Position numbers and translations under genes: made by a program | From: Microbacterium arabinogalactanolyticum | GTDB taxonomy: Bacteria; Actinomycetota; Actinomycetes; Actinomycetales; Microbacteriaceae | Direction of reading: 5' to 3' | DNA: 64,000 nt | Assembly (NCBI RefSeq): GCF_030268005.1 | Contig: NZ_BRZC01000004.1 | Location: 372,001-436,000 of the forward strand | The notes under the pieces: generated by a model | What the model was told of the DNA's origin: nothing | The model's database searches: none | Seen by the model: the letters and a program-made list of their open reading frames with translations, nothing else | Shown here: positions 1 to 64,000 of the stretch, piece by piece | How positions within the stretch are numbered: the first letter of the stretch is position 1 | How the letters are laid out: each line of letters opens with the position of its first letter

Positions 1-733
1 ATCCCACACGCAGGGTCGCCGCGGTCTCTCCCGGACCGACCCGCACGCCGAGATCGTGTTCGGTGAGCACCCGCAGCGCATCCTCGTCGGTGACGTCATC
101 GCCGGCGAACAGGATGCCGGTGGCCCCGGTGCGGGCGCGCAGCGCGGTGATCGCCGCGTCCTTGCCCTCGTGCCGGGAGGAGAACTCGAGGATGCGATCG
201 CCCGTGCGCCGGCGCCAGCGGGCCGCCCGGCGCGCCATCACCTCGTCCACCGCGGCGAACGCGGCGCGCTCCACGGCCGGATCCGCGGGACGGCCGTGGA
301 TGCCGACGCCGAAGGTCTTCCGCTCCAGCTCCACGCCCGGGTACTCCGTGAGCAGCGGCTCGAGCTCGTCGAACAGCGACTCGCGCAGGTCGCGCTCCTG
401 CGCGCTCTCGGCGGCATCCGCCTCACCCTCGCCCGGGAACCAGTACTGCGCGCCGTGGGAGCCCGCGAGGATCACCGGTGAGTCGTCGGAGTGCTCGGCG
501 ATCTCGCGCAGGTGCACGAGGCTCCGCCCGGAGACGTAGGCCACCTCGGTGTCGGGCAGCACCGCCAGTCGCGCCACGGCGTCCGCGATCTCGGGCAGGG
601 CGCGCGCGCTCATCGGGTCGGCGACCAGGGGGGACGCCGTGCCGTCGAAGTCGAGCGCGACCAGCAGCACGGGGGTGCGGGCGATCGCGGTGACGGCCTC
701 ATCGTGACTGCCCGGTGTCCAGGTGCGGGTCAT
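1..733 (-). CDS. otsB: Trehalose-6-phosphate phosphatase (3' end outside window)
   Basis: Removes phosphate from trehalose 6-phosphate to give trehalose in the cytoplasm, the second step of the OtsA/OtsB route. The reading frame stays open to the window edge, so about 244 residues are visible and the C-terminus is missing. HAD-family signatures are present: LDFDGT near residue 30 (nucleophile Asp), GSHGAQ in the cap region, GKDAAI (Lys) and AGDDVTDEDAL (metal-binding Asp pair). The ATG overlaps the otsA stop as ATGA, so the two are probably translationally coupled. Identity is firm; only the C-terminal end is unknown. Confidence 0.93.
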   Translation of the reverse strand, partial: MTRTWTPGSHDEAVTAIARTPVLLVALDFDGTASPLVADPMSARALPEIADAVARLAVLPDTEVAYVSGRSLVHLREIAEHSDDSPVILAGSHGAQYWFPGEGEADAAESAQERDLRESLFDELEPLLTEYPGVELERKTFGVGIHGRPADPAVERAAFAAVDEVMARRAARWRRRTGDRILEFSSRHEGKDAAITALRARTGATGILFAGDDVTDEDALRVLTEHDLGVRVGPGETAATLRVG

Positions 734-2151
734 GCGGGGTCCTCCGGGTGGTGACGGTGGTGGGAGGCGTGCTCGAGCGCCTTCAGGAACGCCTGGGACC
801 AGGCCGTGACGTCGTGCTCGAGCACACGCTTGCGCAGCGATCGCATCCGGCGGCTCTGCTCGGTGCGCGGCATCTCGATGGCCGAGACGATGGCATCCTT
901 CACACCCTCGATGTCGTGCGGGTTCACCCGCACCGCCTGCCGCAGCTCGTCGGCCGCACCGGTGAACTCGCTGAGCACGAGCACGCCGCGATTGTCGGCG
1001 CGGGTGGCGACGTACTCCTTCGCGACGAGGTTCATGCCGTCGCGCAGCGCCGTCACGAGCATCACGTCGGCGGCCAGGTACATCGCGACCATCTCCTCCC
1101 GTGGGAATCCCTGGTGCAGATACCGGATCGCGGTGTGCCCGAGCGTGTCGTGGTCGCCGTTGATGCGGCCGATGGCGAGCTCCACCTCGTCGCGCAGGTG
1201 CACGTAGGCGTCGACCCGCTCGCGGCTGGGGCTCGCCACCTGGATGAAGGTGACGTCCTCCACGGAGATCCTGCCCTGGTCGAGCAGTTCCCCGTAGGCC
1301 TTGATGCGGTGCCGGATGCCCTTCGTGTAGTCCAGCCGGTCCACGCCCAGCAGGATGTGCTTCGGATTGCCGAGCCCCTCACGGATCTCCACTGCGCGGG
1401 CACGGATGTCGGGGCGCTGCGCGAGCTCGCGGTACGGCGTCGTGTCGATGGAGATCGGGTACGCCCTCGCGTGGCTGCGGCGGCCGTCGGGCAGGGTGAT
1501 GGCGCTGGCCTTCGTCTCGAACCCCAGGCGTCGCTTGACCGCGGCGAGGAAGTTCGCGGCGTCCTGTGAACGCTGGAATCCGATCACGTCGGCGCCGAGC
1601 AGGCCGCGCAGCACCTGGTCCCGCCACGGCAGCTGCGCATAGAGCCCGTGGGCGGGGAACGGGATGTGGTGGAAGTAGCCGATGGTCACGTCCGGACGCA
1701 GGTTGCGCACCATCTCGGGCACCAGCTGCAGCTGGTAGTCGTGCACCCAGACCGTGCCGCCCTTCGCGACCGCTGCGGACGCGGCCTCGGCGAAGCGCAG
1801 ATTCACCGAGACGTAGGCTTCCCACCACTCCCGGTGGTACTGCGGCGGGGCTATCACGTCGTGGTACAGCGGCCAGATCGTGTCGTTGCTGAAGCCCTCG
1901 TAGTACTCCTGGATGTCGGCCTCGCTGAGCGCGACGGGGATCAGGCGGATGCCGTCGGCGTCGAACGGAGCGAGCTCGACGTCCGGCATCCCCGCCCAGC
2001 CCACCCAGGCGCCGTCCACGCTGCGCATCATGGGCTCGAGTGCTGCCACGAGCCCGCCGGGCGACGTGCGCCAGATCTCCTCGCCATCGGCTGTCTCGAT
2101 CCGGTCGACCGGCAGTCGGTTGGCGACGACGACGAACTCTGCGGCTGCCAT
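730..2151 (-). CDS. otsA: Trehalose-6-phosphate synthase
   Basis: GT20 retaining glycosyltransferase making trehalose 6-phosphate from a nucleotide-glucose and glucose 6-phosphate. The 473-residue length is normal for OtsA. Visible motifs: NRLPVDR (11-17), WVHDYQ (135-140), HHIPFP (161-166), GVDRLDYTKG (269-278, phosphate-binding Arg and Lys) and DGMNLVAKEY near 385. The start is chosen at the ATG preceded by AGAGGAG; the frame continues upstream but without a ribosome site. It lies 47 nt after an MFS gene and overlaps otsB by 4 nt. Likely function is osmotic or desiccation protection. Confidence 0.96.
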   Translation of the reverse strand: MAAAEFVVVANRLPVDRIETADGEEIWRTSPGGLVAALEPMMRSVDGAWVGWAGMPDVELAPFDADGIRLIPVALSEADIQEYYEGFSNDTIWPLYHDVIAPPQYHREWWEAYVSVNLRFAEAASAAVAKGGTVWVHDYQLQLVPEMVRNLRPDVTIGYFHHIPFPAHGLYAQLPWRDQVLRGLLGADVIGFQRSQDAANFLAAVKRRLGFETKASAITLPDGRRSHARAYPISIDTTPYRELAQRPDIRARAVEIREGLGNPKHILLGVDRLDYTKGIRHRIKAYGELLDQGRISVEDVTFIQVASPSRERVDAYVHLRDEVELAIGRINGDHDTLGHTAIRYLHQGFPREEMVAMYLAADVMLVTALRDGMNLVAKEYVATRADNRGVLVLSEFTGAADELRQAVRVNPHDIEGVKDAIVSAIEMPRTEQSRRMRSLRKRVLEHDVTAWSQAFLKALEHASHHRHHPEDPA

Positions 2152-2198
2152 GGGGACTCCTCTGCTCGGTTCCTCCAGGCTACCGATCGCGGCGCGGC

Positions 2199-3419
2199 TC
2201 AGCGCCGGGCTGGCGTCATGAGCCGATTTGCGATACCGGTCGCGACGACGATGGCCGCGGCGATCAGGGGCATGATGAGCGCCGCTCCGGTGCCCGAGCC
2301 CTCGGCCAGTTCTCCGGTGATCGCCGCTGCGGCCGCCTGGCCGACGACGACCCCTGCGCCCAGCATGGTCATCACGGTGGCCGAGCGTCCCAGCGGGCTG
2401 CGTGCGGCCCCCAGGCTGTAGAGCGTGACGAGCGTCGGTCCGACGCCGATGCCGAGGATCGCGAGGGCGACGGCCATGGTCGTGACATCGGATGCCGTGA
2501 TCACCAGTACCGATCCCGCCAGCAGGATGCCGCCGAACACCAGCCAGCGCATGTGCAGCGTGAACCGCGGCGGCAGCCATGCCACGCCGAGCGCGAGGAT
2601 CGCCGAGCCGATCCCCATCACGCCGTACAGCAGTCCGGCCTGCTCGGCGACGCCGCGATCGGCCATGAACGACGTGAGCGCGGTGAGCATCGCCCCGAAG
2701 AACAGGCCCACGCCGAGGATCCCGAGCACCACCACGAGCAGCGTGGGGCGGAAGAGCTCGGACACGGCGGACGGCGCGGTGCCGTCCGCCGCGCGGGACG
2801 CGGAGACGTGCCGCGCGGTGGGGTGCAGGGCGAACGCGCCGACGAACAACAGGGTCAGCGCGGATGCCATCACCATCGGCGCCCAGGGGGCGATCAGCGA
2901 GGCGAGCGCGCCGACCAGGAACGGACCGAACACGAACACGGTCTCGTCGGCCGCGGACTCGTAGGACATGGTCGCCGAGGTGGTGCGGGCGCGCCTCGGC
3001 TGCGGCATCCGCTCGTCGATGATGGTGACCAGCCGCGATCGCGACATGGGCGAGACCTGCGGCGCAGTGGCGCCGATCGCGAAGGCGGCGAGCAGCACGA
3101 AGCCCTGGTCGAGCGGGCTGTACACGACGGCGGCGAAGGCCGCGAGCATGGCCGCGTTGAGCACCGCCGCGGCGACCAGCACCGGGCGCTGACCGTAGCG
3201 GTCGGCGGCAGCGCCCAGGAACGGGCCGATCAGCGCCGTGCCGATCCCGACGGCGGCGGAGGTGAGGCCGCCCAGGGACAGGGAGTCGCGGGCGCTGACC
3301 ACGATGGTCAGCACGCCGACGACCATCATGGCGAACGGCAGTCGCGCGATGAACGCGATGAGGAAGTACGGAAGGCCGGCGAGGCGCAGCAGGCTCGGCG
3401 AGGAATCGATCTGTGTCAT
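2199..3419 (-). CDS. MFS transporter
   Basis: A 406-residue polytopic membrane protein of the major facilitator superfamily, about 12 hydrophobic helices with a polar central loop (HPTARHVSASRAADG) splitting two halves. Helix 2-3 carries the family-like stretch GAAADRYGQRPVL. Start taken at the ATG giving MTQIDSS; the open frame runs 32 codons further up but through promoter-like DNA. It lies directly upstream of otsA-otsB on the same strand, with 47 nt between, so co-transcription is likely. Substrate unknown; a link to sugar efflux is only inferred from position. Confidence 0.82.
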   Translation of the reverse strand: MTQIDSSPSLLRLAGLPYFLIAFIARLPFAMMVVGVLTIVVSARDSLSLGGLTSAAVGIGTALIGPFLGAAADRYGQRPVLVAAAVLNAAMLAAFAAVVYSPLDQGFVLLAAFAIGATAPQVSPMSRSRLVTIIDERMPQPRRARTTSATMSYESAADETVFVFGPFLVGALASLIAPWAPMVMASALTLLFVGAFALHPTARHVSASRAADGTAPSAVSELFRPTLLVVVLGILGVGLFFGAMLTALTSFMADRGVAEQAGLLYGVMGIGSAILALGVAWLPPRFTLHMRWLVFGGILLAGSVLVITASDVTTMAVALAILGIGVGPTLVTLYSLGAARSPLGRSATVMTMLGAGVVVGQAAAAAITGELAEGSGTGAALIMPLIAAAIVVATGIANRLMTPARR

Positions 3420-3486
3420 GGCTCTCGGGCGCCGCATCGCGACGCCGGGTCGGGTGCCGCCGCTGTCCGCCGGGGAGCCGGCGGCC

Positions 3487-3515
3487 GGTAGATACACAGC
3501 TGTAACTGCTGTCAA
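3487..3515 (-). promoter_or_regulatory. Candidate promoter of the MFS-otsA-otsB unit
   Basis: On the minus strand a consensus -35 TTGACA (3510-3515) is followed after 17 nt by TCTACC, a poor -10. The 8-bp palindrome ACAGCTGT (3496-3503) sits in the spacer and could be an operator. Position is about 70 nt before the MFS start codon. Confidence 0.4.
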
Positions 3516-3543
3516 GCCTAGCCGAGGAGCGATGCTCGTCGGC

Positions 3544-3549
3544 TAACGT
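3544..3549 (+). promoter_or_regulatory. -10 element of a leaderless gene
   Basis: TAACGT ends 6 nt before the ATG at 3556, and no ribosome-binding sequence is present, the arrangement expected when transcription begins at the start codon. Confidence 0.5.
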
Positions 3550-3555
3550 GATGCC

Positions 3556-3834
3556 ATGCGGTATCTCTTCAGCACTGGACTCATCGGCGCCATCACGGCC
3601 GGAATGTCACTGCTGCGCGGCACCCGCGAGGCGCCGATCACGTGGCGCGCCGTGCTCGCCTGGATCAGCTGGGGCATCACGCTCGCCCTCGCGATCGGCG
3701 CCGCCGTCGACATGCGCCGCGACGAGCGCGGGCTCTCGGTCGCCTACGACTCGCCGTTGGCTCCGAAGCAGACCAAGCGGGCGAAGAAGCAGCTCAAGGC
3801 GATCGAGAAGGCCGCCAAGGGCACCAAGCACTGA
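3556..3834 (+). CDS. Small membrane protein, unknown function
   Basis: A 92-residue protein with one or two hydrophobic segments (about 5-20 and 32-52) and a highly basic tail rich in Lys (KQTKRAKKQLKAIEKAAKG). The start is the ATG that follows a -10 element by 6 nt. It stands alone, divergent from the MFS gene and convergent with the thiolase. I do not recognise the family; the Lys-rich C-terminus would face the cytoplasm and might contact lipids or nucleic acid, but that is a guess. Confidence 0.72.
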   Translation: MRYLFSTGLIGAITAGMSLLRGTREAPITWRAVLAWISWGITLALAIGAAVDMRRDERGLSVAYDSPLAPKQTKRAKKQLKAIEKAAKGTKH

Positions 3835-3835
3835 G

Positions 3836-3919
3836 CGCCGACACCCCGTCTTCTCGTCGACACCCCGGGCTGTGGACGTCCATAGCTCGGGGTGTCGACG
3901 ATTTCACGGGGTGTCGGCG
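3836..3919. repeat. Nested palindromic element between convergent genes
   Basis: Three inverted repeats sit one inside another. The outer pair is CGCCGACACCCCGT (3836-3849) with its exact complement at 3906-3919. The middle pair is CGTCGACACCCCG (3855-3867) and 3888-3900. The core is TGGACGTCCA (3873-3882). The shared unit CGACACCCCG therefore occurs four times, twice per orientation. It could act as a two-way terminator, but there is no T run, and it resembles a REP/BIME-type mosaic. Confidence 0.8.
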
Positions 3920-3938
3920 GAGATGCATCCGCTGAGCG

Positions 3939-5117
3939 TCAGCGCGTGAGGACCAGCGCCTCGCCCTGACCGCCGCCGCCGCAGAGGGCTGCCACGGCCG
4001 TGCCGGACCCGCGCTTGGCGAGCTCGTGCACGAGGTGCACGACAAGTCGCGTCCCGCTGGCGCCGATCGGATGCCCGATGGCGATGCCGCCGCCGTGCAC
4101 GTTCACGATGTCGCTGGACAGTCCCAGCTCCTGCTGGGACCGCGCGACCACGGCGCCGAACGCCTCATTGATCTCGACCAGGTCGAGATCATCCGTCGTG
4201 ATGCCCTGCTTGCCCAGAGCCTTCTCGATCGCTCGGGCCGGCTGCGCCTGCAGCGAGTTGTCCGGGCCCGCGGTCTGGCCACTGGCGCCCACGACGGCCA
4301 GCACGGGCCAGCCCTTGGCCTGCGCATTCTCGCGGGTGGTGACGATGACGGCCGCCGCACCGTCGGAGATCTGCGACGAGTTGCCGGCCGTGATGGTGCC
4401 GCCCTCAGCGAACGCCGGGCGGAGCCCCGCGAGGGTCTCGACCGTCGTCTCGGGGCGGATGCCCTCGTCCTGGGTGAGCACGAGCGGATCGCCCTTGCGC
4501 TGCGGCACCGTGACAGGCACGATCTCGGCGTCGAACGCTCCGTCGGCCTGGCCCGCGGCGGCACGCTGGTGGGACAGTGCCGCGACCGCATCCTGCAGCT
4601 CGCGGGTCATCTCGTAGCGCGGGTTCTGACGCTCGGTGGATGCTCCCATGCTCTCCTTGTCGTACGCGTCGGTCAGGCCGTCGTACGCCATGTGGTCGAG
4701 CACCTCGACCGTGCCGTAGGTCCAGCCGTCGCGGGAGCCCATCAGCAGGTGCGGCGCGCGGGTCATGGATTCCATGCCTCCGGCCACCACCGTGGTGGCG
4801 TCGCCGGTGCGGATCATGCGGGCGGCGTCGATGATCGCGGTGAGCCCGGAGAGGCAGACCTTGTTGACCGAGCTGGCCGGCACGTCCCAGCCGATGCCTG
4901 CGCCGATCGCGGCCTGGCGTGCCGCGTTCTGCCCGGAGCCCGCCGCGAGCACCTGGCCCATGACCACGGCGTCGATGTCCGTCGGCGAGATGGCGGCCTG
5001 CTCGAGGGCGCCGCGGATCGCGAACGAGCCGAGCTGCGGCGCGGTGAACGGTGCGAGCTGCCCCTTCAGGCGTCCCTGCGGCGTGCGGGCAGCGGCGACG
5101 ATGACGATGTCGCTCAT
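3939..5117 (-). CDS. Acetyl-CoA acetyltransferase (thiolase)
   Basis: Cleaves acetoacetyl-CoA with CoA to two acetyl-CoA (or the reverse) in the cytoplasm. The 392 residues match the biosynthetic/degradative thiolase II length. Catalytic residues are in place: Cys88 in NKVCLSG, His349 in [15 protein letters not shown] and Cys379 in CGGGGQGEA. The start overlaps the scoB stop by 4 nt (ATGA), making a scoA-scoB-thiolase unit that would turn acetoacetate into acetyl-CoA. Thiolases of other chain length (for example beta-ketoadipyl-CoA) cannot be excluded by sequence, but the neighbours favour C4. Confidence 0.93.
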
Positions 5118-5767
5118 GAGTTCTCCTTCAGGTTCTCCGAGACCGTCAGCGGCGGCTCGGTGGCGTCGATGACCTCCTGCGCGGTCACGCCGGGTGCCGT
5201 CTCCACGAGCACGAGCCCGTCGGGCGTGACGTCGATGACCGCGAGGTCGGTGATGATGCGGTGCACGACTCCCCTGCCGGTCAGCGGGAGCGTGCAGTCG
5301 TTCACGATCTTGGCGGAGCCGTCCTTGGCGACGTGCTCCATCAGGATGATCACGCGGCCGGCGCCGTGCACCAGGTCCATCGCTCCGCCGGGGCCCTTGA
5401 CCATCTTGCCCGGGATCATCCAGTTGGCCAGGTCTCCCGTGGCGGAGACCTGCATGGCGCCGAGGATGGCGGCGTCGATCTTGCCGCCGCGGATCATGCC
5501 GAAACTCGTCGCCGAGTCGAAGAACGCCGCACCGGGCAGCAGCGTGACGGTCTCCTTGCCCGCATTGATCAGGTCAGGATCGACGTTCTCCTCGGTCGGG
5601 TACGGGCCGACGCCGAGGATGCCGTTCTCGGACTGCAGCACGACGGTCACGCCCTCGGGCACGTAGTTCGGAACCAGCGTGGGCAGGCCGATGCCGAGGT
5701 TCACGTACGAACCGTCGGTGAGCTCCTGCGCGGCGCGGGCCGCCATCTCGTTACGCGTGAGCGCCAT
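5114..5767 (-). CDS. scoB: Succinyl-CoA:3-ketoacid CoA-transferase subunit B
   Basis: Beta subunit of the heterodimeric CoA-transferase moving CoA from succinyl-CoA to acetoacetate. At 217 residues it has the normal length. The catalytic glutamate is Glu47 in SENGILG; the glycine-rich [13 protein letters not shown] and the terminal region typical of SCOT follow. It begins just after the scoA stop (1 nt between) and overlaps the thiolase by 4 nt. The related 3-oxoadipate transferase (PcaJ) is the main alternative; the adjacent thiolase and the nearby 3-hydroxybutyrate dehydrogenase argue for acetoacetate. Confidence 0.9.
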
Positions 5768-5768
5768 G

Positions 5769-6548
5769 TCAGTCGCCTCCCTGTCCGGCGGCGACGGTGC
5801 GCCGTTCGATGCGCTTCTCGATGTCGGTCCCCACTTCGACGATCCGGTGCACGAAGACGCCCGGCAGATGGATGCCGTCGGGGTCGAGCTCGCCGGGCTC
5901 GACGAGTTCCTCCACCTGAGCGACGCAGATCCGGCCGGCCATGGCGGCGAGCGGGTTGAAGTTGCGGGCGGCCTTATTGAAGACGAGGTTCCCGTGCCGG
6001 TCGCCCTTCAGCGCGTGCACGAGCGCGAAGTCGGTGGTGATGGACTCCTCCAGCACGAACTCGCGCTCGGCGCCGTGGAAGTCGAACGAGCGGGTCTCCT
6101 TGACGGGAGAGGCGACGGCGATCGTCCCGTCGGCGTTGTAGCGGCGCGGCAGCCCACCCTCGGCGACCTGCGTGCCGACGCCCGTCTGCGTGAAGAACGC
6201 GGCGACGCCCGAGCCGCCGGCGCGGAGCTTCTCGGCCAGCGTGCCCTGCGGGGTGAGCTCCAGTTCCAGATCGCCCTCGAGGAACTGCCTCTCGAACTCC
6301 TTGTTCTCGCCGACGTAGGACGAGGTCATCTTGCGGATGCGCCGTGCGCCGAGCAGCACGCCCAGGCCCCAGTCGTCCACGCCGCAGTTGTTGCTGACCA
6401 CGCTGAGGTCCTTCGTGCCCTGCGCGAGCAGCGCCTCGATGAGCAGCATCGGGTTCCCCGAGAGACCGAATCCGCCGACGGCGAGCGACGCTCCGTCGGG
6501 GATGTCGGCGACGGCCTCGGCCGCCGATGCGAACTGTTTGTCGATCAC
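5769..6548 (-). CDS. scoA: Succinyl-CoA:3-ketoacid CoA-transferase subunit A
   Basis: Alpha subunit, 259 residues. SCOT-type signatures include [11 protein letters not shown] near 22-32, [41 protein letters not shown] and the [13 protein letters not shown] stretch. The start is the GTG at 6548, preceded by AAGGAG at good spacing. It is first in the scoA-scoB-thiolase unit and is divergent from an IclR regulator 104 nt away, which probably controls it. The CoA-ester chemistry takes place in the cytoplasm and feeds ketone-body carbon into acetyl-CoA. Confidence 0.92.
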
Positions 6549-6615
6549 TGACCACTCCTTCGTGAATGTCCTCCTCCAGCATCCGCCCGGCGCGACGGCG
6601 GCGGCAAGCCGATGC

Positions 6616-6645
6616 TTGCGATGTGGTCACGGATCCGGGTAGCGT
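6616..6645 (+). promoter_or_regulatory. Leaderless promoter of the IclR gene
   Basis: -35 TTGCGA (6616-6621), 18-nt spacer, -10 TAGCGT (6640-6645), then 7 nt to the GTG start at 6653. Transcription would begin at or next to the start codon. Confidence 0.6.
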
Positions 6646-6657
6646 CCACATTGTGGA
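6645..6657. promoter_or_regulatory. Palindromic operator candidate over the IclR start
   Basis: TCCACA-T-TGTGGA is a perfect 6-bp inverted repeat with one central base. It covers the end of the -10, the predicted transcription start and the GTG codon. It is the best candidate for autoregulation by the IclR protein and for control of the divergent scoA unit. Confidence 0.5.
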
Positions 6658-7447
6658 ATCAACGGCACCGGGGAGACGCTCCGTCCCGGGAGCCCAGGCG
6701 ATCGCCCGGGCCTCCGCCCTGCTGCGGCTGGTGTCGGCGTCCGCCGACGGCGCACCACTGCAGCAGCTGGCGACGGATGCCTCGCTCAGCCGCTCGACCG
6801 CCCACCGGCTGCTCACCGCGCTGAAGGTCGAGGGGCTGGTCGATCAGGATCCGACCACCTCACGCTGGACGGCCGGTCCTGAGCTGTACCTGATGGGCAC
6901 GGCCGCCGCGTCGCGCTATGACATCACGGAGATCTCGCGCGACATCGTGCGCTCGCTGGCGGTGAGGACCGAGGAGAGCGCGTTCCTGTCCACGCGACGC
7001 GCGGATGAGACGGTGTGCCTGATCCGCGAGGAGGGGTCGTTCCCGATCCGCTCCTTCGTGCTCAGCGAAGGCATCCGCTTTCCGCTCGGCGTCGCCTCCG
7101 CCGGCATCGCGATCCTGTCGTTCCTGCCTGACCACGATGTGGATGCGTATCTTGAGCGCCACCCGGAGTTGGAGGGCCGCTGGGGTGCGGCGCACGGCCC
7201 CGAGCCGCTGCGAAGGCGGCTCGCGGAAACGAAGGCGCGCGGGTACGCCGTGAACCCCGGGCTGATCGTGGAGGGCTCATGGGGCATCGGCGCCGCGGTG
7301 TTCGATCGCGAGGGACGCGCCGAGTGGGCGCTGAGTCTCACCGGCGCCGAGTTCCGCTTCGGCCCCGACCGGCTCCCCCAGCTCGGCAGGACGCTGCTGG
7401 CGCACGCGCACCAGCTCTCCTCGCGGATCGCGGGTGCCCGGCGGTGA
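6653..7447 (+). CDS. IclR-family transcriptional regulator
   Basis: 264 residues with an N-terminal winged helix-turn-helix (about 15-75; QQLATDASLSRSTAHRLLTAL) and a C-terminal IclR effector domain ending near 255. The frame is open 29 codons upstream, but the GTG at 6653 fits a promoter 7 nt before it and is preferred. It is divergent from scoA and its stop codon abuts that of the alpha/beta hydrolase (TGA then TCA). Family members often govern aromatic or organic-acid catabolism; here the effector is probably a metabolite of the 3-hydroxybutyrate/acetoacetate route, which is inference. Confidence 0.88.
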   Translation: MESTAPGRRSVPGAQAIARASALLRLVSASADGAPLQQLATDASLSRSTAHRLLTALKVEGLVDQDPTTSRWTAGPELYLMGTAAASRYDITEISRDIVRSLAVRTEESAFLSTRRADETVCLIREEGSFPIRSFVLSEGIRFPLGVASAGIAILSFLPDHDVDAYLERHPELEGRWGAAHGPEPLRRRLAETKARGYAVNPGLIVEGSWGIGAAVFDREGRAEWALSLTGAEFRFGPDRLPQLGRTLLAHAHQLSSRIAGARR

Positions 7448-8338
7448 TCAGCTCCCCAGTTCGGCGAGCACCAGCGGCGCCAGCGCGTCCGCCCCGCGCT
7501 CGGACATCACGACCGTGTAGTGGTTGAGGTCGTCGAGATGCACGTGCCGCACCTGCGGGAACTGAGCGAGCACGTTCTCCAGGTACGCCGGCGGGTAGAG
7601 CCCCGGCGTCTCGTTCTGCAGACCGCGCGGCACGGTGATGAACAGCGCCGGCTTCGACAGCGCTGCCAGCGCCTCCGGGAGCAGCGTGCCGACGTTCATG
7701 TCACGGGTGTCGTCGGCCATCGACCGATAGGTGGTCGCAGCGCGGAACGCGTCGCCGTCCGGGACGAGGTCGTAGGCGATGTACCGTTCCAGCTCGTCGC
7801 TCCAGTCCTCGGCCAGCGCGGGATGATTCCGCCAGAATCGGTCGGTGTACTCCTGCACGCCCGACCAGCGCATCGAGAGGCGCTCGGCGACAGGCCCCAG
7901 CACGACCTGCACCGCCTGCTCGGGGTCGACCCCCGCAGGCAGGTCCAGCGGGAAGCCACCGTCGACGAGCACGAGGCGACGCACGCGATCCGGATGCCTG
8001 TGCGCGAACGCCACCGCGACGAATGCGCCCATCGAGTGCCCCACGACGGTCGTGGACGCCACCGCCACGGCATCCAGCACCGCGGCCATGTCGTCGGCGT
8101 GCGCGGCCATGCCCGCCGGCCCCTCGACGGAGCTGCTCATCCCCCGGCCGCGCAGGTCGGGTGCGATGATCCGGACGCCGGGCATCCGCTCGACGACGAA
8201 CGGCCAGGCCAGGTGGGAGGACGTGACCCCGTGGATCAGCAGCGCCGTCGCGACGGTCTCCCCCACCGGTTCCCAGATCGCGACGCGCAGTGCGCCGCCC
8301 GCGACGGGGACGTCGATGGTGCGGTAGGTGTGCGGCAT
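7448..8338 (-). CDS. Alpha/beta hydrolase
   Basis: 296-residue alpha/beta-hydrolase fold enzyme without signal peptide. The nucleophile elbow is GHSMG (100-104, Ser102), the oxyanion HG is at 36-37, and a His in DDLNHYTVV near the C-terminus completes the triad. The ATG overlaps the dehydrogenase stop as ATGA, and it is last in the liv-to-hydrolase unit. A plausible role is cleaving an ester or lactone to release 3-hydroxybutyrate or a similar acid, inferred only from neighbours. Annotation as a specific esterase is not justified. Confidence 0.86.
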   Translation of the reverse strand: MPHTYRTIDVPVAGGALRVAIWEPVGETVATALLIHGVTSSHLAWPFVVERMPGVRIIAPDLRGRGMSSSVEGPAGMAAHADDMAAVLDAVAVASTTVVGHSMGAFVAVAFAHRHPDRVRRLVLVDGGFPLDLPAGVDPEQAVQVVLGPVAERLSMRWSGVQEYTDRFWRNHPALAEDWSDELERYIAYDLVPDGDAFRAATTYRSMADDTRDMNVGTLLPEALAALSKPALFITVPRGLQNETPGLYPPAYLENVLAQFPQVRHVHLDDLNHYTVVMSERGADALAPLVLAELGS

Positions 8339-9090
8339 CAGCGAGCGCTCCATCCGCCGTCCATGGTGTACGACGCACCGGTCACCATGCCGGCCGCGTC
8401 GGATGCCAGCCATCCGGCGAGGGAGGCGACCTCGGCGGCCTCCACGAGGCGCTTGATCGCACTCTCGGTGAGCATGATCCGCTCCACGACCTCGCCCTCG
8501 GGGATGCCGTGCAGCCGCGCCTGGTCGGCGATCTGCTTCTCGACGAGCGGGGTGCGCACGTAGCCGGGGTTGATGCAGTTGCTGGTCACACCGTGCGGGC
8601 CGCCCTCCAGTGCCGTCACCTTCGACAGGCCTTCCAGCCCGTGCTTGGCGGCGACGTACGCCGACTTGAACGCGCTGGCGCGCAGACCGTGCACGCTGGA
8701 GACGTTGATGATCCGCCCCCAGCCGCGCTCGTACATACCCGGCAGCACGGCACGGATGAGCAGGAACGGCGCCTCGAGCATGATCCGCTGGATGAGCCGG
8801 AAGGCGTCGGGGTCGAACTCGGCGATCGGGCTCACCCGCTGGATGCCGGCGTTGTTCACCAGGATGTCGGCCTGCAGCTCGAGGTCATCGAGCGCTGTGG
8901 TGTCGGAGAGATCGACCACCCACGCCTCCCCGCCGACCTCGTCGGCGGCAGCCGCCGCGGCCCCGGCGTTCAGATCGGCGATGATCACGTGCGCTCCACG
9001 GCCGGCGAACTCCTTGGCGCAGGCCAGGCCGATCCCGCTCGCTCCGCCGGTGACGACGGCCCGCCTGCCGGCGAGGTCCTGTTCGGTCAT
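8338..9090 (-). CDS. 3-hydroxybutyrate dehydrogenase (SDR family)
   Basis: 250-residue classical short-chain dehydrogenase oxidising (R)-3-hydroxybutyrate to acetoacetate with NAD. Visible: TGGASGIG (14-21), NNAG (79-82), Ser131/132, YVAAK (Tyr145, Lys149). The C-terminal PGYVRTPLVEKQI and DGGWSAR resemble the conserved ends of known 3-hydroxybutyrate dehydrogenases, which makes the substrate call better than generic. It overlaps tetR and the hydrolase by 4 nt each. Its product is the substrate of the ScoAB enzyme encoded 2 kb away. Confidence 0.87.
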   Translation of the reverse strand: MTEQDLAGRRAVVTGGASGIGLACAKEFAGRGAHVIIADLNAGAAAAAADEVGGEAWVVDLSDTTALDDLELQADILVNNAGIQRVSPIAEFDPDAFRLIQRIMLEAPFLLIRAVLPGMYERGWGRIINVSSVHGLRASAFKSAYVAAKHGLEGLSKVTALEGGPHGVTSNCINPGYVRTPLVEKQIADQARLHGIPEGEVVERIMLTESAIKRLVEAAEVASLAGWLASDAAGMVTGASYTMDGGWSAR

Positions 9091-9788
9091 CCTGCTGCCC
9101 CCTTCGTGGTCGGTGAGGCCTTCGTTGTCTGTGAGGCCGTGGTGTCCGGGCGCAGCGCCCGGGTGATGAATGCGGTCATACCGTCGAGGACGGCCGGGTC
9201 GATCTCGGCGGGCGGGCGACCCTCGGCATCCGTCTCCCAGAGCAGGTAGCGCATGCCGATCAGCTCGCCGGCGCCCATCAGCGCCCACGCGACCACCTCG
9301 GTGTCCAACTCGGCCGCGACCTCGCCGTCGCGCTGCGCGGCGGCGAGCCCGGCTCGGTAGCCGTCCACGATGCGCTCGTAATGGAGCTTGAGCATGGCGG
9401 GCGAGACGAACTCCGCTTCGCGGACGACGCGGTACAGCGCCGGATGCTGCGCGGTGAACCGGAAGAAGCCCTCGAAGCCCCTCCGCTCAGCCTCGATGCG
9501 GTCCGCGGCACCCGCCATCGCCTCGGACATGGAGTGCCGAACACGACTGTTCAGGTCCACGACCAGGGCCTCGAAGATCGACTGCTTGCTGTCGAAATAC
9601 AGGTAGAAGGTGCCCAGCGCGACCCCGGCGTGCTCGGTGATCTTCACGATCGACGCCTCGTGGTAGCCGAGATCGGCGAACACCTGCTCGGCCGCCTCCA
9701 GCAGGCGGCGGCGTGTCAACTGACCGCGCTTGGTCAGCGGCCGTCCCGTCGCCGGGGAGACCGGCGGATCCTCAACGGGCGTGATCAT
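9087..9788 (-). CDS. TetR-family regulator
   Basis: 233 residues. The N-terminal HTH (about 22-70) contains VKITEHAGVALGTFYLYFDSK, a typical TetR recognition helix. The C-terminal ligand domain ends in a Thr/Ser-rich tail. The start lies 17 nt inside the end of the ligase gene, with GAAGGAGG placed just before it, and the end overlaps the dehydrogenase (ATGA). It is thus produced inside the operon it probably regulates, giving feedback. An acyl-CoA effector is likely by analogy with fatty-acid regulators but not shown. Confidence 0.9.
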   Translation of the reverse strand: MITPVEDPPVSPATGRPLTKRGQLTRRRLLEAAEQVFADLGYHEASIVKITEHAGVALGTFYLYFDSKQSIFEALVVDLNSRVRHSMSEAMAGAADRIEAERRGFEGFFRFTAQHPALYRVVREAEFVSPAMLKLHYERIVDGYRAGLAAAQRDGEVAAELDTEVVAWALMGAGELIGMRYLLWETDAEGRPPAEIDPAVLDGMTAFITRALRPDTTASQTTKASPTTKGAAG

Positions 9789-11334
9789 GTTCCTCCTTCA
9801 GAGGCGGGTCGGCGAGCAGGTCCTGCGCCATCCGGCGCAACCGGCCTCTGGCGACCTTGTCGATGGTCGAACGGGGCAGCTCGTCGAGCAGCACGATGTG
9901 CGCGGGCAGCTTGAATGCGGCGAGCCGCTCCGCGGCGAACGCGCGCAGCTCGTCCACCGACACGGGGCCGTCGGTCACCACGAACGCGCAGCCGCGCTCG
10001 CCCCACACCGGGTCGGGCACGCCGACGACTGCGGAGGCGGCGACCAGCGGATGCCGGTTCAGCACGCCCTCGATCTCGGCCGGGGCGATGTTCTCCCCGC
10101 CTGAGACGTAGATCTCCTTGAGCCGGTCCACCACCCGATGGATTCCGTCGGCGTCGCGGTGAAGCAGGTCACCGGTGCGGAGCCACTCCCCGCTCCTGGC
10201 CCGCGCGGTCGCATCGGCGTCGTCGAGGTAGCCGGGGAAGACGCTCGCTCCGCGCACCCACAGCTCCCCGGTCGCCACGCCCCGCAGCTCGAGGCCCGTC
10301 GCAGGGTCGACCAGGCGCGCGTCGACGCCCGGGTAGGGCCGGCCGACCGCACCGGGGTGATCGGCGACGAGTTCGGGAGCCAGGTACAGCACGTTGGGTC
10401 CTGCCTCGGTGAGTCCGTAGCCCTGGGTGAACGTCAGGCCGCGGGCGGCCCAGCTCCTGACGAGGTCGTCGGGAATGGTCGCCCCGCCGACCACCACGCG
10501 GCGCAGCGATGCGAGGTCGGCGGACGCCCAGTGCGGATGCTGCAGCAGCATCCGGTACTGGGTCGGCACGCCCATCATGGTGGTGACGCCGCGTTCGGGG
10601 ATCAGCTGCAGGACGCGACCAGGGTCGAAGGAGCGCTCCAGCACGACGGTCGCGCCGCGCCACCACGCCTGCAGCGGCTGCACGTTCCAGGCGGCCACAT
10701 GGTACTGCGGCAGCATGGCGAGCACGACGTCGTCGGCGCCGAGGGGCATGGCCCGGTCCAGCGCCAGGTTGTTCCAGAAGCAGTTCTCGTGCGTGAGGAC
10801 GACGCCCTTGGGAGCCGCCTCGCTGCCGGAGGTGTAGATCACGAGCAGCGGGTCGTCGTCGCGGGCCGGTCGCGCCGACACGGCCTCCTCGGCGGGCGGC
10901 GCGTCGCGCTCCACCCCGGCGACGCCGAGCGCGGCTCGGGCGACGTGCACCTCGACGAGCTCGAGCGCCGCCGTCGCGAGAGCGGCGTGCTCGTCGTCGA
11001 TCAGCAGCAGGGCCGGCGCCGTGCGGGTGACGAGATCCGCGAGCTCCCCCGGGGTCAGCCGCCAGGACAGCGGCACGAACGCGATCCCCCGCTCGGCGCA
11101 GGCGAAGAACGCGACGATGTGGTCGGTCGAATTGCCCGAGACCGTGGCGATCCGCTGGCCCGCGCCGTAGCCGGCATCCGTCAGCCGTGCTGCCAGCGCG
11201 TCGACCCGTGCGGCGAGCGCGCGGTAGTCGGTGCGCACGCCGCGATCGTCCACGGCGATGCGCGTGGGCGCTGCGACGGCGCTGTCGCGCAGCCACCGCC
11301 CGATCGTGTGCGCGCCCGCCATGACATCCATCAT
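9772..11334 (-). CDS. AMP-dependent acyl-CoA synthetase/ligase
   Basis: 520-residue ANL-superfamily enzyme activating a carboxylic acid to its CoA thioester through an acyl-adenylate. Motifs: LLVIYTSGSEAAPKGVVLTH (P-loop A3), GYGLTEAGP (A5), GEWLRTGDL (A7) and IDKVARGRLRR with the catalytic Lys near the C-terminus. The start is the ATG in the ATGA overlap with livM; the longer frame upstream is noncoding. Closest in style to medium/long-chain fatty acyl-CoA ligases. In this operon it would activate the acid imported by the Liv transporter; the substrate is unproven. Confidence 0.9.
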   Translation of the reverse strand: MMDVMAGAHTIGRWLRDSAVAAPTRIAVDDRGVRTDYRALAARVDALAARLTDAGYGAGQRIATVSGNSTDHIVAFFACAERGIAFVPLSWRLTPGELADLVTRTAPALLLIDDEHAALATAALELVEVHVARAALGVAGVERDAPPAEEAVSARPARDDDPLLVIYTSGSEAAPKGVVLTHENCFWNNLALDRAMPLGADDVVLAMLPQYHVAAWNVQPLQAWWRGATVVLERSFDPGRVLQLIPERGVTTMMGVPTQYRMLLQHPHWASADLASLRRVVVGGATIPDDLVRSWAARGLTFTQGYGLTEAGPNVLYLAPELVADHPGAVGRPYPGVDARLVDPATGLELRGVATGELWVRGASVFPGYLDDADATARARSGEWLRTGDLLHRDADGIHRVVDRLKEIYVSGGENIAPAEIEGVLNRHPLVAASAVVGVPDPVWGERGCAFVVTDGPVSVDELRAFAAERLAAFKLPAHIVLLDELPRSTIDKVARGRLRRMAQDLLADPPLKEEHDHAR

Positions 11335-12437
11335 CGCGCCACCACACCCGCCATGTCGCTCTGCTCGAGCGCGGTGATGCCCGTGTCGGACACCGCCCTG
11401 CCCCGGCGGCGGCGCAGCCAGCCGTCGACGGTCCCGGCGATGCCACCGGGGAGGAACATGACCACGAGGATGAACAGCACGCCGAGGATGAACAGCGGCT
11501 CCGACAAGGGCACACGCAGGATGTCGGGGAGCTGGTGGATGGCGTCGGACCTGGCGAGCACCGTGAGACGCTGATCGAGGATCGTGTAGACGACGCCGCC
11601 CACGATCGCGCCCCAGCGGAATCCGACGCCGCCGAGCACCACCATGACCAGCACAGTGATCGTGAGGTCGGCTCCGACGGCGCTGGGCTGTGTGCCCGAC
11701 TGCAGCAGCAGGTACGCGATGCCCGCGAGGGAGGCGCACAGGCCGGCTATCACGAAGACGATCAGCTTCGCCCGATTCGGCTGCAGTCCCAGCACCCGCA
11801 CGCGCAGGTCGTTCTCACGTGCGGCGGCGGCCAGGTGCCCCAGCCGCGAGCGGTCCACCCACAGCACGATCAGGTAGACGATCACCACGACCGCCAGAGA
11901 CACCCAGTACAGGTTGCGGGTGTTGATGACGCCCACCAGCCAGTCCGGAACCCCTGCGGTGTTCAGGCTCAGGCCCTCCTCACCGCCGGTGACCGCCTGG
12001 TTTCGGCGGACGAGCACGGAGCCCGCCTGTGCGAAGGCGAGTGTCACCATCGCGAACGGGATGCCGCCCACGCGCATGGCCACGGCTCCCGTGACCACGG
12101 CGATCGCGACGCCGCCGAGCAGCGCCGCGAACACCGCCGGCACGAGCGGCAGCTGAGCGGCCTGGAGCACCATGCCCAGTCCATAGGCACCCGCGCCGAA
12201 GTACAGGGCGTGCCCGAAGGACAGCATTCCGGCCGTGCCGAGCATGAGGTTGTACGACAGCGCAAGGGCCGCGAACACCATGCAGAGCGACATCAGGGCG
12301 AGCGAACCCGGCGTGTAGGTCGCCCCGGGCAGGATGCCGGGGATCGAGAGGTTCAGCAGCGGGAGGACCGCGAGCACGACGACGATCACGGCGCCGACGA
12401 TGAGCGGTAAGAGGCTACGGATGCTGCGCATGGTCAC
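11331..12437 (-). CDS. livM: Branched-chain-type ABC transporter permease LivM
   Basis: Inner-membrane permease of the LivM/BPD_transp_2 type, 368 residues, with about ten hydrophobic segments and the EAA-like stretch RENDLRVRVLGLQPNRAKL that contacts the ATPase. The C-terminus is basic. The GTG start overlaps the livH stop as GTGA; an ATG two codons on is an alternative. It works with LivH, LivG, LivF and LivK in importing amino acids or, in many actinobacteria, organic acids and amides. Confidence 0.93.
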   Translation of the reverse strand: MTMRSIRSLLPLIVGAVIVVVLAVLPLLNLSIPGILPGATYTPGSLALMSLCMVFAALALSYNLMLGTAGMLSFGHALYFGAGAYGLGMVLQAAQLPLVPAVFAALLGGVAIAVVTGAVAMRVGGIPFAMVTLAFAQAGSVLVRRNQAVTGGEEGLSLNTAGVPDWLVGVINTRNLYWVSLAVVVIVYLIVLWVDRSRLGHLAAAARENDLRVRVLGLQPNRAKLIVFVIAGLCASLAGIAYLLLQSGTQPSAVGADLTITVLVMVVLGGVGFRWGAIVGGVVYTILDQRLTVLARSDAIHQLPDILRVPLSEPLFILGVLFILVVMFLPGGIAGTVDGWLRRRRGRAVSDTGITALEQSDMAGVVAR

Positions 12438-13309
12438 GCCCTCTTCCCCATCAGGCCGGCCGGTCGCACCAGCAGCACGACAGCCAGCAGGATCACGACG
12501 ATGAAGTCGCCCGTGCCGCCGAGGTAGGTGTTGGCCACCTGCTGGAGCACGGCCACGAGCACCGAGGCGACAGCGGCGCCGGTCAGGGACCCGAGGCCGC
12601 CCACGACGGTGACGATGAACGCGAAGATCAGCAGCGTGGAGCCGAGGTGCGCCGAGACGTAGGTCATGGCGTGCATGGCGAGCACCCCGCCGATGCCGGC
12701 GGCCGCGCCGCCGATCGCGAAGACCAGGGTGAACGAGCGGCGCACGTCGATGCCGAGGGCCGTGACCATGGCCCGGTTCTCGACGCCGGCGCGGATGATC
12801 ATGCCGTAGCGGGTCTTCTTCAGGAACAGCACGAGCCCGGCGAGCACGATTCCCGCGGCGATGATGAGCACCCAGTACTTGTTCGGGATGCTGGCGCCGA
12901 GCACCGAGGTGGTCTGCCCGAGCCACGCCGGCCCTGTGACCGTGACGGGATCTGTGCCCCAGATGCCCTCGAACAGCGCGATCGCGGCGAACGAGAGCCC
13001 GACCGTGACCAGCACCTGCTCGATGTGCCGTTCGTACAGCGGCCGGATGAGGATCAGCTCCGTCAGGGCTGCGAACACCGCACCCACGAGAGCGCCGGTG
13101 AGGACCGACAGCAGGAAGCCGCCCCAGCTGGAGACGCCGATGGCCTGGGCGACCGCCCAGCCGACGAAGGCGCTGAGGGTGAGGAAGGCGCCGTGCGCGA
13201 AGTTCAGCACGTGCATCAGGCCGTAGATGAGGCTCAGCCCGCTCGCGACCAGGAAGTACAGCGCCCCGAGTCCCAGGCCGATGATCAGGGTGAGGACGAG
13301 CGTGCTCAC
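12434..13309 (-). CDS. livH: Branched-chain-type ABC transporter permease LivH
   Basis: 291-residue permease with about eight membrane segments; the opening GLGLGALYFLVASGLSLIYG and the NFAHG motif are hallmarks of LivH. The loop LFLKKTRYGMIIRAGVENR is the ATPase-coupling region. GTG start overlaps the livF stop (GTGA), and the stop overlaps livM in the same way. Partner of LivM in the transmembrane pore. Confidence 0.94.
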   Translation of the reverse strand: MSTLVLTLIIGLGLGALYFLVASGLSLIYGLMHVLNFAHGAFLTLSAFVGWAVAQAIGVSSWGGFLLSVLTGALVGAVFAALTELILIRPLYERHIEQVLVTVGLSFAAIALFEGIWGTDPVTVTGPAWLGQTTSVLGASIPNKYWVLIIAAGIVLAGLVLFLKKTRYGMIIRAGVENRAMVTALGIDVRRSFTLVFAIGGAAAGIGGVLAMHAMTYVSAHLGSTLLIFAFIVTVVGGLGSLTGAAVASVLVAVLQQVANTYLGGTGDFIVVILLAVVLLVRPAGLMGKRA

Positions 13310-14070
13310 TTCGTCTCCCTTCGGTCGCTCTGTGCGGCGCATGTGCGCTCCGTATCCTTCGGATCCGTCGCGGAGGAACTGACGCCCAGCAGGCGTCGGG
13401 TCAGGTCCGCGTCGTCGAGGATCTCTGATGCCGTTCCGGTGTGCACCACGCGGCCGTCCGCTATCACGATGGCCTGGTCGGCCAGGCGGCGCACGACCTC
13501 GAGGTTCTGCTCCACGAGCAGCATGGGAACTGTCGTGGCGGCCTCGGCGAGGGCATCCGCCACCTCGGTGACGATCTTGGGTGCCAGCCCCTTGGTGGGC
13601 TCGTCGACGAGCAGCAGCCTGTTGTCGTTCAGCAGGGCGCGGGCGACCGACACCATCTGCTGCTGTCCTCCGGAGAGCGTCCCGGCGCGCTGCTCGCGGC
13701 GCGCGACCAGATCGGGGAACAGCTGAGCGACGAACGCCCGGCGCGGCTCGCGCTGACGCTCGGCGAGCGCGAGGTTCTCGGCGACGGTGAGCCCGGCGAA
13801 CACCTCGCGGTCCTCGGGGACGTAGCCGACGCCGCGCTGCACGATGCGGTGCGTGCTGAGCGCATCGATCCGATCTCCGTCGAGGAGCACCTCGCCCCTG
13901 CGGGAGATGAGTCCGAGGATGCCGCGCAGCGTCGAGGTCTTGCCCGCGCCGTTGCGTCCGAGCACGGCGGTGATGCCGGTGGCGGGCACATCGAAGGACA
14001 CGTCCTCGACCACCTGCTGGCCTGCGATGGACGCGCGCAGGTTCCGCACCTGCAGGATCGGGCCGCTCAC
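13306..14070 (-). CDS. livF: ABC transporter ATP-binding protein LivF
   Basis: 254-residue ATPase. Walker A GRNGAGKTS near 37-45, signature LSGGQQQM, Walker B LLLVDEPTKGLAP followed by the H-loop substituted context VEQN. The GLAP after Walker B is typical of LivF. Start is the GTG overlapping the livG stop (GTGA). It has a 15-20 residue hydrophilic tail after the usual end. It pairs with LivG to power uptake. Confidence 0.94.
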   Translation of the reverse strand: MSGPILQVRNLRASIAGQQVVEDVSFDVPATGITAVLGRNGAGKTSTLRGILGLISRRGEVLLDGDRIDALSTHRIVQRGVGYVPEDREVFAGLTVAENLALAERQREPRRAFVAQLFPDLVARREQRAGTLSGGQQQMVSVARALLNDNRLLLVDEPTKGLAPKIVTEVADALAEAATTVPMLLVEQNLEVVRRLADQAIVIADGRVVHTGTASEILDDADLTRRLLGVSSSATDPKDTERTCAAQSDRRETK

Positions 14071-14843
14071 GATCCGGTCCCCAGGTAGGCGCTCTGCACG
14101 GTCGCGTTCTCCATGATCCGCTGCGGCGTGTCCACCGCGATGATGCTGCCGAAGTACATCACCGCGACCAGATCGACCAGGCCCATCAGCACCTCGATGT
14201 GATGCTCGACCATGAGCACGGTGCATCCTGTCTCGGCCTGGAGCCCGCGGATGCTGTCGACGAGGCCCGCGACGTCGCCGGAGGCGACGCCGGCCATGGG
14301 CTCGTCGAGCAGCACCAGACGAGAGCGGGTGGCCAGCAGCACGGCGATCTCGAGCTTGCGCTTGTCCCCGTGGCTGATGTCCCCCGCGCGCGCGTCCAGC
14401 CGGTGCCCCAGACCCACGGAGCGGAGCAGTTCCTCGGCACGGGTGCTGGCGGCATCCGAGCGCCGCGGGAAGTGGAACAGCGAGTAGCTGCCGCCCTCCG
14501 TGGCCTGGACCGCGATGCGCACGTTCTCGCGCACGCTCAGCTGCGGGAACAGGCTCGAGGTCTGGAACGTCCTCCCCAGTCCCGCCCGGGCGCGCTGCGG
14601 CACGCTCGTACGGGTGATGTCGGCGCCGTCCAGCAGTATGCGGCCCGCCGTGGGCCGGATGACTCCCGAGATGGCGTTGAACAGCGTCGTCTTGCCGGCG
14701 CCGTTCGGGCCGATCACTCCGACGAGGGCGCCGGGCTCGACGGCGAGATCGACGTCCTTGAGGATCGTCGCTCCCCCGATCTCGAGTCCGAGACCTTCGA
14801 CGCGGAGTGACGCGCCGGACGCGGGCGGGACTGGGGTGGTCAC
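14067..14843 (-). CDS. livG: ABC transporter ATP-binding protein LivG
   Basis: 258 residues with Walker A GPNGAGKTTLF near 45, an ABC signature shifted to ISHGDKRKLEIA (the usual SGG is replaced by SHG, common in LivG), Walker B LVLLDEPMAG and the H-loop MVEHHIEV. GTG start 3 nt after the livK stop. Heterodimer partner of LivF. Confidence 0.93.
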   Translation of the reverse strand: MTTPVPPASGASLRVEGLGLEIGGATILKDVDLAVEPGALVGVIGPNGAGKTTLFNAISGVIRPTAGRILLDGADITRTSVPQRARAGLGRTFQTSSLFPQLSVRENVRIAVQATEGGSYSLFHFPRRSDAASTRAEELLRSVGLGHRLDARAGDISHGDKRKLEIAVLLATRSRLVLLDEPMAGVASGDVAGLVDSIRGLQAETGCTVLMVEHHIEVLMGLVDLVAVMYFGSIIAVDTPQRIMENATVQSAYLGTGS

Positions 14844-14846
14844 GTC

Positions 14847-16043
14847 CTACTTCTCCGCGGGCGCGACGTCGGCGGCCGGAACCGTGTCGACCAGTTCGGG
14901 CGTGAACGTGCCTCCGGAGGCCACGAGCTTCGCCTGGTACATGTCCTGGATCAGTGCGTGATCCTTCGCTCGGACCGTGTTCCCGCCCTTCGGACCCTGG
15001 AAGGTGAAGCCCTCGAGCGCCTTGATCATGGCGTTCACGTCGCCCTTGCCCTCCTTGACGGCGTGCACGAGCATGATGGCCGCGTTGAACCCGTCGGGGC
15101 TGAAGAGGTCGGGCTCGGCGCCCTTCTTCTTCAGTGCCTCGACCATGGCGGTGTCGACCTTGTTGTCGGCCGCGCCCCCGAAGTAGTGGTTCAGGAAGTT
15201 GATCTTCTCGGATGCCTCGCCGTAGGCGCCGAACGTGGCGCGGTCGCCGAGTCCGGTCACGACGGGGATCGCATCCAGGACGCCCTGCTGGCTCATCGCC
15301 TGCCACATCGCACCGGAGGTGGCGCCGGCCCACGCGACGAACACGAGGTCGGGCTTGGACGCGAGCACCTGCTGCGCGAACGGGGTGAACTCGGTCACAT
15401 CCTCCGCGACGAGCACCGGCTCGACCGTCGCGCCCTTGGCGCCGAGGATGGCCTGGACCGCCGCGACGTTGCCCTGCCCGAAGGCGTTGTTCTGCGCGAA
15501 CACGGAGATCTTCTTGCCCTTGATGTCCTTGAGGAACGTTCCTGCGGTCGCGACGTCCTGCGCGGACTGACGTCCGGAGCGGAAGGTGTACTCGTTGACG
15601 CCGGTGATGGCGTCGGCGGCCGCAGGGCCCGAGATGAAGAGCACCTTGTTCTGCGCGGCCTGCTCAGCCATCGCAAGCGCGACACCGGAGGACGCGCTGC
15701 CCATCAGGATGTTCACGCCATCGCCGATCAGCTCCTTGGCCGCCGTGACCGCCGTGTCGGGGTCGCCGGCGTCGTCGCGGTTCTCGATGACGATCTTGGT
15801 TCCAACCACGGATCCCTTGCCGTCGGTGGCGTAGTCCAGGCCCGCGGCGAAGGCGTCGAGATACTGCTTGCCGTAGCCGGCGAGCGGCCCGGTCTCGCTG
15901 GTGATCACGCCCACGCGGACCTCTGCGGGACCCTTGTCGCCGCCGTCGCCGGGTGCGGCGCCCGGCTGCGGCGCGCACGCCGTGAACACGAGGGCCGCGG
16001 TGGCGAGCACCGAGCCGAGGAGCAACTTCTTCGTAACCCGCAT
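14847..16043 (-). CDS. livK: Substrate-binding lipoprotein, LivK type
   Basis: 398-residue periplasmic-binding-protein type I (Peripla_BP_6) lipoprotein. Signal peptide with lipobox VFTAC, lipidated Cys23, then a low-complexity linker and the typical VRVGVITSETGPLAGYGKQ start of the domain. The ATG giving MRVTKK is preferred over an upstream TTG because AAGG sits 7 nt before it. It is first gene of the operon and is expected to be anchored on the outer face of the membrane. Ligand not predictable: branched-chain amino acid, amide or short organic acid. Confidence 0.92.
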   Translation of the reverse strand: MRVTKKLLLGSVLATAALVFTACAPQPGAAPGDGGDKGPAEVRVGVITSETGPLAGYGKQYLDAFAAGLDYATDGKGSVVGTKIVIENRDDAGDPDTAVTAAKELIGDGVNILMGSASSGVALAMAEQAAQNKVLFISGPAAADAITGVNEYTFRSGRQSAQDVATAGTFLKDIKGKKISVFAQNNAFGQGNVAAVQAILGAKGATVEPVLVAEDVTEFTPFAQQVLASKPDLVFVAWAGATSGAMWQAMSQQGVLDAIPVVTGLGDRATFGAYGEASEKINFLNHYFGGAADNKVDTAMVEALKKKGAEPDLFSPDGFNAAIMLVHAVKEGKGDVNAMIKALEGFTFQGPKGGNTVRAKDHALIQDMYQAKLVASGGTFTPELVDTVPAADVAPAEK

Positions 16044-16100
16044 CTGGATGCCTTTCAACAGTGGAAGGTCGGGAACATGAAACCCGATTCAGGTATTGGA

Positions 16101-16129
16101 ATCGTAAGCCCTGCAGCACCCGTCGTCAA
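16101..16129 (-). promoter_or_regulatory. Promoter of the liv operon
   Basis: On the minus strand -35 TTGACG (16124-16129), a 17-nt spacer and -10 TACGAT (16101-16106) form the best sigma-70-like promoter in the window. The leader to livK would be about 50 nt. Confidence 0.65.
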
Positions 16130-16141
16130 ACGCCCCGCATA

Positions 16142-16171
16142 CATACCAAGTGATATATACTCATTGGTATG
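16142..16171. promoter_or_regulatory. MarR operator covering its own promoter and start codon
   Basis: CATACCAA (16142-16149) and its exact complement TTGGTATG (16164-16171) flank an AT-rich core holding the -10 TATACT (16156-16161), 7 nt before the ATG. The right arm includes the start codon. A bound MarR dimer would block initiation of the marR-MFS unit. Confidence 0.7.
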
Positions 16172-16609
16172 GAAAAAGCGGACGTGATCCCGTCGATCGT
16201 GCTCTCCGCGCACGCCCTCGCGCGGTTCGCCGCGCAGGATGCCGGGAACGAGGCGCCTTCGGCGCAGTGGCGCGCGCTCAGCATCCTCGAGCAGAAGGGC
16301 GGCATGCGCATCGGCGAGCTCGCGCTCGCCGCCCGCACCACGCAGCCCGGGATGACACGGCTGATCGGAGCTCTCGAGCAGGCCGGCCTCGTCACCCGCA
16401 CCACCGACCCCGCCGACACGCGGGCGACGCTGGTGCATGCGACGGATGCCGGGCTCACCCACCTCGCCGAGTGGCGGGCGGAGATGCGCGACACGCTCGC
16501 GCCCCGCTTCGCGGGACTCGCCGACGAGGAGTGGATCGTGCTGCAGCGCGCAGCAGAGATCCTCGCCGCACACGCACAGGAAACCACCACGACAGGAGAA
16601 GCCGAATGA
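16169..16609 (+). CDS. MarR-family regulator
   Basis: 146-residue winged-helix protein; the DNA-binding region is about 40-100 with ELALAARTTQPGMTRLIGALEQ and the wing TRTTDPADTRATLVHAT. It is probably leaderless and overlaps the MFS gene by 4 nt (ATGA). By family, a repressor released by a toxic or aromatic ligand; the palindrome over its start supports autorepression and joint control of the transporter. The divergent livK promoter is within 50 bp and might be affected as well. Confidence 0.92.
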   Translation: MEKADVIPSIVLSAHALARFAAQDAGNEAPSAQWRALSILEQKGGMRIGELALAARTTQPGMTRLIGALEQAGLVTRTTDPADTRATLVHATDAGLTHLAEWRAEMRDTLAPRFAGLADEEWIVLQRAAEILAAHAQETTTTGEAE

Positions 16610-17832
16610 GCGGAACACCACAGGGATCGGTCTGGCGCCAGCCTGCGCAGGTATGGGCGGTCGCCTTCGCCTGCGTGGTCGCCTTCATGGGCATCGGCCT
16701 GGTCGACCCGATCCTCCCCGCCATCGCCGATTCGCTGAAGGCCTCCCCCGTCGAGACCGAGCTGCTGTTCACCAGCTATCTGCTCGTGACGGGGCTCGCG
16801 ATGCTCATCACCAGCTGGGTCTCCAGCCGCATCGGCGCCAAGGCGACGCTGCTGACCGGCCTCGCCCTCATCGTCGTGTTCGCACTGCTGTGCGCCATGA
16901 GCGGCGGCGTCGACTGGGTGATCGGCTTCCGCGCCGGCTGGGGTCTGGGCAACGCCCTGTTCATCTCCACAGCCCTGGCGACCATCGTCGGTGCGGCCTC
17001 CGGTGGCAGCGGCGCGGCGATCGTGCTCTACGAGGCGGCACTCGGCCTCGGGATCGCCATCGGCCCGCTGCTCGGCGGCCTGCTGGGCGAGGTCAGCTGG
17101 CGCGGACCGTTCTTCGGCGTGGTCGCACTGATGGCCATCGGATTCATCGCCGTGCTGGCGCTCGTGCGCGACGGCGGCGAGAAGCGCGAGCCCATGCCGC
17201 TGTCCGCCCCGTTCCGCGCGCTCGGCCGTCCGGCGCTGGCGATCCTCGCCGTGGCGGCGCTGTTCTACAACATCGGCTTCTTCGTGCTGCTGGCCTTCTC
17301 ACCGTTCCCCCTCGGCTTCGGTGCCATGGGCATCGGCCTCACGTTCTTCGGCTGGGGTGTCGCCCTCGCCGTCACGAGCGTGTGGGTGGCCCCCGCCCTG
17401 ATGCGGCGCATCTCCCGCACGACCGTCATCCTCATCACGCTTCCCCTGCTCGCGATCGATCTGATCGTGGCCGGACTGCTCGTGGCGAACCCGACCGCGC
17501 TCGTGATCTGCATCATCGTCGGCGGCCTGATGCTCGGCATCATGAACACGGTCCTGACCGAGGCCGTGATGGAGGCGACCGACCTGCCGCGCTCGGTCGC
17601 GTCATCCGCATACTCGGCGGTGAGGTTCCTCGGCGGGGCGATGGCGCCGCCGGTCGCCGCAGCGCTCGCGCACGCCTACAACGACACCGTGCCCTACCTG
17701 TTCGCCGCCGTGTCCGTGCTGATCGCCGCACTCACCATCCTGCTCGGGCGGCGCGCTCTGTCCCACATCGACGACGCCGGTGAGGGCCCGGGCGAGGACG
17801 CCGAGGCTATCCTCATGGGTGACGCCGCCTGA
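16606..17832 (+). CDS. MFS efflux transporter
   Basis: 408-residue major facilitator protein with about 12 membrane helices; WAVAFACVVAFMGIGLVDPILPAI is cut by family resemblance to drug:H+ antiporters. AGGAGAA precedes the ATG, which overlaps marR. Linkage with a MarR repressor points to drug or metabolite export. The C-terminal tail is acidic. Confidence 0.88.
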   Translation: MSGTPQGSVWRQPAQVWAVAFACVVAFMGIGLVDPILPAIADSLKASPVETELLFTSYLLVTGLAMLITSWVSSRIGAKATLLTGLALIVVFALLCAMSGGVDWVIGFRAGWGLGNALFISTALATIVGAASGGSGAAIVLYEAALGLGIAIGPLLGGLLGEVSWRGPFFGVVALMAIGFIAVLALVRDGGEKREPMPLSAPFRALGRPALAILAVAALFYNIGFFVLLAFSPFPLGFGAMGIGLTFFGWGVALAVTSVWVAPALMRRISRTTVILITLPLLAIDLIVAGLLVANPTALVICIIVGGLMLGIMNTVLTEAVMEATDLPRSVASSAYSAVRFLGGAMAPPVAAALAHAYNDTVPYLFAAVSVLIAALTILLGRRALSHIDDAGEGPGEDAEAILMGDAA

Positions 17833-17858
17833 GCGGCATCCGACCGAAGGAGCCGCTC

Positions 17859-18341
17859 GTGAACGCACCTGACGATCTGCCCGCACGCAGCCGGGTGGTG
17901 CACGAGCACCTGGCGGCCGCCGGAGTCGACAGCGCGATCGTCGTGCTGCCCGACTCCGCGCGGACCGCCGCACTGGCGGCAGCCGCGATCGGCTGCGAGG
18001 TCGGGGCGATCGGCAACAGCCTGGTGCTGGTCGCGGACGGCGAGCCTGTCCTCGTGATGACCAGCGGCGCGCACCGCGTCGACTTCGGCGTCCTCGCGCG
18101 GAGCATCGGAGCGGATGTCGTGGCCATGGCCCCGGCGGATGTGGTGCGCGAGGCGACAGGTCAGGCGATCGGCGGGGTCGCGCCCGTCGGGCATCCGACT
18201 CGGCTGCGGACCTACCTCGATGAGGACCTGCGCGGCTTCGCGCAGGTGTGGACCGCCGGCGGCACCCCGCACACCGTCATGCCGCTGACGTTCGCCCAGC
18301 TCGAATCGCTCACGGGCGGCGAGACGATCCGCGTCGCCTGA
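17859..18341 (+). CDS. YbaK/EbsC-family (aminoacyl-tRNA editing-like) protein
   Basis: 160 residues covering a single YbaK/ProX domain, which removes mischarged amino acids from tRNA in trans. The pattern VLVMTSGAHRVDF, the GGVAPVGHP loop and a late VMPLTFAQLESLTGG match the family. GTG start preceded by GAAGGAG. It follows the MFS gene by 26 nt on the same strand and its stop abuts that of the acidic protein. Which tRNA it edits cannot be told. Confidence 0.83.
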   Translation: MNAPDDLPARSRVVHEHLAAAGVDSAIVVLPDSARTAALAAAAIGCEVGAIGNSLVLVADGEPVLVMTSGAHRVDFGVLARSIGADVVAMAPADVVREATGQAIGGVAPVGHPTRLRTYLDEDLRGFAQVWTAGGTPHTVMPLTFAQLESLTGGETIRVA

Positions 18342-18836
18342 CTACTCGACCATCAGGTCATCGATCTCGAGGTCCTCGTCCAGCAGGCAGTAGATGATGA
18401 GGTCGGGGTACTCCTCCGGCGCGACGTACAGCAGGGTTATGCCGCCGTCGCCGAACACGACGACGCCGTCGAGAGCGATGTCGTCCTTGAGGGACTGCAG
18501 CGCCTCCGCGAGATCAGTGCCGTCATCATCGTCCTCGTAGGCGGCCTCGGTGAGCTCCTCGGCGACCTCCCGCTCCCGCTCGTCCAGGATCTCCTGGGTC
18601 AGCCGGGCCAGGGCGTGCTGCACGGTCTCCTGCATGGTGTCCATGTCGGGAAGATCCTCGGGCTCCACGTCGACGACATCGTCATCGTCGTCGTCCTCGG
18701 AATCCTCGTCCTCATCGTCCCGATCGAAGTCCTCGTCGAACTCGTACTCCACGGTGACGCGGCGTCCGCCGGGCAGTTCCACGGTGGCGGTCAGTGCACC
18801 GTCTTCGTCGGTGTCGATGTCATCGAGTTCGATCAT
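18342..18836 (-). CDS. Highly acidic protein, unknown function
   Basis: 164 residues with an extreme acidic stretch at about 33-62 (runs of Asp/Glu) between an N-terminal beta-rich part and an alpha/beta C-terminus ending IIYCLLDEDLEIDDLM. AGGAGG precedes the start codon. I do not recognise a family. The acidic low-complexity segment would mimic nucleic acid or bind divalent cations; neither is established. Confidence 0.72.
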   Translation of the reverse strand: MIELDDIDTDEDGALTATVELPGGRRVTVEYEFDEDFDRDDEDEDSEDDDDDDVVDVEPEDLPDMDTMQETVQHALARLTQEILDEREREVAEELTEAAYEDDDDGTDLAEALQSLKDDIALDGVVVFGDGGITLLYVAPEEYPDLIIYCLLDEDLEIDDLMVE

Positions 18837-18896
18837 GTCAGCCTCCTGCTCGCCATGATGTCACCGCGTCGCGGCGGACGGAAGAGCCCCGTCGCC

Positions 18897-18902
18897 TAAT
18901 CT
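18897..18902 (+). promoter_or_regulatory. -10 element of a leaderless gene
   Basis: TAATCT lies 7 nt before the ATG at 18910 and there is no ribosome-binding sequence. This favours 18910 over the GTG at 18904. Confidence 0.5.
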
Positions 18903-18909
18903 CGTGGAC

Positions 18910-20004
18910 ATGAGGAGATCGCGCGGCGGGGTCATCAACGTCGACTCCCTGGAGGACTTCGACCATCGCGTCGCGTCCGGGGCGCGCTCGATGTCCGGCT
19001 GGCGGCTGCGCTCGCTGGACCTGACCGATCGCGGCCGCGACCTGCGCTCGGTCGACGTCGCGGGCGCCCTGTTCCTGGGGTGCGCGCTGCGCCCCGACGA
19101 CGAGGAGTCCGTGCGGGCGCGCGGCGCCGTGGTGTTCCCCACCGTTCCGGATTCGCCGGTGGACGAGTACCGGACCGCGCTGTACACAGCGCAGGAGCTG
19201 TACGACACCGCCGACTACGCGCAGAGCCTGGATGCGCGGGTTTACGCCTGGTCGCAGCGCACCGGCTCCCGCGACAGCGCGCTGGCTCAGTCCCTGCACG
19301 ACCACAGCATCGGACTCGCACTGGAGCAGTGGATTCGCGGGCGCCGTCTGGTGGGCGTGATGGGTGGACACGACGCGGCGCGCGGCGACGCCGGCTACGC
19401 CGACGGCGCACGCCTCGGGCGGATGCTGGCGCAGAACCACACCGTGGCCTCGGGCGGTGGTCCGGGAGCGATGGAGGCGGTCAACCTCGGCGGCTATCTC
19501 GCCGGTCACGACCCGGATGCCCTCGCCGGTGCTCTGGCGATCCTCGCCAGAGCACCGGGTTTCGTTCCGAGTATCGACGCATGGGCGAAGGCGGCGTTCG
19601 CGGTGCGTGAGCTGTTCCCCGATGGGGGCGATTCCCTCGGCATCCCCACGTGGCACTACGGCCACGAGCCGCCCAACGCGTTCGCGAGCGCGATCGCGAA
19701 GTACTTCCGCAACGCGCAGCGCGAGGCGATCCTGCTGGAGATCTGCCAGGACGGGATCGTGTTCCTGCCGGGGGCCGGCGGCACCGTGCAGGAGATCTTC
19801 CAGGACGCCTGCGAGAACTACTACGCCGACGAGTCGTCGACCGCCCCCATGGTGCTGATCGGCCGAGACTACTGGACCCGTCGCTATCCCGCCTGGCCGC
19901 TTCTGAAGGCGCTGGCGAAGGGACGCGCCATGGAGCCGCACGTGCATCTGGTCGACACGGTGGAGGACGCCGTGGAGCTCATGCAGCCTGGCGTTGCGCG
20001 ATAG
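18910..20004 (+). CDS. LOG-family (lysine decarboxylase-like) protein
   Basis: 364 residues with a Rossmann-type LOG domain: GVMGGHDAARG, GGGPGAMEAVN near 180, and PGAGGTVQEIFQD near 285, the counterpart of PGGxGTxxE with Glu retained. LOG enzymes release ribose 5-phosphate from nucleoside monophosphates; many bacterial ones have other or unknown roles. The N-terminal 100 residues are extra relative to short LOG proteins. Followed after 10 nt by a coiled-coil protein gene. Confidence 0.82.
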   Translation: MRRSRGGVINVDSLEDFDHRVASGARSMSGWRLRSLDLTDRGRDLRSVDVAGALFLGCALRPDDEESVRARGAVVFPTVPDSPVDEYRTALYTAQELYDTADYAQSLDARVYAWSQRTGSRDSALAQSLHDHSIGLALEQWIRGRRLVGVMGGHDAARGDAGYADGARLGRMLAQNHTVASGGGPGAMEAVNLGGYLAGHDPDALAGALAILARAPGFVPSIDAWAKAAFAVRELFPDGGDSLGIPTWHYGHEPPNAFASAIAKYFRNAQREAILLEICQDGIVFLPGAGGTVQEIFQDACENYYADESSTAPMVLIGRDYWTRRYPAWPLLKALAKGRAMEPHVHLVDTVEDAVELMQPGVAR

Positions 20005-20014
20005 GAGACATGTG

Positions 20015-20854
20015 ATGGCCGAGACCTTGGAGAGCGTCGCCGCTGACCTCTGCACCACGCCGCCGAAGGGCTTCGTGAACGAGCGCGCCGCCCGCGCCGA
20101 AGCGGTCGGCGATCCGGACCTGTCCAGGCGGATCCGCGCCTTGCGGAAGCCGTCCGTCGCAGCGTGGGTGGTGAACCTGTTCGCCCGCGAGCGCGCCGAC
20201 CGGCTGGGTCAGGCGCTGCACCTCGCAGAAGAGCTCCGCGACGCCCAAGCCGAGCTCGACGCCGGCACGCTCGCCGAGCTCGGGCGGCAACGACGCGCCC
20301 TGACTGACCAGCTCGCGAGAGAGGCCGCGGGGCTCGCTGAGGACCACGGCGAGCGGGTGACGGCTTCGACGCTGGAGGCGGTGCGGCAGACTCTGTCCGC
20401 CGCGTTCTTCGACCCGGAGGCCGCGGCCGCGGTCGCATCCGGTCGACTCGTGCGAGACCTGGAGCCGTCCGAGCCTGTCGACCTCGCCGCGGTCGTCGCA
20501 GGCGGTCCCCCTGCGCAGGTCGCCGTGGCGCCGCGGGCGACGGATGAGGTGAAGGCGCGCCGAGAGCGTCGCGATGCGGAGCGCGTCGTGCGCGATGCGG
20601 AGCAGGAGCTGGCTCGAGCGCGAGCCGAGCACGCGAAGGCGGATCGGAACCTGCGCGACGCAACCGCGAAAGCCGACCGGCTCAGGGCGCGCGTGGCGGA
20701 GCTGGAGTCGGAACTGACCCGGGTGCGGCACGACGCCGAGATCGCGACCGAAACCGTCGATGGGACGGCCGACAGCGCGGCCCGCGCCGCAGAGCGCATG
20801 GCGGATGCCGAGCGGGGGCTCGCCGACGCACGAGCAGCGCTGGACAGGCTCTAG
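20015..20854 (+). CDS. Predicted coiled-coil protein, unknown function
   Basis: 279 residues. The N-terminal half has a globular part (PPKGFVNERAARAEA..., LRKPSVAAWVVNLFAR), the C-terminal half from about 175 is a long charged heptad-like coiled coil rich in Ala, Arg and Glu. AGGAG is 7 nt before the ATG and the gene is only 10 nt after the LOG gene, so the pair is likely co-expressed. No family recognised; the rarity of Cys and the length suggest a structural or scaffold role. Confidence 0.75.
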   Translation: MAETLESVAADLCTTPPKGFVNERAARAEAVGDPDLSRRIRALRKPSVAAWVVNLFARERADRLGQALHLAEELRDAQAELDAGTLAELGRQRRALTDQLAREAAGLAEDHGERVTASTLEAVRQTLSAAFFDPEAAAAVASGRLVRDLEPSEPVDLAAVVAGGPPAQVAVAPRATDEVKARRERRDAERVVRDAEQELARARAEHAKADRNLRDATAKADRLRARVAELESELTRVRHDAEIATETVDGTADSAARAAERMADAERGLADARAALDRL

Positions 20855-20875
20855 GTCAGGCCCGTCCTCGAGGAC

Positions 20876-21172
20876 CTATGACATCTGGTCGAGAACCAGG
20901 TCGCCACGCGCGTTCAGGAGCTCCATCATGTGCTCGATCCTCTTCGGGTCGATCACGGGCATGGCCGTGGAGTCGAAGGAGAAGACGAGCGGAATCGCGG
21001 GGTGCATCCACGTCGTGAGCCGCCCGGACTGCACGGTCTGGTCCGGGAGCCACGTCATCATGAAGCTCTCCTGCCTGCGCAGCTTGGTGCCGATCACCAC
21101 CTTCAGGTGCGCAAGCGTGACGTCGTCCACCTGGATCGGCGGGCGAGAACTGTTGTACTCGAGGTTCCCCAT
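20876..21172 (-). CDS. DUF7882-type small protein
   Basis: 98 residues beginning MGNLEYNSSRPP and containing VDDVTLAHLKVVIGTKLRR and the WMHPAIPLVFSF core that I associate with a small conserved actinobacterial family (DUF7882). Function unknown. Predicted to be leaderless (TACGGT 7 nt before ATG). It is convergent with the coiled-coil gene, 21 nt apart. Confidence 0.75.
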   Translation of the reverse strand: MGNLEYNSSRPPIQVDDVTLAHLKVVIGTKLRRQESFMMTWLPDQTVQSGRLTTWMHPAIPLVFSFDSTAMPVIDPKRIEHMMELLNARGDLVLDQMS

Positions 21173-21179
21173 GGCAGCT

Positions 21180-21185
21180 ACCGTA
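21180..21185 (-). promoter_or_regulatory. -10 element of a leaderless gene
   Basis: TACGGT on the minus strand, 7 nt before the ATG at 21172. The surrounding TACGG-T-AGCTGCCATGG nearly matches the promoter at 22278. Confidence 0.5.
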
Positions 21186-21300
21186 CGCCCAGAACAGCCG
21201 GTTCGACGCGCACACGACTCGGCGAATGCCGTCGGCCCGGTCGGAGTTGAGCGATCGAGGGCTCGGATGCAAGCCCCTCATCGGAGAGCGATCACGTCGC

Positions 21301-21306
21301 TATCGT
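21301..21306 (+). promoter_or_regulatory. -10 element of a leaderless gene
   Basis: TATCGT, 7 nt before the ATG at 21314, with no ribosome-binding sequence. Confidence 0.5.
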
Positions 21307-21313
21307 CGCCGCC

Positions 21314-21589
21314 ATGACTCAGCAACCGCGCGCACTCATTTCGATCGACGGCCACGACGGCATCCCGATCGCTCCGGGAGAGGACATCGGCGACCTGAAG
21401 CGACGCATCGAAGTCGCCGCCGTCGAGACGAGGTTCGTCGACTTCAGCACAGCAGACGGAACTCAGCTGAGCGTGCTGGTCTCGCCCTACCGGAGGGTGA
21501 GCATCGCCGTCATCGTGCCTCGGGAGCCCCCCGATCCCCCGCTGCTCGTCGACTTCGGTCATCTGCCTCCGGATGTGATGGACTTCTGA
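21314..21589 (+). CDS. Hypothetical protein, 91 aa
   Basis: Short soluble protein with alternating strand-like segments (ALISIDGHDGIPIAPG, TQLSVLVSPYRRVSIAVIV). No signal peptide or membrane helix. No family recognised. The coding call rests on codon use and the well-placed -10 element before the start. Confidence 0.6.
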   Translation: MTQQPRALISIDGHDGIPIAPGEDIGDLKRRIEVAAVETRFVDFSTADGTQLSVLVSPYRRVSIAVIVPREPPDPPLLVDFGHLPPDVMDF

Positions 21590-21791
21590 GCACGCGGCGA
21601 GGCGGAGCAGGCGTCGCGAAACGGCTGTGACCGCGCACGTGTGGGCAAATGCGGGCGGAGAATCCAGAATGAGTCGATGGGGACTCCATCGCACGTGACG
21701 ATCCTCGCCGACAGGGTCTAGGCGCCCCACTCGTCGATATCGTCTGACGAAGGGCGCACTCGTCTTGGCCGACGCAGCCCAGTGCGAACCG

Positions 21792-22271
21792 TCACAAGGA
21801 GAACCACGGAACGGCGCTCAGTGGCTCACGGTTGTCGTCCGCAACCGACCTGATGGTGAGGACGTATCGTGGGCTGCCGGCAATTTGGCTGAGGGTGACC
21901 AGTTGCGCCCCTTCCTGTACGGGAAGCCGGATCGCGCCCGCAGCCGTCGGCGCTTCGTCGTCGAACTGCGCAGCCATCGTCAGCTGCGTGAAGTCCGTGA
22001 GCCACAGCCCTCCAGCTCCGACGTTGACAGCACTGGCCGCTTCACGCAAGGCCGGAGCGCGAGGGGGATCATCGGCCACAGTCACGGCCTCGTCCGCGTC
22101 GTCCGGCCCGGGATAGGCGACGAACAGGGACCCCTCGCGCATTTGCCCCACGAAGTGGCTCATGAGCTGCTCAAGCTCCCAATCCTCGTCGACGAAGCCC
22201 TGATATACGTCTGGGGCGACGAGGCAGAAGAATCCGTCCTCATCGACATGCAAGAGAACGGCATCACCCAT
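21792..22271 (-). CDS. Hypothetical protein, 159 aa
   Basis: Soluble protein with an Asp/Glu-rich N-terminal part (HVDEDGFFCLVAPDVYQG) and a later ITRSV-type strand. The start is set at the ATG of MGDAVLLH because a TACGGT -10 lies 6 nt upstream; the frame continues 13 codons further without support. No family recognised. Third codon positions are less GC-rich than in neighbouring housekeeping genes. Confidence 0.62.
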   Translation of the reverse strand: MGDAVLLHVDEDGFFCLVAPDVYQGFVDEDWELEQLMSHFVGQMREGSLFVAYPGPDDADEAVTVADDPPRAPALREAASAVNVGAGGLWLTDFTQLTMAAQFDDEAPTAAGAIRLPVQEGAQLVTLSQIAGSPRYVLTIRSVADDNREPLSAVPWFSL

Positions 22272-22277
22272 GGCAGC

Positions 22278-22283
22278 ACCGTA
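22278..22283 (-). promoter_or_regulatory. -10 element of a leaderless gene
   Basis: TACGGT on the minus strand, 6 nt before the ATG at 22271. Confidence 0.5.
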
Positions 22284-22418
22284 GCTGAGCGCCATCTCAG
22301 CGCGCCACATCCGAGGAAGGATTCTCGTCGCCCATCGATGTGAACTCGACCTCGCCGCTCGGATCAGCAGCTGGCAAGACCCGCGCCGACGGACGTCGAG
22401 CTCTGTCGGGTCTCTCGT

Positions 22419-22583
22419 CTACGTGCGGGGGCGGTGAGACGGGATGGGATCGGGCTTCTCTGCGCGTGATCTCGCGTCACGGATCGATGTCTCGCTCGTT
22501 GGCCTGGCGCCGTGCCAATGCTCACCTCGCGCGGCGTCCCATTCCGATGGCGGGGTGTGTTTCGAATCCTTGTTCTTACTCAT
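22419..22583 (-). CDS. Possible small basic protein, 54 aa
   Basis: Hydrophilic, charge-rich ORF (begins MSKNKDSKHTPPSEWDAARG, ends HRPRT) with TACAGT 6 nt before the ATG, the same leaderless layout as its neighbours. Third-position GC is only about 70 percent, so codon use gives little support. Could be spurious. Confidence 0.35.
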   Translation of the reverse strand: MSKNKDSKHTPPSEWDAARGEHWHGARPTSETSIRDARSRAEKPDPIPSHRPRT

Positions 22584-22715
22584 CTTCGGACTGTACGCGC
22601 CCGACATGTGCGTGCTCACAGACTCACGAAGCGAAGCCCCCACCGGATACATCCCCAGGGCGGGCCCTTCCGCCAAAGCGCGACGGCGACAGTCGAAGCC
22701 ACGACGGCGCAGCCA

Positions 22716-23051
22716 TCAGGGCAACATGTCGATGATGCGCTGCAGCATCTCCTTGTCCATTCGCACTTCAGGGGTGCGCTCGTCCTCCACCCCATCGCGA
22801 CCGAACATCAGCGTCACGGTCTTTCCCCGGCCCTTGGATGCCACGGCGAAGTTCACCAGGCGCAGTGGCGACACCAGCTCCTTGGTCTCGGACTCGAAAT
22901 CGAAGTCTTCGCCGCTATCGACAGCGAGCCTGTGGAAGTCGCACACGAGAGCCTGCCAAGGACCCGCCTGTTCGGGACTCTGGGTCACGAAGATCGGGTT
23001 CGTCGGATTCTCGCTGCAGCCCTTGAAGGCACAGGCAGGCGTGTCTGTCAT
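22716..23051 (-). CDS. Small putative metal-binding protein
   Basis: 111 residues from the ATG giving MTDTPACAFKGC. An N-terminal Cys-x4-Cys (CAFKGC) and a later CDFH (Cys-x2-His, about residue 40) could make a zinc site. The rest is alpha/beta with LVNFAVASKGRGKTVTLMFG. The frame extends 55 codons upstream but through unlikely sequence, so the internal ATG is used. No family recognised. It lies just upstream of tRNA-Lys on the same strand. Confidence 0.6.
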   Translation of the reverse strand: MTDTPACAFKGCSENPTNPIFVTQSPEQAGPWQALVCDFHRLAVDSGEDFDFESETKELVSPLRLVNFAVASKGRGKTVTLMFGRDGVEDERTPEVRMDKEMLQRIIDMLP

Positions 23052-23237
23052 GAGCCTCAGTCTGCGCCTGTTCACCGACGCGATGGTCCGAACACGACGA
23101 AGAGCGCCTCTGGATTTCGGCTGCCGTGGCGCGGACAGCCAGTAGGGCAGCTCCTGCAGCGCGCATGCGCCGCCTGAAATCTCTGAGAGCAGGCCGGCTT
23201 GGTGTGTCGGCGACAAGTTCCGGCCCAGAACGCAGAA

Positions 23238-23271
23238 AAGCCCTGGTAGATGGCGAGATCTACCAGGGCTT
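23238..23271 (-). terminator. Rho-independent terminator after tRNA-Lys
   Basis: Perfect 14-bp stem: AAGCCCTGGTAGAT (23238-23251) and its complement (23258-23271), 6-nt loop, followed on the minus strand by a T run (TTTTC). It ends the tRNA-Lys transcript. Confidence 0.9.
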
Positions 23272-23276
23272 GTCCG

Positions 23277-23349
23277 TGCACCCCCAGGGACTTGAACCCT
23301 GAACCCATTGATTAAGAGTCAATTGCTCTGCCGATTGAGCTAGAGGTGC
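23277..23349 (-). tRNA. tRNA-Lys (anticodon CTT)
   Basis: 73-nt cloverleaf. Acceptor GCACCTC pairs with GGGGTGC (one G-T pair), discriminator A, anticodon loop ACTCTTAAT giving CTT, T-loop GGTTCAAGTCC. CCA is not encoded. A strong terminator follows. Confidence 0.97.
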
Positions 23350-23524
23350 GTGGCCCGGAATGTCATCCCCGGCCGAGGAATTACATTACCAGCGGGGACG
23401 GGTCGCGCCAAATCACCTTCGGATCCCGGGCGCGTTGCCCGCGATCCGTACCGGATGACGTGTCTGTGGCGGATCGTTTCACGACCGATACCCCGGCACC
23501 CCGGTCTGGCATACCAGCCCGGAC

Positions 23525-23530
23525 TATCCT
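23525..23530 (+). promoter_or_regulatory. -10 element of leaderless hisN
   Basis: TATCCT, 6 nt before the GTG at 23537; no ribosome-binding sequence. Confidence 0.55.
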
Positions 23531-23536
23531 GTTGAA

Positions 23537-24346
23537 GTGACCGTCCCCCTCGCAGCCACAGACTTCCATGCCGACCTCGATCTCGCCCTTCGCCTGGCGG
23601 ATGCCGCCGATGAGCAATCCCTCCCCCGGTTCGATGCGGCCGACCTCGAGGTCTCGCTGAAAGCCGATCACTCGCACGTCACCGATGCCGATCTCGCCAC
23701 GGAACAGGCCATCCGCGACATCCTGCACGCCGAACGCCCCGACGACGGCATCCTCGGTGAGGAGTTCGGTGCAGAGGGCGTCACGAGCCGGCAGTGGATC
23801 ATCGACCCGATCGACGGGACGGCGAACTTCCTGCGCGGCGTGCCCCTGTGGGGCACCATGATCGCTCTGGCGGTCGACGGCGTCCCGCAGGTCGGCGTGG
23901 TCAGCATGCCCGCCCTCGGGCGCCGCTGGTGGGCATCCGCCGGCGACGGTTCCTGGACCGCCACGAGCGACGGAGCCCGCAGACTGTCCGTGTCGACGGT
24001 CGATTCACTCGACGAGGCGAGCGTGAGCTTCCAGAGCATCTCGCAGTGGGCACAGGCCGGGAAGACCCCCGAACTGCTGGCCCTCGCTGAACGCGTCTGG
24101 CGCGACCGCGCCTACGGCGACATCTTCAGCTACATGCTGCTGGCCGAAGGACGCATCGACATGGTCGCCGAATTCGATGTCAAGGAGTACGACATCGCCG
24201 CGGCGGTTCCGATCGTTCGCGAGGCCGGCGGGCGGATGACGGCGTTCGATGGCACGGAGACCCTCTCCGCACTGTCCGCTCTGGCGACCAACGGCATCCT
24301 GCACGACTCGTTCCTCTCCTTGTTCCGCGACCTGCCGCGCGCCTGA
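23537..24346 (+). CDS. hisN: Inositol monophosphatase-family phosphatase (HisN-like histidinol-phosphatase)
   Basis: 269-residue Mg-dependent sugar/histidinol-phosphatase. Metal ligands are in place: Glu75/76 in GEEFG, and Asp90, Asp93 in DPIDGTANFL (motif A); the C-terminal VKEYDIAAAVPIVREAGG holds the last Asp. In actinobacteria HisN of this family dephosphorylates histidinol phosphate, but inositol or other monophosphatase activity is possible. GTG start fits the -10 at 6 nt. No his genes are visible nearby. Confidence 0.8.
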   Translation: MTVPLAATDFHADLDLALRLADAADEQSLPRFDAADLEVSLKADHSHVTDADLATEQAIRDILHAERPDDGILGEEFGAEGVTSRQWIIDPIDGTANFLRGVPLWGTMIALAVDGVPQVGVVSMPALGRRWWASAGDGSWTATSDGARRLSVSTVDSLDEASVSFQSISQWAQAGKTPELLALAERVWRDRAYGDIFSYMLLAEGRIDMVAEFDVKEYDIAAAVPIVREAGGRMTAFDGTETLSALSALATNGILHDSFLSLFRDLPRA

Positions 24347-24377
24347 GCGCGACAAGCACCCCTCCCCCACGGATCAC

Positions 24378-24962
24378 ATGAAAACCCGACTCCCCCTCGC
24401 TGCCGGCGCCCTGCTGGCCGCGCTGTCGCTCGCCGCGTGCAGCGGCCCCAGCACACCCGTCGACAAGACCCCCACCTCGACCGCTTCGAAGCCCCCGGCG
24501 ACGCCGAAGGCCGAGGTGGAGACCGCTCCCGCCGACAAGCCCGCCACGACCACGCCTGCAGACCGGCCGACCTGCGAGACGATGATCACCAAGGGCACCG
24601 TCGAGGCGCTGAAATCTCAGGGCTGGACGTTCGAGGAGCGCGAGTTCCGCATCGGCGACGTCCTCGTCGACGGCGGACTCGAGTGTCTCTGGGCCGACTA
24701 CTCGACGGCATCCGACCACGGCCAGATGTACGCGTGGGGACCCCTCAGCGCCGAGAACTCCCGCGCGGCCCAGGCGAGCCTGATCTCGGACGGCTGGCTG
24801 CGCTCGACCTCGAACGGCAAGACGTACATCACCGAGGATCCCGCCTACGCGATCGCCAAGGACGACGACGGGTTCGGCATGACCTACGAGTTCGGCGACG
24901 GGTGGGTGAGATTCGCCGACACCAAGCAGGGACTGCTGCTCGTCGACTGGGGCGAGAAGTGA
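24378..24962 (+). CDS. Secreted lipoprotein, unknown function
   Basis: 194 residues. Signal peptide with lipobox LSLAAC (Cys21), then a Thr/Pro/Lys-rich linker (about 25-65) and a domain with several Trp and Asp residues (LECLWADYSTASDHG, EFGDGWVRFADTK). Attached to the outer face of the membrane. Two Cys remain besides the lipidated one (CETM..., GLECLW), perhaps a disulphide. A perfect hairpin terminator lies 15 nt after the stop. No family recognised. Confidence 0.82.
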   Translation: MKTRLPLAAGALLAALSLAACSGPSTPVDKTPTSTASKPPATPKAEVETAPADKPATTTPADRPTCETMITKGTVEALKSQGWTFEEREFRIGDVLVDGGLECLWADYSTASDHGQMYAWGPLSAENSRAAQASLISDGWLRSTSNGKTYITEDPAYAIAKDDDGFGMTYEFGDGWVRFADTKQGLLLVDWGEK

Positions 24963-24976
24963 CCACCGGACACAGG

Positions 24977-25009
24977 GAGAGGGCGCCGCTGCATCAGCGG
25001 CGCCCTCTC
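24977..25009. terminator. Hairpin terminator
   Basis: Perfect 15-bp stem GAGAGGGCGCCGCTG (24977-24991) with its complement (24995-25009) and 3-nt loop. It lies between convergent genes (lipoprotein and the 66-residue membrane protein) and could stop both. Confidence 0.85.
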
Positions 25010-25046
25010 GGCGTCTGTGGGTCGACGGCACTGCCGTCGACGACGA

Positions 25047-25247
25047 TCACTTGTCGCCGCGCTGGTTCCAGTTGTCGACGCGACGGGTCGCGGAGCCGCG
25101 CTGCCGCATGACATATGCGAGGGCGAGGCTGACGAGGAGGATTCCCGCGGAGAAGACCACGCCCTGCGCGGTCGGCAGCTCCCACGCGAGCCCGAACAGG
25201 TAGAACCCGCCGAGGAACAGGACCATGAACACGATGAAGTCGACCAC
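25047..25247 (-). CDS. Small membrane protein, 66 aa
   Basis: Two membrane helices (about 3-19 and 27-48) joined by WELPTAQG, then a basic tail QRGSATRRVDNWNQRGDK. The GTG giving VVDFIVF is used since GGAGGG sits 6 nt before it; an upstream GTG at 25277 lies too close to a likely -10 (TAAGCT) to be in the transcript. No family recognised. Confidence 0.68.
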   Translation of the reverse strand: MVDFIVFMVLFLGGFYLFGLAWELPTAQGVVFSAGILLVSLALAYVMRQRGSATRRVDNWNQRGDK

Positions 25248-25334
25248 GTCGAACCCTCCCGATCTTCGGATAACCACTCCAGCTTAGTCCGGTTGCGACC
25301 CGTTCCCATGCCGGTCCGATGCGCGCGACGGCGA

Positions 25335-25340
25335 TAGATT
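25335..25340 (+). promoter_or_regulatory. -10 element of a leaderless mini-ORF before tetR
   Basis: TAGATT ends 7 nt before an ATG at 25348 rather than before the tetR GTG at 25365. Confidence 0.5.
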
Positions 25341-25347
25341 GGGAATC

Positions 25348-25368
25348 ATGCCGAGGATGACACCGTGA
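25348..25368 (+). CDS. Six-codon upstream ORF overlapping tetR start
   Basis: ATG CCG AGG ATG ACA CCG TGA encodes MPRMTP. Its stop overlaps the tetR GTG as GTGA, and it contains an internal GAGG that could serve as ribosome site for tetR. The -10 placement makes it a leaderless mini-cistron that could couple translation to tetR. Confidence 0.45.
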   Translation: MPRMTP

Positions 25369-25967
25369 CGACCAGCACGAGGACCGCCCGCCGCGGACGG
25401 CCGGGTCATGATCGCGCCGACATCATCCGCGCCGGCGTCGAGCTCTTCAACGAGCAGGGGTACGACGCCACATCGGTCTCCGACCTGACGGGTCGCCTCG
25501 GCCTGACCAAGTCGGCGTTGTACCACCACGTCGAATCGAAGGAGCAGATCCTCCAGATCGCGCTGGAGGACGCGCTGGGCGGCCTCGAGAAGGCGCTTGA
25601 GAATGCACTTCAGCAGCCCACGGCCGGCTCCCGGTTGACAGCCATCATCGAGGGCGCCGTGCGGGTGCTCACGGAGCGTCAGCCTCAGGTCACGCTGCTG
25701 CTGCGACTGCGAGGCAACAGCGAGATCGAGACGGCCGCTCTGGCGCGGCGGCGCCGGTTCGACCACACCGTGACCGGCCTGGTCCGCGAGGCGCAGTCCG
25801 AGGGCATCGTGCGCACCGACCTGGATGCCGGCGTCGCGACGCGCCTGATCTTCGGCATGATCAACTCGGTCGTGGAGTGGTACCGGCCCGACGGTCCTGT
25901 CGATCCCGAACTGCTGGCGGGCGAGATCCTCGCGGTGGCACTGGGCGGGCTTCAGCCGAGAGGCTGA
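25365..25967 (+). CDS. TetR-family regulator
   Basis: 200 residues. HTH at about 17-65 (VSDLTGRLGLTKSALYHHVESKEQIL), then an all-helical effector domain with a Trp-Tyr pair in NSVVEWYRPDG, the arrangement seen in KstR2/FadR-like acyl-CoA regulators. GTG start. No gene is adjacent that suggests a target except the secreted phosphatase 170 nt downstream. Confidence 0.88.
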   Translation: MTTSTRTARRGRPGHDRADIIRAGVELFNEQGYDATSVSDLTGRLGLTKSALYHHVESKEQILQIALEDALGGLEKALENALQQPTAGSRLTAIIEGAVRVLTERQPQVTLLLRLRGNSEIETAALARRRRFDHTVTGLVREAQSEGIVRTDLDAGVATRLIFGMINSVVEWYRPDGPVDPELLAGEILAVALGGLQPRG

Positions 25968-26025
25968 TCAGCGTTCCCGGACGTTCACCCCCGGGAGTCC
26001 GCCCGGTCCCCGCACGCCTGAACGC

Positions 26026-26055
26026 GTCGCAAACATGTCTATACAACTTTGCGAC
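26026..26055. promoter_or_regulatory. Inverted repeat upstream of the phosphatase gene
   Basis: GTCGCAAA (26026-26033) and its exact complement (26048-26055) with a 14-nt AT-rich middle holding TATACA. 80 nt before the phosphatase start. Could be an operator around a promoter. Confidence 0.45.
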
Positions 26056-26136
26056 CCGGCGGTCGGAAGGCACTCCGACCTCCGATAGTGGGAGGCGACG
26101 GCATCCGTCGTCATCCCCCCTCCCAGAAGGATCGCC

Positions 26137-27996
26137 ATGCCCTCCCCGAACCGCGCTCACCGCGTCGCTTCGACCATCCTCCTCACGACCGCCATCGCCG
26201 GAGCATCCGGCCTAACGGCCGCCTCCGCGTCCGCCTCGACTCCGGCGGAAGGCCTCCGCGACGTCAAGACCCTCGTCGTCGGCATCGACGGCGCGAGCTT
26301 CGACTTCCTCGAGCCCGCGGGGATGCCGAACCTCGCGGCGCTCCGGGCGGACGGGCTGACCGCCACGAGCAACCTGTACGCGCTGCCGATGTCCGGCACG
26401 GTGTCAGGCCCGGGCTGGTCGACGATCGCGACCGGCGTGTGGCCGGACAAGCACAAGGTCGTCGACAACAGCTTCAGCGCGCCGAACTACGCCGAGTATC
26501 CCGACTACCTCACCCGCATCGAGCAGGCCGCACCTGAGCGCTCCACCCTGGTGGTCGGCACGTGGACTCCGATCCCCCAGACCGTGTTCGGCCCGGCGGT
26601 CGACGAGCGCATCGCCGGCGGCGATGATGCCGGAACCACTGCCAGGACCGTGGCGGCCCTCGCCGAGGGCGACCCCGACGACGTCTTCGTGCACCTCGAC
26701 GAGGTCGACGGTGCCGGACACTCGGTGGGCACCAACGGCGCCGCGTACGGCGCCGCGCTGCGTCGCGCGGACAGCCAGCTCGGCGAGATGCTCGCGGCGA
26801 TCGAGTCCCGTGCGACCCGAGCCTCCGAGGACTGGCTGGTCATCGTGACCGCCGACCACGGCCACACACCCACCGGAGGCCACGGAGGCAACACGCCCGC
26901 CGAGCGGAAGACGTTCGTGATCGCCTCCGGTCCGGGGATCGTCGCCGGCTCCGTGCGCAACGACGTCAAGCTCGTCGACATCGCCCCGACGGTGCTCGCA
27001 GCCGACGGCATCGCGACGGACCCAGCGTGGAACATCGACGGCAGCGCGCTCGGAGAGCTGAAGGCCGACGACTTCGACAGCGTCCGCCCGGCTCTGCAGC
27101 CACAGCTCGATGAGACGCGCCCCGGGACGGGAGTGCTCGGCTGGACGCACCAGGCCCCGAAGGGCTGGACCATCGACAACTCGACGATGCCTGCGGGCGG
27201 CGTGCGGGAGTGGGCCGGCTGGTCGTTCGCGACCGACGACTTCTACTCGAACGTCGAACGCGGACAGGGCCGCGAGACGAACGTGCGCAGCCGCGACGTG
27301 TTCGCGGTGGCCGACTCCGACGAATGGGACGACAAGGCGCATGACGCCGGCGCATTCGACTCGACCCTGGTGAGCCCCGCTTACCCGCTGACCGGTGCGT
27401 CCGATGCCGCGCTGTCCTTCGCGACGACCTACGTGATCGACGGTCCGCAGTCCGCCGAGGTGCTGGTGAGCTTCGACGGCGCCGAGCCGGTGTCGCTGAA
27501 GAACTACGCGAAGAACACCAACGCGAACGAACGCCTCGAGTTCGCGGTGCCGCAGGGCGCGCAGCAGGCGCAGTTCCGCTTCCGCTACACGGGAACCAAC
27601 AGCGCGTTCTGGACCGTGGACCGCGTCGCGTTCCAGCAGGCGCAGCCGACTGCCACTGCAGCTCCGCAGGGCCTTCAGGCGACCTCGGGCGACGCCACGG
27701 CCACAGCATCCTGGCAGGCTCCGGCCTCCGACGGCCACTCCCCGATCACGGCCTACACCGTCACAGCGACGCCCATCGTCGACAAGGGCAAGTCCAAGCA
27801 GGCGACTCCCGTGTCCGTGCAGACCACTGCGCTCACCGCGACGCTGAACGGCCTGCGCAACGGTGTGTCCTACACGGTGACCGTCACGGCCACGAACGCC
27901 TACGGCACCTCCACCGCCTCGGATGCCGCGGTGGCATCCCCCACGGTGTCCCGCGCGACACCGGCGACTCCCCCGTCGAAGCCGAACAAGGGCTGA
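26137..27996 (+). CDS. Secreted alkaline-phosphatase-superfamily (phosphodiesterase-like) protein with Fn3 domain
   Basis: 619 residues. Signal peptide (about 1-34, ASA site). Catalytic domain of the nucleotide pyrophosphatase/phosphodiesterase type: Asp51 in VGIDGASFD, nucleophile Thr96 in SGPGWSTIATG, HLDEVDGAGH (186-195) and TADHGHTPTGGHGG near 240 supply the metal ligands. A beta-rich region follows (about 320-505), then one Fn3 domain (about 515-600) and a Pro/Ser/Lys tail. No LPXTG anchor. AAGGATCGCC precedes the ATG. Substrate unknown: a phosphodiester or a phosphonate. Confidence 0.85.
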   Translation: MPSPNRAHRVASTILLTTAIAGASGLTAASASASTPAEGLRDVKTLVVGIDGASFDFLEPAGMPNLAALRADGLTATSNLYALPMSGTVSGPGWSTIATGVWPDKHKVVDNSFSAPNYAEYPDYLTRIEQAAPERSTLVVGTWTPIPQTVFGPAVDERIAGGDDAGTTARTVAALAEGDPDDVFVHLDEVDGAGHSVGTNGAAYGAALRRADSQLGEMLAAIESRATRASEDWLVIVTADHGHTPTGGHGGNTPAERKTFVIASGPGIVAGSVRNDVKLVDIAPTVLAADGIATDPAWNIDGSALGELKADDFDSVRPALQPQLDETRPGTGVLGWTHQAPKGWTIDNSTMPAGGVREWAGWSFATDDFYSNVERGQGRETNVRSRDVFAVADSDEWDDKAHDAGAFDSTLVSPAYPLTGASDAALSFATTYVIDGPQSAEVLVSFDGAEPVSLKNYAKNTNANERLEFAVPQGAQQAQFRFRYTGTNSAFWTVDRVAFQQAQPTATAAPQGLQATSGDATATASWQAPASDGHSPITAYTVTATPIVDKGKSKQATPVSVQTTALTATLNGLRNGVSYTVTVTATNAYGTSTASDAAVASPTVSRATPATPPSKPNKG

Positions 27997-28014
27997 GGAC
28001 GTCGCACCGAAAAT

Positions 28015-28062
28015 GAAGAACCCCCGTCCTCCAGATGTGCATCAGGAGGGCGGGGGTTCTTC
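28015..28062. terminator. Bidirectional terminator between phosphatase gene and ssrA
   Basis: 18-bp stem GAAGAACCCCCGTCCTCC (28015-28032) and near-perfect complement (28045-28062) with a 12-nt loop, ending TTCTTC on the plus strand and mirrored on the other. It separates a plus-strand gene from minus-strand tmRNA. Confidence 0.88.
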
Positions 28063-28076
28063 AGGTGACAACGGCT

Positions 28077-28446
28077 TGGTGGAGCTGGGGGGAATCGAAC
28101 CCCCGTCCGACGCTGATCATCCACGTCTTCTCCGGGCGCAGTCTGTGAAAGCGTTCTGCTCGGCTCCGACCTTTGTCACAGACACCTAAGTCGACGAGCC
28201 CAGTCTGGGAAGAGTCCCACGTGACGTCCAGACGCCGTCACGCAGCAAGATCCCTAGATGACGCCAGGGTCCGTATCGGGATCACATACGGTCTGACGGA
28301 CTATCGGGCTCGCTTAGGCAGCGAGGGCGAAGTCGTTGCGCTTTGCATTGGCAACTATTTTTTCGCAGGGGGCGTTCACGAGATAACCCTGCATCCTCGG
28401 CCCGCTTCCCGTCGATACCCAGACGCCGTCGAAACCGATCAGCCCC
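28077..28446 (-). ncRNA. ssrA: tmRNA
   Basis: 370-nt tmRNA. The 5' end GGGGCTGATCGGTTTCGAC pairs with the 3' CAGCTCCACCA, forming the alanyl-tRNA-like end. The internal tag ORF reads ANAKRNDFALAA followed by TAA, with the resume codon GCC after AAATAGTT. It frees ribosomes stalled on non-stop mRNA and marks the products for proteolysis. CCA is encoded. Confidence 0.96.
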
Positions 28447-28579
28447 GTGGGCCTTCTTGCGAAGGAGCCGCTGTCACTCTGTGGAATTACCAGTCGGATG
28501 CTGTCGCACCCGAGCACCAAAGACTACAACGTATCCGCCCCTCGTGCCATTCCGCGCCACCGAAGGCGATCGCGTGACG

Positions 28580-28585
28580 TACAGT
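28580..28585 (+). promoter_or_regulatory. -10 element of a leaderless gene
   Basis: TACAGT, 7 nt before the ATG at 28593, no ribosome-binding sequence. Confidence 0.5.
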
Positions 28586-28592
28586 CGCACTC

Positions 28593-29258
28593 ATGAGCGA
28601 CGTCATCATCACCGTCCGCGGCGAGCACGAGCTGCGCATCGCGCCCGAGCGCGCCACCGTCCATCTGAACATCCGCGCCGAGGGGCCGCAGCGCGTCGCC
28701 GCGGTCGACGAGGTCACCCGGCTGGCCGAACCCGTGCGGCAGAGCATCGTCGACCGCAAGGATGCGGAGACGGTCGTGGAGTGGTCGAGCACCCGGATGA
28801 CGGTGCACGCCGAGCGTCCCTGGAATGCGGACGGCCGCCAGCTCGCGCCGGTCTACCATGCGACGATCGCGTTCGCCGCGACCTTCCCGGACCCCTCCGA
28901 GCTCTCGCTGTGGGTCTCCGACGTGTCCCTGCGCGACGGCGTCGAAGTCGGCATCGTGGACTGGCAGCTCACCCCGGAGACGCGGACGCGGCTGGAACGG
29001 GATGTCGCCGCTGGCGCCGTGTCGGTGGCCGTCGCCCGTGCGGAGGCGTACGCCGCCGCCCTCGGCCTCGACTCCGTCGTGCCTCTCGAGGTCGCCGACC
29101 TTGGTCTGATCTCCCGCCAGGAGTCCGCCCCTCAGCCCAAGATGCTCATGCGCAGCGCCGCATTCGCGATGGATTCGGCCGGCTCCTCCGGCATGGTCTA
29201 CGAAGCGGAGGACATCGTCGTCTCGGCGACGGTCGAGGCGCGCTTCCGAGCCGCCTGA
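28593..29258 (+). CDS. SIMPL-domain (DUF541) protein
   Basis: 221 residues without signal peptide. The SIMPL/DUF541 domain starts at VIITVRGEHELRIAPERATVHLNI and ends with EDIVVSATVEARF. Members are often membrane or periplasmic and are linked to stress or signalling; this cytoplasmic-looking version has no known function. The stop is 25 nt from the convergent hflX. Confidence 0.8.
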   Translation: MSDVIITVRGEHELRIAPERATVHLNIRAEGPQRVAAVDEVTRLAEPVRQSIVDRKDAETVVEWSSTRMTVHAERPWNADGRQLAPVYHATIAFAATFPDPSELSLWVSDVSLRDGVEVGIVDWQLTPETRTRLERDVAAGAVSVAVARAEAYAAALGLDSVVPLEVADLGLISRQESAPQPKMLMRSAAFAMDSAGSSGMVYEAEDIVVSATVEARFRAA

Positions 29259-29283
29259 CCGTCCCCGGACGCCGGCGTCCGGC

Positions 29284-30792
29284 TCAGTTCACCGCGTAGG
29301 GCGCGAGCTCGGCCGCAAGCCGCTCCGACACATGCGCGTGCACCATGGTGCCCGCCTCCTCGTGCTCAGCCGAGATCAGCACCCCGGTCTCGTGCACGGC
29401 CGAGACCAGGTCGCCGCGGTCGTAGGGCACGAGCGCGCGCACCTCTACGGCCGGCATCGGCAGCATCCGCTCGATCGCCTCACGCAGCTCGTCGATGCCC
29501 TCGCCGGTGCGCGAGGAGACGAAGTGCGCGCCGGGCGCCAGCCCGCGCAGCACGAGACGCTCGTCCTCGTCGACCAGATCGGCCTTGTTGAAGACGACGA
29601 TCTCGGGGATGCTGCGCGCGCCGACATCGCCCATCACGTCGCGCACCGTCTGCAGCTGGGCGGACGGATCCGGATGCGAACCGTCAACGACGTGCACGAT
29701 CAGATCGGCCTGTCCGACCTCTTCGAGCGTGGAGCGGAACGCCTCGACGAGCTGATGCGGCAGGTTGCGGACGAAGCCGACCGTGTCGGTGATCGTGTAG
29801 ATGCGTCCGTCGTGGGTCTCCGCGCGACGCACGGTGGCGTCCAGGGTCGCGAACAGCGCGTTCTCGACCAGTACGCCGGCGCTGGTCAGCGCGTTCAGCA
29901 GACTCGACTTGCCGGCGTTCGTGTACCCGGCGATCGCGACCGACGGGATCGTGTTGCGCTTGCGCTCGGCGCGCTTCGCGTCACGTGCCGGCGCGAACTC
30001 GCGGATCTGCTTGCGCAGCTGCGCCATGCGAGTGCGGATGCGGCGGCGATCCAGCTCGATCTTGGTCTCACCGGGGCCCCGCGAGCCCATGCCCGCTCCC
30101 CCGGCACCGACCTGGCCACCGGCCTGGCGGCTCATCGACTCGCCCCAGCCGCGCAGACGAGGCAGCAGGTACTCGAGCTGCGCGAGCTCGACCTGCGCCT
30201 TGCCCTCACGGCTCTTGGCGTGCTGGCTGAAGATGTCCAGGATGACCGTAGTGCGGTCGATGACCTTGACCTTCACGACATCCTCCAGCGCGCGGCGCTG
30301 GCTGGCGGCGAGCTCGGTGTCGGCGATGACGGTGTCGGCGCCGACGGCCGCCACGATGTCCTTCAGCTCCTGCGCCTTGCCTCGGCCGAGGTAGGTGGCG
30401 GGGTCGGGATGCGGGCGGCGCTGCAGCAGCCCGTCGAGCACGGCGGCTCCGGCCGTCTCCGCGAGGGCGGCGAGCTCGCGGAGCGAGTTCTCCGCGTCGT
30501 CCTGCGCGCCCTGCGGGTACACGCCGACGAGCACCACGTTCTCCAGGCGCAGCTGGCGGTACTCGACCTCCGTGACGTCTTCGAGTTCGGTGGAGAGGCC
30601 GGCCACGCGACGCAGCGCGTGCCGATCCTCGAGGTCCCACTGCTCGCCGTCGGCGGCGCCATGCGCGGCCGTGGCCTCGTTCTGCAGTGCTTGAGCGGCG
30701 CCGAACACTCTCGCCTCGGTTCGCGGCTCCGCGTGCGACAGCACGCGATCCAGCGCATCCGTCTGAGTGCTCTCGTCGTTGCTCTTCGTCAT
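29284..30792 (-). CDS. hflX: GTPase HflX
   Basis: 502-residue ribosome-associated GTPase that splits stalled or hibernating 70S particles. The N-terminal HflX domain carries ATYLGRGKAQELK and GPGETKIELDRRRIRTR. The G domain includes GYTNAGKSS (Walker A), DTVGFVRNLPH and NKADLV. Start chosen as the ATG of MTKSND preceded by AAAGGAT. It comes late in the conserved miaB-miaA-dapF-hflX order. The N-terminal 45 residues are charged and longer than in E. coli. Confidence 0.95.
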   Translation of the reverse strand: MTKSNDESTQTDALDRVLSHAEPRTEARVFGAAQALQNEATAAHGAADGEQWDLEDRHALRRVAGLSTELEDVTEVEYRQLRLENVVLVGVYPQGAQDDAENSLRELAALAETAGAAVLDGLLQRRPHPDPATYLGRGKAQELKDIVAAVGADTVIADTELAASQRRALEDVVKVKVIDRTTVILDIFSQHAKSREGKAQVELAQLEYLLPRLRGWGESMSRQAGGQVGAGGAGMGSRGPGETKIELDRRRIRTRMAQLRKQIREFAPARDAKRAERKRNTIPSVAIAGYTNAGKSSLLNALTSAGVLVENALFATLDATVRRAETHDGRIYTITDTVGFVRNLPHQLVEAFRSTLEEVGQADLIVHVVDGSHPDPSAQLQTVRDVMGDVGARSIPEIVVFNKADLVDEDERLVLRGLAPGAHFVSSRTGEGIDELREAIERMLPMPAVEVRALVPYDRGDLVSAVHETGVLISAEHEEAGTMVHAHVSERLAAELAPYAVN

Positions 30793-30885
30793 CCGATCCT
30801 TTTCTTCTCCTGCGTGCGCATGGGTGCTGGGGCTCACAGGGCCACAACCACTCAGAGCGCCTTAACCTTAGCCCCCGCCATCCGG

Positions 30886-30891
30886 TACGCT
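30886..30891 (+). promoter_or_regulatory. -10 element of a leaderless gene
   Basis: TACGCT, 6 nt before the ATG at 30898. Confidence 0.5.
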
Positions 30892-30897
30892 CACTCC

Positions 30898-31542
30898 ATG
30901 CCGTCCGACCACTACTTCAGCGCGGCCCCGGCAAGTGCAGAGAACCTGCGCACCATCCATGTCACCCTCGCGGGACGGGAACTCGACCTCACCACTGCGG
31001 GTGGCGTCTTCAGCCCCGATCGCCTGGATGCGGGGACGGCCGTGCTGTTCGCCAACATGCCTCCCCTGCCGCCCGGGGGCGACTTCCTCGACCTCGGCTG
31101 CGGGTGGGGGCCGATCACGCTCACCATGGCCCTGGCCGCCCCTCACGCGACCGTGTGGGCCGTCGACGTCAACGAGCGGGCGCTCGATCTGACCCGGCGC
31201 AACGCCGAGTCCCTGGGCCTCACCAATGTCAACGCCGTGACGCCCGACGATGTTCCCGATGACGTGCTGTTCCGCACGATCCGCTCGAACCCGCCGATCC
31301 GCGTCGGCAAGGGCATCCTGCACGAGATGCTCGAGCACTGGATCCCGCGGCTGGACGAGCACAGTGACGCGTGGATGGTCGTGCAGCGCAACCTCGGCTC
31401 GGATTCCCTGCAGCGCTGGATGACGGCGACGTTCACCCCGGGATACAGCGTGCACCGCGCCGCCACGGGGAAGGGCTACCGGGTGCTCAAGGTGCGCCGG
31501 CACGGCACGCCGCCGACGGCTCCGATCGACGTCGCGGAGTGA
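30898..31542 (+). CDS. Class I SAM methyltransferase, RsmC-like (16S rRNA G1207)
   Basis: 214 residues. MTS-type domain with the SAM site DLGCGWGPITL (about 61-71) and a catalytic-loop SNPPIRVGK (NPPIR is the hallmark of RsmC/RlmG-type N2-guanine methyltransferases). Shorter than E. coli RsmC because it lacks the N-terminal tandem domain, as in other Gram-positive RsmC homologues. It is divergent from hflX and convergent with dapF. Confidence 0.86.
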   Translation: MPSDHYFSAAPASAENLRTIHVTLAGRELDLTTAGGVFSPDRLDAGTAVLFANMPPLPPGGDFLDLGCGWGPITLTMALAAPHATVWAVDVNERALDLTRRNAESLGLTNVNAVTPDDVPDDVLFRTIRSNPPIRVGKGILHEMLEHWIPRLDEHSDAWMVVQRNLGSDSLQRWMTATFTPGYSVHRAATGKGYRVLKVRRHGTPPTAPIDVAE

Positions 31543-31555
31543 CCGGCGCCCTCGC

Positions 31556-32428
31556 TCAGACGAGGTCGATCTCGCCGCGGTAGACCAGCTGCGCCGGGCC
31601 GGAGAGTGCGACGTGCTCGCCGTCCTCGGCGGGGAACATCCGCACGCCCAGCGTGCCGCCGGGCACCTCGACCCGCCACTGGTGCGGCGCGCGCTCGCCC
31701 GCCCAGTGCCGCACCGCCAGCGCGGTGGCCGCGACACCTGTACCGCAGCTGAGCGTCTCACCGACGCCGCGCTCGTGCACCCGCATCCGCACCTGACCGA
31801 CTCCATCCCGCACGAGGGGCTCCCCGGGCACGACGAACTCGACGTTCGCGCCTGCCGGCGGGGCGGGCTCCAGCACCGGCGTCGGGTTGAGGTCAAGTCC
31901 CTCGAGCTCCTCGTCGGATGCCAAAGCGACCACCACGTGGGGATTGCCGACATCGATGCCGAGACCGGGCCGCGCGACGGACAGTCCCGCCGCGCGCGCC
32001 AGGGGCTCACCGCCGGCCAGCCGCCAGCGGCCCAGGTCGACCTGATAGCCGTTCTCGGAGCGCATCACGTCGCGCACACCGGCACGGGTGCCGATCGGCA
32101 GCGTCGAGCCCGCCTCGAGCTCGGCCAGGCCGGAGCGCAGCAGGTAGTGGGCGAAGACGCGGATGCCGTTGCCGCACATCTCGGCGATCGAGCCGTCTGC
32201 GTTGCGGTAGTCCATGAACCACTCCGCTGCGGGCTCCTCGGCGAGGGCGGCCGCGCCGTCGGAGATCGCTGAGGACCGCACCACGCGGAGCACGCCGTCC
32301 GCACCGATGCCGAAGTTCCGGTCGCAGAGCGCCTGCACCTGGCTCGGCGTCAGCTCGAGGGTGCCGTCGACGTCCTCGATGATGACGAAGTCGTTGCCGG
32401 TGCCGTGTCCCTTGGTGAATGCGACCAT
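31556..32428 (-). CDS. dapF: Diaminopimelate epimerase
   Basis: 290 residues. Converts LL- to meso-diaminopimelate for lysine and peptidoglycan. Catalytic Cys pair: Cys85 in MCGNG and Cys228 in [14 protein letters not shown] at 7-15 is the substrate loop. Predicted leaderless. Other dap genes in the window are dapA and dapB. The stop is 13 nt from a convergent methyltransferase gene. Confidence 0.97.
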
Positions 32429-32434
32429 GCCAAC

Positions 32435-32440
32435 AGTCTA
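32435..32440 (-). promoter_or_regulatory. -10 element of leaderless dapF
   Basis: TAGACT on the minus strand, 6 nt before the ATG at 32428. Confidence 0.5.
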
Positions 32441-32463
32441 GAGAGGGGCGGACAGGCCGGCGC

Positions 32464-32907
32464 TCAGGCGGACGCCCCGGTCGGAGTGTCCACGATCAGC
32501 CGCTTGCCCGTCATGCCGATGTCGAACCGCTCGTAGCCGACCTGGTCGTAGAACGCGAAGACGATCTCGTTCCCCGGACGCACCATGAGCTGCACCTTCG
32601 GGCAGCCGAGCGCGAGCAGCCTGCGCTCGGCCTCGCCCACCAGCATGCGCCCGATGCCCTCGCCGCGCCGATCGGCGGCGCTGGCCAGATAGTAGATCCA
32701 TCCGCGGTGCCCGTCGTATCCCGCCATCACGGTGCCGACGACCCGGTCGTCGTCGACGGCGACGATGAGCAGGTCGGGCCAGACCGCCCGCATCCGCTCG
32801 ATGTCGGCGCGCGGGTCGTTCCACGGGCGCGTGAGGCCCGCCTCCTCCCACAGCGCCACGACATCCTCGGTGTCGGCCGGGTCGAAGGTCCTGATCTCTG
32901 CAGTCAT
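32464..32907 (-). CDS. GNAT acetyltransferase (YpeA-like)
   Basis: 147 residues with the GNAT acetyl-CoA loop RRGEGIGRMLVGEAE (about 85-99) and the C-terminal FYDQVGYERFD. It is closest to the YpeA subgroup. The start overlaps the upstream gene as ATGA. Acceptor substrate unknown. Confidence 0.85.
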   Translation of the reverse strand: MTAEIRTFDPADTEDVVALWEEAGLTRPWNDPRADIERMRAVWPDLLIVAVDDDRVVGTVMAGYDGHRGWIYYLASAADRRGEGIGRMLVGEAERRLLALGCPKVQLMVRPGNEIVFAFYDQVGYERFDIGMTGKRLIVDTPTGASA

Positions 32908-33461
32908 GCCTGTGCTCCATCCTGCGCGTCGTCGAGGGTACCTGTGACACGGTACCGACCGCACAGGAAGTTCCGGTTGCGCGCCACATCGATCAGCTCG
33001 AGGTCGAGGGCGCGCGGGAGCACGGGAGCCCCTGCGCCGAGTGTGACCGGCGCGTACTGGATCCACAGCTCGTCGATCAGCCCGGCATCGGCGAACCGGC
33101 CGACCAGCTCTCCCCCGCCGACGATCCAGATGTCCTTGTCGCCGGCGGCCTCCACCATCTCGCTGTGCACCACGCGGACGTCCTCCTGCGTGAGCCGGAT
33201 GTCGGCGCCGTCCGGCACGTCGAGCGCGCGGTGCGTGAACACCCAGGTCGGCAGCGTGTAGGTCCAGCCGCCCTCGTCGTGCCGCATGATCCATTCGTAG
33301 GTGTGCGCACCCATCGCCATCGCGCCAAGCCTTTCGCGGAACCCTGAGTACGCCATCGGGCCGTCCTCGTCGATGTCCTGTCGCAGGAGCCAGTCCAGGG
33401 AGTGGTCGACGGTGGCGATGAATCCGTCCAGGCTGGAGGCGGTGTAGTAGTGGGTGGTCAT
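32904..33461 (-). CDS. Dihydrofolate reductase-family (RibD C-terminal-like) protein
   Basis: 185 residues with a RibD-C/DHFR-like fold: TASSLDGFIA (4-13), WVFTHRALD, IWIVGGGELVGRF and IQYAPVTLGAG. It is not the folate reductase itself, which is folA at 46409. Members reduce pyrimidine or other heterocycles or are of unknown role. Overlaps the acetyltransferase by 4 nt. Confidence 0.8.
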   Translation of the reverse strand: MTTHYYTASSLDGFIATVDHSLDWLLRQDIDEDGPMAYSGFRERLGAMAMGAHTYEWIMRHDEGGWTYTLPTWVFTHRALDVPDGADIRLTQEDVRVVHSEMVEAAGDKDIWIVGGGELVGRFADAGLIDELWIQYAPVTLGAGAPVLPRALDLELIDVARNRNFLCGRYRVTGTLDDAQDGAQA

Positions 33462-33514
33462 CACCCCATCGTGGCGAGGGCCACCGACACTGACAACCCC
33501 GTCAGGCGTCCCCG

Positions 33515-34426
33515 TCAGGCGTCGATGAGCCCTGCCGGGGCCGCTGTGCCTGCATCGAGCCACTCGATCCCCGGATAGCGCTTGAACCAAGACAGCTGGC
33601 GTCGGGCGTATCGGCGCGTGAGCGCCTGGGTCTCCGCGATGGCCTGCTGCTCGGTGACGTCGCCGCGCAGCTGGGCGAGAGCCTGCGCGTAGCCGATGGC
33701 ACGGGAGGCGGTGACGCCCCGCTCCAGGCCGGCCTGGCGGAGCGCCGCGACCTCGTCGAGCATTCCGTCGGCCCACATCCGCTCGACGCGTCGGTCGAGT
33801 CGCTCGACGAGGGTCTCGCGTTCCGTGTGCATGCCAAGGATCCGGGTCTCCGGATGCCACAGCTCCGGTTTCTCGGGCAGTGCGGCGCCGTGGGTTGCTC
33901 CGCCCTGCTCGAGCACCTCGAGTGCCCGCACGATGCGACGGCCGTTCTTCGGGTCGATCCGCTCCGCCGTCGCGGGGTCCTGCTGCTGCAGTCGCGCGAA
34001 CAGCGCGCCCGCGCCGCTCTCGTCGAGCTCAGCCTCTAGTCGCGCACGCACCGCAGCGTCCCTCGGCGGGAAGCGGAAGTCGAAGACGACGCTCGAGACG
34101 TACAGTCCCGAGCCGCCGACGAGGATCGCATCGCCACCGCGCTCGTGGATCGCGTGGATCGACGCGCGGGCGAGCGGCTGATACCAGGCGACCGCGGCAT
34201 CCTCGGTCACCTCGCGGACATCGAACAGGTGATGCGGGATCCCGCGGCGCTCGGGAGGCGAGAGCTTGGCCGTGCCGATGTCCATGCCGCGGTACAGCTG
34301 CATGGCATCCGCGTTGACGATCTCGGCTGGGTTGCCGCGCGCGCGCAGCGCCTCGGCGAGCTGGAGGGCGAGTTCGCTCTTCCCGGTCCCCGTGGCGCCC
34401 ACGACCGCCCAGACCCGCGCCGTCAT
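33515..34426 (-). CDS. miaA: tRNA dimethylallyltransferase
   Basis: 303 residues. Adds the dimethylallyl group to A37 of tRNAs reading U-starting codons. P-loop GATGTGKS (10-17), [25 protein letters not shown] and the C-terminal [13 protein letters not shown] match MiaA. Its product is the substrate of MiaB, encoded 118 nt upstream on the same strand. Confidence 0.96.
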
Positions 34427-34492
34427 GCTGATCCCCGCTCACGGCGCCGCACGACTCCGCAGCTCTGCGTGACTCCGCAGTCGACGGGCTCG

Positions 34493-34516
34493 AGGTCTGC
34501 AGACGTGCGCAGACCT
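34493..34516 (-). terminator. Hairpin between miaB and miaA
   Basis: AGGTCTGC (34493-34500) and GCAGACCT (34509-34516) form an 8-bp stem with 8-nt loop. There is no T run, so it may be a weak attenuator rather than a full terminator. Confidence 0.4.
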
Positions 34517-34544
34517 GCGAGCGAGCGCGACGAGAGGATGCCCG

Positions 34545-36098
34545 TCACACCCCGACGCGCAGGGTCGGCAGTCCGAGCGAGACGGCGCGCGGTACTCCCG
34601 CCGCCTGCCCGGCGGGAGCAGGTACGCCGCAGCTGGCGGCCTGCGCACGATCCCACGCATCGCCGCCGCGGGTGCGCCGGATGCGCAGCGGAGCGCCGGT
34701 CGGATCGTCGGCCAGCAGGTGGAACGGTGCGCCGTGGGTGATCGTGACCGTCACCACGTCACCCGGACGGGGCAGATCCGAGCCGGGCGTGACCTCGAAG
34801 TGCACCAGACGGTTGTCCTCGGCGCGCCCCGTGAGGCGGTGGGTCTCGGCGTCCTTCTTGCCCTCGCCGACAGAGACCAGCACCTCGACCTCGCGGCCGA
34901 CCTGCTTCTGGTTCTCCTCCAGCGAGATGCGCTCCTGAAGGGCGATCAGCCGGTCGTAGCGCTCCTGCACGACCTCCTTGGGCACCTGGTCGGCCATGGT
35001 CGCGGCGGGCGTGCCCTCGCGGATGGAGTACTGGAAGGTGAAGGCACCGGAGAAGCGCGACTGCTCGACGACGCGCATGGTCTCCTGGAAGTCCTCCTCG
35101 GTCTCGCCGGGGAAGCCGACGATGATGTCGGTGGTGATCGCCGCGTTCGGGATGCGCTCGCGTACGCGGTCGAGGATGCCCAGGTACTTCGAGCTGCGGT
35201 ACGACCTCCGCATCGCCTTGAGGATCCGGTCGCTGCCGGACTGCAACGGCATGTGCAGCTGGGGCATGACGTTGGGGGTCTCGGCCATGGCAGCAATGAC
35301 GTCATCGGTGAAGGCAGCCGGGTGCGGGCTCGTGAAGCGGATGCGCTCCAGTCCCTCGATCTCGCCCGCGGCACGGAGCAACTTGCTGAACGCCTGACGG
35401 TCGCCGAACTCGACGCCGTAGGAGTTCACGTTCTGGCCGAGCAGGGTCACCTCGATCGCTCCGTCCTCGACGAGGAGGCGGATCTCACTGAGGATGTCGC
35501 CCGGACGGCGATCCTTCTCCTTGCCGCGCAGGCTCGGCACGATGCAGAAGGTGCAGGTGTTGTTGCAGCCGACCGAGATGGACACCCACCCGCTGTGCGC
35601 GGAGTCGCGCTTGGTCGGGAGCGTCGAGGGGAACACCTCGAGCGACTCGAGGATCTCCAGCTCCGCGTCGCCGTTGTGTCGGGCGCGCTCCAGCAGCCCG
35701 GGAAGCGAGCCCATGTTGTGCGTGCCGAAGACGACATCGACCCAGGGAGCCTTGTCGAGCACGGCCTGCTGGTCCATCTGCGCCAGGCATCCGCCGACGG
35801 CGATCTGCATGCCCTCGTGCTTGTCCTTGCGGGACTTGAGGTGCCCGAGCGTGCCGTAGAGCTTGCCCGCTGCGTTGTCCCGCACGGCGCAGGTGTTGAT
35901 GATGACGATGTCGGCGTCCTCACCCTCGGCGACCGGCACGTACCCCGCGCTCTCCAGCGAGCCCGAGAGGCGCTCGGAATCGTGCACGTTCATCTGGCAG
36001 CCGAAGGTGCGGACCTCATAGGAGCGGTGGCGACCGTCGGCGTCGATCGCGGCCGCGGAGGGCGCGATGATCGTCGGTTCGGAGGAGAGAAGAGACAT
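34545..36098 (-). CDS. miaB: tRNA-2-methylthio-N6-dimethylallyladenosine synthase
   Basis: 517-residue radical-SAM methylthiotransferase. First 4Fe-4S ligands Cys34, Cys70, Cys104; radical-SAM motif CNNTCTFC (Cys178, Cys182, Cys185). C-terminal TRAM domain about 390-460. A final tail of some 35 residues ([10 protein letters not shown]...) is extra. A -10-like TAGAAT lies 9 nt upstream of the ATG and no ribosome site is seen. Confidence 0.96.
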
Positions 36099-36176
36099 GA
36101 TCCAGCCATTCTACGATCCGCCGCGGGGTGCGGCGTCGCCGCCGACGGCCAGGCCCCAGCGCCCTCGGCGCAGCCG

Positions 36177-36935
36177 TCAGTCGGAGTCGACGAACCGCAC
36201 TCCGCTGCGGCCGCTCCCTGCCTCGCGCAGCGCCGTGCGCGCGGCGTTCATCGCGACCGAGCCGCCGTAGCCGCGCCTGGCGAGCTGACCGAGCAGGCGG
36301 CGCAGCGCCGTGTCCGGCTCCAATCGTGACATCCCTGATGCCTTGCTGCGCGCGAACTCGAGGGCGCGCTCGGCGTCGTCATCGGGAAGCTCCTCGAGCG
36401 CCTCCTCGACGACGTCCCGCGGGATTCCACGCTGCGACAGCGCGCGGGACAGCGCGATCCTGCCCTGCCCCTTGCGCTCGACGCCGGAGGTCACCAGCAG
36501 TTGTGCGAGGGTGCGATCGTCGAGATAGCCGCGGTGCTGGAACTCGTCGAGGATGTCCTCGATCGTGTCCCGGTCGACATCGTTCTCGCGGAGCACGGAG
36601 CGCGCCTCGGACACGGAAAGCTGCTTGCCGCGGAGACGGCGCACCAGCACCTCCTCGGCACGACGGCGCAGTTCCTCGGGGTCGACGGGCGCCTCGGCAT
36701 CGGGGCCCGCCTCGGCCTCGGCATCCGAGTGCTCAGCAGGCGCGTCGAATCTGCGTCGCGGGCCGTCGATGAGCGCGGAGCGCCAGAGGCCCTCGTCACC
36801 GGTGCGCCGGGGCACACCGTCGGACTCGGAGTCGGACTCTCGGCGCGGCGACGCGCCCGTCTTTGACGATCGCGCGCCGCCGAAGAGAGGGATGACGGGG
36901 GCGAGGTGCTCCTCGCCCCCGTTCGCGTGCCCCAT
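36177..36935 (-). CDS. recX: Regulatory protein RecX
   Basis: 252 residues. The RecX domain with three tandem three-helix repeats lies about 85-240 (SEARSVLRENDVD, LDDRTLAQLLVTSG, EFARSKASGMS). It dampens RecA filaments. The first 80 residues are an acidic, disordered extension not in typical RecX. ATG is 2 nt after the recA stop, so the pair is co-translated. Confidence 0.92.
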   Translation of the reverse strand: MGHANGGEEHLAPVIPLFGGARSSKTGASPRRESDSESDGVPRRTGDEGLWRSALIDGPRRRFDAPAEHSDAEAEAGPDAEAPVDPEELRRRAEEVLVRRLRGKQLSVSEARSVLRENDVDRDTIEDILDEFQHRGYLDDRTLAQLLVTSGVERKGQGRIALSRALSQRGIPRDVVEEALEELPDDDAERALEFARSKASGMSRLEPDTALRRLLGQLARRGYGGSVAMNAARTALREAGSGRSGVRFVDSD

Positions 36936-36937
36936 GA

Positions 36938-37987
36938 TCAGGCCGGACGACGCTCGGCGAGCTCGTCAGCCGGAGCCTCGGTCGAGGCCTTCACACCGAT
37001 GCCCAGCTTCTGCTTGATCTGCGTCTCGATCGCGACGGCGATGTCCTCGTTCTTGATCAGGAAGTTGCGGGCGTTCTCCTTGCCCTGGCCGAGCTGGTCG
37101 CCGTCGTAGGTGTACCAGGAGCCGGATTTCTTGACGATGCCGTGCTCGACGCCGAAGTCGATCAGGCTGCCCTCACGGGAGATGCCGATGCCGTACAGGA
37201 TGTCGAACTCGGCCTGCTTGAACGGCGGAGCCATCTTGTTCTTGACGACCTTGACGCGGGTGCGGTTACCGACGGCCTCGGCACCGTCCTTGAGAGTCTC
37301 GATGCGGCGGATGTCCAGACGCACGGACGCGTAGAACTTCAGCGCCTTACCACCGGCGGTGGTCTCGGGCGAGCCGAAGAAGACGCCGATCTTCTCGCGC
37401 AGCTGGTTGATGAAGATGGCCGTGGTCTTGGTCTGGTTCAGCCCACCGGTCAGCTTTCGGAGGGCCTGCGACATCAGTCGAGCCTGGAGGCCGACGTGCG
37501 AGTCGCCCATCTCACCCTTGATCTCGGCCTCGGGGACGAGGGCGGCGACGGAGTCGATGACGACCAGGTCGATCGCACCGGAGCGGATCAGCATGTCGGC
37601 GATCTCCAGGGCCTGCTCACCCGTGTCGGGCTGGGAGACCAGCAGCTGGTCGATGTCGACGCCGAGCTTGCGGGCGTACTCGGGGTCGAGTGCGTGCTCC
37701 GCGTCGATGAACGCGGCGATGCCGCCGGCGCGCTGGGCGTTGGCGATGGCGTGCAGCGTGAGCGTGGTCTTACCGGAGGACTCGGGGCCGTAGATCTCGA
37801 TGATGCGGCCGCGCGGAAGGCCGCCGATGCCGAGCGCGGAGTCCAGGGCGATCGAGCCGGTGGAGATGACCTCGACGGGGGCGCGCTCGTCGCTGCCCAG
37901 TCGCATGATCGATCCCTTGCCGAACTGACGCTCGATGTGAGCGAGTGCGGAATCCAGTGCCTTCTCGCGGTCGTCGGTGGATGGCAT
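36938..37987 (-). CDS. recA: Recombinase RecA
   Basis: 349 residues. Walker A GPESSGKT (67-74), Walker [13 protein letters not shown], the loop [17 protein letters not shown]. Acts in homologous recombination and as co-protease for LexA. Start is the ATG preceded by GAGGAG; an upstream frame is noncoding. The leader is about 180 nt if the candidate SOS promoter is right. Confidence 0.98.
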
Positions 37988-38171
37988 GACGTGCTCCTCA
38001 GTGTCTCGAATGCTGCCGCCTGTAGGCTGTCGCGGCCTCTCCGGGATGGATCGACTCTGCGACAAGGCGTATGGCTGGTGCCACATCCATCACGCTAGAG
38101 GGGGCCTCCGACATCGAGTCGGGAGAGCCGCCTTCTGTGGATGAAGATCACACCAGGACCACTTGTGCAGA

Positions 38172-38201
38172 ACGATACGCGCATCTCGAACACATCTTCG
38201 A
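38172..38201 (-). promoter_or_regulatory. Candidate SOS promoter and LexA box of recA
   Basis: TCGAACACATCTTCGA (38186-38201) matches the actinobacterial LexA consensus TCGAAC-N4-GTTCGA with one mismatch. On the minus strand a -10 TATCGT lies at 38172-38177, so the box overlaps the -35 region. It is about 200 nt upstream of the recA ATG. Confidence 0.5.
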
Positions 38202-38260
38202 CGACACGCCGCACAGTCGCTCTCGAGTTTCGATCGCCGCTCGCGCTCAGTCCGCGTGAC

Positions 38261-38482
38261 TCAACGCCGTCGCGGCTCCAGCCGGCCCACGCCGTAACGA
38301 CGCTCGGCAGGCACGTCGGCCTCCTCGCACAGGGCGAGCCAGATGTCCCGCGGCGGGACGCCGGCGTCCAGCGCCTCCAGCGCCGTCCTGCCGAGCCCGC
38401 TGAGGATCAGGTCGTGCGTGAGAGCCGTCGCGCGCCCGCCGAACTCGTCGTCGACAGCGCGCAGGAATTCACTGCGTCGCAT
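38261..38482 (-). CDS. DUF3046 protein
   Basis: 73 residues, small conserved actinobacterial family usually found between clgR and recA, as here. Contains GLGRTALEALDAGVPPRDIWLALCEEADVP. Function unknown. 16 nt after clgR, so in the same transcript. Confidence 0.88.
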   Translation of the reverse strand: MRRSEFLRAVDDEFGGRATALTHDLILSGLGRTALEALDAGVPPRDIWLALCEEADVPAERRYGVGRLEPRRR

Positions 38483-38498
38483 CCGTGCCTCTGGTCGA

Positions 38499-38807
38499 TC
38501 AGTGCAGCGAGAGCTCGGGCTCGACCGAGGCGACCAGGTCGTCCGGTACGACGTCCGGGAAGCTGCTCAGGCCCTCGAGGACCGAGATGCGGTCACCGAC
38601 CTCGCGCATGATCGTCGAGATGGGAACGTCGAGTGCGTCGGCGACCGAGGCGAGGATCTCGCTGGAGGCCTCCTTCTGACCGCGCTCGACCTCGCTCAGG
38701 TAACCGAGCGCGACCGATGCCTTGCTCGCCACCTGTCGGAGGGTGCGCCCCTTCTGCAGGCGGAAGTCCCGCAGCACATCGCCGATCTCCTGTCTGACAA
38801 GGATCAT
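38499..38807 (-). CDS. clgR: Xre-type regulator ClgR
   Basis: 102 residues. HTH-XRE about 5-65 (LRQVASKASVALGYLSEVERGQKE). Position between cinA/pgsA and recA identifies ClgR, which activates clp protease genes in actinobacteria and is itself a Clp substrate. Ends SLH rather than an AA degron, so proteolytic control by the C-terminus is not evident. GAGGAGG precedes the ATG. Confidence 0.88.
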   Translation of the reverse strand: MILVRQEIGDVLRDFRLQKGRTLRQVASKASVALGYLSEVERGQKEASSEILASVADALDVPISTIMREVGDRISVLEGLSSFPDVVPDDLVASVEPELSLH

Positions 38808-38831
38808 CGGAACCTCCTCTCCACGATCCCC

Positions 38832-38846
38832 CTCGGGGTCCCCGAG
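38832..38846. promoter_or_regulatory. Short palindrome in the clgR leader
   Basis: CTCGGGG-T-CCCCGAG, a perfect 7-bp inverted repeat with one central base, 25 nt before the clgR ATG. It may be an operator or a small hairpin near the ribosome site. Confidence 0.35.
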
Positions 38847-38981
38847 TGGATGGCCAGTCTAACCCGACTGGATGATGCTGAATCTACTGTTTCTCGCTGT
38901 GGTTCTGTTGTGAGGGATGATGCGGGTCTGACGGTGTGTCGATTGCTGAGCACATCAGGGACAACCCGCTTCCGGCATCCG

Positions 38982-39464
38982 CTATTCCCGCAGTGCGCGC
39001 AGCGCCATCGCGATCGCGGCGTCCCGCGCCTGCGTGCGGATCTCCGCGCGCGATCCTTCGAAGAGGTGGGATCCGGAACGCGCTCCGTCCGGCGTGACCA
39101 CCCCGACGTGCACGGTCCCGACCGGCTGCCCGTCGGGTGAGTCGGGGCCGGCGATGCCCGTGGTGGAGATGCCGACGTCCGCGGGCCTGCCGTCGACCGC
39201 CACAGCGCGGCGCACGCCCTCGGCCATCTGCACGGCGACATCGGGGTGAACCGGGCCGTGCGCGGCGAGCAGACCGGCGTCCACGCCCAGCAGCGTGTGC
39301 TTGACGGGTGTCGCGTAGGCGACCACCGCTCCCCAGAGCGCAGCGGATGCCCCGGGAACCGACACGATCTCGGCGGCGACCGCTCCCCCGGTCAGCGACT
39401 CCGCGACGCCCAGCGTCCAGCCGCGCTCGCGAAGGGCTGCGACGAGGAGCTCGGCGTCGCTCAT
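38982..39464 (-). CDS. cinA: CinA C-terminal-domain protein (nicotinamide-nucleotide amidase type)
   Basis: 160 residues covering only the CinA/PncC domain, the short form: VAESLTGGAVAAEIVSVPGAS, GISTTGIAGPDSPDGQPVGTVHVG. The PncC domain hydrolyses NMN to NaMN and ammonia. Overlaps the pgsA stop as ATGA. In this position conserved in actinobacteria; the molybdopterin-binding half of long CinA is absent. Confidence 0.9.
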   Translation of the reverse strand: MSDAELLVAALRERGWTLGVAESLTGGAVAAEIVSVPGASAALWGAVVAYATPVKHTLLGVDAGLLAAHGPVHPDVAVQMAEGVRRAVAVDGRPADVGISTTGIAGPDSPDGQPVGTVHVGVVTPDGARSGSHLFEGSRAEIRTQARDAAIAMALRALRE

Positions 39465-40036
39465 GCCCGGTCCCGGCGCCCGCGCACCTGCGCGACGACG
39501 TAGTCGACACCGCTCGCGACCGTGAGCACGAGCGCCGCGATCATGAGCACGAGCGTCGTGATCGTCCAGACCGGCATCCCGACCCAGACGTGCAGCGGCA
39601 GCAGCGCCCAGCTGAGCGCGACCGCCTGGACCACGGTCTTGATCTTGCCCATCCAGGCCGCGGCGACGACGTGCTCGTGCACGATCATGAAGCGGTGGAC
39701 GGTGATGCCCCACTCCCGGATCAGGATGAGGATCACGATCCACCACTGCACCTCGCCGAGGATCGCAAGGCCCAGGAACCCCGCGCCGGTGAGGAGCTTG
39801 TCGGCGATCGGATCCCACAGCTTGCCGAAGTCGCTGACGATGTCGTACCGGCGGGCGAGGTAGCCGTCCACCCAGTCCGTCGAGATGGCCAGCACGAACA
39901 GCGCGCCGGCGACCCAGCGCATCGTGAGGCTGTCTGCTCCGAAGGTGCCCGCCAGGAGCAGGAGCACGAAGAACACGACCGCCAGCGGGATGCGGGCGAT
40001 CGTGATCGCGTTGGGCAGCTGCCGAGGGATCGCCAT
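39461..40036 (-). CDS. pgsA: CDP-diacylglycerol-glycerol-3-phosphate 3-phosphatidyltransferase
   Basis: 191-residue membrane enzyme making phosphatidylglycerol phosphate, with about five helices. The CDP-alcohol phosphatidyltransferase motif D-G-x2-A-R-x8-G-x3-D-x3-D is visible as DWVDGYLARRYDIVSDFGKLWDPIADK. Start shares one base with the ftsK stop (TGATG). Confidence 0.95.
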   Translation of the reverse strand: MAIPRQLPNAITIARIPLAVVFFVLLLLAGTFGADSLTMRWVAGALFVLAISTDWVDGYLARRYDIVSDFGKLWDPIADKLLTGAGFLGLAILGEVQWWIVILILIREWGITVHRFMIVHEHVVAAAWMGKIKTVVQAVALSWALLPLHVWVGMPVWTITTLVLMIAALVLTVASGVDYVVAQVRGRRDRA

Positions 40037-42780
40037 CAGTCGCGGCCCGTCAGGCCCCAGGCGTCCTCGTCGCCGTCGTCCTCGCTCTCGACGACGGGGA
40101 GGTCCCGGAACTGCTGCTCGACCGGGTCCTGCGCGTACATGTCGTGCTCGGCCGGCGCGGGCGCGGGTGCTGCAGGTGAGGCCGCGGGTGCGGAAGGCGT
40201 GTCGCCGCGGAGCTTGGCCAGCACCGCGGGCAGCTGCTCGTTGGTGACGAGCACGTCGCGGGCCTTGGAGCCCTCGGACGGGCCGACTATCTCGCGGGAC
40301 TCCAGCAGGTCCATCAGGCGACCGGCCTTGGCGAAGCCGACGCGCAGCTTTCGCTGCAGCATCGAGGTCGAACCGAACTGCGAGGACACGATCAGCTCCG
40401 CTGCGGCCAGCAGCAGTTCGAGGTCGTCGCCGATGTCCTCGTCGACCTCCTTCTTCGTGGCAGCCGCCTCCTGCACGTCCGCGCGGTATTCCGGGCGGGC
40501 CTGCTGCGTGACGTGCTTGACGACCGTCGCGATCTCGGCCTCGTCCACCCAGGCGCCCTGCAGCCGGAAGGGCTTGGAGGAGCCCATCGGCGAGAACAGG
40601 GCGTCACCCTGTCCGATGAGCTTGTCGGCACCCGGGGCGTCCAGGATGACGCGGCTGTCGGTGACGCTGGTGACGGCGAAGGCCAGACGCGAGGGCACGT
40701 TGGCCTTGATCAGGCCGGTGACGACGTCGACGCTGGGTCGCTGCGTGGCGAGCACCAGGTGGATTCCGGAGGCGCGCGCCAGCTGGGTGATGCGCACGAT
40801 CGAGTCCTCGACGTCGCGCGGGGCGACCATCATCAGGTCGGCGAGCTCGTCGACGACGACCAGCAGGTACGGGTACGGCTTGAGCACGCGCTCACTGCCG
40901 ACGGGGACCTCGACCTCGCCGGCACGGACCGCGCGGTTGAAGTCGTCGATGTGGCGGAATCCGAACGACGCGAGGTCGTCGTACCGCATGTCCATCTCCT
41001 TCACGACCCACTGCAGCGCCTCGGCGGCCTTCTTGGGGTTCGTGATGATGGGGGTGATCAGGTGCGGCACGCCCGCATAGGACGTGAGCTCCACGCGCTT
41101 CGGGTCGATGAGCACCATGCGCACGTCGGCGGGACGAGCGCGCATCAGCAGGCTCGTGATCATGGAGTTCACGAAGCTGGACTTACCCGAGCCGGTCGAT
41201 CCGGCCACCAGGAGGTGCGGCATCTTGGCGAGGTTGGCGACGACGAACTTGCCGCCGACGTCCTTGCCGACGCCGATGGTCAGCGGGTGCGTGCTCTTCT
41301 GCGCGGCGGCCGAGCGCAGCACGTCGCCGAGCGCCACGGTCTCCTTGTCGACGTTCGGGATCTCGATGCCGATGGCGCTCTTGCCCGGGATCGGCGAGAG
41401 GATGCGCACGTCGTTGGAGGCGACCGCGTAGGCGAAGTTGTTGCTCAGCTGCAGGATCTTCTCGACCTTGACGCCCAGGCCCACCTCGACCTCGTACTGC
41501 GTGACCGTCGGGCCGCGCGAGAAGCCGGTGACCTTGGCGTCGACCTTGAACTGCTCGAGCACGCTGGTGATCTGGGCGATCGTCTGGTCGGTGGCATCCG
41601 ATCGGGTGACCGGCGGCGGCCCGGCCTTGAGGATGCCCGGGTTGGGAAGCACGTACGGCGCCGCGGGTGGCTGCGGACCGCCCGCGCCGGGGCCGGCCGT
41701 GCCGAAGCCGTCCAGCCCGGGAAGCTCGCCGGTGGATCCGGTGTCGTCCAGCAGCGCGGTGGTGTTCTGCTCGTCGAGCAGCCCGGTCAGCGCGCTGATG
41801 TCGCTGAGGATCTCGGTCGCGGCATCCTGCGGAGCCGGATCGACGACGACGGCCTGCTCGTACGCGCCGTCCCCTGCGGGTTCGTCGAAGAGGGCTGTGA
41901 TCGCCTTCGAGTCGACCCCGTCGTCGGGATCCTCCTCGCGGCCCGTCTTGTTGCGCCGCCACCAGGGCAGCTCGTCCTTGGCGCCGTCGTCCTCGTCCTT
42001 CGGGGCCTCGTCGACGGCGGCGGCACGCAGCGGGCGCTCCGCCCCGAACATCCAGGAGTACAGGTCGCCGAGCCGCTCGCCGATGCGGTTCGGCGGGGTC
42101 TTGGTGAGGATCAGGACGCTGAGCACCGCGAGGATGCCGAGCACGATGTACGCCACGACGGCGGTGAGGTGCGCGAGCGGCTCGCCCAGCATCCAGCCGA
42201 ACAGACCGCCGGCTGCGCTGAGCGCCGGCATCCCGTCCTTCGGCTGCGGTCGGACGATCTCCCCCAGGCTGTTGGCCGTGCCGGCGGCCACATGGCAGAA
42301 GCCGGCCATGGCGAGCACGAAGAAGCCGAAGCCGATCCCGATCCGGCCGTTGTCGTGCACGGACGACGGATGACGGAACAGCCACCCGGCGAGGAAGAGC
42401 AGCAGCACGGGCAGCACGAACGCCACCCGCCCGACGAGCAGCCCCCAGGTGTAGGCGCTGATGGACTGCGCGATCTCGTTGCCGATGAAGAACCACTCGA
42501 CGACCGCTCCGGCGCACGCCAGCAGCACCAGCAGGAACGGGAAGCCGTCGCGCCGGTCGTCCTTCTCGAGGGACTCCGGACCGAAGGCGCGGAACAGCGC
42601 ACCGACGCCGTGCGCGATGCCGAGCCACATCCGCACGCCGACGGGCGGCTTGTCCGCCTCGCCCACGTACTTCTTCGGTGCCGGCGCCGCCTTCGCACCG
42701 GAGCGCGAGGTCGTCTGCCGCTTCGGACGCGACGCGGGCGTCGCCGACGCGCGCTCAGACTTCGTGGTGCTCCTGGCCAT
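40036..42780 (-). CDS. ftsK: DNA translocase FtsK/SpoIIIE
   Basis: 914 residues. Four membrane helices about 55-215, then a Pro/Gly/Asp-rich linker, then the motor. Walker A is in [11 protein letters not shown] near 530 and Walker [11 protein letters not shown]. The C-terminal winged-helix gamma domain ([24 protein letters not shown]) reads KOPS-like sites. It pumps chromosomes at the septum. Predicted leaderless. Confidence 0.96.
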
Positions 42781-42786
42781 GCCTCA

Positions 42787-42792
42787 ACGGTA
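42787..42792 (-). promoter_or_regulatory. -10 element of leaderless ftsK
   Basis: TACCGT on the minus strand, 6 nt before the ATG at 42780, no ribosome-binding sequence. Confidence 0.5.
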
Positions 42793-42839
42793 CGGCCAGG
42801 AGCCGACATCCAGCCGTAATGACGCGGGTTTCCGCGGGA

Positions 42840-44516
42840 TCAGGCCTCGATGACGAGCGGCACGATCATCGGGCGCCGACGCAGCTTCTGGTTCACCCAG
42901 CGGCCGATCGTGCGACGCACGATCTGCGAGAGCGCGTGGTTGTCGCGCACGCCGTTTCCGGCGGCCTCCTTGAGGGCCGCGACGATCTTCGGGGCCACGT
43001 CGTCGAAGACGCTGTCGTCCTCGGCGACGCCTCGGGCGTGGATCTCGGGGCCGGAGATGATGCGTCCGGTGGCGGAGTCCACCACCACGATCACCGACAC
43101 GAAGCCCTCCTCGCCGAGGATGCGGCGGTCCTTCAGATCCGCGTCGGTGATCTCGCCGACAGTGGACCCGTCGACGTACACGAACCCGATGTCGTGCTGC
43201 CCTGCGACGGTCGCCTTGCCGTCCTTCAGGTCGACGACCGTGCCGTTGGAGCCGATGATGGTGTTCTCCTCGGCGATGCCGGTGTCCTGCGCGAGCCGGG
43301 CGTTCGCCATCAGGTGGCGGTACTCGCCGTGCACGGGCAGCACGTTCTTCGGCTTGAGGATGTTGTAGCAGTACAGCAGCTCGCCTGCGGCGGCGTGGCC
43401 GGAGACGTGGACCCGGGCATTGGCCTTGTGCACGACGTTCGCGCCGAGCTTGGTGAGCCCGTCGATCACGCGGTACACGGCGTTCTCGTTGCCGGGGATC
43501 AGGCTGGAGGCCAGGATGACGGTGTCACCGGGCCCCGGCTCGATGGCGTGGTCGAGGTTGGCCATCCGGCTGAGCACGGCCATCGGCTCGCCCTGCGAGC
43601 CGGTCGACATGTAGACGATGCGGTCGTCGGGAAGGTCGCGGGCCTTCTTGTAGTCGATGAGCACGTTCTCGGGGACGTGCAGGTAGCCGAGCTGCTCGGC
43701 GATGGTCATGTTGCGCACCATGCTGCGGCCGAGGAACGCGACACGGCGGCCGTGCGCGTGCGCGGCGTCGATGACCTGCTGCACGCGGTGCACGTGGCTC
43801 GAGAAGCTCGCCACGATCACGCGGCGCGGCGCCTTGCCGATCACCTGGTCGAGCACCGGGCCGATGGAGCGCTCGGTGGGCGTGAAGCCGGGGACGTCCG
43901 CGTTCGTGGAGTCGACCAGGAACAGGTCGACGCCCTCCTCGCCCAGGCGGGCGAAGGCGCGCAGGTCGGTGATGCGGCCGTCCAGCGGCAGCTGGTCCAT
44001 CTTGAAGTCGCCGGTCGCGAGCGCCAGACCCGCGGGCGTGCGGATCGCGACGGCGAGCGCATCCGGGATGGAGTGGTTCACAGCGATGAACTCGAGGTCG
44101 AACGGACCGACGCTCTCCTGCTGCCCCTCGGTCACCGTCAGCGTGTACGGCTTGATGCGGTGCTCCTTGAGCTTCGCCTCCACCAGCGCGAGCGTCAGCC
44201 CGGAGCCGATCAGCGGGATGTCCTGCTTGAGCCTCAGCAGGTAGGGCACCGCGCCGATGTGGTCCTCGTGGCCGTGCGTGAGCACGACGCCAACGATGTC
44301 GTCGAGGCGGTGCTTGATGGGCTCGAAGTCGGGGAGGATCAGGTCGACGCCGGGCTGGTGCTCCTCGGGGAACAGCACACCGCAGTCGACGATGAGGATC
44401 TTGCCGCCGTATTCGAAGGTGGTCATGTTGCGGCCGACCTCGCCGAGACCGCCGAGGGGCGTCACGCGGAGCGTGCCCTGGGCGAGCGGTTCGGGAGCGG
44501 CGATGGGGATGGACAT
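42840..44516 (-). CDS. rnj: Ribonuclease J
   Basis: 558 residues. Metallo-beta-lactamase/beta-CASP nuclease; metal site HGHEDH (81-86), later SSHVHR and HVSGHAAAGE. Endo- and 5'-exonuclease for rRNA and mRNA processing. Start is the ATG with GGAG upstream; the longer frame is noncoding. It lies 64 nt after dapA. Confidence 0.96.
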   Translation of the reverse strand: MSIPIAAPEPLAQGTLRVTPLGGLGEVGRNMTTFEYGGKILIVDCGVLFPEEHQPGVDLILPDFEPIKHRLDDIVGVVLTHGHEDHIGAVPYLLRLKQDIPLIGSGLTLALVEAKLKEHRIKPYTLTVTEGQQESVGPFDLEFIAVNHSIPDALAVAIRTPAGLALATGDFKMDQLPLDGRITDLRAFARLGEEGVDLFLVDSTNADVPGFTPTERSIGPVLDQVIGKAPRRVIVASFSSHVHRVQQVIDAAHAHGRRVAFLGRSMVRNMTIAEQLGYLHVPENVLIDYKKARDLPDDRIVYMSTGSQGEPMAVLSRMANLDHAIEPGPGDTVILASSLIPGNENAVYRVIDGLTKLGANVVHKANARVHVSGHAAAGELLYCYNILKPKNVLPVHGEYRHLMANARLAQDTGIAEENTIIGSNGTVVDLKDGKATVAGQHDIGFVYVDGSTVGEITDADLKDRRILGEEGFVSVIVVVDSATGRIISGPEIHARGVAEDDSVFDDVAPKIVAALKEAAGNGVRDNHALSQIVRRTIGRWVNQKLRRRPMIVPLVIEA

Positions 44517-44557
44517 GGGTGTCTCCTCAGTCGGACACCGAGTGCCCGTTCGTGGTC

Positions 44558-44574
44558 GGGCGCTCCACGCGCCC
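44558..44574 (-). terminator. Small hairpin between dapA and rnj
   Basis: GGGCGC (44558-44563) with its complement (44569-44574), 5-nt loop, just after the dapA stop. No T run. Probably an attenuator or RNA processing feature. Confidence 0.3.
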
Positions 44575-44580
44575 GGGATG

Positions 44581-45558
44581 TCAGCGCGTGGTGCCGTGCA
44601 CCTTCGGCAGTGCGCCGCCGGCGGCGGCGTTGCGGTCGGGACGGAAGTTGGAGAAGTCGGCACCGGGCACGTCGTGGACCAGCGCCAGCTCGTCCTCGAT
44701 GATCGCGGCCTCCCACTCCTCCGGTCCCACCAGTGGCAGGCGGACTCGGGGGCTGCCGATGCGGCCCAGCCCGTGCAGGATGTACTTGGCCGAGACGGTG
44801 CCCGGCACGTGGGTCATGACCGCGCGCACCAGCGGCTCGAGGCGCTTGTGCTCGGCGGTCGCGGTCTTCAGGTCGCCGCGGTTCACGGCGTCGACGATCG
44901 TGCGGTACGGCGCCGACGTGATGTTCGCCGTGACGCCGATCATCCCGGTCGCTCCGATCGCGAGGTGCGGGAGCACGTTCGCGTCGTCACCGGAGAAGTA
45001 CATGAGGTCCGTCTGGTTGAGCACGCGGCTGACCTCGGAGAAGTCGCCCTTGGCGTCCTTCACGGCGAGGATGTTCGGGTGCTTGGCCAGGCGCAGGATC
45101 GTCTCGTACTTGATCGGCACACCCGTGCGTCCCGGGATGTCGTACAGGATGACCGGCAGATCGGTCGCGTCCGCGACCAGCCGGAAGTGGGTCAGGATGC
45201 CGGCCTGGGTCGGCTTGTTGTAGTACGGCGTGACGATCATGATGCCGTCGGCTCCGGCCTTCTCACTGGCCTTGTAGAGCTCGATCGCGTGCGCGGTCTC
45301 GTTGGAGCCGCCGCCGGTGATGATCTTCGCGCGACCGGCGGAGACATCCTTGCCGACCTCGACGAGCTTGATCTTCTCGGCGTCCGTCAGGGTGGAGGTC
45401 TCACCGGTGGTTCCGGTGACGACGATGCCGTCGGCGCCGTCGCTGATGACGCGGTCCAGGTGCTTCTCGACAGCGGGCCAGTCCACTTCGCCGTCGGCGG
45501 TCATCGGGGTGACCAGCGCGACGAGGACCTGCCCGAACGGATTGTCGATGTGCGTCAT
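44581..45558 (-). CDS. dapA: 4-hydroxy-tetrahydrodipicolinate synthase
   Basis: 325 residues. Condenses pyruvate and aspartate semialdehyde. Schiff-base Lys167 in AVKDAKGD, Tyr139 in ILYDIPGRTG, GTTGETSTL at 49-57. The C-terminus is about 25 residues longer than usual. Leaderless by its -10 at 6 nt. Confidence 0.96.
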   Translation of the reverse strand: MTHIDNPFGQVLVALVTPMTADGEVDWPAVEKHLDRVISDGADGIVVTGTTGETSTLTDAEKIKLVEVGKDVSAGRAKIITGGGSNETAHAIELYKASEKAGADGIMIVTPYYNKPTQAGILTHFRLVADATDLPVILYDIPGRTGVPIKYETILRLAKHPNILAVKDAKGDFSEVSRVLNQTDLMYFSGDDANVLPHLAIGATGMIGVTANITSAPYRTIVDAVNRGDLKTATAEHKRLEPLVRAVMTHVPGTVSAKYILHGLGRIGSPRVRLPLVGPEEWEAAIIEDELALVHDVPGADFSNFRPDRNAAAGGALPKVHGTTR

Positions 45559-45564
45559 GGATTC

Positions 45565-45570
45565 AGGTTA
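45565..45570 (-). promoter_or_regulatory. -10 element of leaderless dapA
   Basis: TAACCT on the minus strand, 6 nt before the ATG at 45558. Confidence 0.5.
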
Positions 45571-45647
45571 TCGCGTCGGATGCCGTGGCATGCGCCCGAT
45601 GCCGTGCGCATGACGGCCTGCTCCCCCGCCGGGACCTCACCGAAAGG

Positions 45648-46409
45648 TCAGACGCGTCCCCGCCGGGCGACGCCCGCGGTCAACGAGCTCGGCAGCACAC
45701 GCGACAGGGCGACGATGACCTTGTATCGCAGCGACGGGATCGACACGGACCTGCCGCGCGCGGCGTCCCGCAGTCCCTCGCGCACGACATCAGCGGCGTC
45801 CAGCCACATCGGCCCCGGCACCCCCTCGTGCCCCGGTGCGAGCCCCATCCGCGCGTGGAAGCTGGTGTGCGTGAAACCGGGGCAGACCGCGGTCACGCTC
45901 ACGCCCTCCCTCGAGTACTCGGCGTTCGCCCAGCGGCTGAACCCGATGAGCCACGACTTGCAGGCCGAGTAGGTGGAGCGCGAGATGAACCCCGCGACCG
46001 AGGCGACGTTGATGATGCGTCCGCCGCGGCCCCGCATGGCGCGGATCCCGGCGTGCATGAGACGCATCGACGCCTCGACGTGCACGCGCAGATGGCGCAC
46101 CTCGTCCTCGATGTCGTTGTCGGCGAACTGCAGTGGCAGCCCGAAGCCGGCGTTGTTGACGAGCAGGTCGATCGGATGCCCGGCATCCGCGATCCGCTCG
46201 GCGACACGGGTCACGTCGGATTCCTGAGCGAGATCAGCCGCGAGCACCTCGACCGCGACGCCGTGCTGCGTGCGCAGTTCACCCGCCAGGGTGTTCAGGG
46301 CATCCGTCCCGCGCGCCACGAGAACGAGATCCGCGCCCTTCGCGGCCAGTTGACGCGCGAACTCGGCCCCCAGACCGGCGCTGGCGCCCGTGATCAGCGC
46401 GGTGGGCAT
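45648..46409 (-). CDS. Short-chain dehydrogenase/reductase
   Basis: 253 residues, classical SDR: TGASAGLG near 7-14, NNAG, Ser then YSACK (Tyr-x3-Lys). A C-terminal extension after the fold ends in a basic hydrophobic segment (RYKVIVALSRVLPSSL). Starts by sharing one base with the folA stop (TGATG), so thyA-folA-SDR form an operon. Substrate unknown; a pteridine link is conceivable from position only. Confidence 0.87.
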   Translation of the reverse strand: MPTALITGASAGLGAEFARQLAAKGADLVLVARGTDALNTLAGELRTQHGVAVEVLAADLAQESDVTRVAERIADAGHPIDLLVNNAGFGLPLQFADNDIEDEVRHLRVHVEASMRLMHAGIRAMRGRGGRIINVASVAGFISRSTYSACKSWLIGFSRWANAEYSREGVSVTAVCPGFTHTSFHARMGLAPGHEGVPGPMWLDAADVVREGLRDAARGRSVSIPSLRYKVIVALSRVLPSSLTAGVARRGRV

Positions 46410-46885
46410 CAGCGCTCGTACCCCAGGAAGCGGTAGCCGATGCCCGTGCGGGAGGTCTCCCACTCCCCCTCGTCGACCAGTCGCCAGCCATCCCGCGAGG
46501 GGGCGAATGCGTCGCCCACGACCCGCAGGTCCAGCTCGGTGACCTCCAGCCGATCGGCCTGACCGATCACCTGGCGGAAGATGTCGGAGCCGCCGATGAA
46601 CCACATGCGATCGAGCCCGCGGACCGCCTCGTCGATGTCCGCCGCGCGCCGCACGCCTTCCTCCGCCCAGTCCTGCTGCCGGGTGATGACGATGTTCTCC
46701 CGGCCCGGAAGGGGACGGAACCGCTCCGGGAGCGACTCCCAGGTGCGCCGGCCCATGATCACCGGGTCGCCGAGAGTGATCTCCTTGAAGTGCGCGAGGT
46801 CCTCGGGCACATGCCAGGGCATCCCGCCTGCGGCGCCGATGACGCCGCCTTCCGCCTCGGCCCAGATCAGCCCGGCCCAGCTCAT
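46409..46885 (-). CDS. folA: Dihydrofolate reductase
   Basis: 158 residues. NADPH-dependent reduction of dihydrofolate made by Thy[14 protein letters not shown] (22-34) with the catalytic acidic residue, GRRTWESLP and WFIGGSDIF are standard. Overlaps thyA by 4 nt. Confidence 0.96.
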
Positions 46886-47691
46886 ACGGCCACCGCCGCG
46901 CGGATCGCGGGGCGGTGCTGGTAGCCGACCACCTCGAAGTCCTCGTAGCGGTAGTCGAGGATCGACTCCGGAGTGCGCGTGATGTTCAGTGTCGGATACG
47001 GGAACGGCTCGCGCGTGAGCTGTTCGCGCACCTGGTCGACATGGTTGTCGTAGATGTGGCAGTCACCGCCGGTCCACACGAAGTCACCGGGCTCCAGGCC
47101 CGTCTGCTGGGCCACCATCAGGGTCAGCAGGGCGTAGGAGGCGATGTTGAAGGGCACGCCGAGGAACAGGTCGGCGCTGCGCTGGTAGAGCTGGCAGGAG
47201 AGCTTGCCGTCGGCGACGTAGAACTGGAACATGGCGTGGCAGGGCGCCAGGGCCATGTCGGGGATGTCGGCCGGGTTCCAGGCGGAGACGATCAGGCGGC
47301 GCGAGTCCGGCGTCGCCCTGATCTGCTCGATCACCTGGGAGAGCTGGTCGATGCTCTCACCATCGGGCGTGGGCCACGAACGCCACTGCACGCCGTACAC
47401 CGGGCCGAGATCGCCGTCCGCATCCGCCCATTCGTCCCAGATCGAGACGCCGTGCTCCTGCAGCCAGCGCACGTTCGAATCGCCGCGCAGGAACCACAGC
47501 AGCTCGTACGCGATCGACTTGAAGTGCACGCGCTTGGTCGTGATGAGCGGGAAGCCCTGGGACAGGTCGAAGCGGATCTGCCTGCCGAACACACTGGTCG
47601 TCCCCGTGCCGGTGCGATCGTCCTTGTGGGTGCCGTGCTCGAGCACGTCGCGGAGCAGGTCTTCATAGGGCGTGGGGACGGCGGCGCTCAT
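46882..47691 (-). CDS. thyA: Thymidylate synthase
   Basis: 269 residues. Methylates dUMP to dTMP, with folate oxidation to dihydrofolate, which the next gene regenerates. Catalytic Cys151 in [41 protein letters not shown]. Start at 47691: a TATCGT -10 ends 7 nt before it and overlaps the alternative upstream GTG. Confidence 0.97.
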
Positions 47692-47698
47692 GCCTGCC

Positions 47699-47704
47699 AC
47701 GATA
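47699..47704 (-). promoter_or_regulatory. -10 element of leaderless thyA
   Basis: TATCGT on the minus strand, 7 nt before the ATG at 47691. Confidence 0.55.
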
Positions 47705-47775
47705 CCCGCCGGGGCGGGGTCGGAGGCGTTCCGTCATGATCCGTCACATCGGATCCCGCATCCAGCGGACGGACT

Positions 47776-47781
47776 TATCCT
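47776..47781 (+). promoter_or_regulatory. -10 element of a leaderless gene
   Basis: TATCCT, 6 nt before the ATG at 47788. It is divergent from the thyA promoter 72 nt away. Confidence 0.5.
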
Positions 47782-47787
47782 CGGCTC

Positions 47788-48213
47788 ATGTCCCCGATCC
47801 TCGCGCTGCTCGTCCTGGGGGCGCTCGTCGTGATCGCCGCCGTGGCCGGCGTCGTCTGGCGCGCCCGCGACGGCCGTCGTCGCCGTGGATCCGATGTCGT
47901 CGACCTCACCGACCTGGGGGTCACGCCCGGGCGCGTCACGCTGGTGCAGTTCGGCACCGAGACGTGCGCTCGCTGCCCGCAGGTACGACGGATGCTGCAG
48001 GGCATCGCATCCGCTCTGCCGACCGTCGACCACGTCGACGTGGACCTGACGCACCGCCCCGATCTGGCTCGGGCGCACCGTGTGCTCAGCACACCGACGA
48101 CGTTCCTCATCGGAGCGGACGCCGTTCTGGCCGCCCGTTTCAACGGCGTGCCGCGCCGCGCGGACGTCGAGGCCGCACTCAGCGAACTGCCCGTCCTCCA
48201 GGAGGCTTCATGA
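47788..48213 (+). CDS. Membrane-anchored thioredoxin-like protein
   Basis: 141 residues. One N-terminal membrane helix (about 4-22) then a thioredoxin fold with Cys60-Ala-Arg-Cys63 and the cis-Pro TPTTFL. The CxRC motif differs from the usual CGPC. Topology puts the domain in the cytoplasm or outside depending on orientation, which the basic cluster after the helix (RARDGRRRRG) favours as cytoplasmic. Overlaps the DUF4395 gene by 4 nt. Confidence 0.85.
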   Translation: MSPILALLVLGALVVIAAVAGVVWRARDGRRRRGSDVVDLTDLGVTPGRVTLVQFGTETCARCPQVRRMLQGIASALPTVDHVDVDLTHRPDLARAHRVLSTPTTFLIGADAVLAARFNGVPRRADVEAALSELPVLQEAS

Positions 48214-48698
48214 CCGACACCGCTCCCGCCGCACCGCGCGGCATCGATCCGCGCGCGCCGCGCTTCGCCGCCTGGATCACCTCCGCACTTCTGCTGGTGG
48301 CGACCTTCCTGGGCCTGATCGGGATCGGCGGGTCGCGCTTCGACCCCGCGTTCGTGCTGACGGTCGTGATCGCGCTGCTGTTCCTGTGGGGCGTGGTCTC
48401 CCCCACGACGTCTCCGTGGAGCGTGCTGTTCCGCCGCGTGGTGCGGCCGCGTCTCGCCCCGCCGACCGACCTCGAGGATCCCCGACCGCCGCGCTTCGCG
48501 CAGGGCGTCGGCCTGTTCGTGGTCGGCGTCGGGCTGCTCCTGCACGTGCTGGGCGTCCCGCTCGCGCTGCCGATCGCGACGGCCATGGCGTTCGTCGCCG
48601 CCTTCCTGAACGCCGCTTTCGGCTTCTGCCTCGGCTGCGAGCTCTACCTGCTGCTGCAGCGCGCCGGCGTGTTCGGACGCGGTCCCCGCGCGGCCTGA
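48210..48698 (+). CDS. DUF4395 membrane protein
   Basis: 162 residues with four membrane helices and the signature GIDPRAPRFAAW at the start and the FCLGCELY motif near the end, which puts two Cys at the membrane face. Family function unknown; it commonly sits beside thioredoxin-like and sulfur-transfer genes, as it does here. Confidence 0.85.
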   Translation: MTDTAPAAPRGIDPRAPRFAAWITSALLLVATFLGLIGIGGSRFDPAFVLTVVIALLFLWGVVSPTTSPWSVLFRRVVRPRLAPPTDLEDPRPPRFAQGVGLFVVGVGLLLHVLGVPLALPIATAMAFVAAFLNAAFGFCLGCELYLLLQRAGVFGRGPRAA

Positions 48699-48785
48699 CC
48701 GGTACCGCCGGAGCCGCCTCCTGGATAGGCTTGCGAAGCGACGCGAACCCGCGTCCACCGCATGATCGCGACCCCTGGAGGAAAC

Positions 48786-49211
48786 ATGCCCGTCACCAGC
48801 GAAGCCGCCGCCACCTGGACCGGTTCCCTGACCGAGGGATCCGGCACCGTCGCGTTCTCGAGCTCGAACCTCGGCACCTTCCCGATCGACTGGAAGGCCC
48901 GCAGCGAGGGCTCCGACACGACCACCACGCCCGAGGAGATGATCGCCGCCGCTCACGCCTCCTGCTTCAGCATGGCGCTCTCCCACGCGCTGACCGAGAA
49001 CGGCACCCCGCCCGAGCGCGTGAACACCTCGGCATCCGTCACCTTCAAGCCCGGCACCGGCATCACCGGCAGCCACCTGAACGTGAACGCCACCGTCCCC
49101 GGCCTGACCCCCGAGAAGTTCCAGGAGATCGCCGAGGGCGCCAAGACCGGCTGCCCGGTGTCGCAGGCCCTCGCCGGCATCGAGATCACCCTCGAGGCCA
49201 GCCTGGCCTGA
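48786..49211 (+). CDS. OsmC-family peroxiredoxin
   Basis: 141 residues. Redox Cys60 in AAAHASCFSM and Cys123 in TGCPVSQAL match OsmC/Ohr, which reduces organic hydroperoxides. GGAGG precedes the ATG, so unlike most neighbours this mRNA has a leader; TAGGCT about 50 nt upstream may be its -10. Convergent with the next gene. Confidence 0.93.
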   Translation: MPVTSEAAATWTGSLTEGSGTVAFSSSNLGTFPIDWKARSEGSDTTTTPEEMIAAAHASCFSMALSHALTENGTPPERVNTSASVTFKPGTGITGSHLNVNATVPGLTPEKFQEIAEGAKTGCPVSQALAGIEITLEASLA

Positions 49212-49235
49212 TCGCCTCGGCGGTCCTGCGGGACG

Positions 49236-49679
49236 TCAGGGACGGACGCGAGCGAGGCGGATCGCCTCGCGGATGCTCGCCCTGGCGTCCTTTCTGCGTC
49301 CGGACGCCTCCTGCACGACACCGAGCCGGTACCGGGCGCGCCAGTCGTCGGTGTCCGCGTCGGCCGCCGTCGTGTACTGCGCGATCATCGGCTCGACGTC
49401 CTCACGGAGCAGGCGCCCGCTCGGGCTCAGGGCCTCCGGTGCCTCGGGCATCCCACCCTCCCCGTCGAGCTGACGCCCGAGCCGGTCGGCGGAGAATCCG
49501 AACATCAGCTCGCGCACGAGCGCCCATCCGCCGATCACCGCGATGACGATCAGGCCCACCCCGAACGCGATCGACAGCGGAGTCGCGGCGGAGAACATGA
49601 GCACGGCGAACCAGGCGGCGACGACGACGTACAGGAAGAGCGCCGCGCCCATGACTGCGACGCCGATGCGAGAGCTCAT
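49236..49679 (-). CDS. Membrane protein with TPR-like tail
   Basis: 147 residues. Two membrane helices (about 5-27 and 35-55), then a cytoplasmic region with YRLGVVQEASGRRKDARASIREAIRLA, a TPR-like helical pair. Predicted leaderless (TAGGAT at 6 nt). No family recognised; the divergent partner is the ABC exporter unit. Confidence 0.7.
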   Translation of the reverse strand: MSSRIGVAVMGAALFLYVVVAAWFAVLMFSAATPLSIAFGVGLIVIAVIGGWALVRELMFGFSADRLGRQLDGEGGMPEAPEALSPSGRLLREDVEPMIAQYTTAADADTDDWRARYRLGVVQEASGRRKDARASIREAIRLARVRP

Positions 49680-49685
49680 GTCTCA

Positions 49686-49691
49686 ATCCTA
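49686..49691 (-). promoter_or_regulatory. -10 element of a leaderless gene
   Basis: TAGGAT on the minus strand, 6 nt before the ATG at 49679. Confidence 0.5.
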
Positions 49692-49720
49692 GGAGCGCGC
49701 GGGGGCGACACCGTCCCGCG

Positions 49721-49783
49721 GACAGCGACTGACAGTCGCCGACAGCGAACCGACAGTGCGACGACAGCGGCCGGGCGGATGCT
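49721..49783 (+). promoter_or_regulatory. SARP-type operator and promoter of the ABC exporter
   Basis: GACAG occurs five times, starting at 49721, 49731, 49741, 49752 and 49763 (spacing 10, 10, 11, 11). The heptamers are GACAGCG, GACAGTC, GACAGCG, GACAGTG, GACAGCG. The last ends exactly 8 nt before a hexamer GATGCT (49778-49783), which lies 6 nt before the exporter ATG. Heptamer direct repeats 8 nt from the -10 are the known pattern for SARP activators. Confidence 0.75.
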
Positions 49784-49789
49784 CGTCAC

Positions 49790-50800
49790 ATGACGAACTC
49801 CACCTCAGAATGGGCCATCGCGGCCGACGGACTCGTGAAGGTGTTCGGTGCGAACCGCGCAGTCGACGGCGTCGACCTGCGCGTGGCCACCGGCACCGTC
49901 TACGGAGTCCTCGGCCCGAACGGCGCCGGCAAGACCACCACCATCAACATGCTCGCGACTCTGATGCGTCCGGACGGCGGAGACGCCCGCATCTTCGGCC
50001 ATGACGTCGTCCGCGAGGCGCACATCGTCCGCCAGCTCATCGGCGTGACCGGCCAGTTCGCCTCGGTCGACGAGACGCTGTCGGCGAACGAGAACCTGAT
50101 GATCTTCGCGAGGCTGCTCGGGCTGACCCGCTCCGAGGCCCGCGCCAAGTCCGCGGATCTGCTCGAGCGGTTCGGGCTCACCGAGGCGGCGCGCCGTCCG
50201 CTCGCGCAGTTCTCCGGCGGCATGCGCCGACGCCTCGACCTCGCCGCCTCGCTCATCGCCCAGCCGCCGCTCATCTTCCTCGACGAGCCGACCACCGGCC
50301 TGGACCCGCGGACCCGCGGACAGATGTGGGACACCATCCGCGAGCTGGTCCGCACCGGATCCACCGTGATGCTGACCACGCAGTACCTCGACGAGGCAGA
50401 TCAGCTGGCCGACCGGATCGCCGTGATCGACCGCGGTCGCGTCGTCGCCGAGGGCTCGCCGGACGACCTCAAGGCATCCGTCGGAGCATCCTCGCTGCAG
50501 CTGAGACTCACGGAGCCCGCGGACGCCGAGGACGCGCTGCGCGCGATCGAGCGCGTGCTCGGCGTGCAGGGCGTGCTCTCGCCCGAGGCCGCCCGCATCA
50601 CCGCTCCGATGACCGACGCCGATCGGGTCGCGGACCTGCTCATCGTGCTCCGCGAGGCCGGCATCGGCCTCAACGAGATGAGCGTGCAGAAGCCCACTCT
50701 CGACGAGGTCTTCCTCACCATCACCGGTCACTCCACCGAGGCGGACACCGACGACACCGCGGCCCCGGCCGCCTCACAGAAGGAGGAGGTGCGCGCATGA
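49790..50800 (+). CDS. ABC exporter ATP-binding protein (DrrA-like)
   Basis: 336 residues. Walker A GPNGAGKTT (42-50), signature FSGGMRRRLDLA near 140, Walker B LIFLDEPTTGLD, and the C-terminal DrrA-type domain ending GHSTEA. Energises a two-gene drug/lipid exporter with the permease it overlaps by 4 nt. Regulated, I infer, by the SARP encoded downstream. Confidence 0.93.
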   Translation: MTNSTSEWAIAADGLVKVFGANRAVDGVDLRVATGTVYGVLGPNGAGKTTTINMLATLMRPDGGDARIFGHDVVREAHIVRQLIGVTGQFASVDETLSANENLMIFARLLGLTRSEARAKSADLLERFGLTEAARRPLAQFSGGMRRRLDLAASLIAQPPLIFLDEPTTGLDPRTRGQMWDTIRELVRTGSTVMLTTQYLDEADQLADRIAVIDRGRVVAEGSPDDLKASVGASSLQLRLTEPADAEDALRAIERVLGVQGVLSPEAARITAPMTDADRVADLLIVLREAGIGLNEMSVQKPTLDEVFLTITGHSTEADTDDTAAPAASQKEEVRA

Positions 50801-51627
50801 GCACTCTCGCCCCCACTGCCACCCGCATCACCCCGGCGTCCGAACGCCGGCTCAAGAACCACGCCGGTCTCGGCCTCGCGCTGCGCAACACCATCACGAT
50901 GGCCGGGCGCGGGCTCATCAAGATCCGCCGAACGCCGGAGCAGCTGATCGACGTCACGCTGCAGCCGATCCTGTTCACCCTGATGTTCACCTACATCTTC
51001 GGCGGCGCGATCTCAGGGGACGTGCAGTCCTACCTGCCGGTGATCATCCCGGGCATCCTGGTGCAGACCGTGATCACCACCTCGGTCGTCACCGGCGTGC
51101 AGCTCCGTGAGGACATGGACAAGGGCGTGTTCGACAGGTTCCGATCCCTGCCGATCGCACGCATCGCCCCACTGTCCGGCGCACTGCTGGCCGACACGGT
51201 CCGTTATGCGATCGCCACCGTGCTCACGTTCACCATGGGTGCGCTGATGGGCTTCCGTCCCGGCGGAGGCATCGCGTCGGTGATCGCGGCAGGACTGCTC
51301 GTGATCCTGTGCTCCTGGGCGGTCAGCTGGATCTTCGCATTCTTCGGGGTGATCGCGCGCACGGCGTCGAGCGTGCAGGGCATCTCGATGCTGATCCTGT
51401 TCCCGCTGACCTTCCTCTCGAACGCTTTCGTCCCGGTCGACACCATGCCCGGCTGGCTGCAGTGGTTCGTCAACATCAACCCGGTCTCGCACCTGGTGAC
51501 GGCTGTCCGCGATCTCACGGCGACCGGTGCGTTCGGTGCGGATGCCTGGATCTCGATCCTCGGCGCAGCCGTGATCGTCGCGATCTTCGCACCGCTCACC
51601 GTGCGGGCGTACATGCGCAAGGCCTGA
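50797..51627 (+). CDS. ABC exporter permease (DrrB-like, ABC-2)
   Basis: 276 residues, about six membrane helices with the ABC-2 signature region LFPLTFLSNAFVPVDTMPGWLQW and NPVSHLVTAVRDL. Partner of the ATPase; the two form a complete ABC-2 exporter in the cytoplasmic membrane. Substrate unknown: antibiotic, glycolipid or peptide are possible. Confidence 0.92.
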   Translation: MSTLAPTATRITPASERRLKNHAGLGLALRNTITMAGRGLIKIRRTPEQLIDVTLQPILFTLMFTYIFGGAISGDVQSYLPVIIPGILVQTVITTSVVTGVQLREDMDKGVFDRFRSLPIARIAPLSGALLADTVRYAIATVLTFTMGALMGFRPGGGIASVIAAGLLVILCSWAVSWIFAFFGVIARTASSVQGISMLILFPLTFLSNAFVPVDTMPGWLQWFVNINPVSHLVTAVRDLTATGAFGADAWISILGAAVIVAIFAPLTVRAYMRKA

Positions 51628-51675
51628 CGCCACAACAGAGGGACGTCCGCCGCCGGCGAGCGTCCCTCTCGGCGT
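51627..51675. terminator. Terminator hairpin after the exporter
   Basis: AGAGGGACG (51637-51645) pairs with CGTCCCTCT (51661-51669), with outer ACGCC (51627-51631)/GGCGT (51671-51675) giving a two-part stem. It lies between convergent genes. Confidence 0.65.
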
Positions 51676-51708
51676 CCACGGTCCCGCGTGCCGTCCGGCG
51701 CGGCGCGA

Positions 51709-54700
51709 TCAGCGCCCCGCGAGCACCGCCAGGCCGCGCTCGACCCGCCGCCCCGCGGGCAGCGCGGCGATCTCCGCACGCACTCGTGCGACGGTCGCCG
51801 GACCGGCCACGCGCTCGGCATCCGCCAGATGCGCCGCGAGGTCGAGCGTCGGCATGTTCTGCCTGCCGCCGAGGATCTCGGACAGCGCGACGGCCTCGAC
51901 CGCGCGCTCGACGTCGCCGGGGCTGCGGAGCGCCCACGCCGACCAGCCCAGCAGCGCGGTGCCCAGAACGGGTCGGTCCACCCCTTCGCGGCGCTGCCTG
52001 CAGGCGGCGATCGTCCGGGTGCGCAGCCTCCGCTCCCAGACGGCGCACTCCTCGGCGCTCAGGCGCAGCGACCGGACCGCCGCCGACAGATAGCCCGACA
52101 TCGCCATGAGGTACCAGGGCGAGCGTCGCGTGGCCGGTTCGGCGAAGGCCCGCATCGCTGCCGTGAACGACGCGGATGCCGCAGCGGCATCGCCGTCCAG
52201 AAGATCCGCCTCGGCGAGCCCGTACCGGCCGATGGAGGTGAGCTCCAGGCCCTCCTGGCTGAGACCGCCCTCGTCGACGAGTCGCTGGAACAGGGGGCGA
52301 GCCTCGCCGGTGCGCCCCAGGCGCAGCAGCGCGCCGCCGCGGACCCAGTCCTGCTGGCTCAGCTGATCCTGCGCGTCGTACTCCCGGAAGACCTCGGCGG
52401 CGCGGTCCAGCCAGACCAGCGCCTCCTCGGCGTCCCCGGTCTGCGCGGCCAGCTGGGCGGCGAGATCGGCGGCCATGCCCTCGGCCCACCGCTCGCCGAT
52501 CCTCCGGGCCCGCGCCCAGGCGCTGCGGGCCGCGTTCATCGCGGACTCCGCCTCACCGTCGTTCTCCTCGGCCTGGGACACGAGGATGTCCGCGGCGAGC
52601 TGCGCACGCGGGTCGGTCTGCCCCGCACGGATCCCCGCCGCGCTCGAGGTCTCTCCGCGCGCCGCGGCGTCGAGCGCCTCGGTCAGCAGCTGCCAGGCGG
52701 GGGCGAGATGCTCTCCGGCACGCGCCTTGTGCAGCCGCAGCAGTGCCAGGCCTCTGGTCGCCCGGGGATCGCCGCTGATCAGGCATCCGAGCACGCCCAT
52801 CGCCAGCGTGATGACGATCCTGTCCGCGAGGATCCGGTCAGGATCGGACGAGGCGGCCGCATCGATCATGCGCGGCGCATATCCGATGAACTCCGTGAAG
52901 GAGCCCCGGATGAACCAGGACTGGCCGAGTACGGCGAAGAGCAGCACGGCGTCGGCATCGCGGCGCTCCGTCAGCAGATGCCGCAGGATGTGGACGAGGT
53001 TGTCGTGCTCCCGGACGACGGCCAGATGCTGCGCAGCGGTGAGGCCCGCGGGGAACAGCCGCCCTCCCTCGCCCTGCTCACGGGCGAACGCGGTCGCCCA
53101 GTCGATCACGGCCTCCCAGGCCGTCCCCTCGCTTCCGGCGTCCTGCAGTCGCTGCTGACCGAACTCGCGCACGGTCTCGAGCATCCGGAAGCGCACCTCC
53201 GCGCCCGCGGCGCTCTCGATCACACCGAGGAGGGAGTGCGAGACCAGCATGTCGAGCACGTCATCTCCCTGCGCATCGCGGAGCACCGCCTCGGCGATCG
53301 ATGCGGAGAATCCGCCCGGCAACACCGAGAGCAGAGCGAGCGCGCGCTGCGCCTCGGGCGCCAGCAGGTCCCAGCTCCACTCGATCACCGCCTGCAGGGT
53401 GCGGTGCCGCTCCGGCGCGGATCTGTCGCCGGTCGTCAGCAGCGCGAATCGGTTCTCGAGCCGCGACTCGATCTGCTCGGGCGTCATCGTGCGCACGCGT
53501 GCGGCGGCGAGCTCGAGCGCCAGCGGCAGCCCGTCGAGGTGGCGGCACAGCCGCGCGACGATCTCGAGGTCGAGGGTCGCACCGGGACGGGCGGCGTGCG
53601 CCCTCTCCATGAAGAGCCGGACGGCAGGAGCCGCGGGATCGGCGTCGATCGTCAGCGGATCGAGCGGCAGCACCTGCTCGGCGGCGACCGCCAGCGGCGT
53701 GCGGCTCGTCGTGACGATCCGCAGCGTCGGCACGGCCGCCAGCAGCTCGGCTGCGCACTGCGCGGCACCGTCGATGACCTGCTCGCAGTTGTCCAGCACC
53801 AGGAGCGTGCGCCGCTCCCCCAGCATCGCCGTCACGCGCGCCATCAGGTCGGGTCTCGGCACCGTCTCGTTCATCCGCCGGCCGGCCGTGATCTCGCTGA
53901 TCCCGAGTACGGCGGCGACCGCGATCGGCACCCCGGTGTCCTCCCGGACGCCGGCGAGGGGGACGACGACGACCGCGGGCGCATCGGCGTCGAGGGCGAT
54001 CGCCTGCGCCAGCCGCGTCTTGCCCAGGCCGCCGGCGCCGAGGATCGTCAGAAGCCGCGTCCGCGCGAGCAGTGCTTTCGCCTCGCGCAGCACGTCATCA
54101 CGGCCGATGAGCTCGTTCGGAGCGGCCTGGACGCCGATGCGCACCCGCGCCCCGACCTGATCCGAGGTCTGCAGCAGCCGCGCGTTGAGCTCGACTGCGG
54201 CGGGGGACGGCGACGCACCGAGCTCGTCCCGCAGTCGAGCGCGCAGGTCGGCGAAGACCGAGAGAGCCTCGGGCGCGCGGCCGGCGCGCGCCAGCGACTC
54301 CATCAGCGCCACGTGGACGCTGTCGTCGAGTGGGCGCTCGCCCGCCAGGGCAGCCAGCAGCGAGATGGCATCGGCGTCTCGACCGTCGTCGGAGTAGGCG
54401 GCGGCGAGACCGGAGCGGATCGTGTCGAGCAGCGCGCTCGCGGTGCGGGAGAGCTCTCCGGCCACGGGTGCGTCACCGAGATCGAGGCCCGGCTCGCCGC
54501 GCCACAGCGCGACCGCGGACTCGAGCAGCTCGATCCGCCCGGGATCCCGATCAGACCGGCTCGTCGCCTCCAGGACGATCTCCCGCGCTCGCTGCAGGTC
54601 CGTATCTTCGGCGCCCAGGGCGTAGCCGCCCGGAGCGCTGCGTACGAGTGCCGAGCCGCCTGCCGCGCGTGCCCTGGAGACCAGCGTCTGCAGGGCGGCC

Positions 54701-54873
54701 TTCGGATTCTGCGGCTGGTCCTCGCCCCAGATGTCGTCGGCGAGAGCCACGACGGAGCGGACCGTGCCGCTGCCGGTCAGCGCGAGCGCGGCGAGCAGCG
54801 CTCTCATCGCCGCGCCGCCCGCGTCGTGGCCGGCCACCTGCACCGGGCCGAGCACGCCGACGGGGAAGGTCAT
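51709..54873 (-). CDS. AfsR/SARP-type transcriptional regulator with NB-ARC and TPR domains
   Basis: 1054 residues. Winged helix (about 1-95, DIWGEDQPQNPKAALQTLVSR and VRSAPGGYAL), bacterial transcriptional activation domain (about 96-235), then an NB-ARC-like ATPase: GAGGLGKT (279-286), LLVLDNCEQV near 360, TTSRTPL. The rest is TPR-like repeats. It resembles AfsR-type activators of secondary metabolism. The ATG overlaps the dapB stop as ATGA. Likely target is the GACAG repeat array upstream of the convergent ABC exporter. Confidence 0.9.
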   Translation of the reverse strand: MTFPVGVLGPVQVAGHDAGGAAMRALLAALALTGSGTVRSVVALADDIWGEDQPQNPKAALQTLVSRARAAGGSALVRSAPGGYALGAEDTDLQRAREIVLEATSRSDRDPGRIELLESAVALWRGEPGLDLGDAPVAGELSRTASALLDTIRSGLAAAYSDDGRDADAISLLAALAGERPLDDSVHVALMESLARAGRAPEALSVFADLRARLRDELGASPSPAAVELNARLLQTSDQVGARVRIGVQAAPNELIGRDDVLREAKALLARTRLLTILGAGGLGKTRLAQAIALDADAPAVVVVPLAGVREDTGVPIAVAAVLGISEITAGRRMNETVPRPDLMARVTAMLGERRTLLVLDNCEQVIDGAAQCAAELLAAVPTLRIVTTSRTPLAVAAEQVLPLDPLTIDADPAAPAVRLFMERAHAARPGATLDLEIVARLCRHLDGLPLALELAAARVRTMTPEQIESRLENRFALLTTGDRSAPERHRTLQAVIEWSWDLLAPEAQRALALLSVLPGGFSASIAEAVLRDAQGDDVLDMLVSHSLLGVIESAAGAEVRFRMLETVREFGQQRLQDAGSEGTAWEAVIDWATAFAREQGEGGRLFPAGLTAAQHLAVVREHDNLVHILRHLLTERRDADAVLLFAVLGQSWFIRGSFTEFIGYAPRMIDAAASSDPDRILADRIVITLAMGVLGCLISGDPRATRGLALLRLHKARAGEHLAPAWQLLTEALDAAARGETSSAAGIRAGQTDPRAQLAADILVSQAEENDGEAESAMNAARSAWARARRIGERWAEGMAADLAAQLAAQTGDAEEALVWLDRAAEVFREYDAQDQLSQQDWVRGGALLRLGRTGEARPLFQRLVDEGGLSQEGLELTSIGRYGLAEADLLDGDAAAASASFTAAMRAFAEPATRRSPWYLMAMSGYLSAAVRSLRLSAEECAVWERRLRTRTIAACRQRREGVDRPVLGTALLGWSAWALRSPGDVERAVEAVALSEILGGRQNMPTLDLAAHLADAERVAGPATVARVRAEIAALPAGRRVERGLAVLAGR

Positions 54874-55616
54874 GCCTTCGGGCGCAGGCCGAGGTCGATG
54901 ATGTTCTCGAGTCCGATCACGAGGTCGCGGTTGTCGCGCGCGAACGGCACCGCCAGCCGGATGCCGGGTGCGTAGGCGGCTGCGGAGTCCACCGTGTCGT
55001 GCACGATCGTCAGGGACTCCCCTGCGCCGGACAGGATCGCCTCCTGCCTGGCGATCACGCCCGGCCGACGCAGGGAGTGCACCGGGATGCCCGCGACCTG
55101 CTGCCCCCGGGCGCGCTGGTCGACGTGCGGGGCGGCGAACGGTCCCTGCTCCTCACGCGCTTCGGCCATCTGCTCCGCGGTACGCACCGCGGTGCCGCTG
55201 GGAGAGTCGATCTTGGAGTCGCGATGGGCTTCTACGATCTCGGCGAAGGGGAAGAACGGCGCGGCGGCGGCCGCCAGCGCCGTGCCCAGCGCAGAGCCCA
55301 GCGAGAAGTTGGGAATGTAGACCACACCCGTCCCGGCGGAGGCCTGCAGCGGACGCACCAGGGAGATGCGCTCCTGAGACCAGCCGGAGGTGCCGACGAG
55401 GATGCTGATCCCGCGCTCGATCGCCGCGCGGACCACCTCGATGCTCACGGCCGGGGTGGACGCGTCGACGACGAGGTCGGCACCGTCGAGCTCGCTGAGA
55501 TCGCTCGCGGAACCGAGGACATTGCGCACCTCGAAGCCGTCGAGCTCGTCGATCACCGCGTGGATGATGCGGCCGAGCTTGCCTGATCCGCCGACGAGGG
55601 CAACCTGAGTGGTCAT
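54870..55616 (-). CDS. dapB: 4-hydroxy-tetrahydrodipicolinate reductase
   Basis: 248 residues. NAD(P)H-dependent reductase after DapA. GGSGKLGR (9-16), EAHRDSKIDSPSGTA with the catalytic His/Lys, and PNFSLGSALG are standard. Leaderless by its -10. Overlaps the SARP gene, so the regulator's translation depends on dapB. Confidence 0.96.
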   Translation of the reverse strand: MTTQVALVGGSGKLGRIIHAVIDELDGFEVRNVLGSASDLSELDGADLVVDASTPAVSIEVVRAAIERGISILVGTSGWSQERISLVRPLQASAGTGVVYIPNFSLGSALGTALAAAAAPFFPFAEIVEAHRDSKIDSPSGTAVRTAEQMAEAREEQGPFAAPHVDQRARGQQVAGIPVHSLRRPGVIARQEAILSGAGESLTIVHDTVDSAAAYAPGIRLAVPFARDNRDLVIGLENIIDLGLRPKA

Positions 55617-55622
55617 GTCACC

Positions 55623-55628
55623 AGTCTA
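55623..55628 (-). promoter_or_regulatory. -10 element of leaderless dapB
   Basis: TAGACT on the minus strand, 6 nt before the ATG at 55616; identical to the dapF element. Confidence 0.5.
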
Positions 55629-55669
55629 GATTCGCCGCGCGAGCGTCTCCGACCCGTGACAGGCGCCCG

Positions 55670-56272
55670 TCAGACCGAGGGGACATCGGGAAGACCCGTG
55701 CGCAGCTCCATCGGCAGATGGCCGAGATCGTTGTGACTGATCAGCGTCCACGGCCGGCCCTGCTTCTGAGCGATCACGCTCAGCCCGCAGTGCGCCTGAT
55801 TCAGCGTCATCCAGCGCCAGTCCGGCGCACCCAGCACCTCGCGGACGAACCACGAGATCACGAAGTTGTGCGTGATGAGCACCTCGTGCACCTCGCCGTT
55901 GCGGCGACGGAGGAACTCGCCCACCGCGTCCGACATCTGCGCCGAGCCGGCCTCGATCTCGGCCTCGCTGACCGACCCGAAGAAGGACTCGTAGGCCGCA
56001 GGGGTGTCCTCCGTCATGCCGGTCGGAACGCAGTCGAACAGCAGTGCCGAAGGCACGGGGTCGACCGAGGGCAGCCGCTCCGCGATCGCGCGCGCGGTCT
56101 CCGTGGCACGCAGCAGCGGGGAGTGCCAGACGGCGTCCAGCGGGAGGCCCGAGAGACGGTCGGCGATGAGCTCGGCCTGTCGTTGTCCTCGCGGCGAGAG
56201 GGGTCCGTCATCGATGCCGTGCTCGGCATCCTGATGTTCACCGTGTCTGACCAGATATATGTAGTGCGTCAC
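55670..56272 (-). CDS. Histidine phosphatase superfamily protein
   Basis: 200 residues. LVRHGE near the start (Arg9, His10) and the late THNFVISWF hold the two catalytic His positions; HSPLLRATETA supplies Arg. Start is the GTG giving VTHYIYL. 53 nt after the dapB start, same strand. Substrate unknown: phosphoglycerate mutase-like enzymes act on many phosphoesters. Confidence 0.87.
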   Translation of the reverse strand: MTHYIYLVRHGEHQDAEHGIDDGPLSPRGQRQAELIADRLSGLPLDAVWHSPLLRATETARAIAERLPSVDPVPSALLFDCVPTGMTEDTPAAYESFFGSVSEAEIEAGSAQMSDAVGEFLRRRNGEVHEVLITHNFVISWFVREVLGAPDWRWMTLNQAHCGLSVIAQKQGRPWTLISHNDLGHLPMELRTGLPDVPSV

Positions 56273-56352
56273 AACCCTGCTCGCTTCGTGCCGCCGCATC
56301 GCGGCTTCTCCAGCTTAGCCGCCCGACGGACACCCGCACCGGCGAAGCCGGA

Positions 56353-57378
56353 TCAGGCGCCCGCCCGGGTGAGTTCGGCGATCTGCGCACGCGAGAGCGT
56401 GATGCCCGCGCCCTGCATGAGCTCGTCGACATGCGCGGTCGCGAACGCATTGACGATCGGTGCCACCACCGTCCGCTGGGCCAGCAGCCAGGCGATCGAC
56501 ACCGCCGCGACAGGTACGGAGAGCTCGGCGGCGATCACGTCCAGCGCCCGGAGCACGCGGATGCCGCGGCGGTTCAGCTGACTGCGCAACTGCTGCCCTC
56601 GCACCCCGCTCATGGCGGACTTGCTGCGGTGCTGTCCCGACAGGAACCCGTGCTCCAGTGCGTGCGAAGGGGTGACCGCCAGCCCCTGGGCGGCGGCCAC
56701 CAGTCGCAGATCGCCCTCGAAGGCGGTGCGGCGCACCAGGTTGTACGGTTCGTCCAGCACGTCGAGACGGGGATACCCGGCGGAGGCCAGGATGCGCGCC
56801 TCGACCAGGCGCTCGGGCGCGAAGCTGAATGCGCCGACGGACGCGATCTTGCCGGCGTCCCGCAGCCATTCGGTCGTTGCCAGGGTGTCCTCGAGGTTCG
56901 TGGTCTCGTCCAGCGACGCGTCCAGATACAGCACGTCGATCCGCTCGACGCCGAGCCGCGTGAGCGACCCCTCGACGGCGCGCACGAGGTTCACCGACCC
57001 CAGCCCGGGGTTGTCGGCGTGCGCTCCGATCCGCACGCTCAGCACGAGCCCGTCGCGGTCCGCGCGCGAGCGCATCCACTGGCCGATGATGTGCTCGCTG
57101 CGTCCGCCGGAGAAGCCGTCGGCGGTGTGGATCGCGTTGCCCCCGAACTCGATGTAGCGGTTCAGCAGCGCGTGGCTGGTGGACAGGTCGACGTTCCATC
57201 CGAACTCCGCGGCGCCCAGCATGAGCGGGAAGATCGAGAAGCCGGTCTCCCCCAGTGGCACCCGGATGTTCTCGCCGACGCCGGGGCCGACGACGGGGAT
57301 CGGGGCGGAGGGATGCTCGTCGAGGGCCTCGTCCGGGCGCGACCGCTGATCGGCCGTGCCGACTCCGAAGATCCTCAT
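56353..57378 (-). CDS. Aldo-keto reductase fold protein lacking the catalytic tetrad
   Basis: 341 residues with the AKR layout, including FGGNAIHTADGFSGGRSE. The tetrad Asp-Tyr-Lys-His of active AKRs is replaced: His84 (for Asp), Phe89 (for Tyr), Arg116 (for Lys), Asp153 (for His, in LYLDASLD). All four changes occur in a well-preserved fold, so it may be a pseudoenzyme, bind NADPH as a sensor, or catalyse something else. It lies between pnp and dapB, where other actinobacteria keep a peptidase. Confidence 0.83.
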   Translation of the reverse strand: MRIFGVGTADQRSRPDEALDEHPSAPIPVVGPGVGENIRVPLGETGFSIFPLMLGAAEFGWNVDLSTSHALLNRYIEFGGNAIHTADGFSGGRSEHIIGQWMRSRADRDGLVLSVRIGAHADNPGLGSVNLVRAVEGSLTRLGVERIDVLYLDASLDETTNLEDTLATTEWLRDAGKIASVGAFSFAPERLVEARILASAGYPRLDVLDEPYNLVRRTAFEGDLRLVAAAQGLAVTPSHALEHGFLSGQHRSKSAMSGVRGQQLRSQLNRRGIRVLRALDVIAAELSVPVAAVSIAWLLAQRTVVAPIVNAFATAHVDELMQGAGITLSRAQIAELTRAGA

Positions 57379-57513
57379 CTCTCACCCCCGCGAGATCCGC
57401 AACCCGCCCCGGGGTGCGTACTTCGAGGGTAAGCGAGGATCTCCGCGGCGATGAACACTGCGACAGCGGTGACGAGAAGTTCTCGTAACGATCCGGTCAC
57501 ATCGGATACGACA

Positions 57514-57553
57514 CAGGGCCCGGCGCCGTGCTCATGCACTGCTCCGGGCCCTG
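57514..57553. terminator. Hairpin downstream of pnp
   Basis: CAGGGCCCGG (57514-57523) and its exact complement (57544-57553) form a 10-bp stem with a 20-nt loop. No T run follows on the minus strand; transcript-end or processing structure. Confidence 0.5.
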
Positions 57554-57587
57554 CTCAGGGATGCCGGCTCACCGGCATCCGACGGGA

Positions 57588-59861
57588 TCACGCCTCAGCG
57601 GGCTCCTCGACCTTCTCGCCCTCGGCGGGCGCGTCATCGAGCACGGGCTCGAGAGACAGCTTGCCGCGGTCGTCGATCTTCGTGATCTTGACGAGGATCT
57701 TCTGGCCGACCGAGAGGACGTCGTCGACGTTCTCGACGCGCTTGCCACCGGCGAGCTTGCGCACCTCGGTGACGTGCAGCAGGCCGTCCTTGCCGGGCAG
57801 CAGCGAGATGAAGGCGCCGAAGCTGGCGATCTTCACGACGGTGCCGAGGAACTGCTCGCCGACCTCGGGGTTGGTGGGATTGGCGATCGCGTTGACCTGG
57901 GCGCGGGCGGCCTCGGCCGACGGACCGTCGACGGCGCCGATGTAGACGGTGCCGTCCTCCTCGATGGAGATCTGCGCGCCGGTCTCGTCCTGGATCGCGT
58001 TGATCGTCTTGCCCTTCGGGCCGATCAGCTCACCGATCTTGTCGACCGGGATCTGCACGCTGATGACGCGCGGCGCGGTGGGCGCCATCTCGTCGGGAGC
58101 GTCGATCGCGGCGTTGAGCACGTTCAGGATGGTCAGACGCGCGTCGCGGGCCTGAGTCAGCGCGCCGGCCAGCACCGACGACGGGATGCCGTCGAGCTTG
58201 GTGTCCAGCTGGATCGCGGTGACGAACTCGCTGGTGCCGGCGACCTTGAAGTCCATGTCGCCGAGCGCGTCCTCGGCGCCCAGGATGTCGGTGAGGGCCG
58301 CGTAGCGGGTCTCACCGTCGACCTGGTCGGAGACCAGGCCCATCGCGATGCCGGCCACAGGTGCGCGCAGCGGCACACCGGCGTTCAGCAGCGACAGGGT
58401 CGAGGCGCAGACGGAGCCCATCGAGGTGGAGCCGTTGGATCCGAGGGCCTCGGAGACCTGACGGATCGCGTACGGGAACTCCTCGCGGGAGGGCAGCACC
58501 GGGACGAGGGCGCGCTCGGCCAGGAAGCCGTGCCCGATCTCGCGACGCTTCGGCGACCCGACGCGACCGGTCTCACCGGTGGAGTAGGGCGGGAAGTTGT
58601 AGTGGTGCATGTAGCGCTTGCTCGTGGTGGGCGACAGCGAGTCGATCTGCTGCTCCATCTTGAGCATGTTCAGCGTGGTGACGCCCAGGATCTGGGTCTC
58701 ACCGCGCTGGAAGATGGCCGAGCCGTGCACGCGCGGGATGACCTGCACCTCGGCGTCCAGCGGACGGATGTCGGCCAGGCCACGACCGTCGATGCGCACG
58801 CCCTCGGTGAGGATGCGGCCGCGGACGATCTTCTTGGTGACCGACTTGTAGGCGCCGGAGAACTCGGCCAGTGCCGACTCGGGGAGAGTGCCCGCCTCGA
58901 CGGCCGCGGCGAGCTCGCCCTTGACGCGGTCCTTGATCGCGTCGTCGGCGTTCTGACGCTCGATCTTGTCGGCGATCTGGTAGACGCCCACCAGCTCGTC
59001 GTGCGCGCGCTCGTTGACGAACGCGAAGGTTTCCTCCGAGTACGGCAGGAAGACGGGGTAGACGCCCGGCTCCTTGGAGGCGTGCGAGGCGAGCTCGGCC
59101 TGCGCCTTGACCAGCTGGGCGATGAACGGCTTGGCGGCCTCGAGACCCTGCGCGACGATGTCCTCGCTGGGCTTGGTGGCGCCGGCCTTGATCAGGTTCC
59201 AGCTGTTCTCGGTGGCCTCGGCCTCGACCATCATGATCGCGACGTCCTCGGAGCCGTCCGCCTTGGTGACGACGCGACCGGCGACGACGAGGTCGAAGAC
59301 GGCCTCCTCGACCTGAGCGGCGTTCGGGAAGGCGACCCACTGGTCGGCGTGCTCGCCGTGACCGGGGATGAACGCCAGGCGCACACCCGCGATCGGACCG
59401 GAGAACGGAAGACCGGAGATCTGGGTCGACGCGGATGCCGCGTTGATGGCCAGCGCGTCGTAGAACTCGCCCGGGGCGATCGACAGCACGGTGATGACGA
59501 TCTGGACCTCGTTGCGCAGGCCGTCGACGAACGACGGGCGCAGCGGGCGGTCGATCAGGCGGCAGACCAGGATCGCCTCGGTGGAGGGACGGCCCTCGCG
59601 ACGGAAGAACGAGCCGGGGATCTTTCCGGCGGCGTACGAGCGCTCCTCGACGTCGACGGTCAGCGGGAAGAAGTCGAAGCCTTCGCGCGGGTGCTTGCCT
59701 GCGCTGGTGGCCGACAGGAGCATGGTCTCGTCGTCGAGGTACGCGGCGACGGAGCCCTGCGCCTGCTGGGCGAGGCGTCCGGTCTCGAACCGGACGGTGC
59801 GGGTGCCGAAGCGACCGTTGTCGAGAACGGCCTCGGTGGCAGTGATTTCAGGACCTTCCAA
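57588..59861 (-). CDS. pnp: Polyribonucleotide nucleotidyltransferase (PNPase)
   Basis: 757 residues: two RNase PH domains, KH ([16 protein letters not shown]) and S1 ([15 protein letters not shown]) at the end. 3'-5' phosphorolytic exonuclease. The start is a TTG because AAGGAG sits 7 nt upstream of it and no ATG or GTG is placed as well. rpsO, the usual upstream neighbour, is not in this window. Confidence 0.95.
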
Positions 59862-60122
59862 GAGGTCTCTCCTTCTTTGTTTAGGCTCGCGCGTCCGTAT
59901 GACGCGCGAGTTCTCGCGAAGGAGCGGATGCGGGCAGATATAAGCGCGCGGGCATTCCCGCGAATCTCGCCTGCGCTGGCCACCAGTAGAAGATCACCCG
60001 GCGCCGTGTGCGACGAGGAACCCACCACAGGGGACCAGCTTCTCAGCCGACCGCTCCGTACTAAGTCGATATGCAGTTTGACGGATGCCACAGGCATCCT
60101 CCACAAGCCTACCAGTGCGATC
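59862..60122 (-). other. pnp upstream region
   Basis: 261 nt without a gene. It holds the pnp ribosome site (AAGGAG) and presumably its promoter. I see no clear RNA element. Confidence 0.4.
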
Positions 60123-62063
60123 TCAACCGGCGTGTTCGCGCACGCGGGCGTCGTTGCGCGCTATGTACACCCAGTCGTCGTGCTTGGCCACGCGGCCGTC
60201 TCCCGCCGTGCGTCCGTGCAGCCGCCGCCAGACCCAGGGCAGCGCGTGCCGTCGCCACCACGTGCGGCGCGGGATGTGCTCGTGGTCGTGCAGGGACTCG
60301 TCCAGCATGCCCAGGGCCTCGGCATGCGGCACGCCCAGCGCCTCGCCCACCCGATAGGCGAGGAAGCGGTGGCCTCGGCTGGAGAGGTGCACGAGGTCCT
60401 CGGCCCAGTTCGGGCGACCTCCGAGCATCGGATGCAGGTCCGCGTCGATCAGGATCGCGCCGGTGCGCTGCGCGACCGCGGCGAGCGCGCTGGCGTATGC
60501 GGCGAAGCGGCGGGCGTAGACGGCGGAGGCCGCGCGGCGCGGCAGCATCGGCGTAACCAGGACGACGTCGGCTCCGGCGGCGCGCAGCTGCGTGACGGTC
60601 TCCTCCACGCGCGCGGCGAGCGCGGAGACGTCGGCGCGGACCCGCACCAGGTCGTTCGACCCGACGAACACCGAGGCGAGGTCAGGCCGCAGTTCGAGAG
60701 CGCGCCGCAGTTGCGGGCCGCAGACGTCCGAGACCCGTCGTGAGCGCACGGCGAGGTTCGCGTAGTGCAGTCCGCCGCGAGCGGCGAGCAGCAGCGCCAG
60801 CCGATCGGCCCACCCGCGCTCGATGCCGTCCTCCCCCGGGTCGCCGAGGCCCTCGGTGAGCGAGTCGCCGAGGGCGACGAAGCGCTGCCAGCGCCTCCCC
60901 CGCTGCGGTTCGGCGGGCTCCGGTCGCCGCGTCCGGGGAACGCGCAGCGTGCGATCCAGCGCGTGCAGCCGCTGCGCCTCCTCGAATCTCTCCACGAGCT
61001 GATCGCAGACAGCCGTCCAGCTGCGGCCCTCCACGGCCTCGCGCCCGGCCCGGCCGAACGCGCGGCGCTTGCGCTCGTCTCCCGCGAGATCGCGCACCCG
61101 CATCCGCAGATCGTCCAGGTCCCCGGGCCGGTACAGCCAGCCGTCGATGCCCATGCGCACCAGATCCAGTGGACCGCCGCGCCCGGTGGCGATCACCGGG
61201 ACGCCGCTGGCGTGCGCCTCCTGCAGGGTCTGCCCGAAGGTCTCGCTCTCTCCGGGGTGCACGAAGATGTCGAAGGATGCCATCGCCCGGGCGAGCTCGG
61301 TGCCGGAGAGGTGGCCGAGGAACAGGGCATCCGGGAGCAGGGACTCCAGGCGGGCACGGGACGGCCCGTCGCCGACGATCACCAGGCGGATGCCCGGAAT
61401 GCCGCGCAGCGCATGCAGGTCCTCCACCTGCTTCTCCGGCGCGAGACGGCCCACGTAGCCCACCGTCACCAGGCCGGGGCTGCGATGCTCCCACTGCTCG
61501 TCTCCGGCATCGGGGTGGAAGCGCTCGGCATCCACTCCCCTGCCCCACCGGCGCACCCTGTCCACTCCGAGCCCGCTGAGCTGCGCCTCAGACTCGCTCG
61601 AGGGCGCCAGGGTCAGAGTGGCGCGGCGGTGCAGCCGTGCGAGATGACTCTCGGCGAGGGAGGTGGTCAGCGCCACCCCGTAGCGCGACGTGTACGCCGC
61701 GACGTCGGTCTGGTACGCGGCCACCGTGGGCAGGGCGAGCCGTTGGGCCGCCACGACGCCGCGCCAGCCGAGGGCGAACGGCGATGCCAGGTGGACGACG
61801 TCCGGCTGGAACCGGCGCAGCGAATCGACGACGCGCCCCGTCGATGTCATTCCCACCCGCACATGCCGATAGCCGGGCAGCGGCACGGATGCCACGGTGT
61901 CGACGCGCGCGCCACCGGAGCGCAGCGGCGTGTCGGGAGCGGACGGGGCGATCACGTGCGCCTGATGCCCGGTGCGCTCGAGGTGGCGCAGGATCTGCAG
62001 CACGGATCCGGTCACGCCGTTCATGTGCGGGAGGAAGGACTCGGTGACGATCGCGACTCTCAC
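60123..62063 (-). CDS. Fusion of GT4 glycosyltransferase and SGNH hydrolase
   Basis: 646 residues in one frame. Residues about 1-375: GT4 glycosyltransferase resembling actinobacterial GDP-mannose alpha-mannosyltransferases (FLPHMNGVTGSV, VGDGPSRARLE, HPGESETFGQTLQEA). Residues about 390-600: SGNH/GDSL hydrolase with all blocks: GDSL (in ALGDSLTEG near 400), a block-II-like Asn, GSNDL and DLVH near 552. A basic tail closes. GTG start at 62063 is used. No membrane helix. It may assemble and trim an acyl- or mannosyl-glycolipid in one enzyme. Confidence 0.85.
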   Translation of the reverse strand: MRVAIVTESFLPHMNGVTGSVLQILRHLERTGHQAHVIAPSAPDTPLRSGGARVDTVASVPLPGYRHVRVGMTSTGRVVDSLRRFQPDVVHLASPFALGWRGVVAAQRLALPTVAAYQTDVAAYTSRYGVALTTSLAESHLARLHRRATLTLAPSSESEAQLSGLGVDRVRRWGRGVDAERFHPDAGDEQWEHRSPGLVTVGYVGRLAPEKQVEDLHALRGIPGIRLVIVGDGPSRARLESLLPDALFLGHLSGTELARAMASFDIFVHPGESETFGQTLQEAHASGVPVIATGRGGPLDLVRMGIDGWLYRPGDLDDLRMRVRDLAGDERKRRAFGRAGREAVEGRSWTAVCDQLVERFEEAQRLHALDRTLRVPRTRRPEPAEPQRGRRWQRFVALGDSLTEGLGDPGEDGIERGWADRLALLLAARGGLHYANLAVRSRRVSDVCGPQLRRALELRPDLASVFVGSNDLVRVRADVSALAARVEETVTQLRAAGADVVLVTPMLPRRAASAVYARRFAAYASALAAVAQRTGAILIDADLHPMLGGRPNWAEDLVHLSSRGHRFLAYRVGEALGVPHAEALGMLDESLHDHEHIPRRTWWRRHALPWVWRRLHGRTAGDGRVAKHDDWVYIARNDARVREHAG

Positions 62064-62185
62064 CAGGCCAGGATGCCCGGGCGAGACGCACGGAACGGGT
62101 GGAATCGGCGTCGGGAGCCGAGTGTTCACCCGATGCACGGATGCCGGTCATCTCCTCACCTGCCGGCCTCCTTCCGTTCACCAGG

Positions 62186-62818
62186 ATGAGCGACAGTTCC
62201 GCTGTGATGCCGGAACCTCTGCTGCAGCTGCTGACCGGGCCCTGGGGTCTCGTGGTGATGTGCGCTCTCGTCGTCGGAGACGCGTTCCTGGTCGTCATCC
62301 CCGGTGAGATCGCCGTCACCGCGCTCGGCGCGATCGCGATGTCGCAGGGGTCTCCGCCGCTGCCGGCCGTGATCGGGCTGGCCGCGGCCGCCGCCTGGTG
62401 CGGCGATGTCGCCTGCTATCTGGTCGGGCGCACGGCGGGCGTGGAGCGCTGGCGCTGGATGCGCACGCCCCGCGTGCGCGCCGCCCTCGACTGGGCGCGA
62501 CGCCGGTTGTCGAGCGGGACCGCGACCGTGCTGTTCACGGCGCGCTTCGTGCCCTTCGCCCGGCTCGCGGTGAATCTCGTCGCCGGCGCGTCCCGCGTCC
62601 ACCCGCCTCGTTATCTCGGTCTCGCCGCCGTCGCCGCGACGGGCTGGGCCGCCTACCAGGCCGCCGTCGGCGCAGTTGTCGCGGCGCTCCTCCCGGGCGG
62701 CCCGCTGGTGGCGGTGGTCGTGTCCGTGGTCCTCGCGGTCGCCCTGGGTGCTGCCATCGACCTGATCACGGCGCGGCGGTCGCGCTCGCGTCCCGCGGAT
62801 GCCGACCGGCTAGGCTGA
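62186..62818 (+). CDS. DedA-family membrane protein
   Basis: 210 residues with about five hydrophobic segments. DedA (SNARE-associated) signatures: VVIPGEI and FTARFVPFARLAVNLVAGASR. Members act as lipid scramblases or transporters for undecaprenyl phosphate or PE. Start uncertain: ATG 62186, GTG 62204 or ATG 62207 all give a good protein. Divergent from the fusion gene. Confidence 0.83.
   Translation: MSDSSAVMPEPLLQLLTGPWGLVVMCALVVGDAFLVVIPGEIAVTALGAIAMSQGSPPLPAVIGLAAAAAWCGDVACYLVGRTAGVERWRWMRTPRVRAALDWARRRLSSGTATVLFTARFVPFARLAVNLVAGASRVHPPRYLGLAAVAATGWAAYQAAVGAVVAALLPGGPLVAVVVSVVLAVALGAAIDLITARRSRSRPADADRLG
62811..62816 (+). promoter_or_regulatory. -10 element of a leaderless gene
   Basis: TAGGCT, 7 nt before the ATG at 62824. 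It overlaps the end of the dedA gene. Confidence 0.5.
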
Positions 62819-62823
62819 CGGAC

Positions 62824-62997
62824 ATGAGCGAAGACAAGGCAGTCTCCTCCGAGGAGATGAAGCGCAAGTTCAAGGAAGCGCTCGACCGGAAGAACGCGAA
62901 GAACCAGGGCGGCGAGGCGCACCTCGACGGCGATTCCGCCGTGCACGCGACCCCCGCGCCGCAGATGAAGCGCGAGTTCCGCCGGAAGAGCGGCTGA
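62824..62997 (+). CDS. DUF5302 small protein
   Basis: 57 residues, hydrophilic, Lys-rich, with EEMKRKFKEALDRKNAKN and a terminal KREFRRKSG. Small conserved actinobacterial family without known function. Its stop is followed by a long perfect hairpin terminator. Confidence 0.82.
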   Translation: MSEDKAVSSEEMKRKFKEALDRKNAKNQGGEAHLDGDSAVHATPAPQMKREFRRKSG

Positions 62998-63011
62998 GCC
63001 CGTACCCACGT

Positions 63012-63055
63012 ACGACGCAGGCCCGCGATGCTGCTGCATCGCGGGCCTGCGTCGT
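63012..63055. terminator. Bidirectional terminator
   Basis: 20-bp perfect stem (63012-63031 and 63036-63055) with a 4-nt loop TGCT, the longest hairpin in the window. It separates the DUF5302 gene from the convergent symporter gene. Confidence 0.9.
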
Positions 63056-63088
63056 TCCGCCCGGTGGTCTCCAGGCATCCGGCGCCGC

Positions 63089-64000
63089 TCAGCGCTGGGC
63101 GGCGCCGACCTGTGCGCTCTCGGCCTGTGCACCCTCGATGTGCGCCTTCGCGCCGCCGTGGCTGTCGACGCCGTCCAACGAGGACTCGTCGAACGGCAGC
63201 TCGCCGCTGAGCACGAGGCGCACGCGATCGCGGTCGATCTGCTTCGTCCAGGTGCCGATCAGCAGCGTGGCGACGGCGTTGCCGGTGAAGTTCGTCAGCG
63301 CGCGCCCCTCGGACATGAAGCGGTCGATGCCCACGATCACGCCGACGCCGTCGACCAGGTCGGGACGATACGCCTGCAGACCACCAGCCAGCGTCGCGAG
63401 TCCCGCTCCCGTGACGCCCGCCGCACCCTTGCTGGCGAGGATCATGAACACCAGCAGGCCGATCTGCTCCGTGATCGACATCGGCTGCCCCATTCCGGTG
63501 GCGATGAACAGCGAGGCCATCGTGAGGTAGATCGCGGTGCCGTCCAGGTTGAACGAGTAGCCGGTGGGCACGGTGATGCCGACGACGGGCTTGGAGACGC
63601 CGACGTGCTCCATCTTCGCGATCAGGCGCGGGAGGGCGGACTCGGACGATGAGGTGCCGACGATGAGCAGGTACTCACGGCCCAGGTACCGCATCAGGCT
63701 GAAGATGCTCACCCGGGAGCCCAGCCACAGCACGGTGCCCAGCACGACCACGATGAAGACGATGCAGGTGATGTAGAACGCGACCATGAGGATGCCGAGG
63801 CTCCAGATCGCCGCCAGACCGGTCTTCCCGACGACCGCCGCGATCGCGCCGAACGCGCCGACCGGAGCCAGCCAGAGGATCATGCCGAGGATGCGGAAGA
63901 CCAGCAGCTGCAGGTTCTTCACCGCCTCCATGATCGGGGCACCGCGATCACCGAGGCCCTGCAGGGCGAATCCGGCGAGCAGTGCGATGAACAGCACCTG
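63089..64000 (-). CDS. Dicarboxylate/amino acid:cation symporter, partial
   Basis: C-terminal 303 residues of a DAACS/SLC1 transporter (DctA/GltP type); the N-terminus lies outside the window. Signature features: SSSESALPRL (serine-rich hairpin 1), GYSFNLDGTAIY, ASKGAAGVTGAG. Imports C4-dicarboxylates or glutamate/aspartate with H+ or Na+. The C-terminal tail is hydrophilic. Confidence 0.93.
   Translation of the reverse strand, partial: QVLFIALLAGFALQGLGDRGAPIMEAVKNLQLLVFRILGMILWLAPVGAFGAIAAVVGKTGLAAIWSLGILMVAFYITCIVFIVVVLGTVLWLGSRVSIFSLMRYLGREYLLIVGTSSSESALPRLIAKMEHVGVSKPVVGITVPTGYSFNLDGTAIYLTMASLFIATGMGQPMSITEQIGLLVFMILASKGAAGVTGAGLATLAGGLQAYRPDLVDGVGVIVGIDRFMSEGRALTNFTGNAVATLLIGTWTKQIDRDRVRLVLSGELPFDESSLDGVDSHGGAKAHIEGAQAESAQVGAAQR

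Follow-up and report, generated by a model that had tools for sequence, protein, structure and literature searches.

To our knowledge, most work on SARPs has dealt with Streptomyces proteins that activate antibiotic clusters. One of them, DnrI of Streptomyces peucetius, is a small SARP, and work of 2017 by Prija, cited in PMC10972967, is said, by its title, to deal with DnrI and drrAB/drrC. A portion of the review PMC11676270 links DnrI and efflux genes and places the regulator in the service of the daunorubicin cluster. For SARP promoters in general, the part of PMC10936776 used here describes direct repeats with a spacing of 11 or 22 bp, the 3' one 8 bp from the -10, and a SARP dimer seated, with sigma region 4 above it, on a box that overlaps the -35; at the afsS promoter of Streptomyces coelicolor, on which AfsR acts, the -10 is CACTGT. 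PimR, a SARP-LAL, binds cooperatively at pimM, and its main operator has three repeats, according to an extract of PMC5930380.

The window analysed here is a 64-kb stretch of Microbacterium arabinogalactanolyticum DNA, and the features that concern us are the following.

49721..49769, + strand: GACAG array of five direct repeats, kept in relatives and, from its sequence, likely a SARP binding array
49778..49783, + strand: -10-like hexamer GATGCT, 8 nt past the last heptamer (end 49769)
49790..50800, + strand: ATPase of an ABC-2 exporter, DrrA-like (TIGR01188 drrA; PF00005, PF13732)
50797..51627, + strand: ABC-2 permease (PF01061), its start overlapping the ATPase stop (ATGA)
51709..54873, - strand: large AfsR-type SARP of 1054 aa (BTAD PF03704), convergent with the exporter
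54154..54873, - strand: SARP domain, residues 1-240, winged helix and BTAD as predicted by a structure model and its AfsR and EmbR matches
54870..55616, - strand: dapB (TIGR00036), next upstream of the SARP gene and overlapping it by 4 nt

The GACAG copies start at 49721, 49731, 49741, 49752 and 49763 of the + strand, in steps of 10, 10, 11 and 11 bp, and both the five phased repeats and the 8-nt interval to the -10 claimed by the sequence-only reading were borne out. Its description of the copies as GACAG heptamers stands for the pentamer in all five, the form GACAGYG being true of four (copy 2 is GACAGTC). The known SARP geometry that it had recognized agrees with the promoter description in the part of PMC10936776 drawn on here, two of the four steps in the window being 10 bp. 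The hexamer is far from TATAAT, and no TTGACA-like -35 was seen 17 nt upstream of it, where positions 49755-49760 read AGTGCG; since no -35 element was found, an activator is likely needed at this promoter. The ATG of the ATPase gene stands 6 nt past the hexamer, from which the exporter transcript is likely leaderless.

The locus shares with afsS, as the latter is described in that part, direct repeats 11 bp apart and a weak -10 at 8 bp from the 3' repeat (CACTGT at afsS; GATGCT, CACTCT and alike at the exporter loci). It differs in having five repeats with other letters, afsS having two, and in that the likely target is the adjoining exporter operon, to which the SARP gene is convergent. Heptamers in steps of 10 and 11 bp are also found at pimM; the PimR heptamer is however CGGCAAG, PimR is a pathway regulator, and its operator is clear of the -35 (PMC5930380, in the extract cited above).

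The gap between the exporter end (51627) and the SARP gene end (51709) is 81 nt, and the convergent AfsR/SARP gene read from the letters about 80 nt past the exporter was confirmed by the BTAD match (PF03704, 6.2e-21, 75.7 bits against a cut-off of 22.1) and by homology to AfsR (phmmer, 1.5e-22, residues 5-573). As in AfsR, a SARP domain is followed by a putative nucleotide-binding domain, NB-ARC scoring 22.1 bits, just below its cut-off of 23.5. In contrast to AfsR, no Pfam model for TPR matched the protein; no separate Pfam winged-helix model matched it at E 0.001 either. As the AfsR equivalog model gave 113.9 of 1430, the protein is not AfsR itself. An AlphaFold model of residues 1-260 (mean pLDDT 92.7) predicts the fold of the AfsR SARP domain: the top PDB match was AfsR in the initiation complex 8k60 (TM 0.75), followed by EmbR of Mycobacterium tuberculosis (TM 0.78), both spanning the full domain. 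The winged helix and BTAD fold would thus be common to the window protein and EmbR, whereas EmbR carries a C-terminal FHA domain (PMC10936776, in the part used here) and the window SARP an NB-ARC-like part. The AfsR residues T88, S91, R92 and R94 of the recognition helix, which contact bases or backbone (T88 and R92 touch bases), are T, S, R and R in the window SARP; its S66, R67 and R69 were invariant among 32 aligned SARPs and the T position varied. This SARP is the sole BTAD match in the 3.67-Mb genome, a statement that leaves room for a further SARP since some of these proteins are poorly recognized by the BTAD model; genome G007 had no BTAD match at E 0.001, yet a SARP is visible at its locus (L267).

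Because of the 4-nt overlap, the SARP gene is likely co-transcribed with dapB. The two genes adjoin in 6 genus loci (window included), the closest ones, and the fetched flanks of the remaining genus loci did not show this adjacency; operon membership of dapB was consequently rejected as a general trait and restricted to these six.

The exporter ATPase falls within the DrrA subfamily (TIGR01188, 356.6 bits against a cut-off of 312.45). The permease does not fall within the DrrB family, with 92.1 for TIGR00025 (cut-off 146.9) and 72.3 for TIGR01247 (cut-off 223.05), and the exporter is therefore named DrrAB-like, not DrrAB. A SARP tied to a DrrAB-type exporter recalls DnrI with drrAB/drrC, as named in the 2017 title, and DnrI with efflux genes in the portion of PMC11676270; unlike DnrI, the window SARP is large, is the only BTAD match found and has no cluster seen nearby.

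The properties of the locus were then followed in relatives. Among 106 exporter loci of the genus and family, a SARP-like gene lay within the fetched flank in 95, and in all 95 it was convergent to the exporter. The sequence-only reading had staked its case on the repeats persisting in relatives with both genes, and they do persist: at least two phased repeats were present at 92 of the 95 exporter loci with a SARP, compared to 2 of the 11 without (Fisher 3.5e-9, kinship ignored). Relatedness among the loci inflates these co-occurrence counts. The table omits L134, which is not an exporter locus, as well as L093, L100, L104 and L109, replaced by the longer fetches L254, L252, L258 and L253, and counts L131-L133 as SARP-less. 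Three SARP-bearing loci (L205, L208, L211) had no array by the motif used, nor had two SARP-bearing loci from named genomes (L278, L336). Most exporters with neither SARP nor repeats are more diverged (permease 44-70% identical: L131-L133, L242, L245-L248, L250) or belong to another phylum. Of the two arrays without a neighbouring SARP, one (L254) is in a genome that has a SARP 52% alike elsewhere (L134), and the other (L219) has no SARP within ~21 kb downstream (L266).

The distance to the -10 was kept as well. When SARP-less exporter loci were left out save L219 and L254, 91 of 97 loci had a NANNNT hexamer at one of the distances tested, compared to 708 of 4850 random anchors; counted from where the last repeat begins, it stood 15-16 nt away in 87 of the 97, and 4 more had it one repeat slot beyond that. 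Among four close relatives, none of the 25 repeat columns varies, versus 11 of 24 spacer columns. Two repeat layouts, 10-10-11-11 and 11-20-11, keep the phase, and outside the genus the letters often differ (GTAAG, GTCAG, GTGAG) with G..AG and the phase kept. Combined, the joint recurrence of repeats, phase, -10 distance and convergent SARP gene makes the link between SARP and exporter a well supported prediction from sequence. As the repeats recur with a nearby SARP gene, the SARP likely binds them and would activate the pump; this AfsR-type protein probably binds the array and would recruit RNA polymerase, turning on the adjoining DrrAB-like exporter operon.

The purpose of such a circuit depends on what accompanies it. 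No polyketide-synthase, peptide-synthetase or similar cluster domain was matched among the 27 window proteins scanned; the absence of a biosynthetic cluster, as read from the letters, holds for those proteins. The exporter was found in 27 of the 85 genera of the family (93 genomes). Fetching 51 further loci from those 93 genomes covered all 27 genera, and among the fetched loci a SARP was present in 23 of the 27. An order-level scan detected the exporter in 90 of 297 genomes at E 1e-60, and it also occurs in Bacillota (named-genome scan, best 80 of 577 confirmed places). The earlier suggestion of self-resistance is not supported by these 27 proteins and this distribution, and the wide spread of the exporter makes general export or intrinsic tolerance a better fit. 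A SARP-controlled exporter inside a cluster has a reported precedent in DnrI and drrAB/drrC, so that the module could protect a producer whose cluster lies elsewhere in the genome, also under SARP control. This is unlikely, as the 3.67-Mb genome holds one GACAG array of at least three copies at these spacings, that of the window, and neighbours such as dapB vary from locus to locus, in addition to the scanned proteins and the distribution just given.

The Bacillota exporters bear on which regulator uses the array. At 54 unmasked loci (L282 was masked with N), no SARP-like gene was present in the fetched flanks and 52 had no such repeats, which fits the SARP reading; a phased GTTYA pair was found at 36 of the 54, with 35 neighbouring pairs exactly 11 bp apart. 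Orthologs that lack a SARP-like gene and often carry a different direct repeat would suit another winged-helix regulator, for example of the OmpR/PhoB response-regulator type, acting on the array while the SARP has other targets, the more so since SARP DNA-binding domains are OmpR-like according to an excerpt of PMC4393881. We consider this quite improbable: in Actinomycetes the repeats and the SARP gene co-occur, no response regulator was found among the 7 proteins scanned around the array, and the promoter geometry is of the SARP type. The SARP might also bind the array and repress the exporter until a signal releases it, the array spanning the -35 region and stopping 8 nt short of the -10, a position from which a bound protein could also block. 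Such a role is very unlikely, as the promoter, with no -35 seen, is likely activator-dependent and the same position is activating for AfsR in the part of PMC10936776 consulted.

The arrays were also compared with chance expectation. In the 64-kb window, GACAG was the only pentamer with a 10/11-bp chain of at least 4, and 100 order-2 surrogates of the window yielded, over all pentamers, a longest chain of 2 in 22 cases, of 3 in 76 and of 4 in two. Arrays of 3 GACAG occurred in 21 of 198 genus genomes and those of the permuted pentamer GAGAC in 19 of 198; a reversed-word control is meaningless for GACAG, whose letters are the same in either direction. With the control about as common, array frequency alone is unremarkable, and per-genome counts were dropped as evidence. 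It is placement that sets the GACAG arrays apart. Of the 22 distinct GACAG places in the 198-genome scan, 15 were at the promoter of this exporter, and a further array scan gave 21 of 25 places (coordinates compared), whereas none of about 20 distinct GAGAC places was at an exporter promoter (compared by eye). Counted over the genus loci, phased GACAG pairs numbered 118 at up to 150 nt upstream of exporters, compared to 1 elsewhere in 1.25 Mb of surrounding strand sequence. That the array is a functionless chance tandem repeat, as the near-equal GACAG and GAGAC triples would allow, is scarcely credible given this placement, the invariant repeat columns, the kept -10 distance and the rarity of chains of 4 in the surrogates.

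Arrays ahead of other genes had been proposed as worth a search, and two promoter-like ones were found. One (G110) precedes a Na+/H+ antiporter-like frame; the other (G182) is a relic ahead of a 47-aa ATPase stub in a genome with no BTAD match. Most of the non-exporter places (7 and 4 in the two scans) are, judged by their frames, within long open frames or simple repeats. The divergent TPR gene is an unlikely target of the array, being present at just 7 of 56 genus rows.

If the SARP activates the exporter, protomers would probably bind side by side on the array. The last two repeats, starting at -38 and -27 from the ATG, would stand in for the AfsR box, the substitute for a -35 element, and loading probably becomes cooperative through the three further repeats. 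The ATPase-type part, together with the C-terminal part, probably keeps the SARP inactive until a signal arrives, perhaps the substrate of the exporter, and transcription would then begin at the ATG or close to it.

The varying repeat letters provide a lead on recognition. In a table of 95 rows, the residue at AfsR position 82 was Pro in 54 of the 58 loci in whose repeats A predominates as second letter. With T, C or G predominating there, it was not Pro in 25 of 31, and 6 rows were tied; the table includes L134, which is no exporter promoter, and L215, whose alignment is poor, and without both 25 of 31 becomes 24 of 29. Positions 80, 82 and 81 ranked second, fifth and sixth in mutual information with the repeat letters, the first and third ranks being columns outside the DNA-binding part. 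A tree of SARP C-terminal parts gave only 5 supported independent pairs, in which the mean number changing in the same direction was 4.1 of 5 for position 80 and 2.5 of 5 for position 82, neither of which can reach significance. With too few independent pairs and outside columns ranking first and third, a SARP recognition code was demoted from result to lead.

Taken as a whole, the observations allow a tentative reading, which we hold to be possible. A branch of SARPs may have left the antibiotic clusters and turned into a single protein that both senses a drug and switches an intrinsic exporter, across Microbacteriaceae and other Actinomycetes. The C-terminal part would sense the compound and the SARP part would stack on an array phased at 10-11 bp and replacing the -35. 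The letters (GACAG versus GTAAG, GTCAG or GTGAG) would track changes at AfsR positions 80-82, in the turn and at the first residue of the recognition helix, repeat and protein changing together, and the Bacillota exporter would have been rewired to a different 11-bp repeat. One large SARP paired with one exporter across a family would be a very simple natural SARP circuit, with one regulator and one known array, and a compound panel with one reporter would allow one to ask which signal is sensed by the ATPase and C-terminal parts of large SARPs. Repeat letters and recognition loops, as they vary in nature, would supply data for working out a SARP DNA-recognition code. If the reading is true, many Actinomycetes would possess an inducible intrinsic export system.

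The exporter promoter in the window carries five direct repeats followed by a -10-like hexamer, and the operon that it precedes is convergent with the SARP gene. The features are as follows.

49721, 49731, 49741, 49752 and 49763 (starts), + strand: GACAG repeats, read from the sequence
49778-49783, + strand: -10-like hexamer GATGCT
49790-50800, + strand: ABC ATPase, scoring above the DrrA subfamily cut-off
50797-51627, + strand: permease, starting within the ATPase stop; DrrB-type models match below their cut-offs only
51709-54873, - strand: SARP gene, 1054 aa, convergent, with 81 nt between the permease end and the SARP gene end

The sequence-only reading had described the copies as heptamers; GACAGYG is present in four of the five, and only GACAG is constant in all five. 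It had also placed the last copy 8 nt from the -10, and GATGCT does stand 8 nt beyond the last heptamer, with the ATPase ATG 6 nt past it. GACAG is the sole pentamer forming a chain of at least four at 10/11-bp spacing in the window, no pentamer formed a chain of five in 100 Markov surrogates of the window, and this is the only array of at least three GACAG in the 3.67-Mb genome. No -35 element was seen at the exporter promoter, so transcription from it would stay low in the absence of the SARP. Divergent from the exporter lies a small membrane/TPR-like gene (49236-49679, - strand) with, by eye, its own TAGGAT 6 nt ahead of its ATG; just 7 of the 56 genus rows contain a relative of it.

As the ATPase passes the DrrA cut-off and the permease remains under those of the DrrB-type models, the pair is called DrrAB-like. 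The SARP contains BTAD, matches NB-ARC weakly, and was aligned to AfsR across residues 5-573. The predicted structure of its residues 1-260 (mean pLDDT 92.7) best matched, in the PDB, AfsR in a transcription initiation complex (TM 0.75), followed by EmbR. The equivalents of AfsR T88 and R92, reported as base-touching residues (PMC10936776), are T and R in the window SARP. In a PF03704 search it was the sole BTAD protein of the genome, although the model misses the SARPs of some relatives (genome G007) and a further SARP is possible.

Of 198 Microbacterium genomes, 54 have the permease (E 1e-60) and 19 have a SARP resembling that of the window (E 1e-100); the best exporter match by name among the matches listed was M. 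bovistercoris (93%). Across the family, 398 genomes in 85 genera were scanned, and 93 of these genomes, from 27 genera, have the permease. When the genus exporter loci and 51 loci from the family scan were compared, most exporters were preceded by phased repeats and followed by a SARP-like gene that is convergent and often just 32-43% alike. Two layouts are found repeatedly at genus loci: the window's 10-10-11-11, and 11-20-11, which leaves the middle slot unfilled yet stays in helical phase. Phased GACAG pairs at genus loci lay within 150 nt upstream of the exporter in 118 cases and elsewhere in 1; array counts per genome were at the level of a permuted control pentamer.

Conservation of the repeats in relatives carrying both genes was borne out: at least two phased repeats (GNNAGY or GACAG) occurred at 92 of the 95 loci whose fetched flank contains a SARP and at 2 of the 11 others (106 loci; Fisher 3.5e-9, uncorrected for the ancestry that the counts share), and four close relatives differ in 11 of 24 spacer columns but in none of the repeat columns. 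Exporters without a SARP are mostly more diverged too (permease 44-70% identical). At one locus with repeats and no nearby SARP (L254), a SARP lies elsewhere in the genome (L134). In genome G321 (loci L219 and L266), three phased GTAAG precede the exporter, with no SARP within ~21 kb downstream. Genome G182 holds a relic (L135 1501-1536; L256 around 2004), in which the array is followed by an ATPase frame that is lost after its first 47 residues; this genome gave no permease match and no BTAD match. At locus L128 (genome G091) a TGA lies inside the permease frame, and the match to the SARP is not as long as the gene and does not lie in the longest frame; the locus may be decaying while its five GACAG repeats stay.

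Measured from the first base of the last repeat, a -10-like NANNNT hexamer began at 15 or 16 nt in 87 of 97 loci, one repeat slot further in 4 and at no tested place in 6, and was found at the same six distances from random anchors in 708 of 4850 cases; by eye, a further GACAG ~31 nt on restores the spacing in four of the six misses (L089, L090, L252, L258). SARP promoters are described with this same spacing, their 3' repeat lying 8 bp from the -10 and their repeats being separated by 11 or 22 bp (PMC10936776, PMC4393881). The hexamers CACTCT, CACTGT, CATCCT and GATGCT of exporter loci resemble the afsS -10, given as CACTGT (PMC10936776). In genome G110, which also has the SARP-exporter module, a frame read as Na+/H+ antiporter-like opens at a likely leaderless ATG behind three GACAG (L018, reverse complement around 1501-1527) and a TACCCT at the SARP distance; it is a possible second SARP target.

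Beyond the genus the repeats are often GTAAG, GTCAG, GTGAG or GCAAG with the 11-bp step unchanged, and GACAG is retained in some other genera. The repeat letters vary with the residues found at the turn and at the beginning of the recognition helix, the independent changes being too few for proof.

One named-genome scan, of which the best 80 of 577 places were taken, gave 25 whose fetched flank contains a SARP-like gene (Microbacterium, Leucobacter, Oerskovia, Humibacillus, Mycetocola, Micropruina and further bins), and phased repeats in 23 of these; several actinobacterial rows are contigs already in the genus or family set. The 54 unmasked loci of these 80 without a SARP-like gene in the flank were all Bacillota by title, with permeases 76-82% identical, the exporter being widespread among these best places in Paenibacillus, Bacillus, Cohnella and Brevibacillus (L279-L347). 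The motif pair was present in 2 of the 54, and 36 instead had a phased GTTYA pair (GTTTACATTCAGTTTA or GTTCATATTCAGTTCAT), mostly 11 bp apart. Promoter rewiring between the phyla, perhaps for an OmpR-type regulator, could account for this; as base composition differs too, the Bacillota loci are a contrast rather than a clean control.

The daunorubicin cluster is a reported precedent for SARP control of a DrrAB exporter (PMC11676270). No paper joining SARPs with exporters in Microbacteriaceae was found in PMC, a weak negative since most subscription papers lie outside it. No biosynthetic cluster was seen beside the module among the 27 window proteins scanned, in line with the sequence-only reading; what appears new is a stand-alone module in which a large SARP is paired with a single exporter and a single array, its role there being predicted.

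SARP protomers would likely occupy the last two repeats next to each other, in the -35 place, holding the sigma factor there, as AfsR is reported to do (PMC10936776). The upstream repeats would likely raise occupancy, in the manner of the cooperative binding reported for PimR monomers (PMC5930380). The dapB stop overlaps the SARP gene start by 4 nt, an arrangement that was seen only in the six closest loci and may mean constant expression of the SARP as part of a housekeeping operon. This would fit a sensor in which the SARP is made all the time and would be activated by a signal.
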